A DNA stretch of 64,000 bases from Gammaproteobacteria bacterium (GTDB lineage Bacteria; Pseudomonadota; Gammaproteobacteria; Pseudomonadales; Pseudohongiellaceae), in NCBI GenBank assembly GCA_028825335.1, contig JAPKAI010000002.1, positions 1 through 64,000 on the forward strand. Reading direction: 5' to 3'. Within the stretch, counting starts at the first letter, position 1, and each line of letters starts with the position of its first letter. The translations under genes and the position numbers were made by a program. Positions 1 through 64,000 of this stretch are shown in pieces. The notes below the pieces were generated by a model that saw only the letters and a list, made by a program, of their open reading frames with translations, made no database searches and had not been told where the DNA came from.

Positions 1-6
1 ACCACA

Positions 7-60
7 ATAGTATGTAATAGGTGGTGAGCTGGAACCATCCTGATAGACTTCCACTGGTTA
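7..60 (+). repeat. Copy A of a dispersed non-coding direct repeat
   Basis: AATAGTATGTAATAGGTGGTGAGCTGGAACCATCC at 6-40; shares AATAGTATGTA and GGAACCATCC with copy C (2734-2790) and GTGAG.TGGAACC with copies B and C. Confidence 0.7.
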
Positions 61-274
61 GGTTGCGCGCAACAATCTATAGCAATAAACGATAATTGCT
101 TAGTCAGCTTAAAAGTATATAATATCCTTCCCTTAGCTATTTCTGCCGATTCCTCCATCTTTTCAGTGGGGAGGAATGTTGGAGAGAAATTTCTATTGCC
201 AACTAATTTATAGAATCAAAATCTACCATCTAACACACGCAATGACCCATTTTAATATTAGGATTCATGAGCCA

Positions 275-2005
275 ATGAGAAACCTGCTAAATGTAATACT
301 TAAATTAGCCCTAACGATTCTTGTAACCTCTAGCGCAATGGCGCAGCTACCTGAACTAAGCCCACCTTCAACTATAAGCGGGGCCACCACTACGGCCAAA
401 TTTTTCGGCGGGGCATCGAGCGATAATGGGGCATCGTTTGCGAGTAGTTTCGACTACGATCAGAAAATTGACATCGACGTAAAGATCCAGGTTGAAAGTG
501 GGCAGTTAAATACCATGGGCAACCTTTATGTATTTATTCTCTGGAATAATCAGTACTTTATACGCGTTGAATCAGGTGGCTACGAGATCTGGGATTTGAC
601 GTTGGCAAATCTGAAGGCAGCATTTCCAGCGGTAACTTTACAGGCGAGCCATGCAATTAATATCGTCGATGATGTGGCGTTCGGCCCTGCCGGCGTTTCT
701 GATACTACGATGGGAATCTATCTCGCCTACGACAGCATGGCCAAGGAAGGCGAGATTTATTACAGCGGCTCTCCGCTTAGTGTGACTATTAATCCGCCGC
801 TTACTGCCTTGGAAGGCTGTGCGAAGCCTTTTTATTCTGATTTTCCAATTCCAGTAAGCTCAGATAACGTTCACCGTTACTATAATTTTTCATGGCAAAG
901 CGATCCTATTTTTTGTGCTAATTTTTATGGATCGGTTCCGGCCGATCTCAAAGATAAGATTAGAAGGGCATTAAGTTTTGCAAAAGGAAAATTGGGCCTT
1001 CTCGCTCCCTTTAATGGTTTTTTTGTCAATCTAGAAATGGTCGACAAAGCTGGGTACATAGCTGACGTATGTGATACTTGGCCGGCTAGGACCTATGACG
1101 TAGAAGATAAAAAGTTTAAAAAAATACCCAGAGCACTTTGCATTCAGAATGCAGCCCCTGTAGATCTAGAAAACGCAAGGGGTGGCGGAGGCGCGGGCCA
1201 AGAAGCATTTCATAATGGAGGTGGGTCTGAGGTTTCTATAAATGCTTATTTTGAATTTAATCAATGGCAGCAGCTTGATGAATTTACTACCGAAGAAGCA
1301 GCAAAGAAATTCTATGGTGATGAAGTTGCCAAAGTTGGAGTACATGAGTTCTTTCATGCTCATCAACAGATGTTAATGTGGTATTTTGAAGAGAAGAAGC
1401 AATTTGGAATACCTATATCGTTGATGGAAGATTTTCCTAGTTACATGAATGAGCAGAACGATCACGATAAAGTTCTTTACTATCCGCATTGGATAGAAGA
1501 AGGGTCTGCTGAATTCGCTGCATATTTATTAATGCAGCAATACGATGCTACATTTGGCGCTAGAGATTTATTTCTTGTCCAACTTGATGACGCTCGAGAT
1601 CGAATAAGCGCAGGAAAACTAGTAAATGATACAGTCAGTTTGAAAGATTATGAGTATCAGACCAGAGAAGAGCTTGTTCAATCTGACAAGAATCCGTCTG
1701 GAGTTGCGCGAACACCAAGGGGTAAGTTTGATATGGGTATGTGGGCTATGGTTTACTTATGGCATAAAGATCCCGACAATTTACAAGGAATCATGGTTGA
1801 TTATTTCAAGAATATGGGGGAGCAAGAAAATCTTCACCCGAGGGAAGGATGGAAATATTCCTTTGAGAAAACATTTAACATCTCCATAGAAGACTTTTAT
1901 ACAGAATTCGATGCGTTTATGGCGAAGCCGCGTGCCGAGCAAGTATTAATTCTAAAAACAAATGAAGAATTTAGCGCAGCGACATTTTCCCCAGCTAAAC
2001 GATAA
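275..2005 (+). CDS. Secreted putative zinc metallopeptidase-like protein (orphan)
   Basis: ORF 176-2005; ATG at 275 gives a good signal peptide (MRNLLNVILKLALTILVTSSAMAQ); HEFFHAHQQ (HExxH) followed by WIEEGSAEFAAYLL (candidate third ligand Glu). Confidence 0.65.
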   Translation: MRNLLNVILKLALTILVTSSAMAQLPELSPPSTISGATTTAKFFGGASSDNGASFASSFDYDQKIDIDVKIQVESGQLNTMGNLYVFILWNNQYFIRVESGGYEIWDLTLANLKAAFPAVTLQASHAINIVDDVAFGPAGVSDTTMGIYLAYDSMAKEGEIYYSGSPLSVTINPPLTALEGCAKPFYSDFPIPVSSDNVHRYYNFSWQSDPIFCANFYGSVPADLKDKIRRALSFAKGKLGLLAPFNGFFVNLEMVDKAGYIADVCDTWPARTYDVEDKKFKKIPRALCIQNAAPVDLENARGGGGAGQEAFHNGGGSEVSINAYFEFNQWQQLDEFTTEEAAKKFYGDEVAKVGVHEFFHAHQQMLMWYFEEKKQFGIPISLMEDFPSYMNEQNDHDKVLYYPHWIEEGSAEFAAYLLMQQYDATFGARDLFLVQLDDARDRISAGKLVNDTVSLKDYEYQTREELVQSDKNPSGVARTPRGKFDMGMWAMVYLWHKDPDNLQGIMVDYFKNMGEQENLHPREGWKYSFEKTFNISIEDFYTEFDAFMAKPRAEQVLILKTNEEFSAATFSPAKR

Positions 2006-2103
2006 AATATAGGCTCTACTAATGATGAAATATTTTCCAACAGGAATATCGAATAGGGCATGCGCGGAAGGATGAAAAGGCACACATAAATACCTTCGAG
2101 CAT

Positions 2104-2160
2104 ATAGTGTACATAGGGGTGAGATGGAACCTACATGGACAAGTGGGGGGCTAGGGTGGG
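2104..2160 (+). repeat. Copy B of the dispersed direct repeat
   Basis: ATAGTGTACATAGGGGTGAGATGGAACC...GGACAAGTGGGGGGCTAGGGTGGGG; 13-bp GTGAGATGGAACC identical to copy C. Confidence 0.7.
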
Positions 2161-2165
2161 GTCTA

Positions 2166-2194
2166 CTAGTTAGCAGTTAATTCCTGATAACTAG
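2166..2194. repeat. Inverted repeat downstream of repeat copy B
   Basis: CTAGTTA (2166-2172) ... TAACTAG (2188-2194), perfect 7-bp arms; overlaps the stop codon of the 2191-2643 ORF. Confidence 0.5.
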
Positions 2195-2643
2195 GGGCAT
2201 TTAATTTCTGATGACTCAATGAGTAGTTCCGATAATTCAGCAGTTGAAAATCCTAAAACCAAATCCGTGATATCTCTGTACTTACAAGAATTATACATAG
2301 CTAGCATTGCATTTAGTTTTGCGTCCCAGATCTCAGGGTCCATCAGACCAAGTTTGTATTGAAGGAAATCATTTTCATAAAGCATCCAAAATTGCCATAC
2401 AGCATCTCTAACCGTAGTCGTATCTTCTGAGTAAGTTCCATTTACGATTCCGTACATATATTCCACAAAACTTGAATCACCTTCGTCAAATCCACCAATA
2501 ATTTCGACAAGCACCTCAGTTCTAGCTTGCTGCTGTGCAGCTAAAGCTATTTTTTGAGATTGCTCCATTTGTGCGCCAACAAATATAAGGGAACCTATAA
2601 CCCCCAATATGCCTATTACATTAATAATTCGTTCTATGCTCAT
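2191..2643 (-). CDS. Hypothetical protein with one N-terminal transmembrane helix
   Basis: 150-aa ORF, IINVIGILGVIGSLIFVGAQ TM segment; bracketed by repeat copies B and C. Confidence 0.6.
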   Translation of the reverse strand: MSIERIINVIGILGVIGSLIFVGAQMEQSQKIALAAQQQARTEVLVEIIGGFDEGDSSFVEYMYGIVNGTYSEDTTTVRDAVWQFWMLYENDFLQYKLGLMDPEIWDAKLNAMLAMYNSCKYRDITDLVLGFSTAELSELLIESSEIKCP

Positions 2644-2733
2644 TGCATCAGGTCTCCGAATAAAGGAAGCATTATTATTGTTATACGTGACTTGTTCACA
2701 GTAACTCTCAAGAATACCTAATCGTTTGCCCAG

Positions 2734-2790
2734 AATAGTATGTATAGGAGTGAGATGGAACCATCCTTGTGCAAGGGGGCGGAGTGGGTG
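2734..2790 (+). repeat. Copy C of the dispersed direct repeat
   Basis: AATAGTATGTATAGGAGTGAGATGGAACCATCCTTGTGCAAGGGGGCGGAGTGGGTG. Confidence 0.7.
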
Positions 2791-3077
2791 TGCCGACCGA
2801 GAGTTAGGAATGAAAAGTGTCGATTAGGGGGGGTAATAGATGGTGTTGAATGGCTTGGTGACTTCGTTCTAATGTAACACTATAACTTGTTGGTTAGAAT
2901 AATTTATAAAATTATTAGTAAGTTCTAGATAAAGTTCAAGTCTCCCCATCCGCACTATCGAATTCTCCATTCGATGGCAGTACTCAATTAATGAATGTTT
3001 CCACAAATCTAGTTTTCTCGGTCCCTAGGCCTCGAGTTATTCTTGCTCGACACTATTACTTGAGCGGCGGAAGCTTT

Positions 3078-3096
3078 AGAATCTTTCATAGATTCT
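3078..3096. promoter_or_regulatory. Palindromic operator candidate upstream of MFS/PEP-enzyme operon
   Basis: AGAATCT-TTCAT-AGATTCT, perfect 7-bp arms, about 30 nt before the MFS start. Confidence 0.4.
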
Positions 3097-3124
3097 GATT
3101 GAACTTTCATCTGGATGCCTGCCA

Positions 3125-4483
3125 TTGCCTGAAAAACGCACGTTTCTCCTACTAGCCGGTGTCCTGCTCGCTTCTGCTCTAGCCCCTCTAGGCTCCACCT
3201 CAATTGCGGTGGCCATGCCCCAAATTGCCGCATTCATGGAAATGGACCCTGGCACAGCGACGCAGCTGCTGGTTGGGGGCTATTTGCTCATTTCGGTTAT
3301 CGGCCAAGCTCCGGCAGGGAAGTTGGGGGATATCATTGGCTATCAGAAGGCTCTCTACGTTGGCTTGGCCGTGTTCATGCTTGGGTCGCTGTTAGCGTAT
3401 TTGGTCCGCAGCATCGAAGTATTACTGATTTCAAGAATGATGATGGCCGCTGCGAGCGCCATGATCGTGCCGAATGCGTCGGCTATGTTGAGAACGCAGC
3501 TTCCCGAATCCATGCTGCCCTTCGCGTACGGCATATTTGGCGCCACCATGGGAGCAGCCGCAGCCGTGGGCCCTCTCTTGGGCGGCGCGCTAACTCAATT
3601 CTTCGACTGGCCAGCAATCTTCCTCGTGAATGTGCCCTGGGCATTGCTTGCACTTGGTTTAATTGTCACGACATCGAAACCGCAGGAAGAAAAACGTAGA
3701 GGTCGACTCGACCTGCGCAGCACGATATTGCTTGCCTTCGCTATTGGAGCGCTGCAACTAGGTTTTATCGGTGAAGCTATCGACCTGCGTCTGATTGTTT
3801 CTGGCGTGTTGCTTCTCAGTTTGTTTATTTGGGTGCAGTTGAAGGTTGATGAGCCTGTTTTCGATCCGCGCTTTTTTAAACGGCCCGCCTATGCGGCGGC
3901 TGGCTGTACTACGGCGTTTGGTAATTTCACCATGTACGCGTTGTTATTCCAGCTACCGATCTTCTTCGTAGATGTTCGGCAGGTTGCAGAAATCGAAATT
4001 GCCGGCGCTTTAACGGCAATGACAATCTGTATGATGCTGGGCGGTCCTATGTCTGCAGCAGCGGGCCGGCTAATTGGAATTCGCTATACCGCTGCGTTGG
4101 CTGCCTGTACTAATATCTTCGGCCTTTACCTATATTCTGATCTGGGATCAGCGCTGGTGCCGATGGATATCATCGTTCCTATGGCCTTAATGGGTTTCGC
4201 TGGAGGAATGGCTGGTCCTGTAGTTCAGGCGGCAGGCATGTTAGCTATCGAGAAGGAGAAAGCAGGCATGGCGGCTGGCGGCTTGAGCACTATGCGCTAT
4301 CTGGGTGGCGCTTTGGGAATTTCAATTCTTTCTTTACGCCTCGGGTCAGAATCGACAACCACCCTAGAGCAGCACTTGTCGATGATTCCGTACTATGCAG
4401 GTGCGCTAGTTATAGTACTGATGGCAACTTTTCTCTTGCCAGTCTCGAATAAAAAAGTGGGCCCCATTCTGGACTCACAATAG
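3125..4483 (+). CDS. MFS transporter, drug-efflux type
   Basis: 452-aa multi-TM protein; ALAPLGSTSIAVAMPQIA and GKLGDIIGYQKALYVGL MFS signatures; TTG start in the ORF track so the exact start is uncertain. Confidence 0.85.
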   Translation: MPEKRTFLLLAGVLLASALAPLGSTSIAVAMPQIAAFMEMDPGTATQLLVGGYLLISVIGQAPAGKLGDIIGYQKALYVGLAVFMLGSLLAYLVRSIEVLLISRMMMAAASAMIVPNASAMLRTQLPESMLPFAYGIFGATMGAAAAVGPLLGGALTQFFDWPAIFLVNVPWALLALGLIVTTSKPQEEKRRGRLDLRSTILLAFAIGALQLGFIGEAIDLRLIVSGVLLLSLFIWVQLKVDEPVFDPRFFKRPAYAAAGCTTAFGNFTMYALLFQLPIFFVDVRQVAEIEIAGALTAMTICMMLGGPMSAAAGRLIGIRYTAALAACTNIFGLYLYSDLGSALVPMDIIVPMALMGFAGGMAGPVVQAAGMLAIEKEKAGMAAGGLSTMRYLGGALGISILSLRLGSESTTTLEQHLSMIPYYAGALVIVLMATFLLPVSNKKVGPILDSQ

Positions 4484-4497
4484 ATAGGGAGAAGGAA

Positions 4498-6153
4498 ATG
4501 GAGCGGAAATTTGAAGCGCCTGGCCCTGGTACTTGGGTCTTGGATACCACGCATAGCAGTGGAGCGATGACTCCATATACCTGTCAGTGTTTCGAAGGAT
4601 TGCCAAGAGGGTTCCATGAAAGCTTAGAAAAATACGGGATTCTACTGGATCGTTTGCAGCCTGCCTTCATACATGGATTCTTCTTCATGCAGCAAGTTGG
4701 CTTAATGGGGAAGCCCGGTGGTAAGCCGCCTCCGAACTGGCTGATGAAAGTCATGTTCCAGGCCCACCCTAAGCTTCGGGCGCGTGTTAAGGCCGCTCAT
4801 GAGTCAGTGGAGTCACGTCGCTGGCTGCAAGACCTAGCTGAATGGGACGAGCTTAAGAAAGATTCGATCGCACGAAATACTTCGCTGCAATCAATCAAAT
4901 TGACGAAACTCGACAGGCAGGAATTAATCGCGCATTTAGAGGTTTGCTTCGTGAATGCAGAGGAAATGGTCTATCGCCATCACAAGTATTCTGTTGGTTC
5001 ATTGATGCCGGTCGGTCGCTTCTTGGATGTTGCTACTATTTCATCAGGACTCTCTGCTGTTGATGTCGCTCCTCTACTAAAAGGTTCAACGGCAGTATCG
5101 AAAGGAATTGGAGGAGAGCAATTAGTCGCAGTGGTAGAAGCAATTACCGCGGCGGGTATTGTTAAGAAAGACCTGGCGGAGCAGGAGTCAGAAGCTGCGT
5201 TGAATGGATTGCGTGAGAATTCACAAATTAACGCTGCCCTAGAAGACTACCTTGTTATCACCGGACACATGCTGATTGGCGGATATTGCATATCCGAGAA
5301 AACCTTACGAGAGTCTCCGAATATCATTATGGCGAGGGTTTTCGAAGCTATGAAGCCAGCTAGCGAGTCTGGATTCGATGCCGGCCTGGAGCAGGTAATC
5401 AGAGAGAAAATCCCTGAAGAAGATCGAGTCGATTTTGACCTCTGTCTCGCGGATGCAAGATCTGCAAATAGGATGCGAGATGAGCGAGGCATTTACAACG
5501 ATATATGGGGAGCGGGCATCTCGCGCTGCGCGATTTTAGAAGCAGGGCGCCGACTTTTTGAGGAAGGTATTTTCTCCAATGCAGAGCTCTCGTTGGACGC
5601 CTCACATGAGGAGCTAATAGGTTTGTTGAAAGGGGAGTCTACTGCCACTGATGAAGACTTATCGGAAAGACGTGAGTGGCGACTAACAAAGAACATTGAT
5701 GAGGTGCCTGAGTTTCTAGGTGATCCTCCAGCCGGTCCGCCGCCACTGGAATTGCTACCCGCTAAGATTCAACCCACGCTGAGAGCATTCGGCTTAGTAA
5801 TGGTCAATGTCTTCGACGAGCCGAAAGAGGCTACTCAAAAGATCAGTGGCCTGGCGGTGAGCCCAGGAATCTATGAAGGAACTGCCAAGGTAATTCTTAG
5901 TACACGAGATTTTGACCGTCTCGAGAAGGGAGACATACTTGTCACTAAGAATACTTCAGCGGGTTTCAATGTCGTGCTTCCAATCATTGGGGCTTTGGTC
6001 ACCGATAGGGGTGGAGTTCTTAGCCATGCTGCTATCGTTAGTCGCGAATTTGGTATTCCGGGAGTTGTGGGTACAAAGAATGCGAGTCAATCCATAAAGG
6101 ATGGCGACAAGATTCGAGTGAATGGCGACACAGGGGAGGTTGACATCCTTTGA
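4498..6153 (+). CDS. PEP-utilising enzyme, middle domain plus phosphohistidine swivel domain (rifampin phosphotransferase/PEP synthase-like, N-terminal ATP-grasp domain absent)
   Basis: FEAPGPGTWVLDTTHSSGAMTPY and TDRGGVLSHAAIVSREFGIPGVVGT (catalytic-His swivel motif); starts 15 nt after the MFS stop. Confidence 0.85.
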   Translation: MERKFEAPGPGTWVLDTTHSSGAMTPYTCQCFEGLPRGFHESLEKYGILLDRLQPAFIHGFFFMQQVGLMGKPGGKPPPNWLMKVMFQAHPKLRARVKAAHESVESRRWLQDLAEWDELKKDSIARNTSLQSIKLTKLDRQELIAHLEVCFVNAEEMVYRHHKYSVGSLMPVGRFLDVATISSGLSAVDVAPLLKGSTAVSKGIGGEQLVAVVEAITAAGIVKKDLAEQESEAALNGLRENSQINAALEDYLVITGHMLIGGYCISEKTLRESPNIIMARVFEAMKPASESGFDAGLEQVIREKIPEEDRVDFDLCLADARSANRMRDERGIYNDIWGAGISRCAILEAGRRLFEEGIFSNAELSLDASHEELIGLLKGESTATDEDLSERREWRLTKNIDEVPEFLGDPPAGPPPLELLPAKIQPTLRAFGLVMVNVFDEPKEATQKISGLAVSPGIYEGTAKVILSTRDFDRLEKGDILVTKNTSAGFNVVLPIIGALVTDRGGVLSHAAIVSREFGIPGVVGTKNASQSIKDGDKIRVNGDTGEVDIL

Positions 6154-6971
6154 GTGCTCAAGTTAGTAGCGCTGTACTCCTCAAAGAAGCTATCGAGGAA
6201 GCGCGGTTTGGAGGAAAGTGTGTCAGCTTAGGCCTCGCGCTGAGGGCTGATTTACCAGCCCCTAGAGGGTATGCGCTAGCAGTTGATCTGGTTAGTGCAA
6301 TTGCCAGCGGAGACGAAGCGGCTAAGGCTAACATAGCTCCCTTGTTTGCAGAATTCGCACCAGCCGTAGCCGTTCGCTCAAGTGCAGTAGGGGAAGACTC
6401 CGCGGATGCTAGTTTTGCCGGTCAGCATCTAACAGTGCTTAATGTCATGGATGCCGAGTCTGTGATAACGGCTATACAGCAAGTTCATGCCTCCGCCTAT
6501 ACCGCAGAAGCGATTGCCTATCGCGCTAAGATGGGCGTTGAAGGCGAGCCCGCTATAGCCGTTGTCATTCAACAACAGATACGGAGCGAAGTTGCCGGGG
6601 TCATGTTTACCAAGAACCCTATTACGAACACGAATGAACGGTATATCGAAGCCAGCTGGGGCCTAGGCGAGGCTGTGGTTGCCGGCATGGTTGTTCCCGA
6701 CAGTTTTCGCATATCTAGTGAGGGGAACATACTTGAGCAGGTGTTGGGCGACAAAGATGTCGAGCTCGTTGCGATGGCTGAAGGCGAGACCGCAGAGCAG
6801 GACGTCGACCAGATTAGGCAAAGCTCTCTCTGTCTTAGTGAGGATCAGCTGAATAGCTTGCATAGTCTTGCTCTAAACTGCGAGGCCACCTACGGTGAGC
6901 ATATTGATATCGAATGGGCATTTCACGATGAGCAACTTTATCTATTGCAATGCCGCTCAATAACACTGTGA
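6150..6971 (+). CDS. PEP/pyruvate-binding ATP-grasp domain protein (pyruvate phosphate dikinase N-terminal domain type)
   Basis: AVRSSAVGEDSADASFAGQHLTVLNV, EASWGLGEAVVAGMVVPD, EWAFHDEQLYLLQCRSITL; overlaps the preceding CDS by 4 nt (TTGA), SD-like aggggagg upstream. Confidence 0.85.
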   Translation: MSAQVSSAVLLKEAIEEARFGGKCVSLGLALRADLPAPRGYALAVDLVSAIASGDEAAKANIAPLFAEFAPAVAVRSSAVGEDSADASFAGQHLTVLNVMDAESVITAIQQVHASAYTAEAIAYRAKMGVEGEPAIAVVIQQQIRSEVAGVMFTKNPITNTNERYIEASWGLGEAVVAGMVVPDSFRISSEGNILEQVLGDKDVELVAMAEGETAEQDVDQIRQSSLCLSEDQLNSLHSLALNCEATYGEHIDIEWAFHDEQLYLLQCRSITL

Positions 6972-7099
6972 CAGCCAAACCAATTCAGCTGCTCTTTACT
7001 ACCCTAATTGGCTCTATCTCTTGCCCCACGGAAGCTTTAGAATAATTTTTGAGGAGTGGATGAATATTCGCCGTTGCTAATTTACCGAACCATAAGCTG

Positions 7100-7843
7100 T
7101 TGAATACTATGAAAGATTTCTTCGAAAGATCGAAATCCCAATCCGTCGCTGAAAAAAAGGGTAAGCATCCCGTTTCGAGCAAGAACGATGTGCAGCAATT
7201 TTTGTCCAAAGTTGCGTCTTTGCCCAAGACCAGCGGTGATGCGAGGCTGATTTTCTCTCTGGATGCTACTGCGAGTAGGCAGAGCACGTGGGATGTAGCA
7301 AGCCAGCTCCAGAATGAGATGTTTCTCTGTGCCCAGTCACTGGGAGGCCTCAATGTTCAGCTATGTTACTTCCGTGGTTTCGGCGATTTTTTTAGTAGCG
7401 ATTGGCAGGGTAATGCGGATGATATTTTGCGTATCATGTCATCGATTCAATGCCAAGCAGGTGCCACACAACTGCATCGCTTGCTGCAACATGCCATCGA
7501 TGAAAACCAGCAGAAGACAATCAAGTGCCTTATCTATATTGGCGATGCTATGGAGGAGAACATCGACCTATTGGCACAGCTTGCCGGAAAGCTAGGTTTG
7601 CTGAACGTGCCACTGTTCATGTTTCAAGAACGGCGTGACCCAGTAGCAATGGCAGCTTTCAAAGAGCTTAGTCGCTTGTCCGGTGGGGCTTATTCCCAGT
7701 TTGATAGTGCCAGTGCTGATCAGCTAAAGGACTTGCTAAAAGCAGTCGCTATCTATGCTGCGGGTGGGCTGAAGGCGCTGCAGAAATTCAGTGCCGCCTC
7801 GTCCAGCGGTGTGAAGTTAATAGAGCAGCAGCTTAGGAAATAG
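7100..7843 (+). CDS. VWA-like domain protein
   Basis: 247 aa; IFSLDATASRQSTWDVASQLQ (degenerate MIDAS-like), GATQLHRLL, LIYIGDAMEEN; ATG alternative at 7109. Confidence 0.65.
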   Translation: MNTMKDFFERSKSQSVAEKKGKHPVSSKNDVQQFLSKVASLPKTSGDARLIFSLDATASRQSTWDVASQLQNEMFLCAQSLGGLNVQLCYFRGFGDFFSSDWQGNADDILRIMSSIQCQAGATQLHRLLQHAIDENQQKTIKCLIYIGDAMEENIDLLAQLAGKLGLLNVPLFMFQERRDPVAMAAFKELSRLSGGAYSQFDSASADQLKDLLKAVAIYAAGGLKALQKFSAASSSGVKLIEQQLRK

Positions 7844-7877
7844 TTGTGGTTCTAGCAAAACAGGTAGATAGACTCGT

Positions 7878-8624
7878 ATGATTTTTCGGTTACTGCTGCT
7901 TCTGTTACTACCTGTGATGGCTTACTACTTTGTTAGATCCATAAGCCAGCGCTTCACTCTGACTCCTCGGCAGAACACGTTCTTATTTTTCCTAGTAGCG
8001 AGTCTCTTGGTGGTTGGTGTGATGATCGCGATAGGCAGATTACCCTTTCAATTCATCTTGGCTCCTATCGGTGTTGCTGCGACGTTTCTTCTTAGGATGT
8101 TGCCCACTCTCTTGCGCTTTCTTCCTATGTGGCACCTCTTCAAGGGACGAATAGCGGCCGCGAAGCCGCCGAATAGAGATCAAGTCTCAACCATCCGCAC
8201 CGAATTCTTCGAGATGGAATTGCAACACGACGATGGCAGCATGGATGGAGTAGTGCTCAGGGGAAATTTTTCCAAGAGGAGGCTTTCCACACTGCAGTTA
8301 CCGGATTTGCTCGAGCTATATCAAGAATGTCGAGCCGATGCCGATTCGGCACAGGTGCTAGAGGCCTACATCGATCGGGCATTTCCCGATTGGAGAGAGC
8401 ACGCTCAGGCGGGATACGAGGGAAGTGCAGCGATTGCCGACGAGTCATTGATGACACAAACGCTGGCGTTAGAAATATTGGGGTTGGATGAGACTGCCGA
8501 TAAGGAGCAGGTAACCAAGGCCCACAGGAGCCTAATGCAGAAGATGCACCCTGATAGGGGTGGCAGTGATTATCTTGCGCAGAAGATCAATGCGGCGAAA
8601 GACTTCTTAATGCAGAAGCTCTAA
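7878..8624 (+). CDS. Membrane-anchored DnaJ-domain protein (C-terminal J domain)
   Basis: N-terminal hydrophobic segments; ALEILGLDETADKEQVTKAHRSLMQKMHPDRGGSDYLAQKINAAKDFL with HPD motif. Confidence 0.8.
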   Translation: MIFRLLLLLLLPVMAYYFVRSISQRFTLTPRQNTFLFFLVASLLVVGVMIAIGRLPFQFILAPIGVAATFLLRMLPTLLRFLPMWHLFKGRIAAAKPPNRDQVSTIRTEFFEMELQHDDGSMDGVVLRGNFSKRRLSTLQLPDLLELYQECRADADSAQVLEAYIDRAFPDWREHAQAGYEGSAAIADESLMTQTLALEILGLDETADKEQVTKAHRSLMQKMHPDRGGSDYLAQKINAAKDFLMQKL

Positions 8625-8679
8625 GGGCTATCCTTGAACTTTCAATTTAATAGCTACCCGCTTTATCTGCTCAATTTGA

Positions 8680-9447
8680 CTATGCGCTTTTCTTCTTATT
8701 GAGGAATACTTCAACGATTGCCTGCGCATCAGGTGTTTCCAGCAGTCTGGCGAATTCTTTTAGCTCAAAGTCGATTGTGTCAGAAACAGTGTCTAGTTGG
8801 CCGCGTTTAATAAGCGCTTTGCTCGACTGAACAGAGTCTGTGGGCAGGGCGGCAAGTTCCCTAGCCTTGTCCATTGCATATTCCAAATATTGATCCTGTG
8901 GTAGCACCTCGTTGATGATTCCGTATTCTTTCGCCTTACTAGCTGAGAACCTACCGCCTAGCAGCAGTAATTCCGATGCACGTGCGTGGCCGATCTGCTT
9001 AGGAAGCAAATAGCTAGATCCCGCTTCTGGGCATAGACCGAGACGAGTGAATGGCAGCTGTAGGAAGCAATTTTCAGAGGCGTAGATCAGGTCGCAGTGA
9101 AACAAAAGCGTAGTACCTATGCCAATGGCGAGTCCGCTAATGGCAGCGACGATCGGTTTCTTCGATTCATTCAGAGCATTCATAAAGGCAACCGAGGGAC
9201 GCTCGGTTGTGGGGGTGTTGCTCGCAAGGAAACTGCTCACATCATTGCCGCTGGTGAAGCAATCATCCACGCCGCGTATCAGAGTCACATTGACGCTAGC
9301 TTCTTCGTTTGCCTGACGCAGACCCGCTGCGAGTGCGGCATACATGCCCGGTAGAAGAGCGTTCTTCTTCTCAGGTCTATGAATTTCGATGACAAACACC
9401 TGACCATCAATGCTGTATTTAACGTTCTTATCCGCCGACTCGTTCAT
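8680..9447 (-). CDS. Enoyl-CoA hydratase/isomerase family protein
   Basis: crotonase-fold motifs FTSGNDVSSFL, KPIVAAISGLAIGIGTTLLFHCDLIYASE, PFTRLGLCPEAGSSYLLP. Confidence 0.9.
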   Translation of the reverse strand: MNESADKNVKYSIDGQVFVIEIHRPEKKNALLPGMYAALAAGLRQANEEASVNVTLIRGVDDCFTSGNDVSSFLASNTPTTERPSVAFMNALNESKKPIVAAISGLAIGIGTTLLFHCDLIYASENCFLQLPFTRLGLCPEAGSSYLLPKQIGHARASELLLLGGRFSASKAKEYGIINEVLPQDQYLEYAMDKARELAALPTDSVQSSKALIKRGQLDTVSDTIDFELKEFARLLETPDAQAIVEVFLNKKKSA

Positions 9448-9569
9448 TCCGTTTCCTTGTGCTCAATACCTTGATACGAGGCCCATTTTAGTGGAAATAG
9501 CATTCGAAGTAGAGGACTAATATGTTTCAGAATCTGCTGAAGACGTTTTACTAACTGTAACTGCCCAGA

Positions 9570-9593
9570 TAACACTTCCAGCATTCAGTGTTA
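9570..9593. promoter_or_regulatory. Inverted repeat upstream of fumarase gene
   Basis: TAACACT-tccagcattc-AGTGTTA, perfect 7-bp arms, about 40 nt before the ATG at 9632. Confidence 0.3.
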
Positions 9594-9631
9594 GAATGAG
9601 CAGGTATACCATAATTTGAGGTTGATCAGGC

Positions 9632-11158
9632 ATGACACTAATTCGCAATGAAGATGTTATTCAAAGTGTTGCAGATGCGCTGCAGTATATTTCCTATTAT
9701 CATCCAATCGATTTTATAACAGCGGTTCATGAGGCTTACGAACGAGAAGAGTCGTCAGCAGCAAAAGATGCGATGGCACAGATACTCATTAATTCTCGCA
9801 TGTGCGCCGAGGGGAGGCGGCCCATATGTCAGGACACCGGCATAGTAGTTGTTTTCTTAAAAGTTGGGATGCAGGTGCAATGGGAAGGCGATATGGCCCT
9901 CGAGGCAATGGTCAATGAGGGTGTGCGCCGCGCGTATCTTCATCCTGACAATGTGCTTAGGGCTTCGATCGTGAGCGATCCGGCTGGTGCGCGTAAAAAC
10001 ACCAAAGACAATACGCCTGCGGTCATACACATGCAGATTGTTTCCGGTAGTGAGATCGAAGTGAAGCTGGCGGCGAAGGGCGGAGGATCAGAGAATAAGT
10101 CAAAGTTGGTCATGTTGAACCCAAGTGACAGCATCGTAGATTGGGTAGAGAAGACATTACCAACGATGGGTGCAGGTTGGTGTCCACCTGGCATGCTAGG
10201 AATCGGCATTGGTGGCACAGCGGAGAAGGCAGCTCTACTCGCCAAAGAATCGCTGATGGATCCAATCGATATTCATGAGCTTCGCGCGAGAGGACCTAGC
10301 AATCGTATCGAAGAATTGCGTCTCGAGATTATGGATCGGGCCAATTCTCTCGGCATCGGCGCACAGGGTCTCGGTGGTTTAACCACAGTCTTGGACGTAA
10401 AAATTCTAGACCATCCGACACATGCAGCATCGCTGCCTGTCGCCATGATTCCTAACTGCGCGGCTACTCGTCACGCGCACTTCACGCTTGACGGCAATGG
10501 TATAGCAGAATTCGAACCACCAAGTCTGGATCTATGGCCAGAGATCGTCTGGGATGTAGGCCCGCGCGCACGAAAGGTAAATCTCGATACGCTCACTCCT
10601 GATGCGATAGCGAGTTGGGAGCCCGGCGAAACTCTGCTGCTCTCTGGCACTATGTTGACCGGTAGAGATGCCGCACATAAGCGACTGCTCGCGATGTTGG
10701 AGAAGGGAGAGGGCTTGCCCGAGGGGGTTGACTTCAACAATAAATTTATTTACTACGTCGGTCCTGTTGATGCTGTCAGAGATGAAGTGATAGGACCGGC
10801 TGGGCCGACGACTGCGACACGCATGGATAAATTTACCGATGAGCTGCTCGAGAAGACAGGCTTGATCGGAATGATCGGTAAAGCCGAGCGAGGTAAGGAG
10901 GGCATCGAAGCTATTAAGAAACACAAAGCGGTGTACTTGATGGCCGTGGGTGGCGCTGCCTATTTGGTTTCCAAAGCAATCCGTAAGGCAAGAATCGTCG
11001 CGTTCGAAGATCTAGGCATGGAGGCTATCCATGAGTTCACAGTCGAGGAAATGCCGGTAACTGTAGCTGTAGACGTGAATGGCACTTCGGTTCACCAAAC
11101 TGGACCAGCAATCTGGAAAAAGAAAATTGCGGAAGGGCATGCTATTGAAGTGAAATGA
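9632..11158 (+). CDS. Fumarate hydratase, class I
   Basis: 508 aa; RRPICQDTGIVVVFLKVG, KGGGSENKSK, LAKESLMDPIDIHELRARGPSNRIEELRLEIMDRANSLGIGAQGLGG, GRDAAHKRL. Confidence 0.93.
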   Translation: MTLIRNEDVIQSVADALQYISYYHPIDFITAVHEAYEREESSAAKDAMAQILINSRMCAEGRRPICQDTGIVVVFLKVGMQVQWEGDMALEAMVNEGVRRAYLHPDNVLRASIVSDPAGARKNTKDNTPAVIHMQIVSGSEIEVKLAAKGGGSENKSKLVMLNPSDSIVDWVEKTLPTMGAGWCPPGMLGIGIGGTAEKAALLAKESLMDPIDIHELRARGPSNRIEELRLEIMDRANSLGIGAQGLGGLTTVLDVKILDHPTHAASLPVAMIPNCAATRHAHFTLDGNGIAEFEPPSLDLWPEIVWDVGPRARKVNLDTLTPDAIASWEPGETLLLSGTMLTGRDAAHKRLLAMLEKGEGLPEGVDFNNKFIYYVGPVDAVRDEVIGPAGPTTATRMDKFTDELLEKTGLIGMIGKAERGKEGIEAIKKHKAVYLMAVGGAAYLVSKAIRKARIVAFEDLGMEAIHEFTVEEMPVTVAVDVNGTSVHQTGPAIWKKKIAEGHAIEVK

Positions 11159-11164
11159 AATGAA

Positions 11165-11190
11165 ATAGGGGGCTTCTAGTTAGCCCCTAT
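11165..11190. terminator. Candidate bidirectional terminator hairpin between convergent genes
   Basis: ATAGGGGGC-ttctagtta-GCCCCTAT with no strong T tract. Confidence 0.4.
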
Positions 11191-11341
11191 CGCTTCGAGC
11201 GCAATATTTGCTTAGTGTCCATCAGCTTTCTTCGCGCTTATCGAACTTGGGACGTGCTCGATCGTAGTGGCATATCTTGAATAGGGCTGCTTTGTTAATC
11301 CAATCGTACTCAATCCAGTCTGAAAATAATTTAGCCACTGC

Positions 11342-12460
11342 TTACTGTTGAGACAAAAATTGCGATGTGCGCGCCAACCCTTCTTTCAGTATCGAAGGTG
11401 TGTTGGCATATCCAATTCGGATATACCCCTCCATTCCCAATGATGAGCCAGGCGTGAACATCACCCCAGTCTCTTCTAGCAGTAAAATACAGAAATCACG
11501 CGAACTCATTAGCAGGTCATATTTCAACAAAGCGGTAGTGCCAGAACGTGGTTTAACCCATGAAATTCGCGGCTGGGTATCTACCCAAGCTTCTAATACC
11601 TCTAGATTACCGCGTGTTATCGATTGGCTACGCTCTAACACACGCTGTTTGTTCTCCAATGCAATGGTAGCAAAATGGTCGTCGATCATGCCGATTGAGA
11701 TCGTGTCATAGTCGCGATGCCTTGATACTTTTTCAATCAGCTCTTCTGCTGCTGCAATCCAACCCAGGCGCAAACCCGCTAGGGAAAATGCTTTGGACAC
11801 GCTCGCGGTACTGATACCTTTTTCATAAATGTCGGCTATTGATGTCGTCATTCCAGAGCCTTCCTGATTTGTGCCGCGATAAACTTCATCACACAGTATC
11901 CACGCCCCTGCAGAACGAGCAATGCCTACAATTTCTTGCAACATAGCTTCATCCATCAACGCGCCGGTCGGATTATTCGGGTTATTGATCGCAATCAAGC
12001 GTGTGCCTGGCAAAGCCAGCGCGCGTAACTCTTCCAGATCAGGTAGAAAGCCGTTTTCTTCACGCAGCTGCAAATGACGTACATCAGCACCAATACTGGC
12101 GGGAATGGAGTAGTGCTGCTGGTATGTAGGTACGACAGATATCACCCGATCACCTGATTCAACCAACGTCTTGTGGACAAGCATATTCGCACCAATTGCG
12201 CCGTGGGTTACGACTACATTCCCCGCTTCTTGGTGTGCGTAGAGTGTTGCAATCGCTGCACGTAACCGATCAGAGCCTTCAATCGCGCCATAGGTCATCT
12301 TCATCGTCATCAGCTCAGAAAGGCTGGTTTCATCCTTGCCGGCAAGAGCTAACAGTTCAGCTATAGTCAGGCTTTCCACGCAGGTTTCTGCCAAATTCCA
12401 TTCGCATTTGGTTTCCCACTCGTTCATCCATATTTCGACACCAAAAGGTTCGATTTGCAT
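11342..12460 (-). CDS. PLP-dependent aminotransferase, class I/II
   Basis: NNPNNPTGALM, CDEVYRGT, SVSKAFSLAGLRLGW; fold type I PLP motifs. Confidence 0.88.
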   Translation of the reverse strand: MQIEPFGVEIWMNEWETKCEWNLAETCVESLTIAELLALAGKDETSLSELMTMKMTYGAIEGSDRLRAAIATLYAHQEAGNVVVTHGAIGANMLVHKTLVESGDRVISVVPTYQQHYSIPASIGADVRHLQLREENGFLPDLEELRALALPGTRLIAINNPNNPTGALMDEAMLQEIVGIARSAGAWILCDEVYRGTNQEGSGMTTSIADIYEKGISTASVSKAFSLAGLRLGWIAAAEELIEKVSRHRDYDTISIGMIDDHFATIALENKQRVLERSQSITRGNLEVLEAWVDTQPRISWVKPRSGTTALLKYDLLMSSRDFCILLLEETGVMFTPGSSLGMEGYIRIGYANTPSILKEGLARTSQFLSQQ

Positions 12461-12521
12461 ATTTAGTTTCCTTTCGGCTGGCAGTCGCAGCGCTCTTGGT
12501 GAATATCGCGTCAGGACACAA

Positions 12522-14441
12522 TCAGTCGCACATATCTTCGTAAGGGTTCTCGAGTTCCAAGGATATTTCTCGAGTCAGTCCTGTCACAGAAAGATTGCCG
12601 GTGCTCAGCTCGATAGACTCGCTTCCTAGCACATTGTGATCGAACTTATAGATCGTACGGTTCTCGCCAGCCATCGCAGAGTCGTCATACTCTTGTGAGG
12701 CCTGCGCTACGGTTTCGTTGAGCGACCTATACTTACTAATCGCCTTTTCTCCGTGCCGCTTTGTCAGCATCTTCTCTACGACATGTGGCGCAAGTACCGA
12801 GGCGCTCGCGTTGTTGCCGCCGAACCCCTTCGAATTAATTATGACAGCATCCATGGCCTGCTTACCTACGTCTCTATGCTTAAGAAGATAATCGACGTTG
12901 CTGTGAGCAACGTCGTCAGCGATCTCATCTACAGTAAGAATGCCTGGAATAATTCCCTGGGCCCAAACGCCAAGACTTGCAGCGATCTGATCCCCTGAGG
13001 ATGAGGCTAGCGAGTGACCAATATAGGATTTCACTGCGGCAACTGGCCAGCTCTGAATGCCAAAGGTCTCCGCTATCTGATTAATGATATGTGATTCGGT
13101 CTGTCGGTTCTGTAGGGTGCCGGTGCCGTGTGCTTGCACGTAACTGCGAGTCGCTAAGCCCTCTTGCCCAATAATGTTCTTCGTGGCGGCGGCGGCCTTG
13201 GCCAACGAAATGTAATTGCCCAAGCCTGGGCTGGCTATGGATTTCTTAAAGCCATCGGCGTTGATAAACACATCGTTAACGCCGCCATAGATATTAGCAC
13301 CAAGCTCCATCGCTAATTCATCGTCGAAAAGCACGATACACTGCGCCGATTCCGCGAGAGTAAACCCGGCGTTATATCCAAAAGGTCTGCAAGCGCGACG
13401 CAAGTCGGGCATCTCATTTTTGGATAATTTATCAAGTTGCCGCAAACTAGCGTCATCGGCGAGTGCGCCCATCGTGCCAAATCCGTCGAAGATCTCTGGC
13501 ACCAAGGGCGCCTCGCTGGTGCCGACGAGAACAACTCTGTGGCTTCCCGATTGTATGTCGCGAATGCCCTGGCGAAGGTTGTATAAGAATGTTGCGCAGG
13601 CGGCCACATTGGTGCCAGTTGTCCCTAAATTTCCTAATAGGTAGGCATTGATGAAGTCGGCAGGCATCTCGGCATAACCTAATGGCAGTTGCTTCGAGGT
13701 GACTTTCTTGCCAAGTAGGCGTGCCTGCATCATGCCACCGTAGCCATTGTAATCGAGTTGGCCCATTCCGCTGCCGGCGTAAACAGCTATCTGATCGGCC
13801 GCGACATTCTGCTTCACTATCTCCCAGTCGATACCCATGGAATTAATCGCATCGGATGCGGCGAATACCGTTAGCTGCAAGCCACGTGGGTGGTTCCTAG
13901 CAGGATACAAGGCAGCAGGATCAAAGCCTGATGGTAATTGCCCGGCACTATGCACAGCTGTCTCGCGACTACATTTTAGCGATACCTCGAAGCTCTCCCC
14001 TGTGCTTACTCGAACTCGCCCCTCAAGGTCCGGATCGGAGACGCTCCATCCTGCAGGCAATGGTGTGGGTAAATCCTTTTTTCGTAACGTGAATTCCAGC
14101 GGCTGATCCGATGCGGGCCCTAAGGCGGCGTTTCTTAGGTAAGGTAATAGATCTGGGTCGAATAGATTGTTTTCCAGGCCTCGAATTAGTGTGCCTTGCT
14201 TGAGCGTCGGTCCTAGTTGAGCAAGGTACTCATCGAGATTGACCTCAACTGAGTTGCCGTCAGTCCATTTACCTTCGCTTTTTTTAAGCTGTCCGGTAAG
14301 TGCGGCGAGACTATTGTAAGTGGCTTGCACCTGGTCAGAGGGCAGGGCATCGATGACCATGCGTCGGTAGCCGTGATGGCCCGAACTACGACCTGCCGCA
14401 TTGATTCCGCCGAATCCTGTGATTACAGGTAATCTCGCCAT
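12522..14441 (-). CDS. fabY: Beta-ketoacyl-ACP synthase of the FabY type
   Basis: 639 aa; MARLPVITGFGGINAAGRSSGHHGYRRMVID N-terminus, NVAACATFLYNLRQGI, VQAHGTGTLQNRQTE, AAVKSYIGHSLASSSGDQ, INSKGFGGNNASASVL; matches remembered Pseudomonas FabY. Confidence 0.85.
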   Translation of the reverse strand: MARLPVITGFGGINAAGRSSGHHGYRRMVIDALPSDQVQATYNSLAALTGQLKKSEGKWTDGNSVEVNLDEYLAQLGPTLKQGTLIRGLENNLFDPDLLPYLRNAALGPASDQPLEFTLRKKDLPTPLPAGWSVSDPDLEGRVRVSTGESFEVSLKCSRETAVHSAGQLPSGFDPAALYPARNHPRGLQLTVFAASDAINSMGIDWEIVKQNVAADQIAVYAGSGMGQLDYNGYGGMMQARLLGKKVTSKQLPLGYAEMPADFINAYLLGNLGTTGTNVAACATFLYNLRQGIRDIQSGSHRVVLVGTSEAPLVPEIFDGFGTMGALADDASLRQLDKLSKNEMPDLRRACRPFGYNAGFTLAESAQCIVLFDDELAMELGANIYGGVNDVFINADGFKKSIASPGLGNYISLAKAAAATKNIIGQEGLATRSYVQAHGTGTLQNRQTESHIINQIAETFGIQSWPVAAVKSYIGHSLASSSGDQIAASLGVWAQGIIPGILTVDEIADDVAHSNVDYLLKHRDVGKQAMDAVIINSKGFGGNNASASVLAPHVVEKMLTKRHGEKAISKYRSLNETVAQASQEYDDSAMAGENRTIYKFDHNVLGSESIELSTGNLSVTGLTREISLELENPYEDMCD

Positions 14442-14715
14442 TGTTCTTTCCTTCGTTTGTGTAGGCCTTGTGCTGGATGCATCATGGTAAATACGTCTAT
14501 GAGACTATAGTGGGATATTTTCAGAAAACTTTAGGCTATATTGGACAGTAATTAGGGCATAGCGGCCAGATTGCTCTTCCTGCCCTAAGCACAAACTAAA
14601 GTCCGTTGAGAAATTGTGCTTACGAGCTACCGCCTTGAACAACTTGCATAAAGCCTGCGCCACACATAGCATGAGAGCGTAAAACCCAAACCAGTCAGCA
14701 TTCCTTGGAGGAATC

Positions 14716-15585
14716 ATGAATATTAAAAAGCTAGCCACAACATGCCTATTGCTGGGCGGAATAGGCGTTGCAGCTACTGTTTTGGCTCAGGATGACCGAT
14801 TCGCCAATGTAACCATTGAGACCGTGCCGGTTACGGGCAATATCTCGATGTTGATTGGATCAGGCGGCAACATTGGCGTATCCGCAGGTGATGATGGGTT
14901 GTTGATCATCGATGATCAGTACGCGCCTCTGGCGGCTAAAATTCGAGCAGCTCTTTCGCAGTTAGGCTCCGACACTCCGAAGTTTCTCCTTAATACGCAC
15001 TTTCATGGGGATCACACCGGAGGCAATGCAGACTTCGGCGCAGCGAGTATTATCATCGCTCATGAAAACGTGCACGGTAGGTTAGTAGCTGGAGATTCGC
15101 CAAGTACGGCTTTGCCTGTAATCACTTTCGATGACGATGTTACCGTTCACTTCAATGGCGAGGACATCACCCTGATCCATATGCCAAGAGGGCACACCGA
15201 TACCGATAGTGTCGTGATGTTTGAAGACAGTAATGTCATCCATATGGGCGATCACTTTTTCAACGGTGGCTTCCCCTTCGTCGACCTTGCAAGTGGCGGA
15301 ACAGTTCAAGGCTATATTAGTAATCTAGAAAAGGCTCTGTCGTGGATCGACGATGACACGTCGGTCATTCCAGGTCACGGACCGCTGGGCACTAAAGCGG
15401 ATCTGCTAGCCTTCTATAATGTAGTAAAAGACACATCGACTACTATTCGTGTCATGAAGTCACAGCAGATGAGCGCGGCAGAAGCTGTCGCTGAAGGCTT
15501 TGGTGACGAATACGAATCTTGGGGACAGGGATTCATCAACGAGCAGCGTTGGATAGAAACTGTCTTTGCAAGCTATCCCCGATAG
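14716..15585 (+). CDS. MBL-fold metallo-hydrolase, secreted
   Basis: signal peptide; NTHFHGDHTGGN (HxHxDH), GHTDTDSVVMF, HMGDHFF, IPGHGP. Confidence 0.9.
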   Translation: MNIKKLATTCLLLGGIGVAATVLAQDDRFANVTIETVPVTGNISMLIGSGGNIGVSAGDDGLLIIDDQYAPLAAKIRAALSQLGSDTPKFLLNTHFHGDHTGGNADFGAASIIIAHENVHGRLVAGDSPSTALPVITFDDDVTVHFNGEDITLIHMPRGHTDTDSVVMFEDSNVIHMGDHFFNGGFPFVDLASGGTVQGYISNLEKALSWIDDDTSVIPGHGPLGTKADLLAFYNVVKDTSTTIRVMKSQQMSAAEAVAEGFGDEYESWGQGFINEQRWIETVFASYPR

Positions 15586-15627
15586 CTGGATGACAGCAAA
15601 TCGATACCCTCTAGTGCTACGGAGTTC

Positions 15628-15652
15628 GCCTCGCCGGATTTTTCGGTGAGGC
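15628..15652 (+). promoter_or_regulatory. 5'-UTR hairpin overlapping the putative Shine-Dalgarno of the downstream gene
   Basis: GCCTCGCCG-gattttt-CGGTGAGGC (9 bp with one G.U pair); GAGG of the 3' arm lies 11 nt before ATG 15663. Confidence 0.45.
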
Positions 15653-15662
15653 CTCACCTGTT

Positions 15663-16199
15663 ATGAGCTATAACGACGAAATGCAATCAAGCTTGAAGCA
15701 ACTTCACCAGGAGTTGGGTATTCCCGCGGACTATTCAGAAAGCTGTGCTCTCCCACTGTGCATTGAACCCACCGTGCTCGTTGATACAGAGCTCGACTTC
15801 TATCAGCGTCAGCAGAGATTAACGCCCGCAGCATTCTCTGCGTGGTCACAAATGCGCGAGGCAGCGACTAGCCAGGGTATTTCACTGTTCCTAATTTCTG
15901 CCTTTCGCGGCTATCAATATCAGCATGATCTTATTGCAGCCAAGCTAGAAAAGGGGCAGGTGATAGAGGCGATCCTACGAGTGAATGCTGCTCCTGGCTA
16001 CAGCGAACATCACAGCGGGCGCGCGGTCGATCTTGGAACTATGGGCTGCGATGCGCTTAGTGAAAATTTTGGAAAAACTAAAGCGTATCAATGGCTTGTA
16101 GAGAATTCTGATAGCTATGGATTCAGCCTGACTTATCCTCGCGACAACCCCTTCGGTATAGATTTCGAACCCTGGCACTGGTGCTATACCCAGGAATAA
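15663..16199 (+). CDS. VanY-family D-alanyl-D-alanine carboxypeptidase
   Basis: SAFRGYQYQHDLI, NAAPGYSEHHSGRAVDLGT, FEPWHWCY peptidase M15 motifs. Confidence 0.9.
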   Translation: MSYNDEMQSSLKQLHQELGIPADYSESCALPLCIEPTVLVDTELDFYQRQQRLTPAAFSAWSQMREAATSQGISLFLISAFRGYQYQHDLIAAKLEKGQVIEAILRVNAAPGYSEHHSGRAVDLGTMGCDALSENFGKTKAYQWLVENSDSYGFSLTYPRDNPFGIDFEPWHWCYTQE

Positions 16200-16396
16200 C
16201 TTCCTTAGACAAACGTAAATGAAAGGGGTAATCTAGAAGTCGAACTACTAAGTAGGAGAGGGGATGTTCGAGAACAGCCACCAGGTGCACTTCTTAACGC
16301 ATTATCTGAATACTCCTGTATTTAGCTCCCTTACTCAAACTCAATTTTCTACTCTGATCCCTCGAACAATTTCTAATTACTATTCGCTAGCGGCGA

Positions 16397-16415
16397 CTGT
16401 CATTTTTTTTGACAG
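16397..16415. repeat. Small inverted repeat with T-tract loop
   Basis: CTGTCA-TTTTTTT-TGACAG. Confidence 0.4.
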
Positions 16416-16540
16416 CTGTTGCTGTTCCCTGGCGCCTGAAAATTGATCGAGAACAAATTCACAACTACATAGGAGGGTAATATCTAAACCAAGAGTACTT
16501 GCAATTCGCCATTTTGAATAAAATCAGGAGAGTGTAATTT

Positions 16541-16978
16541 ATGACTAATGAATTCCAAATCGTGTATCACAATATAGATCAAACCGAAGCGATCAGCGAA
16601 GCCGTACAAAAGCGGATAGACAAGCTGGAGCGTTATTGTGAGCATATTATAAATGGCCGAGTAGTATTAGATTCCCCGCATAACAATCACCATAAGGGGA
16701 AGGTTTATTCGGTTACATTAGAGATTCACACACCAGAGTTAGAGGTTCGAGTAAATCAAGATCAACATGATAACCACGCACATGAAGATTTATATGTCGC
16801 TATTCGTGATGCCTTCAACGTTGCGGAGCGGCAGTTCAAGTCCATCGACAAAAAGCATAGGGCAACACCGCTGCATCAAGAAATCGAAGCTATGGCGCTA
16901 GATGCCAATCAGGCTGAGAAAGAAGTTATAGATGAGGAAGAAGTTATGGAAGAGATCAATAGCGAGGCTGCAGCCTAA
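16541..16978 (+). CDS. Ribosome-associated HPF/RaiA family protein with acidic C-terminal tail
   Basis: TEAISEAVQKRIDKLERYCEHI and DLYVAIRDAFNVAERQFK typical of HPF/RaiA; tail DANQAEKEVIDEEEVMEEINSEAAA. Confidence 0.8.
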   Translation: MTNEFQIVYHNIDQTEAISEAVQKRIDKLERYCEHIINGRVVLDSPHNNHHKGKVYSVTLEIHTPELEVRVNQDQHDNHAHEDLYVAIRDAFNVAERQFKSIDKKHRATPLHQEIEAMALDANQAEKEVIDEEEVMEEINSEAAA

Positions 16979-16993
16979 GGCGGCAGAAAGCAC

Positions 16994-17287
16994 ATGGACG
17001 ATGCAACAAGAAAGGAAATTGAGGCGGCAACTTTTCGAAGGCTGCTGCAACATTTAGATGACAACAAGGACGTTCAAAATATTGATCTGATGAACCTGGC
17101 AAGCTTTTGTAGAAATTGCTTGTCGAAATGGTATGTAGCAGAGGCAGGGTCTCGTGGCACGGATATTGATTACGAATCCGCGCGAGAAATTGTCTACGGT
17201 ATGCCATACCCCGATTGGAAGTCCAAATATCAATCGGAAGCCAGTGCGGGAAAGTTGCAGAAACTCGATAGTCGATCAGCTGACTAA
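16994..17287 (+). CDS. DUF1244 family protein
   Basis: FRRLLQHLDDNKDVQNIDLMNLASFCRNCLSKWY...AREIVYGMPYPDWKSKYQ. Confidence 0.85.
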   Translation: MDDATRKEIEAATFRRLLQHLDDNKDVQNIDLMNLASFCRNCLSKWYVAEAGSRGTDIDYESAREIVYGMPYPDWKSKYQSEASAGKLQKLDSRSAD

Positions 17288-17308
17288 CTAGTTGTAATGC
17301 ACATCGAG

Positions 17309-17347
17309 GGAAATCTCTGCTTTTGAGCTTGGAGATTTCCTTTTTTT
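17309..17347 (+). terminator. Rho-independent terminator
   Basis: GGAAATCTC-loop-GAGATTTCC followed by TTTTTTT. Confidence 0.9.
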
Positions 17348-17550
17348 GTTTCCTTCACAGTCTACTTTTAGAACATAGCTGGCGTTATTCGAGCAAAATT
17401 CTTGAATACCAATAATGCCCGCTGTCGACCCAAAGCGGACTATTGGATAAATCCCTGCCTTCTAATTTTTCTTATTACAGCACATAGAGCAATAGTCGGC
17501 TCACCGCTCAGCCTGAGCGTGCTTATTCTCCTCATTCCTTTAGTTCGCTC

Positions 17551-18546
17551 CTATGTCTTCTCCGCAAGAAATAGCTTGTTTCGGACCAAGCTACGGTACT
17601 CAATTGGAGTCACTGCGGTTACCTTCTTGAACAGGCTAGTGAAATAACTCGCATCTTGATAGCCAACCATATCGGCGACTTCGGATACTGCTAGGTTGCT
17701 CTGCTTCAATAACTCTTTGGCGTGCTCGATTCTCAGGCTCTGCAGATACTGTAGTGGTGAAGCATTAGTGGCCAATTTGAATCTTCGATTTAAGGATCGT
17801 ACGCTGAGTTTGAATCTTTTCGCTAGGCCGCTAATGACCACGCCCGCTTGGTAGTTTTGGTCCAGCCACTCCTGTACTTTTATTATTTCTTCATCATGGT
17901 GGCTGCGCTGTTGATCTTCATTCAGTAGCAGTGACTCGTAGGAACGTTTCAACTCATGGGTAAACTGCCGCGCTATTTCTCTGGCTATCGAATCACCATA
18001 TAGCTGCTCCACAAAATGCAGCATGAGATCGCGTACTGCATTGATACTTCCGGTGCAGTAGAGTCTCTCGTCGCTGGTGATGAAGCGTTTTCTCTGCAGT
18101 TTTATGTTGGGGTAGCGCTGTGTAAATTCATCGAAGAAGCGCCAGTGGGTGGTAGCAGATCTGCCTTGGAGTAGACCAGCCTCAGCCAGGAAATAACTTC
18201 CGGTCACGATCGAGCAAAGGGTGCTGCCAGCCGTGTATTGTTGTACAAGCCAGTTCATCATCGGTTTTAGTTTGGGGAGTGACGACCTAGGATTTCCCCA
18301 GATGCCAGGTATGAAGATAAGGTCGCTGTTGCTTATGCTCTCTAGTGTAGTTTGACACTTGATACGCATCCCGCCGCTGAGTACAAGTTCAGTAGCGTCA
18401 GTGCCAGAAGCTAAATCAATAGTGACGAGCTTGTCCAGTTGCCGACGAGACCTAGCCATATCGTTAGCAGCACTCAGCATTTCTAAGGGAATAGTAACAG
18501 TTGAACCCAGTGATTTAGGGACGGCTATTATGGTTACATGTTTCAT
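17551..18546 (-). CDS. GlxA-family transcriptional regulator (DJ-1/PfpI domain + AraC HTH)
   Basis: N-terminal DJ-1-like (STLCSIVTGSYFLAEAGLLQGRSATTHW), C-terminal AraC HTH (LAKRFKLSVRSLNRRFKLATNASPLQYLQSLRIEHAKELL). Confidence 0.88.
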   Translation of the reverse strand: MKHVTIIAVPKSLGSTVTIPLEMLSAANDMARSRRQLDKLVTIDLASGTDATELVLSGGMRIKCQTTLESISNSDLIFIPGIWGNPRSSLPKLKPMMNWLVQQYTAGSTLCSIVTGSYFLAEAGLLQGRSATTHWRFFDEFTQRYPNIKLQRKRFITSDERLYCTGSINAVRDLMLHFVEQLYGDSIAREIARQFTHELKRSYESLLLNEDQQRSHHDEEIIKVQEWLDQNYQAGVVISGLAKRFKLSVRSLNRRFKLATNASPLQYLQSLRIEHAKELLKQSNLAVSEVADMVGYQDASYFTSLFKKVTAVTPIEYRSLVRNKLFLAEKT

Positions 18547-18573
18547 AACGGCTTCAAAGATGGTTCTAGTGAC

Positions 18574-19068
18574 TTAATATTCGACAGCGAGAACATAGTA
18601 AACCTTGCGACCAGTTGGTGACTCTATCTCTATCTCACTGTCGACTTCCTTAGCTAAAAGAGCTCGGCCCAAGGGCGCATCAATGCTGATATGGCCTTTC
18701 TGAGGGTCTAATTCATCGGGGCCGACTATTTTATACTTGAGTGTGTTCGCCTCTTCATCTTCGAGCGTGACGATTGCGCCGAAATAGATCTTGTCTGGAT
18801 TGGTAGGGGGCTCGGAAACTACGGTCATCTCCTCAAGTCGCTTGCTGAGATACCTCACTCTGCTATCTATCTCGCGCAGACGCTTCTTACCGTAGATGTA
18901 TTCGGCATTCTCCGAGCGATCGCCCTGCGCGGCGGCCTCGGAGACTGATTGGGTAATCACTGGGCGCTCGACTTTCCAGAGCTGATGTAACTCTGCTTTC
19001 ATTGCTTTTTCGCCCTCAGCGGTAATGTATTTTGCGCTGGGCGGTCTTGGTGGACGATATCTGCTCAT
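18574..19068 (-). CDS. greB: Transcription elongation factor GreB
   Basis: YITAEGEKAMKAELHQLWKVERP, EAAAQGDRSENAEYIYGKKRLREID, ALLAKEVDSEIEIESPTGRKVYYVLAVEY. Confidence 0.9.
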   Translation of the reverse strand: MSRYRPPRPPSAKYITAEGEKAMKAELHQLWKVERPVITQSVSEAAAQGDRSENAEYIYGKKRLREIDSRVRYLSKRLEEMTVVSEPPTNPDKIYFGAIVTLEDEEANTLKYKIVGPDELDPQKGHISIDAPLGRALLAKEVDSEIEIESPTGRKVYYVLAVEY

Positions 19069-19072
19069 TCGT

Positions 19073-20173
19073 TCAGGAATCCAGACTGAGACTTAACTGG
19101 TCTTTATCATTTTCATGGTTCGAACTTTTTGTACCTGAATTTTCTGTAAGCGGAATCAATTTGACACCCATGCCAAGTAGTCGAACTGGTTTGTTGCCAC
19201 GAGCGAAGCCTTGTTCGCAAAGCGCTCTATAATTATTGGCATCAAGTGTGGGGGATATCATCTCTACTGTGGTGCCTACGAAGTCATGAAACTTAATTTT
19301 TACAAATTGCTTCTGAATTTGGTAGCTGTCTTTCAGGTTTTGTATTCTCTTTAGCAATTGCTTCTCGAGATCAGGTAATGCATTGAGGCAGCTTTCGAGC
19401 GAGGGTAAATCCTCAGCAAAGGTGTTCTCAACGCTAACTGATTTTCGAATGCGGTCAGTTTGTACAGGACGGTTATCGATTCCCTGGCTAAGATTGTACA
19501 AGCGGTCACCGAATGAGCCGAAGTATTTTCGCAGTTCTTCCTCACCAAGTAGTCTCAGGTCTTCGCAGCACTCCAAATTTAGGCGCTTCATCTTAGCCGC
19601 AGTGACTTTTCCGACGCCGTGCAACTTTTTGACCGGTAGAGTGGCGACGAAAGCTTGGACTTGTTCGGGGCGAATCACGAACTGCCCATCGGGTTTCTTC
19701 CAATCGCTGGCGACCTTGGCTAGAAATTTGTTCGGAGCGATGCCCGCTGAGATAGTTATACCAACGCTGTCGTGTACTTCTCGGCGAATAGCCTCGGCAA
19801 TACGGGTGGCACTGCCATCGAACTGGCTGCAGTCACTAACATCTAAAAAAGCCTCGTCGAGGGAGAGGGGCTCGATCAGCTGCGTATAATTCTGAAAAAT
19901 TTCGTGGATGAGCTTGGAGGCTTCCCGGTACTTCTCCATATCGGGACGAATGATTATAAGGTCGGGACAAAGCTTGCGTGCCATGGCAGAAGCCATCGCC
20001 GAATGGATGCCGAATTTTCTCGCCTCATAGTTGCAGGTAGCGACTACTCCGCGTCGATTGGGTGAGCCACCCACTGCAATTGGTAGGTTGGCTAGATCTG
20101 GATTGTCGCGCATCTCTATTGATGCATAGAAGCAGTCGCAATCGCAGTGAATGATTTTTCGGTAACTGTCCAT
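19073..20173 (-). CDS. dinB: DNA polymerase IV (Y family)
   Basis: KIIHCDCDCFYASIEMRDNPDL, EPLSLDEAFLDVSD, GISAGIAPNKFLAKVASDWKKPDG; likely start ATG at 20173 within ORF 19073-20203. Confidence 0.93.
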   Translation of the reverse strand: MDSYRKIIHCDCDCFYASIEMRDNPDLANLPIAVGGSPNRRGVVATCNYEARKFGIHSAMASAMARKLCPDLIIIRPDMEKYREASKLIHEIFQNYTQLIEPLSLDEAFLDVSDCSQFDGSATRIAEAIRREVHDSVGITISAGIAPNKFLAKVASDWKKPDGQFVIRPEQVQAFVATLPVKKLHGVGKVTAAKMKRLNLECCEDLRLLGEEELRKYFGSFGDRLYNLSQGIDNRPVQTDRIRKSVSVENTFAEDLPSLESCLNALPDLEKQLLKRIQNLKDSYQIQKQFVKIKFHDFVGTTVEMISPTLDANNYRALCEQGFARGNKPVRLLGMGVKLIPLTENSGTKSSNHENDKDQLSLSLDS

Positions 20174-20263
20174 AGCGATATCTGATTTGGCAATGCCTGC
20201 CAAAACTACAGCAGGCCCCCACAGAAGTAAATGTGATTGGGCTTACTGCATGATCGTATTGGT

Positions 20264-21352
20264 CTAGGCGTTGCTTTTCTCAAACTCTTGCATAAAATTT
20301 ACAAGGGCTTCACAGCCAGCCATTGGCATGGCGTTGTAGATTGAGGCTCGAATTCCACCGACATCACGATGTCCTTTCAGCGCATAGAGGCTATTGGCCT
20401 CAGCCTGCTCCAAGAAGCTATCTAGAAAGTCTTCATTGAGCATCTTGAAGGTTACGTTCATTATTGACCGATGAGCCGGATCTGCTGTACCGAAGTAGAA
20501 GTCGGTGCTATCAATATAATCGTAGAGCAATTTAGCTTTGGCTTCATTTTGAATCTCCATTTTCTCTACACCACCCTGGTCTTTAAGCCATTCCATTACT
20601 AGCGACATCATGTAGATGGCGAAGGTGTTGTTGGTATTGGCTAATGAATGCTGATCAGCGTAGGTCTTGTAATTCAGCAGCCCTGGAGTTTCAGGAAGTG
20701 GGTGTTCTAGCAGATCTTCACGAATTATGACGACAGCTAGTCCAGCCGGCCCTAGATTCTTTTGAAGACCGGCAAAAATAATACCGAATTGGCTTATATC
20801 TATCTTGCGAGACATAAACTCGGAGGTCATATCCGCCACCAAAGGAATGTCCCCTGTCTTGGGGAATGATTGCCAGCGGGTGCCATACAATGTGTTATTG
20901 CTGACTATGTGAACATATGAACTTTCTGGGTCTAACATTGACGCGTCAAACTCAGGGATGTGGTTGAAGTTGCTATCTTTGCTACTGGCAATATCGAGCG
21001 CGGTGCCATAACGGCTTGCTTCCTTGCTGGCTTTTACAGCCCAAGTGCCAGTGAGGACAAAGGAAGCCTTGCGAGCAGGATTACGATTAATAAGATTCAG
21101 AGGTACTGCAGCGAACTGCATCTGAGCACCGCCATGCACGTACAAAATTTTGTAGTTGCTTGGTATGTTCGCGAGCTCTCTAAGCAGGGCGTCGCTGCGA
21201 TCTATAATCTCACCGAATTCCTTGGAGCGGTGGCTTATCTCAATTACCGATGCCCCCATGTTGTTGTAATCAAGGAATTCCTCCTGTGCTTTCTGCATAA
21301 CTTCGATAGGGAGCATCGCCGGTCCTGCGCCAAAATTAAAAACTCGAGTCAT
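20264..21352 (-). CDS. serC: Phosphoserine aminotransferase
   Basis: VFNFGAGPAMLPIEVM, HGGAQMQFAAVPLNL, GIIFAGLQKNLGPAGLAVVIIRED, LKGHRDVGGIRASIYNAMP. Confidence 0.95.
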   Translation of the reverse strand: MTRVFNFGAGPAMLPIEVMQKAQEEFLDYNNMGASVIEISHRSKEFGEIIDRSDALLRELANIPSNYKILYVHGGAQMQFAAVPLNLINRNPARKASFVLTGTWAVKASKEASRYGTALDIASSKDSNFNHIPEFDASMLDPESSYVHIVSNNTLYGTRWQSFPKTGDIPLVADMTSEFMSRKIDISQFGIIFAGLQKNLGPAGLAVVIIREDLLEHPLPETPGLLNYKTYADQHSLANTNNTFAIYMMSLVMEWLKDQGGVEKMEIQNEAKAKLLYDYIDSTDFYFGTADPAHRSIMNVTFKMLNEDFLDSFLEQAEANSLYALKGHRDVGGIRASIYNAMPMAGCEALVNFMQEFEKSNA

Positions 21353-21390
21353 TGTCTCAATTCCAATAGTAATTGTTAGTTTGTAGTGTG

Positions 21391-22572
21391 TTAAAGCAGA
21401 GTAACTTTGATCACGTCTTCAATTTCTGAAATCGCGGCTAGTGCTTCTTCTGAAGGCCGCGCCTCTAAGTCGATCAGGTTGTAAGCTACATCGCTACGGC
21501 TTTTATTGAGCATGTCTATTACGTTGATATTCTGATCCGCGAGTACCGATAATATCTGGCCCAGCATCTTGGGTACGTTGCGATTGCAGATGGCCAAGCG
21601 AGTACAGCTTCCTGCATCTGCACTGCGCTCTAGGAACGCGGCTGGAAAGTTTACTGAGTTCTTGATATTGCCGTTCTCCAGAAAATCCATAAGTTGGTCT
21701 GCAGCCATGATCGCACAATTTTCTTCAGCCTCGCTGGTGCTGGCGCCGATATGTGGCATGGAAATAACATCCTCTCTGCCCATCAATTCGGGCCGAGGAA
21801 AATCACTCACGTACTTGCCGAGCTTGCCGGACTCCAAAGCTTCGAGAAGCGCTTTAGAATCGACGATCTCATCACGCGCAAAGTTCAATAGGCAGGTGCC
21901 ATCTTTCATGGATGCGAAAACTTCCGAATTGATCAGGTCGCGTGTCGAATCCAATACTGGCAGATGCAGAGAGATGAAATCGGAGCTGGCAACCAACGAT
22001 GCAATGTTCTCTTTGCGCCGCACTTTACTTGGTAGGCGCCATGCTGCTTCTACTGAGAGGGCAGGATCATAGCCTTGCACCTGCATGCCCAGATTGATCG
22101 CCATTTCGGCAACGAGAGAACCAATAGCGCCTAGGCCTATCACTCCCAATGTCTTGCCGGAAATCTCACTGCCCTTGAAGCGTTTCTTCTCAGTCTCCAT
22201 CAACTTGGATAATTCGGCGTCGTCTTTAATCTCAGTCTGCGTGCTGGCAAACCCGATACCTGGCACAATGCCTCGTGAGGCGAGCAGAAGCCCACACAAA
22301 ACTAGCTCTTTAACTGCGTTAGCATTTGCGCCAGGTGTATTGAATACGACGACACCTGCCTCGGTGCAGGCACTGACAGGCACGTTGTTCGTGCCAGCGC
22401 CCGCTCGGGCGACAGCTTTCAGGTCTGCTCCTATAGCAGATGCATCTAATTTGTGGCTTCGCAGCAGAATGGCATCGGCGTCAGTCAGGTCTGGGTCGAC
22501 TTGAAAATCTTCACTGCGCAAGCGCGTCAATCCCTTCGATGAGATCGTGTTATAGGTCTTGATTTTGTGCAT
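21391..22572 (-). CDS. serA: D-3-phosphoglycerate dehydrogenase
   Basis: VARAGAGTNNVPV, GKTLGVIGLGAIGSLVAEMAINLGMQVQGYDP, MPHIGASTSEAEENCA, C-terminal ACT-like region. Confidence 0.93.
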   Translation of the reverse strand: MHKIKTYNTISSKGLTRLRSEDFQVDPDLTDADAILLRSHKLDASAIGADLKAVARAGAGTNNVPVSACTEAGVVVFNTPGANANAVKELVLCGLLLASRGIVPGIGFASTQTEIKDDAELSKLMETEKKRFKGSEISGKTLGVIGLGAIGSLVAEMAINLGMQVQGYDPALSVEAAWRLPSKVRRKENIASLVASSDFISLHLPVLDSTRDLINSEVFASMKDGTCLLNFARDEIVDSKALLEALESGKLGKYVSDFPRPELMGREDVISMPHIGASTSEAEENCAIMAADQLMDFLENGNIKNSVNFPAAFLERSADAGSCTRLAICNRNVPKMLGQILSVLADQNINVIDMLNKSRSDVAYNLIDLEARPSEEALAAISEIEDVIKVTLL

Positions 22573-22863
22573 TTGAATTCCTGAGCTATGTGGCTTTCTT
22601 ACAGTTATGTCAGCTAATTGGATGTGTTACAGCGCTGAACGCTAATGACAGCGATTAGTGCTAGTTTTCATGTTGAGGGTGTATCATCCAAGCTGATTTT
22701 CTTGGGCAGGAGGCTGACTATGAGTTGCCTATCCTGAGAAATAACGCGGGCAATTATGTCGTGATTCGCACGGAAACTCCAGCTGGATGTTAGCAGAGCA
22801 GCGTCAACTTTGTAGACTTCCAATTTAATGGCCTGAGAGAGAATTAATCATAAGGGAAAATCA

Positions 22864-23706
22864 ATGAATGAATTAGATGCGGGGGTCGCGATCCCCATCG
22901 AAACAGAGACTGTGTCGGTAAGACGCATATTAGGGCGCAATCCCGGCCCGATGACTGGTCCGGGAACGAATAGTTATCTGATTGGCAGGGAGCGCCTGTC
23001 ACTTCTGGATCCTGGGCCAGCAGATGAGACTCAGCTGCAGAATTTTCTTCAAGCCATAGGCGACGCCAAGCTGGAGAATATTCTAATAACCCATACCCAT
23101 GCTGATCATTCACCTGGCGCTTTAGCTTTGCAGGAGGCTACGGGAGCAAGATTGGTTGGCTTGAAGGCTCCAGATGTAATTGGCCACGACAAGACATTTG
23201 CTCCAGATCGGCTCTGGCGTGGCGAAGAGACCATCGACTGTGGTGAATACAGTGTGCAGTTAATTGCCACTCCAGGGCATGTTTCGAATCATATCTGCTT
23301 TCTGCTTGTCGAAGAGCAACTGCTGTTTACCGGAGATCATGTCCTGCAGGGCACGACCTCGGTAATCCTGCCGCCGGATGGGGATATGACTGCCTATCTC
23401 GATGCTTTAAAACGGCTGTTGTTGATTCCGCTCAAGGCTTTGGCGCCTGGTCATGGAACTGTGATGAGGGAGCCTCACTTTGAGATTGAGAAACTTATTG
23501 CGCATCGTTTAAAAAGAGAGGAAAAGGTAGTCGCTGGACTTGAGAGCCTTGGTGCAGTCAGCTTGGATGAGCTGGTGCTAACCGTCTACGACGATGTCGC
23601 TAAACAACTTATCCCTTGGGCAAAGAGGACGCTTTTGGCTCATCTGCTGAAGCTGCAGCAAGATGAGCGGATTCAATGCAACAACGAGCTTTGGGAAATG
23701 CGGTAA
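22864..23706 (+). CDS. MBL-fold metallo-hydrolase (LACTB2-like)
   Basis: NPGPMTGPGTNSYLIG, ITHTHADHSPGA, ATPGHVSNHICFLL, FTGDHVL, LAPGHGTVM. Confidence 0.9.
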   Translation: MNELDAGVAIPIETETVSVRRILGRNPGPMTGPGTNSYLIGRERLSLLDPGPADETQLQNFLQAIGDAKLENILITHTHADHSPGALALQEATGARLVGLKAPDVIGHDKTFAPDRLWRGEETIDCGEYSVQLIATPGHVSNHICFLLVEEQLLFTGDHVLQGTTSVILPPDGDMTAYLDALKRLLLIPLKALAPGHGTVMREPHFEIEKLIAHRLKREEKVVAGLESLGAVSLDELVLTVYDDVAKQLIPWAKRTLLAHLLKLQQDERIQCNNELWEMR

Positions 23707-23715
23707 GTACAAGTT

Positions 23716-24036
23716 ATGAATGCAGAGAATGAAGAAGCGGTACAATGGTCGCTGTATCTTATTCGTGCCGCGCAGGGCAGTCTCTATACCGGAGTGACAA
23801 CAGATGTTCAGCGGCGCTTTTTGGAGCATGAGAATAAAGACCGCAAGAATAAGGGTGCTAAGGCGCTGCGTGGCAAAGGACCGCTAATGCTTGCCTTTAA
23901 AATAGTTGTAGGGAATAGATCCGATGCGCTCAAGCTGGAGCATAGAGTCAAGCAATTGAGCCGAACTGATAAGCAGTGGCTAATTAGCCGAACTACCGAC
24001 CTAGAGGAATTGAAAACGTGGCTTCAGAAAAAATGA
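23716..24036 (+). CDS. GIY-YIG nuclease family protein
   Basis: [28 protein letters not shown]...[33 protein letters not shown]. Confidence 0.9.
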
Positions 24037-25016
24037 TTGCAGAAGAAACTTCTGAAGAGATCGAAGAGCAGAATAACAAGATACCTGTCGGTATTAGTAG
24101 CTGTCTGCTAGGCGAGAAAGTTCGCTACGATGGTGGGCATAAAAACAATTCCTATGTTGGAAAAACTTTGGGCCAGTATTTTGATCTCCAATCATTTTGC
24201 CCAGAACTAGATATAGGCCTAGGAATACCGCGTAAGCCGATTCGCCTTTCGCGGAAAGGCTCGGATGTTATTCGCTGCATTCCAGTCGACAGCCCCGAGC
24301 CAGACTTCACTGATGCGCTCGCAGAATCTGCAAATGAAAAGAAGCAGTGGCATAGCACTTTGTGCGGCTACATTCTAAAAAAGGACTCCCCGAGCTGCGG
24401 TATGGAGCGCGTTAAAATCTGGGACGATGTTATGCCTATTCGAGAGGGCGTTGGTATTTATGCTGGTAAGATGATGGAAAACCTTCCTTATCTGCCTGTT
24501 GAGGAAGAGGGTAGACTTGGGGATGCCGTGCTAAGAGAAAATTTCATACAGCGAGTTTTCATCATGCGTCGTTGGAAGCAACTCCAGGAGCAGGGAATGA
24601 CGCTTAATGGTCTCTTGACGTTTCATGCGCGACATAAGCTAATCATCATGAGTCACAATCAAAACTACAATCGTGAGCTCGGGCAAATGCTTGCCGCTGT
24701 ACGTAAGGACAATGTTGGAGACATGGTAGACGAATATCTACTAAAGCTGATGCGTACCTTGAAGATTCCTGCAACGCGAGGAAATCACGTCAACGTCTTG
24801 CAGCATATTCAAGGTTATCTTAAGAAGCCTTTAGATGCGGATGACAAGTTAGAACTCACTGAAACAGTGCGTAAATATCGCCTAGGTCAATTGCCGCTCA
24901 TTGTGCCGATTACTCTGCTCAATCATTTCTTCAGAAAGCACCCGGATGAATACATCGCAAACTCTTGGTACATGAACCCCTATCCCGAAGAGATGAGCTT
25001 GCAGAATCATATCTAG
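24033..25016 (+). CDS. DUF523 + DUF1722 domain protein
   Basis: [19 protein letters not shown] and [13 protein letters not shown] (DUF523); [24 protein letters not shown] (DUF1722). ATG at 24033 gives ATGA overlap with the upstream stop; ORF track extends to GTG 24018. Confidence 0.88.
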
Positions 25017-25030
25017 CCGGGTGAAAGAAC

Positions 25031-26506
25031 TTAGGGAGTCTGTTCTGTAATCAGAGGAGCGATCTTGAAGTTTGTATATCCATAGATCACCGAGATAACT
25101 GGACAAACTAGATTGAAGAAGCAATAGGGCAGGTACGCGAATGTTGCCACGCCTAATGTGCCTGCCATGTAGGCGCCGCACGTATTCCAAGGTATGAGTG
25201 GTGAAGTTATCGTGCCAGAATCTTCTAGGGCGCGAGACAAATTCTTAGGATCTAGATTTCTATTTTGGAATTCCAGTTTGTACATGCGGCCCGGTAGCAC
25301 GATCGCTATATACTGATCGGAGGTAATGATGTTCGCACCGATGCAGGTAATTACGGTTGTGGCAATCAGACTTCCTGTGCTGTGTACGAATGAGAGAGCG
25401 TAGTCAACTAGGCACTGCAGTAAGCCGGTATGATCCATTACCGCGCCGAACACCATGGCGCACAGAATTAGCCAGACCGTAGTCAGCATTGAGCTCATAC
25501 CGCCGCGCGTCATCAAGTCATCCAGAGTTTCATTTCCACTCGATAATGCAAAGCCGTCGAACAGCGCCTGCCAAGTTCCCTTAAACAGGCCAAGAAAAAC
25601 ATTGGATGTGTCGCCTGCCAAACTCAGTACGGCGCTCTGCTGAAACAATAGAGCCAGCACCACACCGATAAATGCGCCGGCGAGGATTGTTGGAATAGGG
25701 GGAAGCTTTTTCTGAGCCATGATCAATAGGGCTAGAACCGGTAGCAACATGAATGGGTTTATAGTGAAGTTTTCTTGAATTAACTGCATCGTCACGGCAA
25801 GGTCGCTAGCGCTATTATCAGTATCAATGTTCAGTCCGATAATAACGTATAGGATGAGAGTTATAACAATGCTAGGAATAGTGGTCCATACCATATGACC
25901 AATGTGTGAAAATAGGTCGGTTCCCGCTACTGCCGGAGCTAGGTTTGTAGTCTCAGAAAGCGGAGACATCTTGTCGCCGAAATAGGCGCCGGAAATAATT
26001 GCGCCAGCAGTAATTTCAACCGATAGGCCGAGGCCTGCTGCGGCACCGATTAGTGCGATGCCCACCGTACCGGCAACGGTCCAAGAGCTGCCGATGCTGA
26101 GTGCGATCAAACCACAAATGACGCAGCTTGCTGCATAGAAGATTGCTGGATCTAAGATAAGCAGGCTGTAGTAGATCATAGTCGGCACGGTGCCAGAGAG
26201 AATCCAGCTGCCGATTAGCAGGCCCACACTAAACAGAATAAGAATTGGCTTCAGCGCGATTGTGATCCCAGATATAATGGCATTCTCGATTTGCTGCCAA
26301 TCCTGCCCGTTTCTCCAGCCTACAGCCGAGGCGACTGCGGCGCCGATGATGAGTGCTATCTGGTTGGCTCCCTGACTCGCGTCTGCTCCAAATAAGTATA
26401 CCGAGAATGAGAGAAGGCTGATCAGCACAAAAATCGGAATTAGAGCCTGTTTTACTGTCGCGGGACGTAGCGATGAGTCAGTTGCCGATTCGGATATTGA
26501 TTCCAT
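25031..26506 (-). CDS. nhaC: Na+/H+ antiporter NhaC family
   Basis: 491-aa polytopic protein; SSWTVAGTVGIALIGAAAGLGLSVEITAGAIISGAYFGDKMSPLSETTNLAPAVAGTDLFSHI. Confidence 0.9.
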   Translation of the reverse strand: MESISESATDSSLRPATVKQALIPIFVLISLLSFSVYLFGADASQGANQIALIIGAAVASAVGWRNGQDWQQIENAIISGITIALKPILILFSVGLLIGSWILSGTVPTMIYYSLLILDPAIFYAASCVICGLIALSIGSSWTVAGTVGIALIGAAAGLGLSVEITAGAIISGAYFGDKMSPLSETTNLAPAVAGTDLFSHIGHMVWTTIPSIVITLILYVIIGLNIDTDNSASDLAVTMQLIQENFTINPFMLLPVLALLIMAQKKLPPIPTILAGAFIGVVLALLFQQSAVLSLAGDTSNVFLGLFKGTWQALFDGFALSSGNETLDDLMTRGGMSSMLTTVWLILCAMVFGAVMDHTGLLQCLVDYALSFVHSTGSLIATTVITCIGANIITSDQYIAIVLPGRMYKLEFQNRNLDPKNLSRALEDSGTITSPLIPWNTCGAYMAGTLGVATFAYLPYCFFNLVCPVISVIYGYTNFKIAPLITEQTP

Positions 26507-26592
26507 TCCTGCTACCTGTTTGAGCTAATTTGATTGATATAGAGCATAAAGGCTGGGGTTGCCGCCTGTCTATGCTATATCCACGTATTGGG

Positions 26593-26606
26593 CCCGCAGC
26601 AGCGGG
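26593..26606. repeat. Short GC-rich hairpin upstream of proA
   Basis: CCCGC-AGCA-GCGGG. Confidence 0.35.
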
Positions 26607-26614
26607 ATTTGGGT

Positions 26615-26620
26615 TATAAT
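26615..26620 (+). promoter_or_regulatory. Candidate -10 box of proA operon
   Basis: TATAAT; -35 not convincing at standard spacing. Confidence 0.35.
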
Positions 26621-26747
26621 CCGTCGCTTTAAGGGCCTGTGAGTCCGTTGGCGCGAGTACTTTCTCGGCAGGGGTTGCCGGTTTTGGCGAATCGGCACCA
26701 ATTTAATTGAACATCATTTCAAGTAGACAGCAAAGAAGTAAGCAAGA

Positions 26748-28007
26748 ATGACTGATATCGAAAACTACATGCAGCAGCTGGGGCGTCAGGCGAGAGCAGC
26801 ATCACGCCAGATCGCTAAGGCTAGCACAGCGCAGAAAAATGAAGCGCTTAGCGCGATAGCTGAGGCGATCGATATTAATCGAGGCCAGCTTATTCAGGCC
26901 AATGAACAAGATATGCAGGCAGGCAAAGACAAGGGCCTAGATGCAGCTTTGCTCGATCGCCTGGAGCTAAATTCCGCTCGAATCAACAGCATGATCGAGG
27001 GGCTACGACAGGTAGCGGCTCTGGATGATCCCGTTGGCTCCATCTCAGATCTCAAATACCGGCCTAGCGGTATTCAAGTTGGCAAGATGCGAGTGCCTCT
27101 TGGTGTAATTGGCATAATTTACGAATCGCGACCGAATGTAACTTGTGAGGCAGCTAGCCTCTGTCTGAAGTCTGGCAACGCCACAATCTTGCGCGGCGGT
27201 TCCGAGGCTATTCATTCGAACCAAGCCATAGCTGCTTGTATCAGAACAGGATTAGAGAAGGCAGGCTTGAGTGAGCATGTGGTTCAGGTTCTGGATCGCT
27301 CTGATCGCGACGCGGTTGGGCTTTTGATTACCATGCCCGAATTTGTCGACGTGATTATTCCACGAGGTGGGAAAGGCCTTATCGCTAGGGTTAGTGCCGA
27401 TGCAAAAGTGCCAGTAATTAAACACTTGGATGGAAACTGTCACGTCTACATCGATGACAAGGCAGATATCGAGAAGGCAATACCGATTGTGATCAACGCG
27501 AAGACTCAGCGATATGGCACGTGCTGCACGCTGGAGTCCTTGCTAGTCGCCGAACAAATAGCCGCTGAGGTGTTGCCTATTTTGTGTGCGAAATTGAGTG
27601 AGAAAGGCGTGGAGCTGCGCGGCTGTGAATTTACGCGAGCGTTGGCCCAGGGCATTAACCTGGCGACCATCGAAGATTGGGGAACAGAATACCTAGCGCC
27701 CATATTGTCGATAAAGATCGTCGCCGATGTAGACGCGGCGATTTGTCATATCAATACCTATAGCTCGCAGCACACGGAATCTATTGTGACCGAAGACTAC
27801 ACGCGGGCGCAGCGGTTCCTCAGAGAAGTCGATTCGAGTTCGGTGATGATAAATGCATCTACACGATTTGCAGACGGATTCGAATATGGCCTTGGAGCAG
27901 AAATTGGCATCTCGACAGACAAACTTCATGCGCGTGGCCCAGTAGGTCTTGAAGGCCTGACTTCGCAGAAGTATATCGTCTTGGGGGACGGACATATCCG
28001 ACAATGA
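26748..28007 (+). CDS. proA: Gamma-glutamyl phosphate reductase
   Basis: [89 protein letters not shown]. Confidence 0.96.
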
Positions 28008-28648
28008 GTTCTCTGTTAAGTTCTCCTCTAGCCGTACTTGGCGGATTGTTTGACCCGGTGCACAAGGGGCATGTGAGCGCTGCATTGTTCGCTCTAAAAT
28101 TCTTGTCTGTGCAGCGGCTCAAGATGATTCCCTGCCATTTGCCTAACCACAAGGTCGTGCCTACTACGCAGGCTGAGCATCGATTGGCAATGCTCATGCT
28201 GGCGACAGCTTCCTATCCACAAATAGAGATAGATCCGATCGAGCTACAAAGCGATCGAGTGTCTTATTCGGTGGATACGCTCACCGAGCTTAAGAAGCGC
28301 GACAGTATGCTGGTATTCGTGCTCGGTGTGGATTCGTTTAATAGCCTGCCCGAATGGCACAATTGGCAGAAGATTCTGGAATTGAGTCATCTGTTGGTAT
28401 TGCCAAGACATGGCACGACTCTGTCCACTGAAACTTTGCGCGCTGTCGATAGTAAACATAGGCAGGTGGATACGAGTGAACAGATGCTGGCTAGCGCTAG
28501 TGGCAAGATTATTTTTTGTGAGAACTTTGACTACGATCTGGCATCGAGTGAAATAAGTAAGAAAATAGCGAGAGGCGATGATGTGTCAGTGGCGCTTGAT
28601 GCCAAGGTCGCTCAATACATTAAAGATAATTGCCTCTATCAGAATTAG
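28004..28648 (+). CDS. nadD: Nicotinate-nucleotide adenylyltransferase
   Basis: [24 protein letters not shown] overlap with proA. Confidence 0.92.
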
Positions 28649-28670
28649 TTAACTAGAGTGAGACTGCGGT

Positions 28671-29036
28671 TTGAATAGTACAGAATTATCAGAAATAGTT
28701 GTTGAGGCGGTGAAGGACATGAAGGGTCAATCGATTCGCTGCATCAATGTCGAAAGATTAACTTCGATCACGGACTACATGGTCATCGTGACGGGGACTT
28801 CGAGTACTCACCTGAAGGCATTGGCCGAATCGGTAAGCAAATCGGTGAAGGATGCAGGACATGACGTGGTGGGCGTGGAAGGTAAGCTTGCCTCGGAATG
28901 GGTCCTAGTAGATCTGGGCGGTGTCGTCTTACATTTGATGCTGGCGCCGGTGCGCGTACTTTATAATTTGGAAGAGCTTTGGAACTTCGAAACAAAGCCG
29001 GCAGCCGATGCTGATTCGGAAAACCCTGCTGCGTGA
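28671..29036 (+). CDS. rsfS: Ribosomal silencing factor RsfS
   Basis: VVEAVKDMKGQSIRCINVERLTSITDYMVIVTGTSSTHLKALAESV; EWVLVDLGGVVLHLM. Confidence 0.95.
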   Translation: MNSTELSEIVVEAVKDMKGQSIRCINVERLTSITDYMVIVTGTSSTHLKALAESVSKSVKDAGHDVVGVEGKLASEWVLVDLGGVVLHLMLAPVRVLYNLEELWNFETKPAADADSENPAA

Positions 29037-29503
29037 AGGTAAAGATCCTGAGTGTGGGAACCAAGATGCCAGCCTGGGTGCAGGAGGGTATTGCAGAGTA
29101 CCAGAAGCGATTGGTGGCTGATCTGGACTTCTCGCTAATAGAAATACCGATGGCTAAGCGCACGAAGAACAGCAATAGTGACCAATGTAGAAAAAAAGAG
29201 AGCGATGCACTTCTAGCCTCGATTCGATCGGGAGACTATGTAGTAGCGCTGGATGTTAGTGGTAAATCGTTTAGCACCGAGGATTTAGCAGGGAAGATAG
29301 TGGATTTTCGTCAGCGAGGCGAGAATCTGAGCCTACTTATAGGTGGCCCGGATGGTTTGGGCGCCGAATGTTTGACCAGAGCGTCAGAACGTTGGTCTCT
29401 GTCTGCGCTGACATTTCCGCACCCTCTGGTTAGGGTGGTGATTACTGAGCAGTTCTACCGTGCGATTAGCATCATCAAGGGACATCCCTACCATCGCAGC
29501 TAG
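29033..29503 (+). CDS. rlmH: 23S rRNA pseudouridine(1915) N3-methyltransferase RlmH
   Basis: KILSVGTKMPAWVQEGIAEYQKRL; LSLLIGGPDGLGAECL; VRVVITEQFYRAISIIKGHPYHR. Confidence 0.95.
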   Translation: MKVKILSVGTKMPAWVQEGIAEYQKRLVADLDFSLIEIPMAKRTKNSNSDQCRKKESDALLASIRSGDYVVALDVSGKSFSTEDLAGKIVDFRQRGENLSLLIGGPDGLGAECLTRASERWSLSALTFPHPLVRVVITEQFYRAISIIKGHPYHRS

Positions 29504-29704
29504 GTAGGGCTGTGGAGGATTGTTAATTTTGAATCAGCTTCACTAAAAACTTCGTCTAACCGCGGCAAACTGCAGGATTGCAGCTAAATCGCTATTTCGG
29601 CAAAACTATTTATTGGGTTTGTTGTCGAACACATCGAGGCAAGCAATCCTTCAGTGAGCAATCCCTTAGCCGATTACCCTGTTTGCAGCTAGGAAATTCC
29701 ATAT

Positions 29705-31678
29705 ATGACAGAAAAATGGCAGCTTAAAGATCACGAGGCAGAGCGGGAGCTATTTAGCAGCCGTCTCGTCGTAGCTTCTGTTTTTGTCGTGCTGCTATTT
29801 ACCGCGCTTATCATTAAACTTGTCAATCTGCAGGTCTCCCAATATGAGTACTTCTCGGCTCGTTCGGATGGAAACCGACTGCACTCTCAGTATGTACCTC
29901 CTGCCCGCGGCTTGATCTTCGATAATAGAGGGCAGCTACTCGCCGACAACCAACCAATTTTCAACTTAACAGTTGTACGGGAGCAGGTTGGAGACCTTAA
30001 CGAAACTCTGGACTATCTCGACACGTTGATAGACTTGTCTGATGATGAGCGAGAGCAGTTCAGCAATCGACTCAGAAGAAACCGCGTGCCGTTTTCTTCT
30101 GTGCCAATACGGTATGTCCTCAGCGAAGAAGATAAATCTAAGATTGCAGTAAATAGTTTCAAGCTTCCAGGCGTCGCAATCGAACCTCAATTCGTGCGGC
30201 AATATCCTCTCAAAGATCTCGCCGCTCATTCGGTAGGCTACGTTTCAGAAATTAATCGTGGCGAGCTGGATTCTTTCGATGATGAAGAGAGAGAAAACTA
30301 TGGTGGCACAAACCATATAGGCAAGACTGGAATAGAGCGAACCTATGAAGACCTGTTACATGGCACTGTTGGCTATGAAATAGTTGAAAAGAATAATCGA
30401 GGTCAGGTCATGCGCAGACTTGATCGTACTGACCCGGTCGCTGGTAAGAATATTTCTCTCTACCTCGATAGCCAGCTGCAAATTGTGGCGGAAGAAGCGC
30501 TGGGCAATTATCGCGGCGCTGTTGTTGCTATAGATCCAAATACTGGCGGTATCTTGGCCATGGTGAGCAAGCCCGGATTTGATCCGAACCTGTTCGTGAC
30601 AGGAATTAGCAATAAAAACTATAGCGTACTTGTTACTGACGAGATCAACACACCTCTGTTCGATAGATCAACAAATCCGTATCCCCCCGGCTCAACTATT
30701 AAACCGTTTCTTGGCTTGGGCGGTCTTCATCATGGCCTCGTCGATTATGAGTTCACGATTGAGGACCCAGGCTATTTCCGATTACCTGGGGTGCGTTATC
30801 GTTGGGGCGACTATACATTGAGAACCGCCATTGGCGGTGGTCATGGACACACGAATCTACAGAAAGCCATTTATCAATCTTGTGATACATTTTTTTACGA
30901 TCTGGGTAACCGGATGGGCATTGATACCATGCATGGCTTCATGGCTCAGTTCGGGTTTGGGGAAAATTTCGCGGTCGATATTAATCATGCTAGGACTGGC
31001 GTGTTGCCCTCTCGTGAGTGGAAGCGAGCTACTAGAGGTGAGCCATGGTATCCAGGAGACACGATAAACTCCTCCATTGGTCAGGGTTATATGTGGGCGA
31101 CTCCACTACAGCTCGCCACGGCAGCTTCGATCATGGCGAACAAGGGAAAAGTCATACAGCCGCGTATGTTGAAGGCCATTGATGGGGAGCCTTACCAACC
31201 CGAGATTCTAGACCCAGTGAGCGATGTTGTAGTAAACGATCCAGACTATTGGCGCTACATCGAAGAGTCGATGTCGATGGTAGTACATCGCGCTTACAAT
31301 GATGTATTTCGCGAATACGGAACGGCTTACGAAGCAATAGCTATGGAAGACCGAGAGATGCCTTATAGAATGGCAGGCAAATCCGGCTCGGCTCAGGTGG
31401 TCGGCATCAGTCAGGAAATTTTACAGAGCGACGATATTCAAGTGTCTGACCCGAACAAGGATCATGCATTGTTCATTTCCTACGCGCCTGCAGAAAACCC
31501 AAAGATTAAGCCGCAGATTGCTATTGCTGTCTTCGTCGAGAACGGTGAGCACGGAAGTAGTGTGGCAGGGCCTATTGCGAAGCGTATAACAGACGCCTAC
31601 CTTTTAGACATTCTACAAATCGATTTCGCTACGCTAGATTCTCCTGGCGACGAATTATTTGCACTGGCCGATGAGTAG
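29705..31678 (+). CDS. mrdA: Penicillin-binding protein 2
   Basis: PARGLIFDNRGQLLADNQP; PPGSTIKPFLGLGGL; SIGQGYMWATPLQLA; AGKSGSAQVV. Confidence 0.95.
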   Translation: MTEKWQLKDHEAERELFSSRLVVASVFVVLLFTALIIKLVNLQVSQYEYFSARSDGNRLHSQYVPPARGLIFDNRGQLLADNQPIFNLTVVREQVGDLNETLDYLDTLIDLSDDEREQFSNRLRRNRVPFSSVPIRYVLSEEDKSKIAVNSFKLPGVAIEPQFVRQYPLKDLAAHSVGYVSEINRGELDSFDDEERENYGGTNHIGKTGIERTYEDLLHGTVGYEIVEKNNRGQVMRRLDRTDPVAGKNISLYLDSQLQIVAEEALGNYRGAVVAIDPNTGGILAMVSKPGFDPNLFVTGISNKNYSVLVTDEINTPLFDRSTNPYPPGSTIKPFLGLGGLHHGLVDYEFTIEDPGYFRLPGVRYRWGDYTLRTAIGGGHGHTNLQKAIYQSCDTFFYDLGNRMGIDTMHGFMAQFGFGENFAVDINHARTGVLPSREWKRATRGEPWYPGDTINSSIGQGYMWATPLQLATAASIMANKGKVIQPRMLKAIDGEPYQPEILDPVSDVVVNDPDYWRYIEESMSMVVHRAYNDVFREYGTAYEAIAMEDREMPYRMAGKSGSAQVVGISQEILQSDDIQVSDPNKDHALFISYAPAENPKIKPQIAIAVFVENGEHGSSVAGPIAKRITDAYLLDILQIDFATLDSPGDELFALADE

Positions 31679-32819
31679 CCAAGACTTCATACACCAATCC
31701 GGCGGCCTCGATTCTAAGTCCAGGAACAGTAAGTCTATCTGGCGAATGATTCATATCGATCCTCCTCTACTCGTTGGTATTAGCCTGCTCTGTGGCTTTG
31801 GCCTGTTCGTGCTATACAGTGCGAGTGGGGGTGATGTTCCTGTAGTGCGCAGACAGGCACTAACCATGGCCGTGGGCCTAGTTGTAATGTTTATCGTCGC
31901 GCAATTCAATGTGCACTTGTTTAGGCAATGGGCGCCGATAATGTATGCGGCCGGCCTCGGGTTGCTCGGATTGGTGTTGGTAGTTGGAGTGGAAGCAAAT
32001 GGAGCGAAGAGTTGGCTAGATTTGCCCGGCCTGCCTAGCTTTCAACCTTCAGAGTTGATGAAATTTGTAGTGCCTATGTTGATGGCATGGTATCTCGCGA
32101 GTCGTCCACTTCCACCAAGATTTAAACACCTGTTTTGGTCTGCAGTAATGATACTGGTGCCGGCTGCGCTGATTATTATTCAGAACGATACCGGTACGGC
32201 TATCATGGTTACCATGTCGGGTATCTTCGTCGTATTGCTCGCGGGCATACGCTGGCGTATCGTAATTGCCGGATTTATTGCGCTACTGCTTGCGTCACCG
32301 GCGTGGTTTCTCTTCCTCGCTCAGGAACACCAGAAGAATAGAATACTCACGTTCTTCAACCCCTATCGAGACCCAACCGGTGCCGGCTACAATATTATTC
32401 AGTCCCAAATCGCCATTGGCTCTGGAGGCATCTATGGGAAAGGCTGGGGAGAGGGCGCTCAATCTCACCTCGACTTTATCCCAGAGAGTAATACCGATTT
32501 CATTCTTGCCGTACTGGCTGAGGAATTTGGCTTGCTTGGCGTGTTGTTTCTCATCTGCATGTACCTATTCGTGCTCGTGCGCGGTTGTTATATCGCCTAT
32601 GCAGCGAATGACACGTTTAGTCGTCTCCTTGCTGGCAGCATAACTCTAACGTTCTTCTTCTACGTGTTCGTCAATATGGCTATGGTGTCGGGCCTATTAC
32701 CCGTTATCGGTCTGCCACTGCCGCTTATGAGTCGCGGAGGTACCTCGGTCGTCACGCTTTTTATTGGATTTGGTTTACTCATGTCGATTCAAGCCCACGA
32801 GCATGGCCATTCTCTCTAA
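31671..32819 (+). CDS. rodA: Rod-shape determining protein RodA
   Basis: SEDS family; LPSFQPSELMKFVVPMLMAWYL; NIIQSQIAIGSGGIYGKGWGEGAQSHLDFIPESNTDFI; ATG 31671 overlaps mrdA stop. Confidence 0.95.
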   Translation: MSSQDFIHQSGGLDSKSRNSKSIWRMIHIDPPLLVGISLLCGFGLFVLYSASGGDVPVVRRQALTMAVGLVVMFIVAQFNVHLFRQWAPIMYAAGLGLLGLVLVVGVEANGAKSWLDLPGLPSFQPSELMKFVVPMLMAWYLASRPLPPRFKHLFWSAVMILVPAALIIIQNDTGTAIMVTMSGIFVVLLAGIRWRIVIAGFIALLLASPAWFLFLAQEHQKNRILTFFNPYRDPTGAGYNIIQSQIAIGSGGIYGKGWGEGAQSHLDFIPESNTDFILAVLAEEFGLLGVLFLICMYLFVLVRGCYIAYAANDTFSRLLAGSITLTFFFYVFVNMAMVSGLLPVIGLPLPLMSRGGTSVVTLFIGFGLLMSIQAHEHGHSL

Positions 32820-33058
32820 GCTATTGAATTAAAATGATTTAATATTTCTTTTATTATTTCAAAACGCGACTCGGTCGATATTTCTGCGCCAACCCTACGT
32901 TAAGATCCTTTGATGCCGTTAAAAGTATTGTCAGATTGGACGTTATTCTTCAGGTGCCCTTAGTTTTTCTGACCCTATGCTAGAGTCTTTTGGCACTAAT
33001 GAATCGGGGAAGAAACTTTAAAAACCAAGTTTAGAGCTACGTTAATACGGAAATTTAC

Positions 33059-33943
33059 ATGAATATGATCATGAACAGCACCGTGCTGAGAATTTCGATA
33101 GTTTCACCGGTTTTGCTAGCTATGATGGCCTGTAGTTTAGCGCCAGCGCCAGAGCAAACTCCTGTGTCACCGAACGCCGGTCGCTACAGTATCTCGCAGG
33201 ACCGAGCGCCGACTCGGATTGTCGATCTCTCCTCAATTCCAGAGGTTATACCCGAGCCATTAAATCGCACGGGTGCAGGAAATCGCAGCCCCTATACGGT
33301 GTTGGGTAACAGCTACGAAGTGATGCCAACCGAAGAGGGCTATAACGAACGTGGAGTGGCCTCTTGGTATGGCGAGAAATTTCATGGGCACAAGACCTCC
33401 AACGGCGAGGTGTTTGATATGTTTCTAGCATCGGCAGCGCATAAGTCTCTGCCCATACCTAGTTTCTTGCGCGTCACGAATTTGGATAACAATAGGAGTA
33501 TTGTAGTCAGAGTTAATGACAGGGGCCCCTTCCATGGTGATCGCGTTATTGACTTATCTTATGCTGCTGCCGTAAAGCTCGGTTACGCGGACAGAGGCAC
33601 TGCTCGCGTACAGCTGGAATCCATAGTAGCAACTGGAACCTCTCACGATCGTGGCGTAAGGGGCGCGAATTCTGCGGGAAGTGAGACATTGCGCATCAGT
33701 TCTTCCGACAGCAAATATTTACAGGTAGGCGCATTCTCGGATCTCAGCATCGCGCAGGAAGTCACTAGCAGGGTAAAAGAATTTACTAGCTTGCCGGTGT
33801 TTATTCGTACAGTGAATACTTCGAGCAACAAAATTTTACATCGAGTTAGAGTCGGCCCAATTTCTGATCCTGGTCAAATCCAACGAGTTAGCGAAAGTGT
33901 TGTTGCCGCTAACTTGGGAAGCCCGTACACTGTTACTGAATAG
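33059..33943 (+). CDS. rlpA: Septal ring lytic transglycosylase RlpA family lipoprotein (with SPOR-like C-terminus)
   Basis: lipobox LLAMMAC; GVASWYGEKFHGHKTSNGEVFDM; VRVNDRGPFHGDRVIDLSYAAA; C-terminal YLQVGAFSD..A. Confidence 0.92.
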   Translation: MNMIMNSTVLRISIVSPVLLAMMACSLAPAPEQTPVSPNAGRYSISQDRAPTRIVDLSSIPEVIPEPLNRTGAGNRSPYTVLGNSYEVMPTEEGYNERGVASWYGEKFHGHKTSNGEVFDMFLASAAHKSLPIPSFLRVTNLDNNRSIVVRVNDRGPFHGDRVIDLSYAAAVKLGYADRGTARVQLESIVATGTSHDRGVRGANSAGSETLRISSSDSKYLQVGAFSDLSIAQEVTSRVKEFTSLPVFIRTVNTSSNKILHRVRVGPISDPGQIQRVSESVVAANLGSPYTVTE

Positions 33944-34041
33944 CGCAGCAGCACGCGCTATCACCTAGTAACAGCCACGACCAGTTTCATCAATTGATTC
34001 GTCATTTTACAACTCATTACACTCAAACGAGACGGATTTTT

Positions 34042-35262
34042 ATGTCATTTTTTTCTATTTCATCACGCTCGATTTCTTCAGCCCCTAAACACTCTGCGCA
34101 GCGAAAGAGAGTGCTCTGCCTAATTATGGCGGCGGTCATGTGTGCGAGCAATTTTTCCTTTGCTGCGCCCGCTATTATTCCCAGGCCTCCGGAGATAGCT
34201 GGAACCAGCTATATTCTGATAGATGCAAAGACCGGGCACATACTCATTGAAGAGAATGCCGATGAAGCGCTGCCGCCGGCGAGTCTCACAAAAATAATGA
34301 CCGCCTACGTTGCTATCGAAGAGATCCTCAATGGCAATCTAGCGCTTGCAGATGAAGTGCATATCAGCGAGAAAGCCTGGCGCATGGAAGGCTCCAAAAT
34401 GTTCATCGGCGTAGACACGATGGTCGAAGTGGAAGACCTGCTTCGTGGCATCATTATTCAATCTGGAAACGATGCAAGCGTGGCAATCGCTGAGCATATT
34501 GCCGGAAGCGAAGAGGCCTTCGCAGACATGATGAATCAATACGCTGAAGTGCTTGGGCTATCGCAAAGTTTCTTCATGAACGTTAGTGGATTGGACACTG
34601 AGCTTTACTACAATACGATGTCGGCTCGTGACTTGGCCGTTCTTGCGCAGGCTACGATAAACAAGCATGCGCAGTTCTATCCCCTGTATGCCGAACGAGA
34701 ATTTACCTATAACGGTATTCGTCAGTCGAATCGTAATACCCTGCTATTCCGCGACCGGAATGTCGATGGAATGAAAACAGGTTGGACCGATGCGGCGGGT
34801 TACTGCCTCGTTGCCTCAGCTGAGCGTGACGGCATGAGACTGATCTCTGTGGTGATGGGTACAGCTAGTGAAGAAGCCCGTGCTATAGAGACACAGAAAT
34901 TACTGACTTACGGTTTTCGCTACTACGAGACACACAAACTGTATGACTCGAATCAGGTGTTGACTAACGTGCCGATTTTTTCCGGCGCGCAGAATTCTGT
35001 AAATCTGGGAATAGAAGATGAGGTTTATATAACTATTCCAAGAGGTCAGGCAGAGGCAATGACTGCCACAGTTGATGTTGATGAAGTAATTCGTGCGCCA
35101 CTCAGCGATAGACAGATCATGGGTGAGGTTCGGGTAGTTCTGGATAATAATATTCTCTATCAGGGCAATGTGGTTTCCATGCAGGCGGTGGAGCAGGGTG
35201 GTTTTCTTAAACGTTTCGTCGACTGGATAACTCTTTTGTTCAGTAGTATGTTTTCGGGATAG
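34042..35262 (+). CDS. dacA: D-alanyl-D-alanine carboxypeptidase (PBP5/6 type)
   Basis: PPASLTKIMTAYVAIE (SxxK), SGNDASVAIAEH, KTGWTDAAGYCLVAS; likely start ATG 34042 within ORF 33994-35262. Confidence 0.93.
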   Translation: MSFFSISSRSISSAPKHSAQRKRVLCLIMAAVMCASNFSFAAPAIIPRPPEIAGTSYILIDAKTGHILIEENADEALPPASLTKIMTAYVAIEEILNGNLALADEVHISEKAWRMEGSKMFIGVDTMVEVEDLLRGIIIQSGNDASVAIAEHIAGSEEAFADMMNQYAEVLGLSQSFFMNVSGLDTELYYNTMSARDLAVLAQATINKHAQFYPLYAEREFTYNGIRQSNRNTLLFRDRNVDGMKTGWTDAAGYCLVASAERDGMRLISVVMGTASEEARAIETQKLLTYGFRYYETHKLYDSNQVLTNVPIFSGAQNSVNLGIEDEVYITIPRGQAEAMTATVDVDEVIRAPLSDRQIMGEVRVVLDNNILYQGNVVSMQAVEQGGFLKRFVDWITLLFSSMFSG

Positions 35263-35263
35263 T

Positions 35264-35557
35264 GTGATGTCGAAAGAGCTGGACCAAAATGCCAAAATCG
35301 ATCCCCCCAAAATTGAATTTCCCTGCCTCTACCCGATCAAAATTATTGGCGTGGCTAGTACTGAATTTCAGGCCGAGGTTGTTACGGTCGTAGAAAGACA
35401 TGCGGGGAAAATCTCTTCGGACTTAATCGAGTTGCAGGTAAGCAAGAAAAACACATATGTCTCGGTAAGAATTACCATAGCTGCAACCGGCATCGATCAA
35501 TTGCAGAATCTATTTGATGAGCTGAAGACTCTCGAAAGCGTGAAGATGGTCTTATAA
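35264..35557 (+). CDS. ybeD: DUF493 family protein (YbeD)
   Basis: FPCLYPIKIIGVASTEFQAEVVTVVERHA, between dacA and lipB. Confidence 0.88.
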   Translation: MMSKELDQNAKIDPPKIEFPCLYPIKIIGVASTEFQAEVVTVVERHAGKISSDLIELQVSKKNTYVSVRITIAATGIDQLQNLFDELKTLESVKMVL

Positions 35558-35558
35558 G

Positions 35559-36257
35559 GTGATACTCACCAGCTATAAGCATTTTAACGCAGAATCGAAT
35601 GCAGATGAGGGCCAAACTCATCCACCGCTAATCGTCCGCAGATTGGGATTGCAGGAATATGGGCCAATCTGGAAATCCATGCGTTATTTGGTTGAGCAAG
35701 CCAGCGCGGCTCGTGACGACGAAATCTGGCTGCTGAGCCACAAACCAATCTTTACTCAAGGTCTGGCAGGTAAAGCGAAACACATTCTAAATCCAGCTGA
35801 AATTCCTGTCGTACAGATAGACCGTGGTGGTCAGGTTACCTATCATGGGCCCGGTCAATTAGTGGTATATTTGTTGCTGAATGTTGGTCGACGTAATATT
35901 AATGTTCGCGATCTGGTCGACCTTATCGAGCAGGCAATCATCAAGACTCTTGGGGAATTTGGCATATCGGCGAGCAATAAAGCCAAGGCTCCCGGTGTGT
36001 ACGTGAATGGTGCTAAAATAGCCGCCTTGGGCTTGCGCATTCGCAAGGGCTGGAGCTATCACGGCATGAGCCTAAATGTGCAGATGGATTTAGAGCCTTT
36101 TTCGCGTATCAATCCATGTGGCTATGAGAACCTCGCCGTCACGCAGATCGCCGACCATGTGCCTGCCAGCGACACGCTCATGCAGATGGTGAGCAAGGTG
36201 CTCAATAACAAATTGCTGAGCGAGTTAGGTTATTGTGAATATTACGAATCCGACTGA
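35559..36257 (+). CDS. lipB: Octanoyltransferase LipB
   Basis: RGGQVTYHGPGQLVVYLLLNVGRR; KIAALGLRIRKGWSYHGMSLNV. Confidence 0.95.
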   Translation: MILTSYKHFNAESNADEGQTHPPLIVRRLGLQEYGPIWKSMRYLVEQASAARDDEIWLLSHKPIFTQGLAGKAKHILNPAEIPVVQIDRGGQVTYHGPGQLVVYLLLNVGRRNINVRDLVDLIEQAIIKTLGEFGISASNKAKAPGVYVNGAKIAALGLRIRKGWSYHGMSLNVQMDLEPFSRINPCGYENLAVTQIADHVPASDTLMQMVSKVLNNKLLSELGYCEYYESD

Positions 36258-36273
36258 TTGAGATACTGATCTA

Positions 36274-37236
36274 ATGGCTGAAAGAAAGCGCAGAAATACT
36301 TTAATAGAGGGAGAGAAGCTTCGAGGTGCGGATAAGGTTCGTCGCATTCCTGTGAAGGTCATTCCCACCACAGAGCTACTTACTAAACCCGCTTGGATTC
36401 GCGTAAAAATTCCCGCCTCGCCGAAGATCAACCACATTAAGCAAAAGCTAAGAGAACATAAGCTTGCATCAGTCTGTGAGGAGGCATCCTGTCCGAACCT
36501 AGGGGAATGTTTTAGCAACGGTACCGCCACATTTATGATTATGGGCGAAATCTGTACGCGCCGTTGCCCATTCTGCGATGTGGCTCACGGGAAACCAAAT
36601 CCTCTGAATGGTGATGAGCCAACCGAGCTTGCTTCTGCCATCAGCGAAATGGGCTTAAGCTACGTGGTGATAACGTCCGTGGACCGCGATGATTTGAAAG
36701 ATAGTGGGGCGCAACACTTTGCAACCTGCATAAGCGAAACGCGTAGATTGAATCCAGACATCCAAGTGGAAGTTTTGGTGCCAGACTTTCGCGGCAGGAT
36801 GGATATTGCCCTGGATATTCTTAAGGACAGCCCGCCGGATGTGTTTAATCACAACCTGGAGACGGTGCCTAGACTGTATAAGAAAGCCCGACCCGGCGCC
36901 GACTATGTCTGGTCCCTAGAATTACTGAAGAGATACAAGGCGCTCAAGCCTGCAGTTACGACTAAATCGGGCCTAATGCTCGGGCTGGGCGAGACCCTAG
37001 ATGAAGTAAAGCAGGTAATGGATGATCTGTTCGCACACAACATCGACATGGTGACTCTGGGGCAGTATCTACAACCATCGAAGGACCATCTCAAAGTAGA
37101 GCGCTACGTGCACCCTGATGAATTCGAAGAACTGCGTCTCTATGGCGAGAAGCTGGGATTTAAGCATGTCGCGAGTGGCCCCTTAGTTAGATCTTCTTAT
37201 CACGCTGATAGGCAGGCCCAGGGCGAAAAAGTCTAA
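36274..37236 (+). CDS. lipA: Lipoyl synthase
   Basis: [44 protein letters not shown] (two Cys clusters incl. CxxxCxxC), [20 protein letters not shown]. Confidence 0.97.
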
Positions 37237-37282
37237 GGGTACCCAGCCCTAACACCCTTTCTGAATTGCGGTTAAAGTAGTC

Positions 37283-38023
37283 ATGGATACCACACTAAGA
37301 AAAATTATCGTTTCCATTTCAGCGCTTCTTGTCGCTGTGGCGATGGTGATTTTTATCACTCAGAACCCCAGCCGAATTGGCAGCGAGCCACTGTTTATTC
37401 GAGCCGCGTTATTGTCGATAGCCATAGTGGCAGCGTTAATCGCAGCCTATCCTTTTAATCCACTTTTTTCTGGAAAGCCGGGGATATATGCGGCGATTTT
37501 TTGCATCCCTACGCTAATTCCCGTGCTCGCTTACTATTTTATTTTGCTGCCTAATCAGGCAGGGTCAGGCCTAACCGGGGAACAGATTAGCAACGAGCTT
37601 ATTACCGATAGCTCTAGTAATGGAATTATCGAGGTGGGTTTCAGCTACCCGATCTATACGCCGTCATTGCGGGTGGGAAACCTCGAGCTGTTTACCAAGC
37701 AGGTTAATGTTTTCCTAAGAATGACAGATGGCGATGGCGAAGTTGTGTTATTTAGAGCCGTAAGAAAACGAATTCCTGGCTCAAGTCTCAGTGTCGAATC
37801 CACAGTACAGGGTATGTTGAGTGAATCTGCAGGCTATGAATTTATTCCGCTGGAGATTCCCCCTGCGAGCAGTGTTACCACGCGTGTCGCCTTTATCATG
37901 AGCAATGTTGAAAGTGGTTCTACTTTTACCGATGCGCTGGATAGAGCCTCGCAAGCGCAATTCGAATTGCGCGACCCAGAAAGCGGAAGTTTGTTATTAG
38001 ATTTCCCGCTCACGAGAATTTAG
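37283..38023 (+). CDS. Hypothetical membrane protein
   Basis: 246 aa, N-terminal TM helices, start 47 nt after lipA. Confidence 0.6.
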   Translation: MDTTLRKIIVSISALLVAVAMVIFITQNPSRIGSEPLFIRAALLSIAIVAALIAAYPFNPLFSGKPGIYAAIFCIPTLIPVLAYYFILLPNQAGSGLTGEQISNELITDSSSNGIIEVGFSYPIYTPSLRVGNLELFTKQVNVFLRMTDGDGEVVLFRAVRKRIPGSSLSVESTVQGMLSESAGYEFIPLEIPPASSVTTRVAFIMSNVESGSTFTDALDRASQAQFELRDPESGSLLLDFPLTRI

Positions 38024-38288
38024 CTGCAGCCACTTGAATCCCCGTTAACCATTTGCAAACTCTATATCATCTCAATAAGAATTCTAGTTACTCTAACATT
38101 CGTTTTTCGAGTGCTGCTCGATTGCAAAGAGGCAGGCATCCTGATTTTGGCGTCATCCTCGAGGTCTGATCGGATTGTCCTGCGTTTTTCTTTGGTCGCT
38201 GTAAAGAAAGCGCTGCCCCAAAGCACAGCGGTCACAGAAAACGTGATTCGCTGGGAGCATGCATCGGAAGAAGTGCAGCGCCAAGCGG

Positions 38289-39512
38289 CTATTGGTTAAT
38301 CGCTAGAACTTGAATCCGTTTAGATCCAATAATTAGTATTAGGGGCAGAGCGATAGCCGCATTGACTACCAGCAGTGCTGTCACTATTGGATTTAAATCG
38401 AGCAATAACAAACAAGGTACAAGAAATACTAACCGCACTATCTCTAGGGTTAGTGCGAACTCCTTTCCCTCTAGCCAAGACCCAGCTACAAAGAATGAAA
38501 AGAACAGATAGATCACCGCCAAGATTACTAGAGGATAACTAAGCGATGCTGCGCCGAGAAGCAAGGCAAGGCTTAGAACGACAGTAAAGAGAAATTGGAC
38601 ACAGGTATAGGCCAAGCTGAAGGATGATATTGCTGGGTCGTATCGCTCAGTGAGATCGACAGTCTCGATGCCGAGTTTGCAATGGCTCTGCTGTGCCTCG
38701 GCACGCCAGCCTGGTGGTTTGAACAAGAGTTTTAGTTTATTTGCAATCCCCGGCATTGAAACGAAGTCCAAGGCGAGTCTCCAATACACGTGCACGTTGG
38801 CCCAGACTGGATTCCAGCTATTCAGCGGTTTGCGCAGACCGAAGAGGACAGGTTCTTCTGTAAGTTCTTCCTGAAAACTACCGAATATTCTATCCCACAG
38901 AATGAACACGCCTCCGTAGTTCCTATCTACATAGATTTTATTTCGAGCATGATGAACACGGTGATTCGAGGGGGTAACGAATAACCATTCGATCGGGCCG
39001 AGCTTAGGCACGTGCTCGGTATGAACCCAGAATTGATAGATCAAGTTCAGGCTTACCACCGTGAAAAGGATTTCTGCCGGAAAGCCTAGGAAAAAGAAGG
39101 GGAGGTAGAAAGCGAAGCCATAGAAATCTATGCTGGTCTGCCGAAGAGCAGTGCTCAGATTGTAATCCTCGCTCTGATGGTGTGCGACGTGAGAGCCCCA
39201 GAATAGAGCAACCTCGTGTCCGAAGCGATGTTTCCAGTAGTAGGCGAAATCGTAGAGTATGAAACAGCTAATCCAGACCCATAGTGCGTCATCCGCTAGC
39301 TGCACGAGTTGGTATCTAGCCACAACGATTTCATAGATCGAGCCGGAAAACCCTAGAATTACAAGGCTTTGCAAGCGGCTTAGGCTACCCATGGAGATGC
39401 TGTTGATGCTGTCATTGAGGCGGTAGGTATTGTTGCCACGGAGCAAGCCGTAGGCTAATTCGATAAAAATTAACAGGAAGAAAAACGGAATCGCAATCAG
39501 GATGAGGTCCAT
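38289..39512 (-). CDS. Sterol desaturase/fatty acid hydroxylase superfamily protein
   Basis: His-box motifs YYWKHRFGHE, WGSHVAHHQSEDYN, PSNHRVHHARN. Confidence 0.9.
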   Translation of the reverse strand: MDLILIAIPFFFLLIFIELAYGLLRGNNTYRLNDSINSISMGSLSRLQSLVILGFSGSIYEIVVARYQLVQLADDALWVWISCFILYDFAYYWKHRFGHEVALFWGSHVAHHQSEDYNLSTALRQTSIDFYGFAFYLPFFFLGFPAEILFTVVSLNLIYQFWVHTEHVPKLGPIEWLFVTPSNHRVHHARNKIYVDRNYGGVFILWDRIFGSFQEELTEEPVLFGLRKPLNSWNPVWANVHVYWRLALDFVSMPGIANKLKLLFKPPGWRAEAQQSHCKLGIETVDLTERYDPAISSFSLAYTCVQFLFTVVLSLALLLGAASLSYPLVILAVIYLFFSFFVAGSWLEGKEFALTLEIVRLVFLVPCLLLLDLNPIVTALLVVNAAIALPLILIIGSKRIQVLAINQ

Positions 39513-39631
39513 GAGTTGTAGTCTACCTCAGAACAAAGGCGGATATTAAATGGATAGCCACAAATCGAGCAAAACGCGGTATTATTCGCCGTCACATAGC
39601 TAGGTAAAGGTACTTTAGGGGATCGGTTGTT

Positions 39632-42061
39632 ATGAAGAGAATCGTCTTGTTCTTCGCAGCGATAAGCATATTAATAAGCAGTTCCGCGCTATTCGCACAA
39701 GCCATTCAGCAGACGAAGGGTTCGTATCAAGATAAATTCCGTCAATTGGATGAAGTCTTGCCGACTCCAAACGTTTACAGGAACGCGTCCGGTCAACCGG
39801 GTCATCAGTATTGGCAGCAAGAAGTCGATTACGAAATAGACGTCGCTCTCGACGAAGAGTCGCAGCGAATTTCGGGCACTGAGACTATACGCTACCAGAA
39901 CAATTCTCCCGATACGCTGGGTTATCTTTGGCTGCAGTTAGATCAGAACCGTTTCCGCAGTGATTCAATGGGAAATATGAGCTCTACCTTTAATGGTAGT
40001 AGCCCAGACTCCGATTCTCCTGCTCGCATCAGCTTAGGCCAGTTGCGCTCTCTTCAATATAACGAAGACTCTGACCTAGGCTACGAAATAAACTCAGTTC
40101 GCGACAGCTCGGGAAATGATCTTCCACATACAATAGTCGGTACGCTCATGCGCATCGATCTCGCGCGCTTGCTGAATTCTGGTCAGGATGTTGAATTTGA
40201 AATCGACTATGCCTATAACGTAGTCAATGGTGATGTGCTTCGACCTCGTGGTGGATACGAATATTTTCCTGACGATGAGAAAGAAGGCGGCAACTATCTG
40301 TTCGCGATTTCACAGTGGTTCCCTCGTCTTGTTGCCTACACCGACTACGAAGGTTGGACTAATAAAGAGTTTCTGGGATCAGGTGAGTTCACATTAGAGT
40401 TTGGCGACTACGAAGTTTCGCTTACTGTGCCTTCGGATCATATTGTTGCAGCAACCGGCGAGTTGCAGAACGCAAACGAGGTTCTAACAAGAGAGCAACG
40501 TGACCGTCTTCAAGAGGCTGAGACTGCGGATAGACCCGTCTACATCGTTACCCCGGAAGAGGCCCTCGAAAATGAGAGCGAAGGAGTAGATGACACTAAG
40601 ACTTGGCGATTCGCAGCACAGAACGTACGTGATTTTGCGTGGGGCTCATCAAGGAAATTTATTTGGGACGCGAAAGGGCATCATCAAGAAGGCGCTGATC
40701 AGGAACTGGTTATGGCTATGTCCTATTATCCAAAGGAGGGTGGAACGCTCTGGTCGGATCTATCCACCGAAGTCGTTATTCATACCCTCGAAGTTTATAG
40801 TCGCTTCTCTTTTGATTATCCGTATCCGACGGCAATTTCCTTGAACGCTGGCTTTGTCGGCGGCATGGAATATCCAATGATTACCTTCAATGGCCCGCGC
40901 ACGACGCTGCAGGACGATGGGTCTCGAACCTACTCGTTGGCTGAGAAGCGTTTCCTAATTGGTGTTGTCATTCACGAGGTAGGGCACTTCTACTTTCCAA
41001 TGATCGTAAACTCGGATGAGCGCCAATGGACTTGGATGGATGAGGGTATCAATAGCTACCTAGAGTCCGTTGCAGGCCGCGAATGGGATGCGGAGATACC
41101 GTGGGGAGTAGAACCTAGGTATATCGTTGACTACATGGTTTCGCAGGCTCAGGTTCCGATCATGACTCAGTCCGATAGCGTGCTGCGTCTGGGTCCGAAT
41201 GCCTATTCAAAGCCAGCGACGGCAATCAATATCTTGCGCGAGACCATTATGGGTCGCGAGCTTTTCGATTTCGCATTCAAAGAATATTCGCGCCAATGGG
41301 AATTCAAGCGTCCCACACCGGCAGACTTCTTCCGCACGATGGAAGAGGCATCTGGTATCGATCTGGATTGGTTCTGGCGCGGATGGTTCTACACTACCGA
41401 TCACGTAGATATCTCTCTGAATAGAGTCTATGAGATGCGCATGGATACTGAGAATCCTGATATCGATTATACTCGTCAGCGCGAGACCGAGAAGTCAATG
41501 CCCCCTTCGCTGTATATTCAACGAAATCGCGAAGAAGGAAGGCAGACTTGGGTCGAGCGTAATACTGATGTCCGCGACTTCTACGATGACAATGATCAGT
41601 TTACTGTCACCAATAAGGAGCGTAATTCTTACAACAGCTTCCTAGAAGGTCTCGAAGACTGGGAACGCCAGGTTCTCGATAGGGCTGTCTCGGAAGATCT
41701 GAACTACTATATTCTCGAGCTTTCAAATGAGGGTGGCCTAGTCATGCCAATAATCCTGGAGATGGAATATGTTGATGGAAGCAAGGAAGAAATGCGTCTA
41801 CCCGCCGAGATATGGCGCAAAAATGCGACGCAGATAAAGAAGCTAATCGTTAGTGATAACGAATTGCGTAGCGTAGCCATCGACCCAATGCAGGAAACAG
41901 CCGACGCGGATATAGAGAATAACTACTACCCACGGAGAATTATCCCCTCGCGCATCGAGAGTTTCAAATCCGAAGGCGGTGGCAGCTTGATCGGTCGAGA
42001 TGTCATGCAAGATATCAAGACAGAGCTGAAGATCGATGAAGATGATGAGCAGAACAACTAG
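39632..42061 (+). CDS. M1 family metallopeptidase
   Basis: GGMEYPMITF (GAMEN-like), VIHEVGHFYFPMIVNSDERQWTWMDEGINSYLE (HExxH-18-E). Confidence 0.9.
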   Translation: MKRIVLFFAAISILISSSALFAQAIQQTKGSYQDKFRQLDEVLPTPNVYRNASGQPGHQYWQQEVDYEIDVALDEESQRISGTETIRYQNNSPDTLGYLWLQLDQNRFRSDSMGNMSSTFNGSSPDSDSPARISLGQLRSLQYNEDSDLGYEINSVRDSSGNDLPHTIVGTLMRIDLARLLNSGQDVEFEIDYAYNVVNGDVLRPRGGYEYFPDDEKEGGNYLFAISQWFPRLVAYTDYEGWTNKEFLGSGEFTLEFGDYEVSLTVPSDHIVAATGELQNANEVLTREQRDRLQEAETADRPVYIVTPEEALENESEGVDDTKTWRFAAQNVRDFAWGSSRKFIWDAKGHHQEGADQELVMAMSYYPKEGGTLWSDLSTEVVIHTLEVYSRFSFDYPYPTAISLNAGFVGGMEYPMITFNGPRTTLQDDGSRTYSLAEKRFLIGVVIHEVGHFYFPMIVNSDERQWTWMDEGINSYLESVAGREWDAEIPWGVEPRYIVDYMVSQAQVPIMTQSDSVLRLGPNAYSKPATAINILRETIMGRELFDFAFKEYSRQWEFKRPTPADFFRTMEEASGIDLDWFWRGWFYTTDHVDISLNRVYEMRMDTENPDIDYTRQRETEKSMPPSLYIQRNREEGRQTWVERNTDVRDFYDDNDQFTVTNKERNSYNSFLEGLEDWERQVLDRAVSEDLNYYILELSNEGGLVMPIILEMEYVDGSKEEMRLPAEIWRKNATQIKKLIVSDNELRSVAIDPMQETADADIENNYYPRRIIPSRIESFKSEGGGSLIGRDVMQDIKTELKIDEDDEQNN

Positions 42062-42602
42062 TCTAAGCACTTTTTTAGTAATGCGAGATAGGCCGCGAGT
42101 GGTCCTTCTCACGCTGTTAACGCTACTGTGTTGCCTTGGGCATAGCCTCAGTGCCGCCCATCAGCAAAAAACGGCGGTAACGCGCATTCTATTCAATGAT
42201 AGCACCGGCAATATCGAAGTCATGCATCGCTTTTTCATTCACGATGCGGAGCATGCTGCAGGTGTTGTATTTGGTGGATCGCAGAACTTAATGGAATCGG
42301 TCGATTCGCGAAAACTTTTTAGCAACTATGTGATGAACCGATTTGCGGTTGCTGCTGAGAATTCGCAAGGACTGAGTGCGCAGCTGAATCTTGAGTACGT
42401 AGGCGAGGAAATCGATGGCCAATTTCTTTGGGTTTATCAGGAGACAGAGCGTCTTCAGGACATAAAGGCGCTGTCTATAGTGCATATTGCTTTAAGAGAT
42501 GTATGGCCAGATCAGGCCAATCTGGTAAATGTGGAGAAGGATGGACTGATTTACTCCTTGTCCTTCGCTGATTCTGCTGAGTCACTTCGCGTAGAGTTCT
42601 GA
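42036..42602 (+). CDS. Secreted small protein of DUF6702 type
   Basis: signal-like N-terminus; IEVMHRFFIHDAEHA...; overlaps the M1 peptidase gene by 26 nt. Confidence 0.65.
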   Translation: MKMMSRTTSLSTFLVMRDRPRVVLLTLLTLLCCLGHSLSAAHQQKTAVTRILFNDSTGNIEVMHRFFIHDAEHAAGVVFGGSQNLMESVDSRKLFSNYVMNRFAVAAENSQGLSAQLNLEYVGEEIDGQFLWVYQETERLQDIKALSIVHIALRDVWPDQANLVNVEKDGLIYSLSFADSAESLRVEF

Positions 42603-42618
42603 CAACTCGCTGAATCGC

Positions 42619-44139
42619 TCACTTTTGCTCTAGTTTCTCTCCCAGCCCCTCATAGTCCGCTATGGCAAGCCCTGCTGCCACGCTAGTGAATGGGTCATGC
42701 TCGATTACCTTGCCTGGGAATCGGGTTTCCAAGATGCGCTTCACGGCGGGTATGAGCGAAGAGCCGCCGGTTCGGATCACAAGGTCTACATCACTGCTTT
42801 TTAATTCTACGCGTTGTAATACGTCGGATATTGATTGACTGAACTTATCGAGCAAACCACCAATCATTAACTCAAACTGTTCCCGACTTAACTTGAATTC
42901 GATATCGAGCTCAGGTATGTCTAGCTTTGCTGAATGAGCATCAGAAAGCTCTGCCTTCAATTCCTTAATACATTGAAAAACCAAGTAGCTGTAGTTGCTC
43001 TTAATCATATCGTAGAGACGCTGAAATTTGATCGAGGCCTCGTCACCTACGCTAATTCTCTGCATAAGTGGCGTGGTGAATTTATTTTGATTGAGCATGT
43101 AGCTAATGGCCCAATTCAGTAATAGGTCTTCATATTCCTCAAATGGAAATAACGTCTCTATCTCTCGGTCTTCGCCTGCACGCTTCCAGCGCTCACCTTT
43201 GCCTAGAAGTGGGAACAATAGTTTCTTGAACATCACCTGGTCGATGTGATCTCCACCCAGGCCTATGCCGTGAGTAGCTATGACTTCGAAATCAGACTGT
43301 TCTCGGCGAATAAGGCATAGGTCGAGTGTGCCCCCACCAAAATCAACAGCCAGCAGAATCTGAGGTTGTGCAGATTGCTCCTGATTTTCATGAAGATAGC
43401 TCAAGGCAGCGGCGATTGGCTCTGGATAATAGGACTGCTTGACGAACTCAGCATAGCCATAGGCTTCAGACAACATATCGAGAGCGGCCCGGTTTCGGTT
43501 CTCAGCACTGCCCTCGAAATTTACTGGGTGCCCAATACAGGCGTGATCGGCATCTGCTGAGGTTGATACTTCGCTCGTTATTTGTAGCTCAATGCTTTTT
43601 CTTATTCTAAGCAGTAGGGGAGTGATAAGAGCGACGAGCCGAAATGCCCGGTCGAATACCATCAACCGAGGTGAGTCAGTGCTACCTAGCAATCTTTTTA
43701 TGCCTCTAAAGAGCCTCCCTTGTTGGCCTCCATCTACGAAGGACTGTCCATATAAGGTTTGTGTATTACCTTCTTCGGGCAAGCCCTTGTCACCGATTTG
43801 ACCTGTAGTGGTTCTGCTTTCGCCGAGGATCTCCGCGCTCAATTCGACGGTTCTTCCTGTGTTGCTCTCTATGTAGTGATTGATTGCGCTCTGACCAGTA
43901 CTAATCTGGAAATCTTTATCGATATAGGTCGCTGAGGGCATGATTACTGAATGCCGCTCAAGTTGTACAAGATGGATTTTAGTGCCATCGAATATCGCCG
44001 CGGCACTATTGCTTGTGCCGTAGTCTATTCCGATGCCGATAGAGGCCTGTTGAATTGCTGGCGAGTCTCCGCTTTGTTCCTCTGAAGAATCTTGATTTGG
44101 CATGTCGAAACCGGGGAGTGAATTCTGATAATTTGGCAC
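42619..44139 (-). CDS. Hsp70 family protein (YegD-like)
   Basis: IGIGIDYGTSNSAAAIFDG, LLAVDFGGGTLDLCLI, VIRTGGSSLIPAVKRIL; no C-terminal Hsp70 lid. Confidence 0.88.
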   Translation of the reverse strand: MPNYQNSLPGFDMPNQDSSEEQSGDSPAIQQASIGIGIDYGTSNSAAAIFDGTKIHLVQLERHSVIMPSATYIDKDFQISTGQSAINHYIESNTGRTVELSAEILGESRTTTGQIGDKGLPEEGNTQTLYGQSFVDGGQQGRLFRGIKRLLGSTDSPRLMVFDRAFRLVALITPLLLRIRKSIELQITSEVSTSADADHACIGHPVNFEGSAENRNRAALDMLSEAYGYAEFVKQSYYPEPIAAALSYLHENQEQSAQPQILLAVDFGGGTLDLCLIRREQSDFEVIATHGIGLGGDHIDQVMFKKLLFPLLGKGERWKRAGEDREIETLFPFEEYEDLLLNWAISYMLNQNKFTTPLMQRISVGDEASIKFQRLYDMIKSNYSYLVFQCIKELKAELSDAHSAKLDIPELDIEFKLSREQFELMIGGLLDKFSQSISDVLQRVELKSSDVDLVIRTGGSSLIPAVKRILETRFPGKVIEHDPFTSVAAGLAIADYEGLGEKLEQK

Positions 44140-44440
44140 TGGCGGAGCGAACCCATTTTTACTGAACGATTAGACAAGAATTTTCAAGCTGGAGACTCTT
44201 GAAAGGTCGCATGTTATATCATATACGGGCTGTTAATCGCCAGTTAAAAATCTTCGTGCAGTGGTCCGAGGCCGCGGAAAATCTGGCCTGAAGCCATGTT
44301 GCGCAGCATCGTCAGGGGCCGGTCGTGAAGGGATCTGCCGCCTAGTAATGGGAGTTGAATCTTAAGGGAACTTAACCTATGCTGCCTCGTTCAGATAGGG
44401 TTAAGAAAGATCCATAATCGTCAGTGTTTCAGGAGTATCC

Positions 44441-45397
44441 ATGACCGCAGTTAGTCGGCGCAGCCTAGGGTCGATAATCGCCAGCGCCTCAATCCGTATT
44501 GCCCTGGTTTCCATCCTTGCCTATGTCCCATCTACGCTTGCTGGGACCATTGTTCGCATCAGCACAGGCATTGGCGACTACTCGATTGAGTTATTGGATG
44601 ATTCAGCTCCCGGCACAGTCCAGAATTTTCTAAATTACGTCAATCGCAATGCCTACAACGGCACCTACATCCATCGTGCCGTAGATAACTTCGTTGTGCA
44701 GGGTGGAGGTTTTCGCTTTCGTCTGTTTGAAGGACCCATTGACGTGCCGTCAGATCCGCCCATCCAGAATGAATTTGGAGCCTCGAATACGCGTGGCACT
44801 GTAGCAATGGCTAAGTTAGACGGAAACCCAGATAGCGCTACAAACCAATGGTTCGTTAATGTTGCCGATAATAGCGCGACGTTGGATACGAGCAATGGTG
44901 GCTTCACAGTCTTTGGAATTGTGCTAGGCGACGGGATGGCTACTGTTGATGAGATCGATGCCTTGCCAGTCGTCGCTCTTGGTGGGAAGGCGCCGAATGC
45001 GCCCCATATTACACCGGTCTACACTGACCCTCGGGACTTCCTCTATATCAATGCTGAGGTAACGCAGCGCTTTAGTTCAGCGCCGCATGTTTTCGAGTCC
45101 GGGACTGGCTTGCTAATCACCTCGGTGAGCATAGATTCAGGAGCTGATCTGATCAGCATGAATTTTAATGTAGTGGCTGCCTCGCCGAATGTGGTTATCC
45201 GCGCAAATGCGGAGAGCGCAATTCCACGCAGGGATAGCTTTGAAGGTATCGCCGAGTATTCCACTGTAAATGGCCGTCTGCGAATTCCATCGTTGGAGGT
45301 AAATTTAAACGGGTCTATTTCTGTGGCTACGAATGTTGTCTTTGTTCTCACCGATGCGGCAACTGCAAGCTTTACGCTGGAATCGTTCGATCAATAG
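44441..45397 (+). CDS. Secreted cyclophilin-type peptidylprolyl isomerase with C-terminal extension
   Basis: YNGTYIHRAVDNFVVQGGGFRF, RGTVAMAKLDGNPDSATNQWFVNVADN, FGIVLGDGMATVDEI. Confidence 0.88.
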   Translation: MTAVSRRSLGSIIASASIRIALVSILAYVPSTLAGTIVRISTGIGDYSIELLDDSAPGTVQNFLNYVNRNAYNGTYIHRAVDNFVVQGGGFRFRLFEGPIDVPSDPPIQNEFGASNTRGTVAMAKLDGNPDSATNQWFVNVADNSATLDTSNGGFTVFGIVLGDGMATVDEIDALPVVALGGKAPNAPHITPVYTDPRDFLYINAEVTQRFSSAPHVFESGTGLLITSVSIDSGADLISMNFNVVAASPNVVIRANAESAIPRRDSFEGIAEYSTVNGRLRIPSLEVNLNGSISVATNVVFVLTDAATASFTLESFDQ

Positions 45398-45422
45398 ATA
45401 ATCTCAAGGGGCACCCAGTATA

Positions 45423-46763
45423 GTGGCAGCAGCACGCGGAGAATTTTCATCCAGATTTGGCTTTCTTATGGCCGCATCGGGTTCGGCAGTCGGTCTTGGC
45501 AATATTTGGGGCTTCCCTACAAACACTGCGAGCAATGGTGGCGCAGCGTTTCTTTTCGCTTACCTCGTTCTAGCCTTCGCTTTAGGCTATCCCGCGCTAA
45601 TGGCAGAGCTCATAATTGGCCGACACACACGCTCTAACGCCGTTGCAGCACTGACATCTATATCACGCGGCAAGAAGAGCCAGTTCCTTGCGCTTGCTAT
45701 TGGCTTCGTTGGCATAGTGACCGTGAGTTTGATTCTCAGCTTTTACGCTATTGTTAGCGGCTGGATGATGGCGTTCTTTTTAGATCCTCTCTCAAGACTG
45801 TTGGGTTTGACGAGCCTATCTGCGTGGCTGACAACGGATGCAGAAATTCGTAATGCAATTTTCGTCATTATCTTCATGGTATTGACTGTTCTTATCATTA
45901 CTGCTGGCGTAAAGGATGGCATTGAAAAATGGGCATCAAGGCTAATGCCCTCGCTCATCGGTATTCTTTTATTACTAATTATGTACGTCTTTACGCTGCC
46001 GGGAGCGATGGATGGGCTGCGCGCCTATTTAGTGCCGGATTTTTCGCGCATCACAGATCCGCAATTGCTAGTCAGTGCTATGGGACAGGCTTTCTTCTCC
46101 CTCTCCCTCGGTGTCGGCACTATGTTGGTTTATGGCTCATATATCAGCAAAGATGAAAACCTGCCTGTCGTGGGTGGCCTCGTTGCTTTGTTAGATGTTG
46201 GAATTGCGGTGTTAGCCGGATTGCTAATATTGCCGGCTATGTATGTGGCTTTAGAGAGTGGCGTACAAATCTATGACGATGCCGGTGGACTAATTGCTGG
46301 TCCGGGTCTCATCGTTTCAGTGCTTCCCGCGTTGTTCAGTAATATGGGGCCTATAGGTTTGTTAGTTGCATTGGCATTCTTTGCATTAATGACAATTGCC
46401 TCACTTACTTCTTCTATATCGATGCTGGAGGTGCCGGTTGCTTATAGCGTTGAGAATCGAGGAATCCCTCGGCCCAAGGCGGCAATGATTGTTGGCGCTA
46501 TCATCACCTCAATCTCCTTAGTTATCGTGTTCAATTTTGACCTCCTATTTGACATGGTTGTGAACTTCACCACCGAGCGAAGTCAGCCACTACTAAGTCT
46601 TTTTATCTGCATTTTTGTCGCTTGGATATGGCGCCGGAATGAGATACTCGACGAAATTCGCCAAGGTAGTCCAGAGGCGGAGCAGAGCATGTTCTGGAAA
46701 ATTTGGCCCTTCTACGTCAAGTTTATTTGTCCTGTCGCTATCCTCGCTGTTTATTTTCAGTAG
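45423..46763 (+). CDS. Neurotransmitter:sodium symporter family transporter
   Basis: FSSRFGFLMAASGSAVGLGNIWGFPTNTASNGGAAFLFAYL. Confidence 0.93.
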   Translation: MAAARGEFSSRFGFLMAASGSAVGLGNIWGFPTNTASNGGAAFLFAYLVLAFALGYPALMAELIIGRHTRSNAVAALTSISRGKKSQFLALAIGFVGIVTVSLILSFYAIVSGWMMAFFLDPLSRLLGLTSLSAWLTTDAEIRNAIFVIIFMVLTVLIITAGVKDGIEKWASRLMPSLIGILLLLIMYVFTLPGAMDGLRAYLVPDFSRITDPQLLVSAMGQAFFSLSLGVGTMLVYGSYISKDENLPVVGGLVALLDVGIAVLAGLLILPAMYVALESGVQIYDDAGGLIAGPGLIVSVLPALFSNMGPIGLLVALAFFALMTIASLTSSISMLEVPVAYSVENRGIPRPKAAMIVGAIITSISLVIVFNFDLLFDMVVNFTTERSQPLLSLFICIFVAWIWRRNEILDEIRQGSPEAEQSMFWKIWPFYVKFICPVAILAVYFQ

Positions 46764-46787
46764 GCGTTCTTTTAGAACAGCCAGTAT

Positions 46788-46816
46788 GCTAACGTGGCTT
46801 AAAAAGAGCCGTTAGC
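46788..46816 (+). terminator. Imperfect hairpin between transporter and HAD genes
   Basis: GCTAACgtGGC-ttaaaaaga-GCCGTTAGC. Confidence 0.35.
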
Positions 46817-46839
46817 TCTATCGACCTAGGAGAATAGCT

Positions 46840-47694
46840 ATGCTGAAAATTCCTACAAATTCGATCCAATCACCTCTCATCAATCAACCCAGCAGAAGAC
46901 AATTCCTACGACAGCTTTCACTGCTACCTATGGGGCTGGGTATCGGTGTATTGCCTGTACTCTCCCATGCTGCAGATAACTCAGTTGCGAATAGCGTGAA
47001 GGCGTTAACCTTCGATGTATTCGGGACGGTTGTAGACTGGTACGGATCTATTATTCGAGAGGGCCAATTACTCGCTGCCAATAAGGGCTACGATGTCGAT
47101 TGGGAAAAATTTGCAGTAAGTTGGCGGGCGGGTTATGGGCCCGCTATGAATAAAGTACGTAACGGTGAAATGCCGTGGACGAAGATCGACGATCTACACC
47201 GTATGATTCTTGATGACCTGGTCGAAGAATACAATTTGACAGGAATGAGTGAAGCAGAACTTGTTCATTTCAACGAGGCATGGCATCGGCTTTCTCCCTG
47301 GCCTGATACAGTATCGGGATTGAATAAATTGAAGAGCAAGTATGTGATCACGACGCTTTCCAATGGGAATGTCTCCTTGCTCACACACATGGCGAAGAAT
47401 GGCGGGCTGCCGTGGGACGCGGTACTCTCAGCGGAGCTGTCTGGGCACTATAAGCCTGACCCAGAGGCCTATCTGAAGGCTGCTGATCTGCTTAGCTTGA
47501 AGCCAGAGCAAGTGATGATGGTTGCGGCTCATCCTGGAGACCTGCGAGCGGCAGCGCGCACGGGCCTTAAGACGGCCTACGTAATTCGTCCTTTAGAGCG
47601 TGGCCCAGGGCGGCCGGTAAACAGAAATCCAGATGGCGAATTTGATTATACGGCAGAAGACTTCAATGATTTGGCACGGCAGCTAGGGGCTTGA
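46840..47694 (+). CDS. Haloacid dehalogenase type II-like protein with Tat-like signal peptide
   Basis: PSRRQFLRQLSLLPMGLGIGVLPVLSHA; ALTFDVFGTVVDWYGSI; TTLSNGN; HYKPDPEAYLKA. Confidence 0.85.
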   Translation: MLKIPTNSIQSPLINQPSRRQFLRQLSLLPMGLGIGVLPVLSHAADNSVANSVKALTFDVFGTVVDWYGSIIREGQLLAANKGYDVDWEKFAVSWRAGYGPAMNKVRNGEMPWTKIDDLHRMILDDLVEEYNLTGMSEAELVHFNEAWHRLSPWPDTVSGLNKLKSKYVITTLSNGNVSLLTHMAKNGGLPWDAVLSAELSGHYKPDPEAYLKAADLLSLKPEQVMMVAAHPGDLRAAARTGLKTAYVIRPLERGPGRPVNRNPDGEFDYTAEDFNDLARQLGA

Positions 47695-47933
47695 TGTTGG
47701 CGGAAATTAAACTTGATGACTCTGTTAAGGTCGAAGTGGTAACGAAGTTACAAAAATATTTTCAAGACGAACTACAGCAAGAGATAGGGAGCTTCGATGC
47801 TGAGTTTCTGCTGGACTTCTTCTCTAAGGAAGTAGGCGTGTTCTATTACAATCAGGGACTGGCTGATGCTCTCAAAAGTTTTGAGAGCAAGATGGAAGAC
47901 GTGGGTGAGTTGATCTATCAATTAGAGAAATAG
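47691..47933 (+). CDS. DUF2164 family protein
   Basis: KYFQDELQQEIGSFDAEFLLDFFSKEVGVFYYNQGLADAL. Confidence 0.85.
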   Translation: MMLAEIKLDDSVKVEVVTKLQKYFQDELQQEIGSFDAEFLLDFFSKEVGVFYYNQGLADALKSFESKMEDVGELIYQLEK

Positions 47934-47944
47934 GAGAGGTTTTC

Positions 47945-50131
47945 ATGAAATCACTATCAACACTCCAGCTATGCTTTTTTCTGGTTTTGGGTCTAGTACT
48001 CTTAACATCATGTTCTGAATCGCAGGAGACCTCGCCTGCATTGGCCCAGGGAAATCAGAATGATCAATCTATGGCCGATGTAGGAGAAATTACAACCAAT
48101 CCATTTTTTGAAAAAAGCCCTCTTTATCTCAATTACCCGCCTTTCGATCGTATAGAAAACAGTCACTATTTGCCTGCATTCGAACGGGGTATGGAGGAAC
48201 AGCTTGCTCAGCTCAGCTTGATCGTCAATCAAGCAAGTGCACCTACATTTGAAAACACGATTATTCCATTGGAGTTGTCTGGGCAGCTACTGAGCCGAGT
48301 AGCCACGGTATTCTTCAGTATGTCCGGTGCGCACACCAATGAGGATATTCGTGAATTGGAGCAGGAATTGGCACCCCAATTAGCCGCGCATAATGACAAG
48401 ATTTTGTTGAATCGGGCATTGTTTGACCGAATTAATGTATTGCAGGAACAGCGTGAAGAATTACAACTAGATGCTCAGTCCTTGCGACTATTGGAGCAAT
48501 ATCACGTGGATTACGTGAGAGCGGGTGCCGCACTTACTTCGCAGCAACAGGATAAGATGCGAGAGACAAATACAGAGATTGCCGTATTGCGGACGCAGTA
48601 CCGGCAAAACATCCTAAGCGAGGTGAATGACTTAGCCATCGTGGTGGATTCGCGAGAAGAATTGACTGGCATGAGTGAGGTGTTAATCACGGCTGCTCAA
48701 AACGAGGCTGAATCTCGTGAACTATTAGGAAAATTTGTCATTCCTTTGTTAAACACCAGTGGGCAGCCTAGCCTTGCCAGTTTGCAGAACAGGACTCTTC
48801 GCGAGCGAATTCATACTACATCGCTTTCTAGAGGAAGCCGAGGAGGGGAGTTTGATAACAGGCAGATACTCTCCGACGTCCTGCGCTTGCGTGCTGAGCG
48901 TGCCCAGCTATTAGGTTACTCCAGCCATGCAGAGTACACGCTGGAAGATACCACTGCAGGTTTGGTCGAGGCGGTAAATCAGCGATTGGCGCAACTTGCG
49001 CCAGCGGCGGTAGCCAATGCAAGAGTTGAGGCGGCCGATCTGCAGAAGATGATCGAAGACGATGGCTTAGACTTTGAGCCTAAGGCTTGGGATTGGCCAT
49101 TCTATTCAGAGAAATTGCGTGTTGCTCGCTATCAATTCGATGAGAGTCAGTTGCAACCTTATTTGGAGATAGATAATGTTTTACGGAGAGGCGTATTTTT
49201 CGCAGCCGAGAAGCTCTATGGAATTACATTCAGCGAGCGATTCGATCTGCCTGTCTATCAGGAAGATGTGCGGGTGTTCGAAGTCTTTGATAACGATGGC
49301 GAAACCCTCGCGCTATTTCTAATGGACCCGTATGCGAGATCCACTAAGCGAGGCGGTGCGTGGATGAACTCCTATGTATCCCAGAATGCTATGCTCGGCA
49401 CAACACCGATAGTGGCGAATCACCTTAATATTACTCAGCCGCAAACCGGTGACGCAACACTTCTTACCTTCGATGAAGTGACAACAATGTTTCATGAGTT
49501 TGGTCATGCTTTACATGGGATGTTTTCCAGCGTCGAGTATCCCTATTTTTCTGGAACGAGCGTGCCTCGAGATTTTGTCGAGTATCCCTCGCAGGTAAAT
49601 GAGATGTGGGCTACTTGGCCGGAGATATTGGAGAATTATGCTGTGCACTTCCAGACTGGTGAACAGATGCCCCTTGAATTGTTGGACAAGGTCTTGGCTA
49701 CGCAAAAGTTTAACCAAGGGTTCGCGACTACCGAGTATCTCGCCGCGTCGATTCTGGATCAGGCACTGCATCAGCTATCACCTGAACAGATCCCTTCTGC
49801 AGACGAGATGGTCGATTTCGAAAACCAGGCATTGAAGCGCGCAGGTATAGCGCTGGATACGGTACCGCCACGTTATCGAAGCACGTATTTCTCTCATATT
49901 ATGGGTGGCTATTCGGCAGGATACTATTCCTATATATGGAGTGAGGTTCTAGATGCTGACAGCGTCGAATGGTTTAAGGAGAACGGTGGTCTGCTTAGAG
50001 AGAACGGTGATCATTTTAGACAGACGCTGCTTTCGCGAGGAGGAAGCGAAGAGGCTATGTCTCTTTTTCGAACTTTTCGGGGAAGGGATGCCAATATCGC
50101 ACCTCTATTAGAGCGAAGAGGCTTGAACTAA
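47945..50131 (+). CDS. dcp: M3 family peptidyl-dipeptidase, predicted lipoprotein
   Basis: lipobox LLTSC; TMFHEFGHALHGMFSSVEYPYFSGT; HIMGGYSAGYYSYIWSEVLDAD. Confidence 0.9.
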   Translation: MKSLSTLQLCFFLVLGLVLLTSCSESQETSPALAQGNQNDQSMADVGEITTNPFFEKSPLYLNYPPFDRIENSHYLPAFERGMEEQLAQLSLIVNQASAPTFENTIIPLELSGQLLSRVATVFFSMSGAHTNEDIRELEQELAPQLAAHNDKILLNRALFDRINVLQEQREELQLDAQSLRLLEQYHVDYVRAGAALTSQQQDKMRETNTEIAVLRTQYRQNILSEVNDLAIVVDSREELTGMSEVLITAAQNEAESRELLGKFVIPLLNTSGQPSLASLQNRTLRERIHTTSLSRGSRGGEFDNRQILSDVLRLRAERAQLLGYSSHAEYTLEDTTAGLVEAVNQRLAQLAPAAVANARVEAADLQKMIEDDGLDFEPKAWDWPFYSEKLRVARYQFDESQLQPYLEIDNVLRRGVFFAAEKLYGITFSERFDLPVYQEDVRVFEVFDNDGETLALFLMDPYARSTKRGGAWMNSYVSQNAMLGTTPIVANHLNITQPQTGDATLLTFDEVTTMFHEFGHALHGMFSSVEYPYFSGTSVPRDFVEYPSQVNEMWATWPEILENYAVHFQTGEQMPLELLDKVLATQKFNQGFATTEYLAASILDQALHQLSPEQIPSADEMVDFENQALKRAGIALDTVPPRYRSTYFSHIMGGYSAGYYSYIWSEVLDADSVEWFKENGGLLRENGDHFRQTLLSRGGSEEAMSLFRTFRGRDANIAPLLERRGLN

Positions 50132-50135
50132 TTCT

Positions 50136-51185
50136 TCAGGCAACTCGGTGCTTGCCGGCACTGGGTTTAACTCCACTCAGATGCAGTAATAGCAGGCTGA
50201 GCTCAACCCAGGGGTTCGCTTTGGAAAGCCCCTTGATGCTTTGATCGATCAGGCGACTATGGTCTAAGAGTTCCCAAACACTCTGGGTATCGAGTCGAGC
50301 TAATGCTGCAGCTACTGCCTGCTTGCGGTTGTACCAAACCCGCGCTGATTGAATGATAGTGTTGACACCTTGCCCTTCACGTTTCTTTTCTAGCATTGGC
50401 AGCAACGTTCTCAATTCTCGGCAGATTGCATTCAAAATAATGAGGGGAAAAATGCCTTCGTTCTTTAGGCCAGTCAGCATCTTTTGCGCCCGGCTTACCT
50501 CGCCGAGTAAGGCGGCGTCTATTAATTGATAGGCGTTGTAGCGAGAACTATCTGCGACCACTTGCATAACCGTTTTAGCATCCAGTCGTACAGTGTTTTT
50601 ACCCGTAGCTGAAGCAAGAAGTTTTAGCTTCTCGATTTCTTGCATGGCAGCTAGTAAGTTCCCCTCAACCTTATCCACGAGTAAATGGACCGCCTCGTTG
50701 TCTGCCTGAATCCCTTCGCGCCGAAGCCTTTGCTCTAGCCAAGCAGAAAGCTCCTCTGTTTTGATTGGCCAAATCTGTACGAAAGCGCCATGCCTCTCGA
50801 TTTCAGTGAACCACTTGGTTTTCAGTGTGGCTGCGTCTAATTTCGGTCCGCTTAACAAGATGAGGTAGTCGGGATTGAGTTCGCTAAGATAGTGTTGGAT
50901 CGCCTTCTTGCCAGCGTCCTCCAATTTGGCGGTCGAAAGTCGTAGCTCTATGATTTTTTTCTCTGCAAACAAAGAAAGGTTTCCGGTCGACTGCAAAAAC
51001 TGGCCCCAGTCGAAGCTCTTATCGACATTGAGGACTTCTCTTTCACTGTATCCGTTCTCTCTATACCGAGTTCGAATCAGGTCTGCAGCCTCTTGCATCA
51101 GCAAAGGCTCATCGCCGCTCAGCCAGTACAGAGGTAGGTTGTTGTTACTGAGGGTTCGGGAAAGTTGTTCTGGCTTTATTTTCAT
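50136..51185 (-). CDS. holA: DNA polymerase III subunit delta
   Basis: MKIKPEQLSRTL...PLYWLSGDEPLLMQEAADLIR; gene order leuS-lptE-holA. Confidence 0.92.
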   Translation of the reverse strand: MKIKPEQLSRTLSNNNLPLYWLSGDEPLLMQEAADLIRTRYRENGYSEREVLNVDKSFDWGQFLQSTGNLSLFAEKKIIELRLSTAKLEDAGKKAIQHYLSELNPDYLILLSGPKLDAATLKTKWFTEIERHGAFVQIWPIKTEELSAWLEQRLRREGIQADNEAVHLLVDKVEGNLLAAMQEIEKLKLLASATGKNTVRLDAKTVMQVVADSSRYNAYQLIDAALLGEVSRAQKMLTGLKNEGIFPLIILNAICRELRTLLPMLEKKREGQGVNTIIQSARVWYNRKQAVAAALARLDTQSVWELLDHSRLIDQSIKGLSKANPWVELSLLLLHLSGVKPSAGKHRVA

Positions 51186-51199
51186 AGTAGCCAGGTATT

Positions 51200-51715
51200 C
51201 TAAATGGAGTTGATGGCAGCTAAGCGCCGCATCATCTGGTTGATCAGCTCTCGGCGCATTTCCGCAGAAATGATCTCCGCCTCTTCTTGATTGCCGCTGA
51301 TATTCTCGACATCTTGAAAGTAGGTTCTCTCTACAAATAGCGTTTCAGGCTCTAACAGGGTCTGCTCATCTAATAATAGCGCCATGTCTACCGATAGGCG
51401 CAACTCGATCTGCGCAGCTCGCGCTCGGGGATTGATAGTTACCGGCCTGGAGACAAGCGATTCATTCGCAATTCCTAGCAGAGTTATATTTGAATCTGCC
51501 TCATCTAGATTTACGAGAGTGACATTCACGTCAGCACCATCGAGGCTGCGATGCAGTAGCCGAGCTAGCTCGCTATTGGGTTGCTCGCTATAAAATTGAA
51601 GTTCACTAAAGTTGACAGAGAGAACATCACTTCCACGCAGGCTAAATCCGCAGTTGCTGAGAGCTAGCAATAGCGTCGAAAGGACAAGTGTTCTGAGTAC
51701 AAAGCCTTGGCTCAT
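51200..51715 (-). CDS. lptE: LPS assembly lipoprotein LptE
   Basis: lipobox LLALSNCGFSLRG; position between leuS and holA. Confidence 0.9.
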   Translation of the reverse strand: MSQGFVLRTLVLSTLLLALSNCGFSLRGSDVLSVNFSELQFYSEQPNSELARLLHRSLDGADVNVTLVNLDEADSNITLLGIANESLVSRPVTINPRARAAQIELRLSVDMALLLDEQTLLEPETLFVERTYFQDVENISGNQEEAEIISAEMRRELINQMMRRLAAINSI

Positions 51716-51729
51716 GAGTTTTCCTACAT

Positions 51730-54210
51730 TCAGTTAGCGACGATATTGACCAAGCGGCCGGGGACAACGATGACTTTCCGGATAGTGCCACCCGCTATAA
51801 AACGTTTGACAGCCTCATTGTCTAGCGCCAATTTCTCTAGCTCTTCTTTGCTGACATCTTTCGCTACTTCCACCTTGTCGCGCAATTTCCCATTTACCTG
51901 CAGCACTACAGTGATTGAACTCTCGGTTAAGGCTGATTCATCTACTTGGGGCCAGGAAGCATTCATTACCGTTCCTTCATGGCCTAGGTGCTGCCATAGC
52001 GCATGGCAGAAATGCGGCACGATTGGGGACAGCATTAGGATTGCAGTCTCCAAAGATTCTTGTATGACCATTTTGTCATTCTCGCTATCGTAGGAATCAG
52101 TAAAACGGGTAACCGTGTTTAACAATTCCATAGTGGCTGCGATGGCGGTGTTGAACGTGTGTCGTCGACCGTAGTCGTCTGTGACTTTCTGTAAGGTCTG
52201 ATGGGTTTTTCGGCGCAGCTTGATCTGTTCTTCGTTGAGTTTAAGGCTGGAAAAACCTTCCAGTGGTATTGGCTTATGATTCGCAACGATCTTCCAGAGT
52301 CTCTTTAGGAAGCGAAAGCTGCCTTCTACGCCGCTATCTGACCATTCGAGTGACTGATCGGGGGGCGATGCAAACATGGTGAACATGCGCACAGTGTCCG
52401 CTCCGTACTTCTCGATCAGTGGAAGTGGGTCGACCGTGTTGCCCTTTGACTTCGACATCTTGCTGCCGTCTTTTAGCACCATGCCTTGGGTCAGTAGATG
52501 CTTAAATGGTTCGTCGGAGTTCACCAGTCCTTCGTTACGCATAAGCTTATGAAAGAAGCGCGCGTACAGTAAATGCAAGATGGCGTGCTCGATACCGCCG
52601 ATGTATTGATCAACCGGAAGCCAGTAGTCTGCGCGCTCGTCTAACATGCTTTTATCTTGATCGCGGCTGGCGTAGCGCGCGTAATACCAGGACGACTCCA
52701 TGAACGTATCGAAGGTGTCAGTCTCTCGCTTCGCCTTCGACTTGCACTGAGGGCAATCAACATCTACGAAGTCTTTTAGTTTGCCTAAAGGTGAACCGCT
52801 AGCGTCTATCTCCACATCTACAGGCAGAATGACAGGCAAGTCGTCATCGGGTACCGCCACAGAGCCGCAATTCTCACAGTTGATTATGGGAATAGGAGCG
52901 CCCCAATAGCGCTGGCGGGATACGCCCCAGTCACGCAGGCGGAAGTTGATCTTCTTATGCCCTTGCTTACGTTCACTTAGGTGACTCTCTATAGCCGCGA
53001 ACGCTGCCACGAAATCTAGGCCGTCAAAATTCCCTGAGTTTATAAGTGTTCCTTTCTCCGTGAAGGCCTCGGCTTCTAGATCACAGCTTTGCCCACTGTT
53101 GCTTGGCTGGATTACCTGTCGAATAGGAAGTTGATATTTCTTTGCGAATTCCCAATCGCGCTGATCGTGTGCGGGTACCGCCATTACAGCACCAGATCCA
53201 TAGCTCATGAGCACAAAGTTAGCTAGAAAGATCGGCAGTTCTTCGCCACTAATAGGATGAATTGCCTTTAGGCCGGTATCTATTCCGGTCTTCACCATGG
53301 TGGCCATCTCTGCTTCGGCGACTTTGATATTGCCCTGTTGTTCGATGTATTGCGCTAACTCTGGATTTGATTCAGCAGCCTTGCTCGCTAGCGGATGCTG
53401 CACGGCGAGCGCCACATAGGTTACGCCCATCAGGGTATCTGGTCTTGTGGTGTAGACGCTTAGCTTCTTTAGCGATTCGTCGCTTTCCCTCGCAACCGTA
53501 AAATCTAGCTCGACGCCTTCTGAGCGGCCGATCCAATTCGCCTGCATGGTACGGACTTTCTCCGGCCATCCATCCATGTCCTCTAGCCCATCCAAAAGCT
53601 CTTGGGCGAAGTCGGTGATCTTGATGAACCATTGGGGAATTTCGCGACGCTCGACAACTGCGCCTGAGCGCCAGCCACGTCCGTCGAGTACTTGCTCGTT
53701 AGCCAGTACGGTCTGATCTACTGGATCCCAATTTACTTCCGATGATTTCTTGTATACCAGCCCTTTCTTGAAGAGGCGCGTGAAGAACCATTGTTCCCAA
53801 CGGTAATAGTCAGGGTGGCAAGTAGCAATCTCTCGACTCCAGTCGTAGGCATAACCAAGCCGCTTTAGCTGTTCGCGCATGTAGTCGATGTTGCTATAAG
53901 TCCATTTGGCAGGTGGTACTTCATTTTGAATGGCTGCGTTCTCAGCAGGGAGTCCGAAGGCATCCCATCCCATTGGCTGTAGTACATTCTTACCGAGCAT
54001 CCGCTGGTAGCGCGAGATTGCATCGCCGATGGAGTAATTTCGCACATGGCCCATGTGCAGATGCCCGCTTGGATACGGGAACATAGACAGGCAGTAAAAC
54101 TTTTCTAGGGACGTGTCTTCGCTGACTTTAAAACTTTCGTGTTCTTGCCAATAGATTTGCGCCTCAGCTTCTACTGCCTGAGGAGGATACTGTGGGTCGA
54201 TGCTGCTCAT
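51730..54210 (-). CDS. leuS: Leucyl-tRNA synthetase
   Basis: [53 protein letters not shown]. Confidence 0.98.
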
Positions 54211-54326
54211 TTGATCTCTAACTATGTGAATTAACTGGATTTATTTAGGGCGTTGCGAGGTCTGCAAGCATACCGCAGACCGCTCTCAACAGGTAGAGGC
54301 GGGAGTAAAATACTTGTCCGAATTGC

Positions 54327-55184
54327 CTATTCCTGATCAGGCGTTTTAGTAGATTTGACCTTGATCAATTTTATCTGTCGACTGTCGGCATTCAAAACGG
54401 TTATCAAGAATTTGCCAATTGTAATCGTTTCACCGCGCTCAGGAATATGCCCAAATTGTTGCAGTACGAGCCCGCCAACGGTGATGAATTCTTGGTCGCT
54501 GAATGCGGTGGCGAAGTAGTCATTGAATTCATCGACCGGAGTTAATGCCTTGACGATGTAATTCTCTTCGTCGAATTTCTTGATATAGCTGTCATCGTCT
54601 ACATCATACTCGTCTTCGATCTCACCTACGATTTGCTCTAGAACGTCCTCGATGGTAACTGCGCCGCAGACACTGCCATATTCATCTATGACGATTGCCA
54701 TGTGTTGGCGCGTTTCGCGAAACTCTCTTAACAGTACATTCAGACGTTTGCTCTCGGGGACAAAGGTGGCGGGCCGAATGACATCTTTGATTTGAAACTT
54801 CTCTGCAGCGTTATTTAGCGCAAGTGGCAACAGGTCTTTGGCTAGAAGAATACCCAAGACACTGTCTACATTGTCGCCTATAACCGGAAACCGGGAATGG
54901 GAGGCCTTGGTGATGAGTTCGATTATCTCAACAGCGGCGAGGTCTGCTGGAACGGTGACCACCTGAGATCTGGGGATCATGATGTCACGCACCTGCATGC
55001 TGGAGACCTGCAGTGCGCCCTCTATTATGCTAAGTGCGTCAGCATCGAGCACTTGATCCTGTTCGGCATTCCGAACGAGTTCGAGAAGGCTTTTGGTGTC
55101 AGTAGGCTCGTCGGAGAACACTTGCGCTATTTTATCGATCCAGGACTTGGGTCTTGGATCGATGCTTGGTTCGTCGTCAGTCAT
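54327..55184 (-). CDS. corC: Mg/Co transporter-associated CBS-domain protein CorC (YbeX)
   Basis: VRDIMIPRSQVVTVPAD; HMAIVIDEYGSVCGAVTIEDVLEQIVGEIEDEYD. Confidence 0.93.
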   Translation of the reverse strand: MTDDEPSIDPRPKSWIDKIAQVFSDEPTDTKSLLELVRNAEQDQVLDADALSIIEGALQVSSMQVRDIMIPRSQVVTVPADLAAVEIIELITKASHSRFPVIGDNVDSVLGILLAKDLLPLALNNAAEKFQIKDVIRPATFVPESKRLNVLLREFRETRQHMAIVIDEYGSVCGAVTIEDVLEQIVGEIEDEYDVDDDSYIKKFDEENYIVKALTPVDEFNDYFATAFSDQEFITVGGLVLQQFGHIPERGETITIGKFLITVLNADSRQIKLIKVKSTKTPDQE

Positions 55185-55262
55185 TCTCTGCGTTCTCTTT
55201 CTCTGTTGAGCGAGTTTTCGATATCCACTGAATTTGTCGAAGACAGGGTTGGCTCTGCGTAA

Positions 55263-55736
55263 TCACACTAACAAATAAGGGTTGGGGATTCCAAGTTTTT
55301 CCAGTGTATTAATTTCTAGCTTTTCCATCTCAGCAGCATTACTTTGTTGATCGTGTAGATACCCTAAGAGGTGGAAAAGGCCATGTATTGTGAGATGTGC
55401 CCAGTGTGCGGTTAACTCCTTGCCCTGATCAAGGGCTTCGTTCTCAACGACGGCAGCACAGATCACGATATCTCCCAAGGGATAGAACTCTACTTGCTCT
55501 GCCAGTTCGCTTGGGAACTCGGCTGGGAAGGACAAGACATTGGTTGGATTGTCCTTCCCTCGATAATCGTTATTTAGAGATTGAGAGCTTGCCGCATCTA
55601 CGAAACTCAAGCTAATGCTGCAAGGCTTGCCCTGCTGGGCGATCTGTAAGCCGCAGTTGAGCCAGTCTTCGCATTGCTTTTGGGTAGGCACCCAGTTATC
55701 CGCACAGCTATTACTAATATTAACTGTCGCGTTCAT
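55263..55736 (-). CDS. ybeY: Endoribonuclease YbeY
   Basis: LNNDYRGKDNPTNVLSFPAE; HLTIHGLFHLLGYLHD. Confidence 0.93.
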   Translation of the reverse strand: MNATVNISNSCADNWVPTQKQCEDWLNCGLQIAQQGKPCSISLSFVDAASSQSLNNDYRGKDNPTNVLSFPAEFPSELAEQVEFYPLGDIVICAAVVENEALDQGKELTAHWAHLTIHGLFHLLGYLHDQQSNAAEMEKLEINTLEKLGIPNPYLLV

Positions 55737-56736
55737 TGGCCTGCAGGGAATCTTTGCTGTTCAGTGTGGATACAGAACTTCGATCGAACTCATCGTAAGC
55801 TTCTACAATCCTTTGCACGAGGCGATGGCGCACGACATCTGTTGCTTCGAAATAAGTGAAGCCGATTTCGTTGATGCCTGCTAGCACTTTGCTCACGTGT
55901 ATCAAGCCGGAACGCGTTCCCTTAGGGAGATCTATTTGCGTAACATCGCCGGTTATTACCGCAGTGGAACCAAACCCAATGCGGGTTAGGAACATCTTCA
56001 TCTGCGAGCAGGTGGTGTTTTGGCTCTCATCCAAAATGATGAATGAATTATTCAGTGTTCTGCCGCGCATATAGGCCAGCGGAGCGACCTCAATGACATT
56101 CTTCTCTATGAGCCTCGAGACCTTTTCGAATCCAAGCATTTCGTAGAGCGCATCGTAGAGAGGGCGCAGATACGGATCGATTTTTTGTGCCAAGTCTCCG
56201 GGTAGAAAACCTAATTTCTCTCCCGCTTCCACGGCAGGGCGAACCAGTAGCACGCGACTTACTTCTTCTTTGAGTAGCGCTTCGACTGCGCAGGCGACGG
56301 CGAGGTAAGTCTTTCCAGTGCCCGCCGGGCCGATGCCAAAGTTGATGTCATGCTGATGGATGCTATGCACGTAGTCGCACTGATGTTTCCCGCGCGGTTT
56401 TACCGAAGACTTTGGTGTCTTGATAAGCAACTGCTCGAACTCATTGCCGTTTTCGCCGGGCTGCGAGGGAAGTGTTTCCTGAAGAGCTAGATACACCAAA
56501 TTTGGGCTCAACAAATCGCCTTGCGACGTTGTCTGATAAAGAGTCTCAAGTACATATCCGCCGTCAGCGGTGGCTAATTCACTGCCCGAGATTTGAAAAA
56601 TATTGCCACGCTGCTGGATGCTAAGTGAAAGATGGCTCTCTATTTGTTGTATGTGTTCATTCAGGCGCCCGCATAGGTTGGATAGTCGCTGGGCGTTGTC
56701 TGGCAGTAGAGTCAAACTGAAGGTGTGAGTTGTCAT
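55720..56736 (-). CDS. ybeZ: PhoH family protein YbeZ
   Basis: FGIGPAGTGKTYLAVACAVEAL; RPAVEAGEKLGFLPGDLAQKIDPYLRPLYDAL; ILDESQNTTCSQMKMFLTRIG. Confidence 0.95.
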   Translation of the reverse strand: MTTHTFSLTLLPDNAQRLSNLCGRLNEHIQQIESHLSLSIQQRGNIFQISGSELATADGGYVLETLYQTTSQGDLLSPNLVYLALQETLPSQPGENGNEFEQLLIKTPKSSVKPRGKHQCDYVHSIHQHDINFGIGPAGTGKTYLAVACAVEALLKEEVSRVLLVRPAVEAGEKLGFLPGDLAQKIDPYLRPLYDALYEMLGFEKVSRLIEKNVIEVAPLAYMRGRTLNNSFIILDESQNTTCSQMKMFLTRIGFGSTAVITGDVTQIDLPKGTRSGLIHVSKVLAGINEIGFTYFEATDVVRHRLVQRIVEAYDEFDRSSVSTLNSKDSLQANERDS

Positions 56737-56809
56737 GCAGTTGAAGCTTACCTCAAAGGAATAAGAGTGATGAATTCAGTATAGCAAGCAATTGCTCTAT
56801 CACAAGATT

Positions 56810-58183
56810 CTAAATGGTGCCGAGCAGAGAGTTTGGTAGTGCATCGGTAATTGTGCAGTTAGTAAAATTGCCAATGAGCGAGGCATGGTCGCACTTGAAG
56901 TTTACTACTCTGTTATTTTCGGTCCGGCCTTGTAGGTCACCAGTATGCTTTTTAGAGTGACCGGTAACCAAGATTCGTTGCTCGCTGCCTACCATACCGG
57001 CACTGATCGCACTCGCCTGCTGAACGATCTGGGATTGCAAGGTCGCTAGGCGATGTTTCTTTTCCTGAGCAGGAACTAGGTCGACTAGATCAGCTGCAGG
57101 CGTTCCCGGTCTAGCGCTATAGATAAAACTGAACGAAGTATCGAAGCCTATTTCGATTATTAGCTTCATTGTGTCCTCGAAATCGGCGTTAGTCTCTCCG
57201 GGAAAACCCACGATAAAATCAGACGAGAGGCTGATGTTCGGTCGAATAGCGCGAATCCTCCTGATGATCGACTTATATTCGAGTGCTGTGTGTCCGCGTT
57301 TCATGGCAGCCAAGATTCGATCTGAGCCACTCTGTACGGGGAGGTGTAGATGATCTGCCAGTTCGGGAATCTGTCCGTAGACTTCGATCAGGGAGCTCGA
57401 GAATTCAATCGGGTGGGATGTAGTAAAGCGAATTCGGTCTATGCCTTCTATGCTGGAGATGTACTGAATTAAAGTGGCTAAGTCCACAATGCTGCCCTCG
57501 TGGCTCAAGCCGCGATAGGCATTTGCATTCTGACCGAGGAGATTGATTTCCCGAACGCCTTGCTCTGCTAGATGGACCGCCTCTGCTAGCACATCATCTA
57601 ACGGCCGGCTGACTTCTTCTCCGCGCGTATAGGGAACAACGCAGAAGCTGCAATACTTGCTGCAGCCTTCCATGATCGTTAGAAATGCCTGGCATGAGGT
57701 GGCATCGGGCTGTGGCAGGTGGTCGAATTTCTCGATCTCAGGGAAGCTAACATCCACTACTGGTTTTCCATTACCGCTCGCATCCAGCATCGCGGGTAGC
57801 TTGTGCAGGGTCTGTGGACCAAAGACAACATCGACATAAGGTGCCCGTTTACCGATGGCAGCTCCTTCCTGGCTTGCTACGCAGCCACCGACGGCTATTT
57901 TCAGATGAGGTTTCGCTTCCTTCAGCCTGCGCCATCGACCCAGTTGATGGAAAACCTTCTCTTGTGCCTTTTCGCGGATGGAGCAGGTGTTAAGCAGCAG
58001 TAAATCGGCATCTGCGGGATCATCAACGAGTTCCGCTCCCTGTGTTTCCTTTAAGAGGTCCAGCATACGATTCGAGTCATATTCGTTCATCTGGCAGCCG
58101 TGAGTCTTAATGAAGACCTTCTTGGTCTGAATTGTGGGGCTGTCCGTTATTTCCGGCTGAATTTCACTCTGTTCAGGTTTCAC
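56810..58183 (-). CDS. miaB: tRNA-2-methylthio-N6-dimethylallyladenosine synthase MiaB
   Basis: [63 protein letters not shown]. Confidence 0.96.
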
Positions 58184-58413
58184 AGTATTTCCGTGCAGTG
58201 GGCTATTTTCAAATGGGGGCGAATTATAACAGCAAAAATCAGCAGTACTTAACTACGAATTAACGCATAATGACTTGAAATTTGGGCTTCTAGCCTGATA
58301 TTAGGTCTACTTGCTCAAACATGCCCCTATGCAAACACTGTGGGCGCTTGAAGATGGTGCCTCAGGTTCCGTTGGCCGCCGCAGTATACAGACAGTATAA
58401 GAGATTGAACTAC

Positions 58414-58749
58414 ATGGGAAATTCCTCGGAAATATACAAGATAACCTTCCTTAACAAGGGCAAGGTCTACGAAGTATTCGTAAAACAGGTCTATCAGAGT
58501 GATCTGTACGGATTTGTCGAGATTGAAGACTATGTTTTCGATGAGCGTTCGCAGGTTGTTGTGGACCCATCTGAAGAGAAGCTGAAGGCTGAGTTCAATG
58601 GCGTGAAGAGAAGCTTCATTCCCATTCAGGCAATCATTCGAATCGATGAGGTCGAGAAGAGTGGTGTTAGTAAGATATCCAGCGGCGATAATGTGTCCCC
58701 GTTCCCCGTATCCATCGTGGGCAGTAAGGTAGATCGAAAAGATTCTTGA
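58414..58749 (+). CDS. DUF1820 family protein
   Basis: IYKITFLNKGKVYEVFVKQVYQSDLYGFVEIEDYVFDE; start set at ATG 58414. Confidence 0.85.
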   Translation: MGNSSEIYKITFLNKGKVYEVFVKQVYQSDLYGFVEIEDYVFDERSQVVVDPSEEKLKAEFNGVKRSFIPIQAIIRIDEVEKSGVSKISSGDNVSPFPVSIVGSKVDRKDS

Positions 58750-58809
58750 AACTAACTCGTCGACTTGCGCAGCCCTCTCCCATCTACTCAGACAGTAGTA
58801 TCTGAGTAG

Positions 58810-59799
58810 ATGGAATCCTCTAGCCACCCCTATGCTGAGTTATCTCCAGTTGCCGTCTTGGAAGCTGTTGAGAGCCTTGGCTTTGAGACCGATGCGCGTA
58901 TGTTTCCGCTTAACAGCTATGAGAACCGTGTCTATCAGGTCGGGCTCGTTGGCAAGCCTTCAATAATCGTCAAGTTTTATCGCCCCGAGCGATGGACGAC
59001 ACAGCAGATACTCGAAGAGCACAGTTATACTCAGGAGCTGGTCGATCTAGAAATCCCAGTCGTGCCTCCGATTGACTTCAGCCACGGCGGAACGCTTCAA
59101 GTATTCAATAATTTTCGCTTCTCGGTATTCGAGCAATTTTTAGGACGTCCACCCGAGTTAGATAATTTAGACAATCTGTTAGTTATGGGGCGCTTTGTCG
59201 GTCGCATCCATGCGGTCGGCGCGCTGCATGAATTTAAGCATCGGATAGAACTTACTGCGCAGCGCTTCTCAGTGCAAAGTAGACAGTTTCTTCTAGAGAA
59301 TGATTTTCTTTCCCGCGATATGCGCCCGGCCTACGAAACTCTCTCTCAAGATCTGGTCGATAAGATTCAGGAGCGCTTCGCAGCGCACGGTGAAGTGCAA
59401 AAACTACGCATTCATGGAGACTGTCATCCGGGAAACGTTTTGTGGAAAGACGAGACTCCCAACTTTGTTGATTTCGATGACACCATGACCGGGCCTGCGA
59501 TCCAGGATCTATGGATGATGTTGTCCGGCGATCGTAATCAACGACAGGCGCAATTGTTAGAGCTGGTAGAAGGCTATAACGAGTTTCATAATTTCAGGGC
59601 GTCGGAATTGGAGTTAGTGGAAGCTATGCGCACGATGCGGTTGATGAACTACGCCGCCTGGTTAGCGCGTCGTTGGGAGGACCCCGCATTTCCGAAGAGC
59701 TTTCCCTGGTTTAATACCGAACGCTATTGGGCGGAGCACATAACGGAGCTGCGTGAGCAACTTTTCCTGCTAGATGAGCCAGCCTTGCGCCTCGTCTAA
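58810..59799 (+). CDS. srkA: Serine/threonine protein kinase SrkA/YihE-type
   Basis: NSYENRVYQVGL, IVKFYRPERWTTQQILEEHSYTQEL, LRIHGDCHPGNVLW, VDFDDTMTGPAIQDLWMMLSGD. Confidence 0.93.
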   Translation: MESSSHPYAELSPVAVLEAVESLGFETDARMFPLNSYENRVYQVGLVGKPSIIVKFYRPERWTTQQILEEHSYTQELVDLEIPVVPPIDFSHGGTLQVFNNFRFSVFEQFLGRPPELDNLDNLLVMGRFVGRIHAVGALHEFKHRIELTAQRFSVQSRQFLLENDFLSRDMRPAYETLSQDLVDKIQERFAAHGEVQKLRIHGDCHPGNVLWKDETPNFVDFDDTMTGPAIQDLWMMLSGDRNQRQAQLLELVEGYNEFHNFRASELELVEAMRTMRLMNYAAWLARRWEDPAFPKSFPWFNTERYWAEHITELREQLFLLDEPALRLV

Positions 59800-60707
59800 T
59801 TCTTAGAATTTAGACCAGCACTTCCAATCTTTTCCTCACTATCCATGTAGACGCACGCAAGCCCCGAGTCCTCCAGCCAGGCTTTTGCCTCAGACTCGTC
59901 CTTGAGCATTGCTATCGTTGCTGCCGAGCCAGCGACGCTACATAAATTTGCAGCAATACTTACGGCACGTAAGCCATTAGAAGGCCAGCCCGTCATTGGG
60001 TTTAGAATGTGACTGTAACGTTTCCCTTCATGCATGAAAAAGCGCTCATAATCCCCGCTGCTGGCGAGGCCACCATCATTGAGCTCGATCTTGGCCATGA
60101 CGCCACTTTCAGATACCGGGCTAGAGATACCTACAGCCCAGGGTTTATTGCCAGGCTGCGATCCGATGACACTGAAATCGCCGCCTAAGTTCACCAGGCC
60201 ATGTTCGACGCCTAAGCTGCGCGCCAGGCGAGCGACGGAATCGGCTGCATACTCTTTAACGATGCCTCCGAAGTCTATCTGCATATCTCGTGGTAGGTGA
60301 ATGTGGGAATCTTTGCAGGATAATTTGTTAAGACCAACATGAGCACGCGCTACGTCTATCTGCGCCTGACTCGGAACGAGCGCCTTCTTGAAATCCCAAA
60401 TTTTATTTAGCGCGCCAGCCGTAATATCAAACAAGCCATCGCTCTGTTCAAAGCAGTTGAGGGCATGGTCAAACAGTGATTGAGTTTCGTCATCGATAGC
60501 TAAACCAAGTTTATTTCCCGCAGAGGAATTTATCTCGGTCAGAAAACTATCTTCACGAAAGCGTGAGTATTTTTTCTCCAAGCGCGCAACTTCTTCGGCA
60601 AGTTGATTGACGACATTCTTAACACGGATGCGCGATTCATCGAATAGTTGAATCTCGCAAAAACTTCCCATGGCCTTGAATGAGAAGTGCTTTGGCGTCG
60701 GATTCAT
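59796..60707 (-). CDS. apbE: FAD:protein FMN transferase (ApbE family)
   Basis: FKAMGSFCEIQLFDE; EEVARLEKKYSRFREDSFLTEINSSAG; VNLGGDFSVIG; GLASSGDYERFFMHEGKRYSHILNPMTGWPSNGLRAVSI. Confidence 0.93.
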   Translation of the reverse strand: MNPTPKHFSFKAMGSFCEIQLFDESRIRVKNVVNQLAEEVARLEKKYSRFREDSFLTEINSSAGNKLGLAIDDETQSLFDHALNCFEQSDGLFDITAGALNKIWDFKKALVPSQAQIDVARAHVGLNKLSCKDSHIHLPRDMQIDFGGIVKEYAADSVARLARSLGVEHGLVNLGGDFSVIGSQPGNKPWAVGISSPVSESGVMAKIELNDGGLASSGDYERFFMHEGKRYSHILNPMTGWPSNGLRAVSIAANLCSVAGSAATIAMLKDESEAKAWLEDSGLACVYMDSEEKIGSAGLNSKN

Positions 60708-60770
60708 AGTCGAATTTGAGATAGGTAGATGAGTCAGATAGAAATGTATGACGGATTATGCAGAAATCGC

Positions 60771-61928
60771 CTAAAACCGAAAATCGATGCCCAGTGATAT
60801 GCGGTTGTATTTGACTAGTGCTGTGCTTGGCAGTGAAACATCGTAGGCGGAATACTTGTCATTTGCTAAATAGCGTTCGGCAGTTAATGTGATCTTCCAA
60901 GAATTCATGTCTGCAATTACGGAAAAGCCTCCGCTAACAGCGCCGAAGGCTGAGAGGCGGTAGTCGCTAGATTGATACTCGCTAATGGGGTTAAGGAAGT
61001 CATCGACGTTGGTAAAAAATTCTGCCGCAGATTGATTGTAGTAACGCAGCGTAGGAACTATCTGGAACGTGCGCCCGAGATTTTGGTGCCAAGATAAGTC
61101 GCTCGTGTGAGAGCTGATACCAAAATCGTCGTGGTAGTAACGGTAGTTAACATGCAGCGCGGCATTCGCGGAAACGAAGAATCTTCTGTAGGAATTGCTC
61201 CATGCTATCTGCGTTTTGTCATCCGGTCTGAAGTCTCTAAGCTTGTACGGGTCGCTTAGAAACCCCGATTGTTCTGTAAAGCTTAACGCTGATTGAAAGC
61301 TGGATACTTGATTAATAATTTGACTGACGGAAACGAAAAGTGAAGAGCTCTGCTTGTCATCCTCTTCGACACGATTGAAGAGCGCGGCATCGGTTGGAAA
61401 CACCTTATCCGATGAATAGCTGAGGCCTGCCGAGACTGTGGTGAGGTCGTTGTTGTAGTGCTTTTCTGTGTTGAAGCCGAAATAAATGGCGCGATAGTCA
61501 TCTTCTTCGGAGTAGCCAATGTTTCCGCCAAAGCTACCGTTCTCTAAATAGTAGCGACTCCCGATGCTGAGCTCCGTGCGTCGGTCGCTGATGCCGCTCG
61601 CGCCGCTTAAATTTACTATGGGCTCGCCATCTAGAGAGCGACTCGTGTACCAGGGTGATGCACCGCTGAGCGATTCGTAGTTCGCGTCGACATGCAAAGA
61701 CATATTACGACCGAGAGGAGAGACCAATTGAAACTGATGAACGTCGATGTCGTAGCGTTCTAGGTCTCCGAACGGCGTCTCTGAGCGAGAGAGGTCGTCC
61801 TCCTGATAGTTCGATAATTTATAAGAGATCGTGCTCTGCGTAGGCGGTGCATCTGCTAGAGCTATGCCAGGCAGTGCTAGAGCGGTAGTAGAAAGAGCTA
61901 TAATGTTGCGAGAGGCGCTGTCCTTCAT
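60771..61928 (-). CDS. DUF3570 family outer-membrane beta-barrel-type protein
   Basis: signal peptide ending ALADA; NYESLSGASPWYTSR and VNLSGASGISDRRTE; C-terminal ...RISLGIDFRF typical of outer-membrane barrels. Confidence 0.82.
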   Translation of the reverse strand: MKDSASRNIIALSTTALALPGIALADAPPTQSTISYKLSNYQEDDLSRSETPFGDLERYDIDVHQFQLVSPLGRNMSLHVDANYESLSGASPWYTSRSLDGEPIVNLSGASGISDRRTELSIGSRYYLENGSFGGNIGYSEEDDYRAIYFGFNTEKHYNNDLTTVSAGLSYSSDKVFPTDAALFNRVEEDDKQSSSLFVSVSQIINQVSSFQSALSFTEQSGFLSDPYKLRDFRPDDKTQIAWSNSYRRFFVSANAALHVNYRYYHDDFGISSHTSDLSWHQNLGRTFQIVPTLRYYNQSAAEFFTNVDDFLNPISEYQSSDYRLSAFGAVSGGFSVIADMNSWKITLTAERYLANDKYSAYDVSLPSTALVKYNRISLGIDFRF

Positions 61929-61942
61929 ATTATGTCCGGCTG

Positions 61943-62161
61943 CTAGTTACAGCCGCAGCCGCCACCTGCCGCGTTGTTGCCTCCGGAGGAGGCTTCTTTG
62001 CTAAAGAAGATGTGATCATTGAGGGAGCTTTCCAATGCGTCGGGAGCCCATGCCATTTCCTCTCTAGCGAGATAGCCGCGCTCCCAAGCCCGCACGTCGG
62101 CGCAAGAGATCAGCATAAGGCTGCAAATCGACATAAGTAGGGTGGTTCGGAACTGTCGCAT
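61943..62161 (-). CDS. DUF4266 family small lipoprotein with Cys-containing C-terminal tail
   Basis: lipobox LMLISC; VRAWERGYLAREEMAWAPDALESSLNDHIFFSKEASSGG...GGGCGCN. Confidence 0.85.
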   Translation of the reverse strand: MRQFRTTLLMSICSLMLISCADVRAWERGYLAREEMAWAPDALESSLNDHIFFSKEASSGGNNAAGGGCGCN

Positions 62162-62208
62162 TGGAGCTGCCTCCTCATTAAGCCTTCAGACAACTAGAGC
62201 TAGCTAGT

Positions 62209-62718
62209 CTAGTTGTCGCCTAGAGAATCTTGTATAGCTTCTTCAATCATTTCTATGTCGCCGGATCTAAAACCCATGTGCACAAGCGTAACCGTGCCAT
62301 CAGGATCAATCAGGTAAGACGTTGGCATTCCGATAACTTCGAACAGCTCGGCGGCTTCGCCATCGGGGTCTGCTGGTATCAAGAAATCCAGAGGCGTATC
62401 GAGTAAGAAGTCCAAGCCGTCTTCGATTGGATTGTCTACGTTGATAGCGACAATCTCCAAGCCTTGATCTTTGTATTTGTGATAGATGTCATTATAAAGG
62501 GGTAGCGAGCTAAGGCAGGGCGCGCACCAGGAGGCCCAGAAGTCTACATAGACGGTCTTCCCCTCGAGGCTCGCTGTGCTTATGGCTGGATGGTCGGCAT
62601 AGATAGAGGGTAGGTCGAAAATGGGTGCTTGATCGCCTTCCTCCACGCCCCAGGCAGATGTGCTAACTGCAGTAAGCGTCAACAGGGCTAGCATTTGTGA
62701 TTTCTGCTTGATGTTCAT
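62209..62718 (-). CDS. TlpA/ResA-like periplasmic thioredoxin
   Basis: signal peptide (MNIKQKSQMLALLTLTAVSTSAWG, ATG 62718); YVDFWASWCAPCLSSLPLYNDIY (WCAPC). Confidence 0.9.
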   Translation of the reverse strand: MNIKQKSQMLALLTLTAVSTSAWGVEEGDQAPIFDLPSIYADHPAISTASLEGKTVYVDFWASWCAPCLSSLPLYNDIYHKYKDQGLEIVAINVDNPIEDGLDFLLDTPLDFLIPADPDGEAAELFEVIGMPTSYLIDPDGTVTLVHMGFRSGDIEMIEEAIQDSLGDN

Positions 62719-62936
62719 GTCGTTTTCTTCCGATATCCTTTGAGCTAGTGAGTTGTATGGGTCTTTAGTTCTTGGGCCCAAGGGTCTTGGGTAGGTAATT
62801 CTGCCAGAATCTCATTGTTTGCGATAGCTACGGCACAGATAAACTCATATACATCACACTTTATTACAGCCGAAGTGGTTTAGCTCTATAGTCTATAACG
62901 TGTTAGCGCTTAATCGTATACGGGAATAGCGAGCAG

Positions 62937-64000
62937 CTAGATCAGTTGTAGGTGTGGTTGCGCCAGATCACGCAGTAGATTTTGCCAGCGTTGTTTCTGC
63001 TCCTTCAGCCGATATTGAACTTCCTTATAGCTATGCTTCAGCTGAAGTTGATCAAGAGAATTGAGGCTTTGCTGCAATTGTTTGCCTTTAGCCTCGTACC
63101 AGGCCTGTCTGTGTTCGCTCCAAAGTTCCAGAGTCTGTAGGAGTTGCTCGTATTCAGTTTCCAGCCGAAGCCGCCAGTTCTCCGGAATATCGAAACGCTC
63201 ACATTTCTCAGTCGCTTTCAGGTATTGAAGCTCGAGGCGGGCTTTCTCGATCTGTGCAGGATTGCAACGTTTAAGATCGCGAGTTAAACCGGCGAAAGAT
63301 AGAAGACTTATCATCCACTTCGTTGGGTCGAAGTGCCACCAGCGAATACCGTTTCTATAGTCCCACTGAAAAGTGTGATGATAATTATGATAGCCCTCAC
63401 CATAGGTAATAAATGCCAAGATTGGATTGTCTTTAGCTGAGCTATTCTCGCTGTAGGGTTGTTGACCCCACATATGTGCTATGGAGTTTATTAGATAAGT
63501 AATATGCTGGCTCAAGACTAAACGAAGCAGGCCACCTAGTAATAAGCCTGCGATAATATCTCCGTGAATAAATCCTAGAAATGCAGGTAGGCCAATATTC
63601 ATTACCAAGAGAAGGGTTAAGTAGTATTTCTTTTGCCAAACTATAACGGGGTCTTTCATTAAATCTTTAACATTCGAATAGTCCTCTGCGCCACTTTTGT
63701 AGTCACGCAGGATCCATCCGATATGAGAAAACCAAAATCCACGATCGGCTGAATAAGGATCCTTATCGTTGTTGTCTACGAATTGATGATGGCGGCGATG
63801 CCCCGATGCCCAAGTTAAGATGTCGTTCTGCAGTGCGCAGGCCCCTCCGAGGGCAAATATGATCCGAATCAAAGGGTGTGCCTTATAGGCCTTATGTGAC
63901 CACAGGCGGTGATACCCGGCAGTTATGGACATGCCACAAAAACCCATCAGGAGTACGAATACCATCCACTCATAGAGATCGTAGCCGTAAAAATAGCCGT
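62937..64000 (-). CDS. Acyl-CoA/fatty-acid desaturase, 5' end beyond window
   Basis: GYHRLWSHKAYKAH, GHRRHHQFVDNNDKDPYS, YGEGYHNYHHTFQWDYRNG His boxes; frame stays open to the window edge upstream of M 63965 (...GYFYGYDLYEWMVFV). Confidence 0.92.
   Translation of the reverse strand, partial: GYFYGYDLYEWMVFVLLMGFCGMSITAGYHRLWSHKAYKAHPLIRIIFALGGACALQNDILTWASGHRRHHQFVDNNDKDPYSADRGFWFSHIGWILRDYKSGAEDYSNVKDLMKDPVIVWQKKYYLTLLLVMNIGLPAFLGFIHGDIIAGLLLGGLLRLVLSQHITYLINSIAHMWGQQPYSENSSAKDNPILAFITYGEGYHNYHHTFQWDYRNGIRWWHFDPTKWMISLLSFAGLTRDLKRCNPAQIEKARLELQYLKATEKCERFDIPENWRLRLETEYEQLLQTLELWSEHRQAWYEAKGKQLQQSLNSLDQLQLKHSYKEVQYRLKEQKQRWQNLLRDLAQPHLQLI

Follow-up and report, generated by a model that had tools for sequence, protein, structure and literature searches.

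Meheust et al. (2021, eLife; PMC8238504) described hundreds of gene clusters that combine ApbE, DUF3570, a thioredoxin-like protein and DUF4266. They showed for Chlorobium luteolum that the cognate ApbE flavinylates the DUF3570 protein at two [S/T]GA[S/T] motifs. Both proteins were produced in E. coli with truncated signal peptides, and most of the DUF3570 was found in the pellet, so that a barrel not yet assembled is a substrate. This was the only paper on DUF3570 or DUF4266 found in our literature search. Most ApbEs studied so far act in the periplasm (PMC12052999). The ApbE of the Klebsiella pneumoniae fumarate reductase, as cited in that article, also works without a signal peptide, but its substrate remains cytoplasmic, unlike the exported barrel considered here. 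The literature searched, mostly at the level of titles and abstracts, described no ApbE that is leaderless or cytoplasmic while its substrate is exported.

The locus and its described relatives

The window, which is the whole 64,000-nucleotide stretch of DNA analyzed here, contains one co-directional run of four minus-strand ORFs encoding TlpA-like, DUF4266, DUF3570 and ApbE proteins (59796-62781 in ORF coordinates; Table 1), separated by 47, 14 and 63 nt. The original prediction of a four-gene operon with these positions and gaps was confirmed for all four ORFs, and the features it named were all present, namely the WCAPC motif, the GGGCGCN tail, and the signal peptide and outer-membrane-type C-terminus (...GIDFRF) of DUF3570. 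It had left aside whether this gene set was described elsewhere; the set had already been published in 2021. The operon belongs to this published cluster type (PMC8238504), and the gene set is not new. The four families, the two [S/T]GA[S/T] motifs and the CXC tail of DUF4266 are shared with its “DsbD system” clusters, and the operon corresponds to the 316 clusters without an adjacent DsbD. No DsbD gene was present among the ORFs listed at 57000-64000. The genome encodes one DsbD-type protein elsewhere (contig C114, its sole PF02683 match), unlike in the DsbD-linked cluster subtype. The thioredoxin also differs in that it best matches AhpC-TSA/Redoxin, whereas PF13899 is cited in the 2021 paper. 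A promoter and terminator scan gave results at chance level only.

Table 1. Positions of the operon genes and predicted flavinylation motifs in the window.
Feature	Position	Strand	Evidence
TlpA/ResA-like periplasmic thioredoxin, 169 aa, signal peptide, WCAPC	62209..62718	-	Pfam AhpC-TSA/Redoxin
DUF4266 lipoprotein	61943..62161	-	PF14086; lipobox LISC; GGGCGCN tail
DUF3570, signal peptide, predicted 16-strand outer-membrane β-barrel, predicted ApbE substrate	60771..61928	-	PF12094, AlphaFold2, Foldseek
DUF3570 flavinylation motif 1, SGAS, residues 88-91, Ser91 = predicted FMN site	61656..61667	-	Translation, 26-sequence alignment
DUF3570 flavinylation motif 2, SGAS, residues 108-111, Ser111 = predicted FMN site	61596..61607	-	Translation, 26-sequence alignment
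ApbE FAD:protein FMN transferase, leaderless subfamily	59796..60707	-	PF02424, PDB sequence and fold relatives, comparison of leaders and residues

The thioredoxin was matched to AhpC-TSA/Redoxin/Thioredoxin_8 (8e-20, Pfam), and its ResA-type matches fell below the curated cut-off. Its frame is open upstream to a TTG at 62781, and a signal peptide follows directly after the ATG at 62718 (MNIKQKSQ...), which is more likely to be the start. A homologous thioredoxin is adjacent in most relatives. The DUF4266 protein (PF14086, 1.8e-21), which is preceded at a short distance by a Shine-Dalgarno-like aggagg, has its lipobox Cys at position 20, and the +2 residue is Ala, so that it is predicted to reside in the outer membrane. 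Its C-terminal tail forms a CXC pair (Cys69 and Cys71), and both lipobox and tail are kept in relatives. No plasmid match was found for DUF4266. The only cysteines of the thioredoxin are Cys65 and Cys68 of WCAPC, mature DUF4266 contains only the lipid Cys and the CXC pair, and DUF3570 has none, an inventory that fits a thiol-to-flavin relay. The originally predicted role of the DUF4266 tail as a TlpA client is plausible.

A predicted barrel with two flavinylation motifs

The DUF3570 protein (PF12094, 1.1e-61) contains exactly two SGAS motifs, at residues 88-91 and 108-111, and at least two such motifs occurred in 0.1% of composition shuffles. S108, G109 and S111 were invariant in an alignment of 26 sequences. 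No sequence relative was found in the PDB. The AlphaFold2 model (pLDDT 76.9, pTM 0.74) has 16 strands, and its Foldseek matches are outer-membrane barrels; a viral fold search gave generic barrels only. The predicted protein combines a signal peptide, an even number of antiparallel strands and an aromatic C-terminus, which are features of outer-membrane β-barrels. In this model, both SGAS sites lie at the ends of loop 90-112, which connects strands 3 and 4, with motif 1 at its start and motif 2 at its end; the turns at the periplasmic end consist of 2-4 residues and the chain terminates in ...FRF. The loop carrying both predicted flavin sites is predicted to be extracellular, with a modest model confidence (block means of 58-76, residues 109-111 below 50).

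None of the four operon proteins matched the classical FMN-binding domain PF04205 in Pfam, and the genome has two such matches on other contigs (C180 and C11). The original prediction had seen no FMN-binding-domain, Rnf or Nqr substrate gene in the window and expected an operon partner to be the target of ApbE. A substrate gene is in fact present, and the latter expectation held: DUF3570 is the predicted substrate by its two SGAS motifs, and flavinylation of the Chlorobium homologue was shown in the 2021 paper (PMC8238504). DUF4266 and TlpA were also considered as substrates and rejected; neither has an [S/T]GA[S/T] motif.

A leaderless ApbE subfamily

The ApbE of the operon (PF02424, 1.4e-73) gave ApbE/FmnB as its best Foldseek matches (query TM of about 0.70-0.75). 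Compared with the periplasmic ApbE/Ftp enzymes (Nqr and Rnf; Vibrio cholerae, E. coli, Treponema and Pseudomonas stutzeri) and with Listeria FmnB, the family, fold and catalytic Ser and His (Ser217 and His233) are alike, but the leader is missing, Gly replaces the metal-binding Asp, and Glu replaces the Gly of K-G-Y. Neither a signal peptide nor a hydrophobic segment was detected anywhere in the 319-aa stop-to-stop frame. A start-codon error was rejected as the cause of the missing leader, since the entire frame is without one. Gly260 occupies the position of the metal-binding catalytic Asp (Asp301 in FmnB, Asp285 in V. cholerae), and Glu152 that of the invariant Gly in the K-G motif. At the metal-Asp position, Gly was found in all 78 leaderless ApbEs compared, versus Asp in 36/36 exported ones; the Glu of the leaderless proteins lies four residues past the metal-binding carbonyl position and is a candidate stand-in for the missing Asp. 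Cys17 and Cys256 are conserved in the leaderless ApbEs, a conservation not seen in the exported ones. On these sequence features the protein is a variant ApbE with putative transferase activity. Three paralogous leaderless ApbE-like proteins (L196, L198 and L199) have lost the His and were placed outside the subfamily. Two plasmid ApbEs were inspected and occur in other contexts, one in a Spirosoma region with PepSY and DUF2271, the other in Ruegeria beside nqrM.

The DUF3570 relatives were divided into class A, which has [S/T]GA[S/T] and includes the window protein, and a sister class B with SSASIDV. A leaderless ApbE was located nearby in 73 of 95 sampled class A loci with enough flanking sequence, while class B has neither the canonical motif nor a leaderless ApbE nearby. 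The ApbEs adjoining DUF3570 in the sample were leaderless in 74 cases and exported in 7, and all 7 accompanied the SSAS class; control ApbEs elsewhere in the genomes had a hydrophobic leader in 28/29 cases. In a later-drawn set, all 15 class A loci with enough sequence had a leaderless ApbE close by that carries this Gly/Glu exchange, and none of 7 class B or motif-less loci had a leaderless one. The leaderless state extends over dozens of genera as well as the sampled non-gammaproteobacterial loci. A predominance of DUF3570 and DUF4266 genes without apbE, which was named as evidence against the original prediction, was observed only for the sister class. In the main-text passages searched, the 2021 article (PMC8238504) makes no mention of a leaderless, Asp-lacking ApbE, of its Glu in place of Gly, or of the SSASIDV class.

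Possible route of flavinylation and electron transfer

We consider it probable, by a modest degree, that ApbE flavinylates DUF3570 before export and that a relay runs from DsbD through TlpA and DUF4266 to DUF3570. ApbE would attach FMN to Ser91 and Ser111 of the cysteine-free barrel, most likely on the unfolded precursor in the FAD-rich cytoplasm, ahead of Sec export and barrel assembly; this timing is suggested because the enzyme has no export signal and the loop with both sites is predicted to be extracellular. Rigid groups of up to about 2.4 nm reportedly fit through the open SecYEG channel (PMC6028853). Points against this reading are the modest confidence of the loop model, the absence of a DsbD gene beside the operon, and the replaced Asp, which Listeria FmnB needs for activity (PMC8906456), so that the window ApbE may be weak or altered. 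Reducing equivalents would be supplied by the DsbD-type protein to the CXXC of the TlpA-like protein, transferred to the CXC tail of the lipoprotein and then to the DUF3570 flavins, which may in turn reduce an acceptor located at the outer membrane or beyond it, with ferric iron as the best guess. We infer the timing, the substitution of Glu152 for Asp, the direction and order of electron flow, and the acceptor. The original prediction of a flavinylation and thiol-redox device reaching the outer membrane was right in outline, but it erred in lacking a substrate and in placing ApbE outside the cytoplasm, as the protein is leaderless by sequence.

A periplasmic flavinylation of DUF3570 that precedes barrel assembly, carried out by the exported ApbE of the genome or by an operon enzyme exported non-classically, appears unlikely. 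A second, exported ApbE with a membrane anchor is encoded in the genome (contig C128), most studied ApbEs are periplasmic (PMC12052999), and class B DUF3570s with a nearby ApbE use exported ones. A secreted enzyme would, however, be expected to retain its leader, which is missing across dozens of genera, and all four class A genomes checked that have no adjacent ApbE encode a leaderless member of this subfamily elsewhere. It is less probable still that the operon ApbE lost its transferase activity through the Asp-to-Gly change and serves as an FAD binder or a chaperone of the DUF3570 precursor, leaving the barrel without covalent flavin. The uniform Gly speaks for such a loss, and Ala at the metal ligands of FmnB greatly lowers or abolishes activity (PMC8906456). 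Against it stand the catalytic Ser and His, present in 78/78, and the Glu near the metal-binding carbonyl position; further, leaderless ApbE co-occurs with [S/T]GA[S/T] DUF3570s and is absent beside SSAS ones, which argues for a modifying role.

That the four genes are historical neighbors encoding unrelated envelope proteins is very improbable. Some sampled loci lack the thioredoxin or ApbE, but the gene order is conserved across order, class and phylum, DUF4266 was located beside DUF3570 in 127/130 loci (a share inflated by the many loci found through DUF4266) and thioredoxin in 109/130, and ApbE adjoins class A. The 2021 paper independently describes the association in hundreds of genomes (PMC8238504).

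Pre-export flavinylation remains the preferred reading for the window. Its extension to the family is more tentative: the DUF3570-linked ApbEs may be a distinct subfamily of cytoplasmic enzymes whose metal site has been rebuilt (Asp to Gly, Gly to Glu) and which flavinylate the barrel precursor before Sec export, and the two loop flavins would provide a haem-free electron exit through the outer membrane. An analogy is offered by MtrB-type porin-cytochrome conduits, where electron transfer to the cell surface is also barrel-borne; the present system would differ in having no haem and in placing flavins on a 16-strand barrel, and no sequence relation is claimed. Although the operon type was already known, the survey adds the pairing of a leaderless ApbE with an exported substrate, the active-site residue exchange that tracks this pairing, and the location of the flavin sites in a loop predicted to lie at the cell surface. 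If this is true, a covalent cofactor would be installed on an outer-membrane protein before its export, and common marine Gammaproteobacteria could move electrons across the outer membrane with flavins in place of multihaem cytochromes.

The operon and its predicted DUF3570 barrel

The original prediction of four minus-strand genes, separated by gaps of 47, 14 and 63 nt, was borne out at the positions claimed, and each encoded protein gave a strong family match. The assembly to which the window belongs, as part of contig C127, measures 2.97 Mb and is 93% complete. The nearest named loci come from uncultured marine Gammaproteobacteria, including bins labelled Pseudohongiella and SAR86, and their DUF3570 identity reaches 92%. 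The operon is an ordinary member of the cluster kind already described by Meheust et al. (PMC8238504), who showed that Chlorobium luteolum DUF3570 is flavinylated by its cognate ApbE and that the modification is lost only when both serines are replaced.

Coordinates of the operon and of DUF3570 features
Feature	Position	Remark
Operon (TlpA-like thioredoxin, DUF4266, DUF3570, ApbE)	59796-62781	minus strand
ApbE	59796-60707	minus strand
Thioredoxin start	62718	ATG, probably the better start
SGAS motifs of DUF3570	residues 88-91, 108-111	
Loop with both sites	residues 90-112	predicted extracellular
Turns of DUF3570	residues 72-75, 129-130, 159-162, 207-208, 252-255, 285-287, 341-343	predicted periplasmic

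The window DUF3570 sequence contains no [S/T]GA[S/T] beyond its two SGAS motifs. Alignment with 26 relatives (63–92% identity) showed that G89, A90, S108, G109 and S111 are invariant; motif 2 reads SGPS in four close relatives. AlphaFold2 gave a 16-strand barrel (pLDDT 76.9, pTM 0.74), for which the top PDB matches were outer-membrane barrels, the best listed query TM-score being 0.57 (BcsC, 6tzk). The predicted topology follows canonical barrel rules and takes both termini as periplasmic; model confidence is low in loop 90-112 itself. DUF3570 frames of 847–973 aa, about twice the usual length with SGAT/SGAS motifs retained, were seen at loci L025, L026, L027/L060, L151 and L164.

Leaders and active site of ApbE

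The 130 DUF3570 sequences surveyed comprised 31 loci chosen by sequence as close window relatives, the remainder having been found within the order and class with profiles of DUF3570 or DUF4266. A leaderless ApbE was nearby in 74 and an exported one in 7; 46 leaderless cases (counted from the survey table) were left after removing the window and its close relatives. For the leader score, mean hydropathy was taken over 11-residue stretches following any start codon and the best value kept, a simple criterion rather than SignalP. A strong hydrophobic leader was present in every control ApbE (the window genome's second copy and 28 others from loci of 30 DUF3570-bearing genomes, including L177 and L193, plus L195) except L195. 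The leaderless state may already be visible in the supplementary tables of the 2021 paper, which give signal-peptide predictions per cluster (PMC8238504).

The triad is Asp301-Ser257-His273 in Listeria FmnB, with Asp301, Ser304 and Ala187 as metal ligands (PMC8906456), and Asp285-Ser241-His257 in V. cholerae (PMC12052999). The catalytic Ser and His are invariant among 78 leaderless ApbEs. The Asp column holds Gly in all 78 (Gly260 in the window), whereas it holds Asp in 36/36 exported ApbEs; the conserved Lys is followed by Glu in 77/78 (window Glu152) versus by Gly in 36/36. This Gly/Glu exchange was also found in 15/15 leaderless ApbEs of a later set. The leaderless control L195 has the same Gly, and the class-A DUF3570 of its genome lacks an adjacent ApbE. 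In the alignment, Glu152 lies four residues past the metal-binding Ala187 carbonyl position, and we infer that it stands in for the missing Asp. In superposition, the window ApbE model matches ApbE/FmnB structures at a query TM of about 0.70–0.75; the model has low confidence around the active-site loops. Cys17 and Cys256 are conserved in 76/78 and 72/78 leaderless ApbEs, where they may play a redox or structural part, and not in exported ones. Three leaderless ApbE-like sequences that are not beside DUF3570 (L196, L198, L199) have lost the catalytic His and are degenerate paralogues.

DUF3570 classes and ApbE type

Class A carries [S/T]GA[S/T] at the first site; the second lies about 20 residues further on in A1, which includes the window, and is degenerate in A2. 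On the tree, class B, mostly [S/T]SAS-I-D-V, forms a single fully supported branch of 32 rows, and A2 forms another, of 34. Near class A, ApbE was leaderless in 73 cases and exported in none, 22 having none within about 2.6 kb and 2 lacking room; class B gave 7 exported, 25 without and one leaderless. This last locus, L069, carries SGAS and is misfiled by loop length. Fisher's test gave p = 1.4e-14 on the assumption of independent loci, which these are not; the association is carried by a few deep branches. The class rule had been set before the phylum-level loci were inspected. Among these and extra loci, which include families outside the window's class, a leaderless ApbE was near 15/15 class-A loci with room and 0/7 class-B or motif-less ones. 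Class-B DUF3570 (mostly SSASIDV) with thioredoxin and DUF4266 kept, usually with no nearby ApbE, was observed at L108, L110-L112, L115-L118, L223, L224, L228 and L234. Class-B loci lacking a nearby ApbE are possibly a flavin-free sister system, or are served by an exported ApbE elsewhere.

Proposed thiol relay and timing of flavinylation

The window DUF3570 contains no cysteine, TlpA contains none outside its CXXC, and mature DUF4266 has the lipidated Cys and the two of a CXC but no others. By the usual +2 rule, Ala after the lipid Cys predicts outer-membrane location, so DUF4266, which has Ala there, is predicted to reside in the outer membrane. A single DsbD-type protein is encoded in the genome, on C114. 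This protein, L073, carries a thioredoxin domain at its C-terminus and a repeated N-terminal domain before its membrane part. Electrons would pass from DsbD to TlpA, DUF4266 and then the DUF3570 flavins, a proposed order and direction extending the proposal made in the 2021 paper (PMC8238504). Two FMN_bind matches occur in the genome (L074 and L075, one NosR-like by its ferredoxin-type tail), and [S/T]GA[S/T] is absent from the frames covered.

Because the sites lie on a predicted surface loop and ApbE has no leader, the simplest reading is that DUF3570 would be modified before barrel assembly, most likely before export. The Chlorobium experiment supports acceptance of an unassembled barrel as substrate, since its constructs were signal-peptide-truncated and the bulk of the DUF3570 went to the pellet (PMC8238504). 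The Sec channel reportedly admits rigid groups as large as about 2.4 nm (PMC6028853). Cytoplasmic flavinylation of DUF3570 before export, coupled to a thiol-to-flavin relay in the envelope, is the explanation we favor with moderate confidence. More tentatively, a distinct cytoplasmic ApbE subfamily with a rebuilt metal site may flavinylate the barrel precursor before Sec, which would provide a haem-free flavin exit for electrons.
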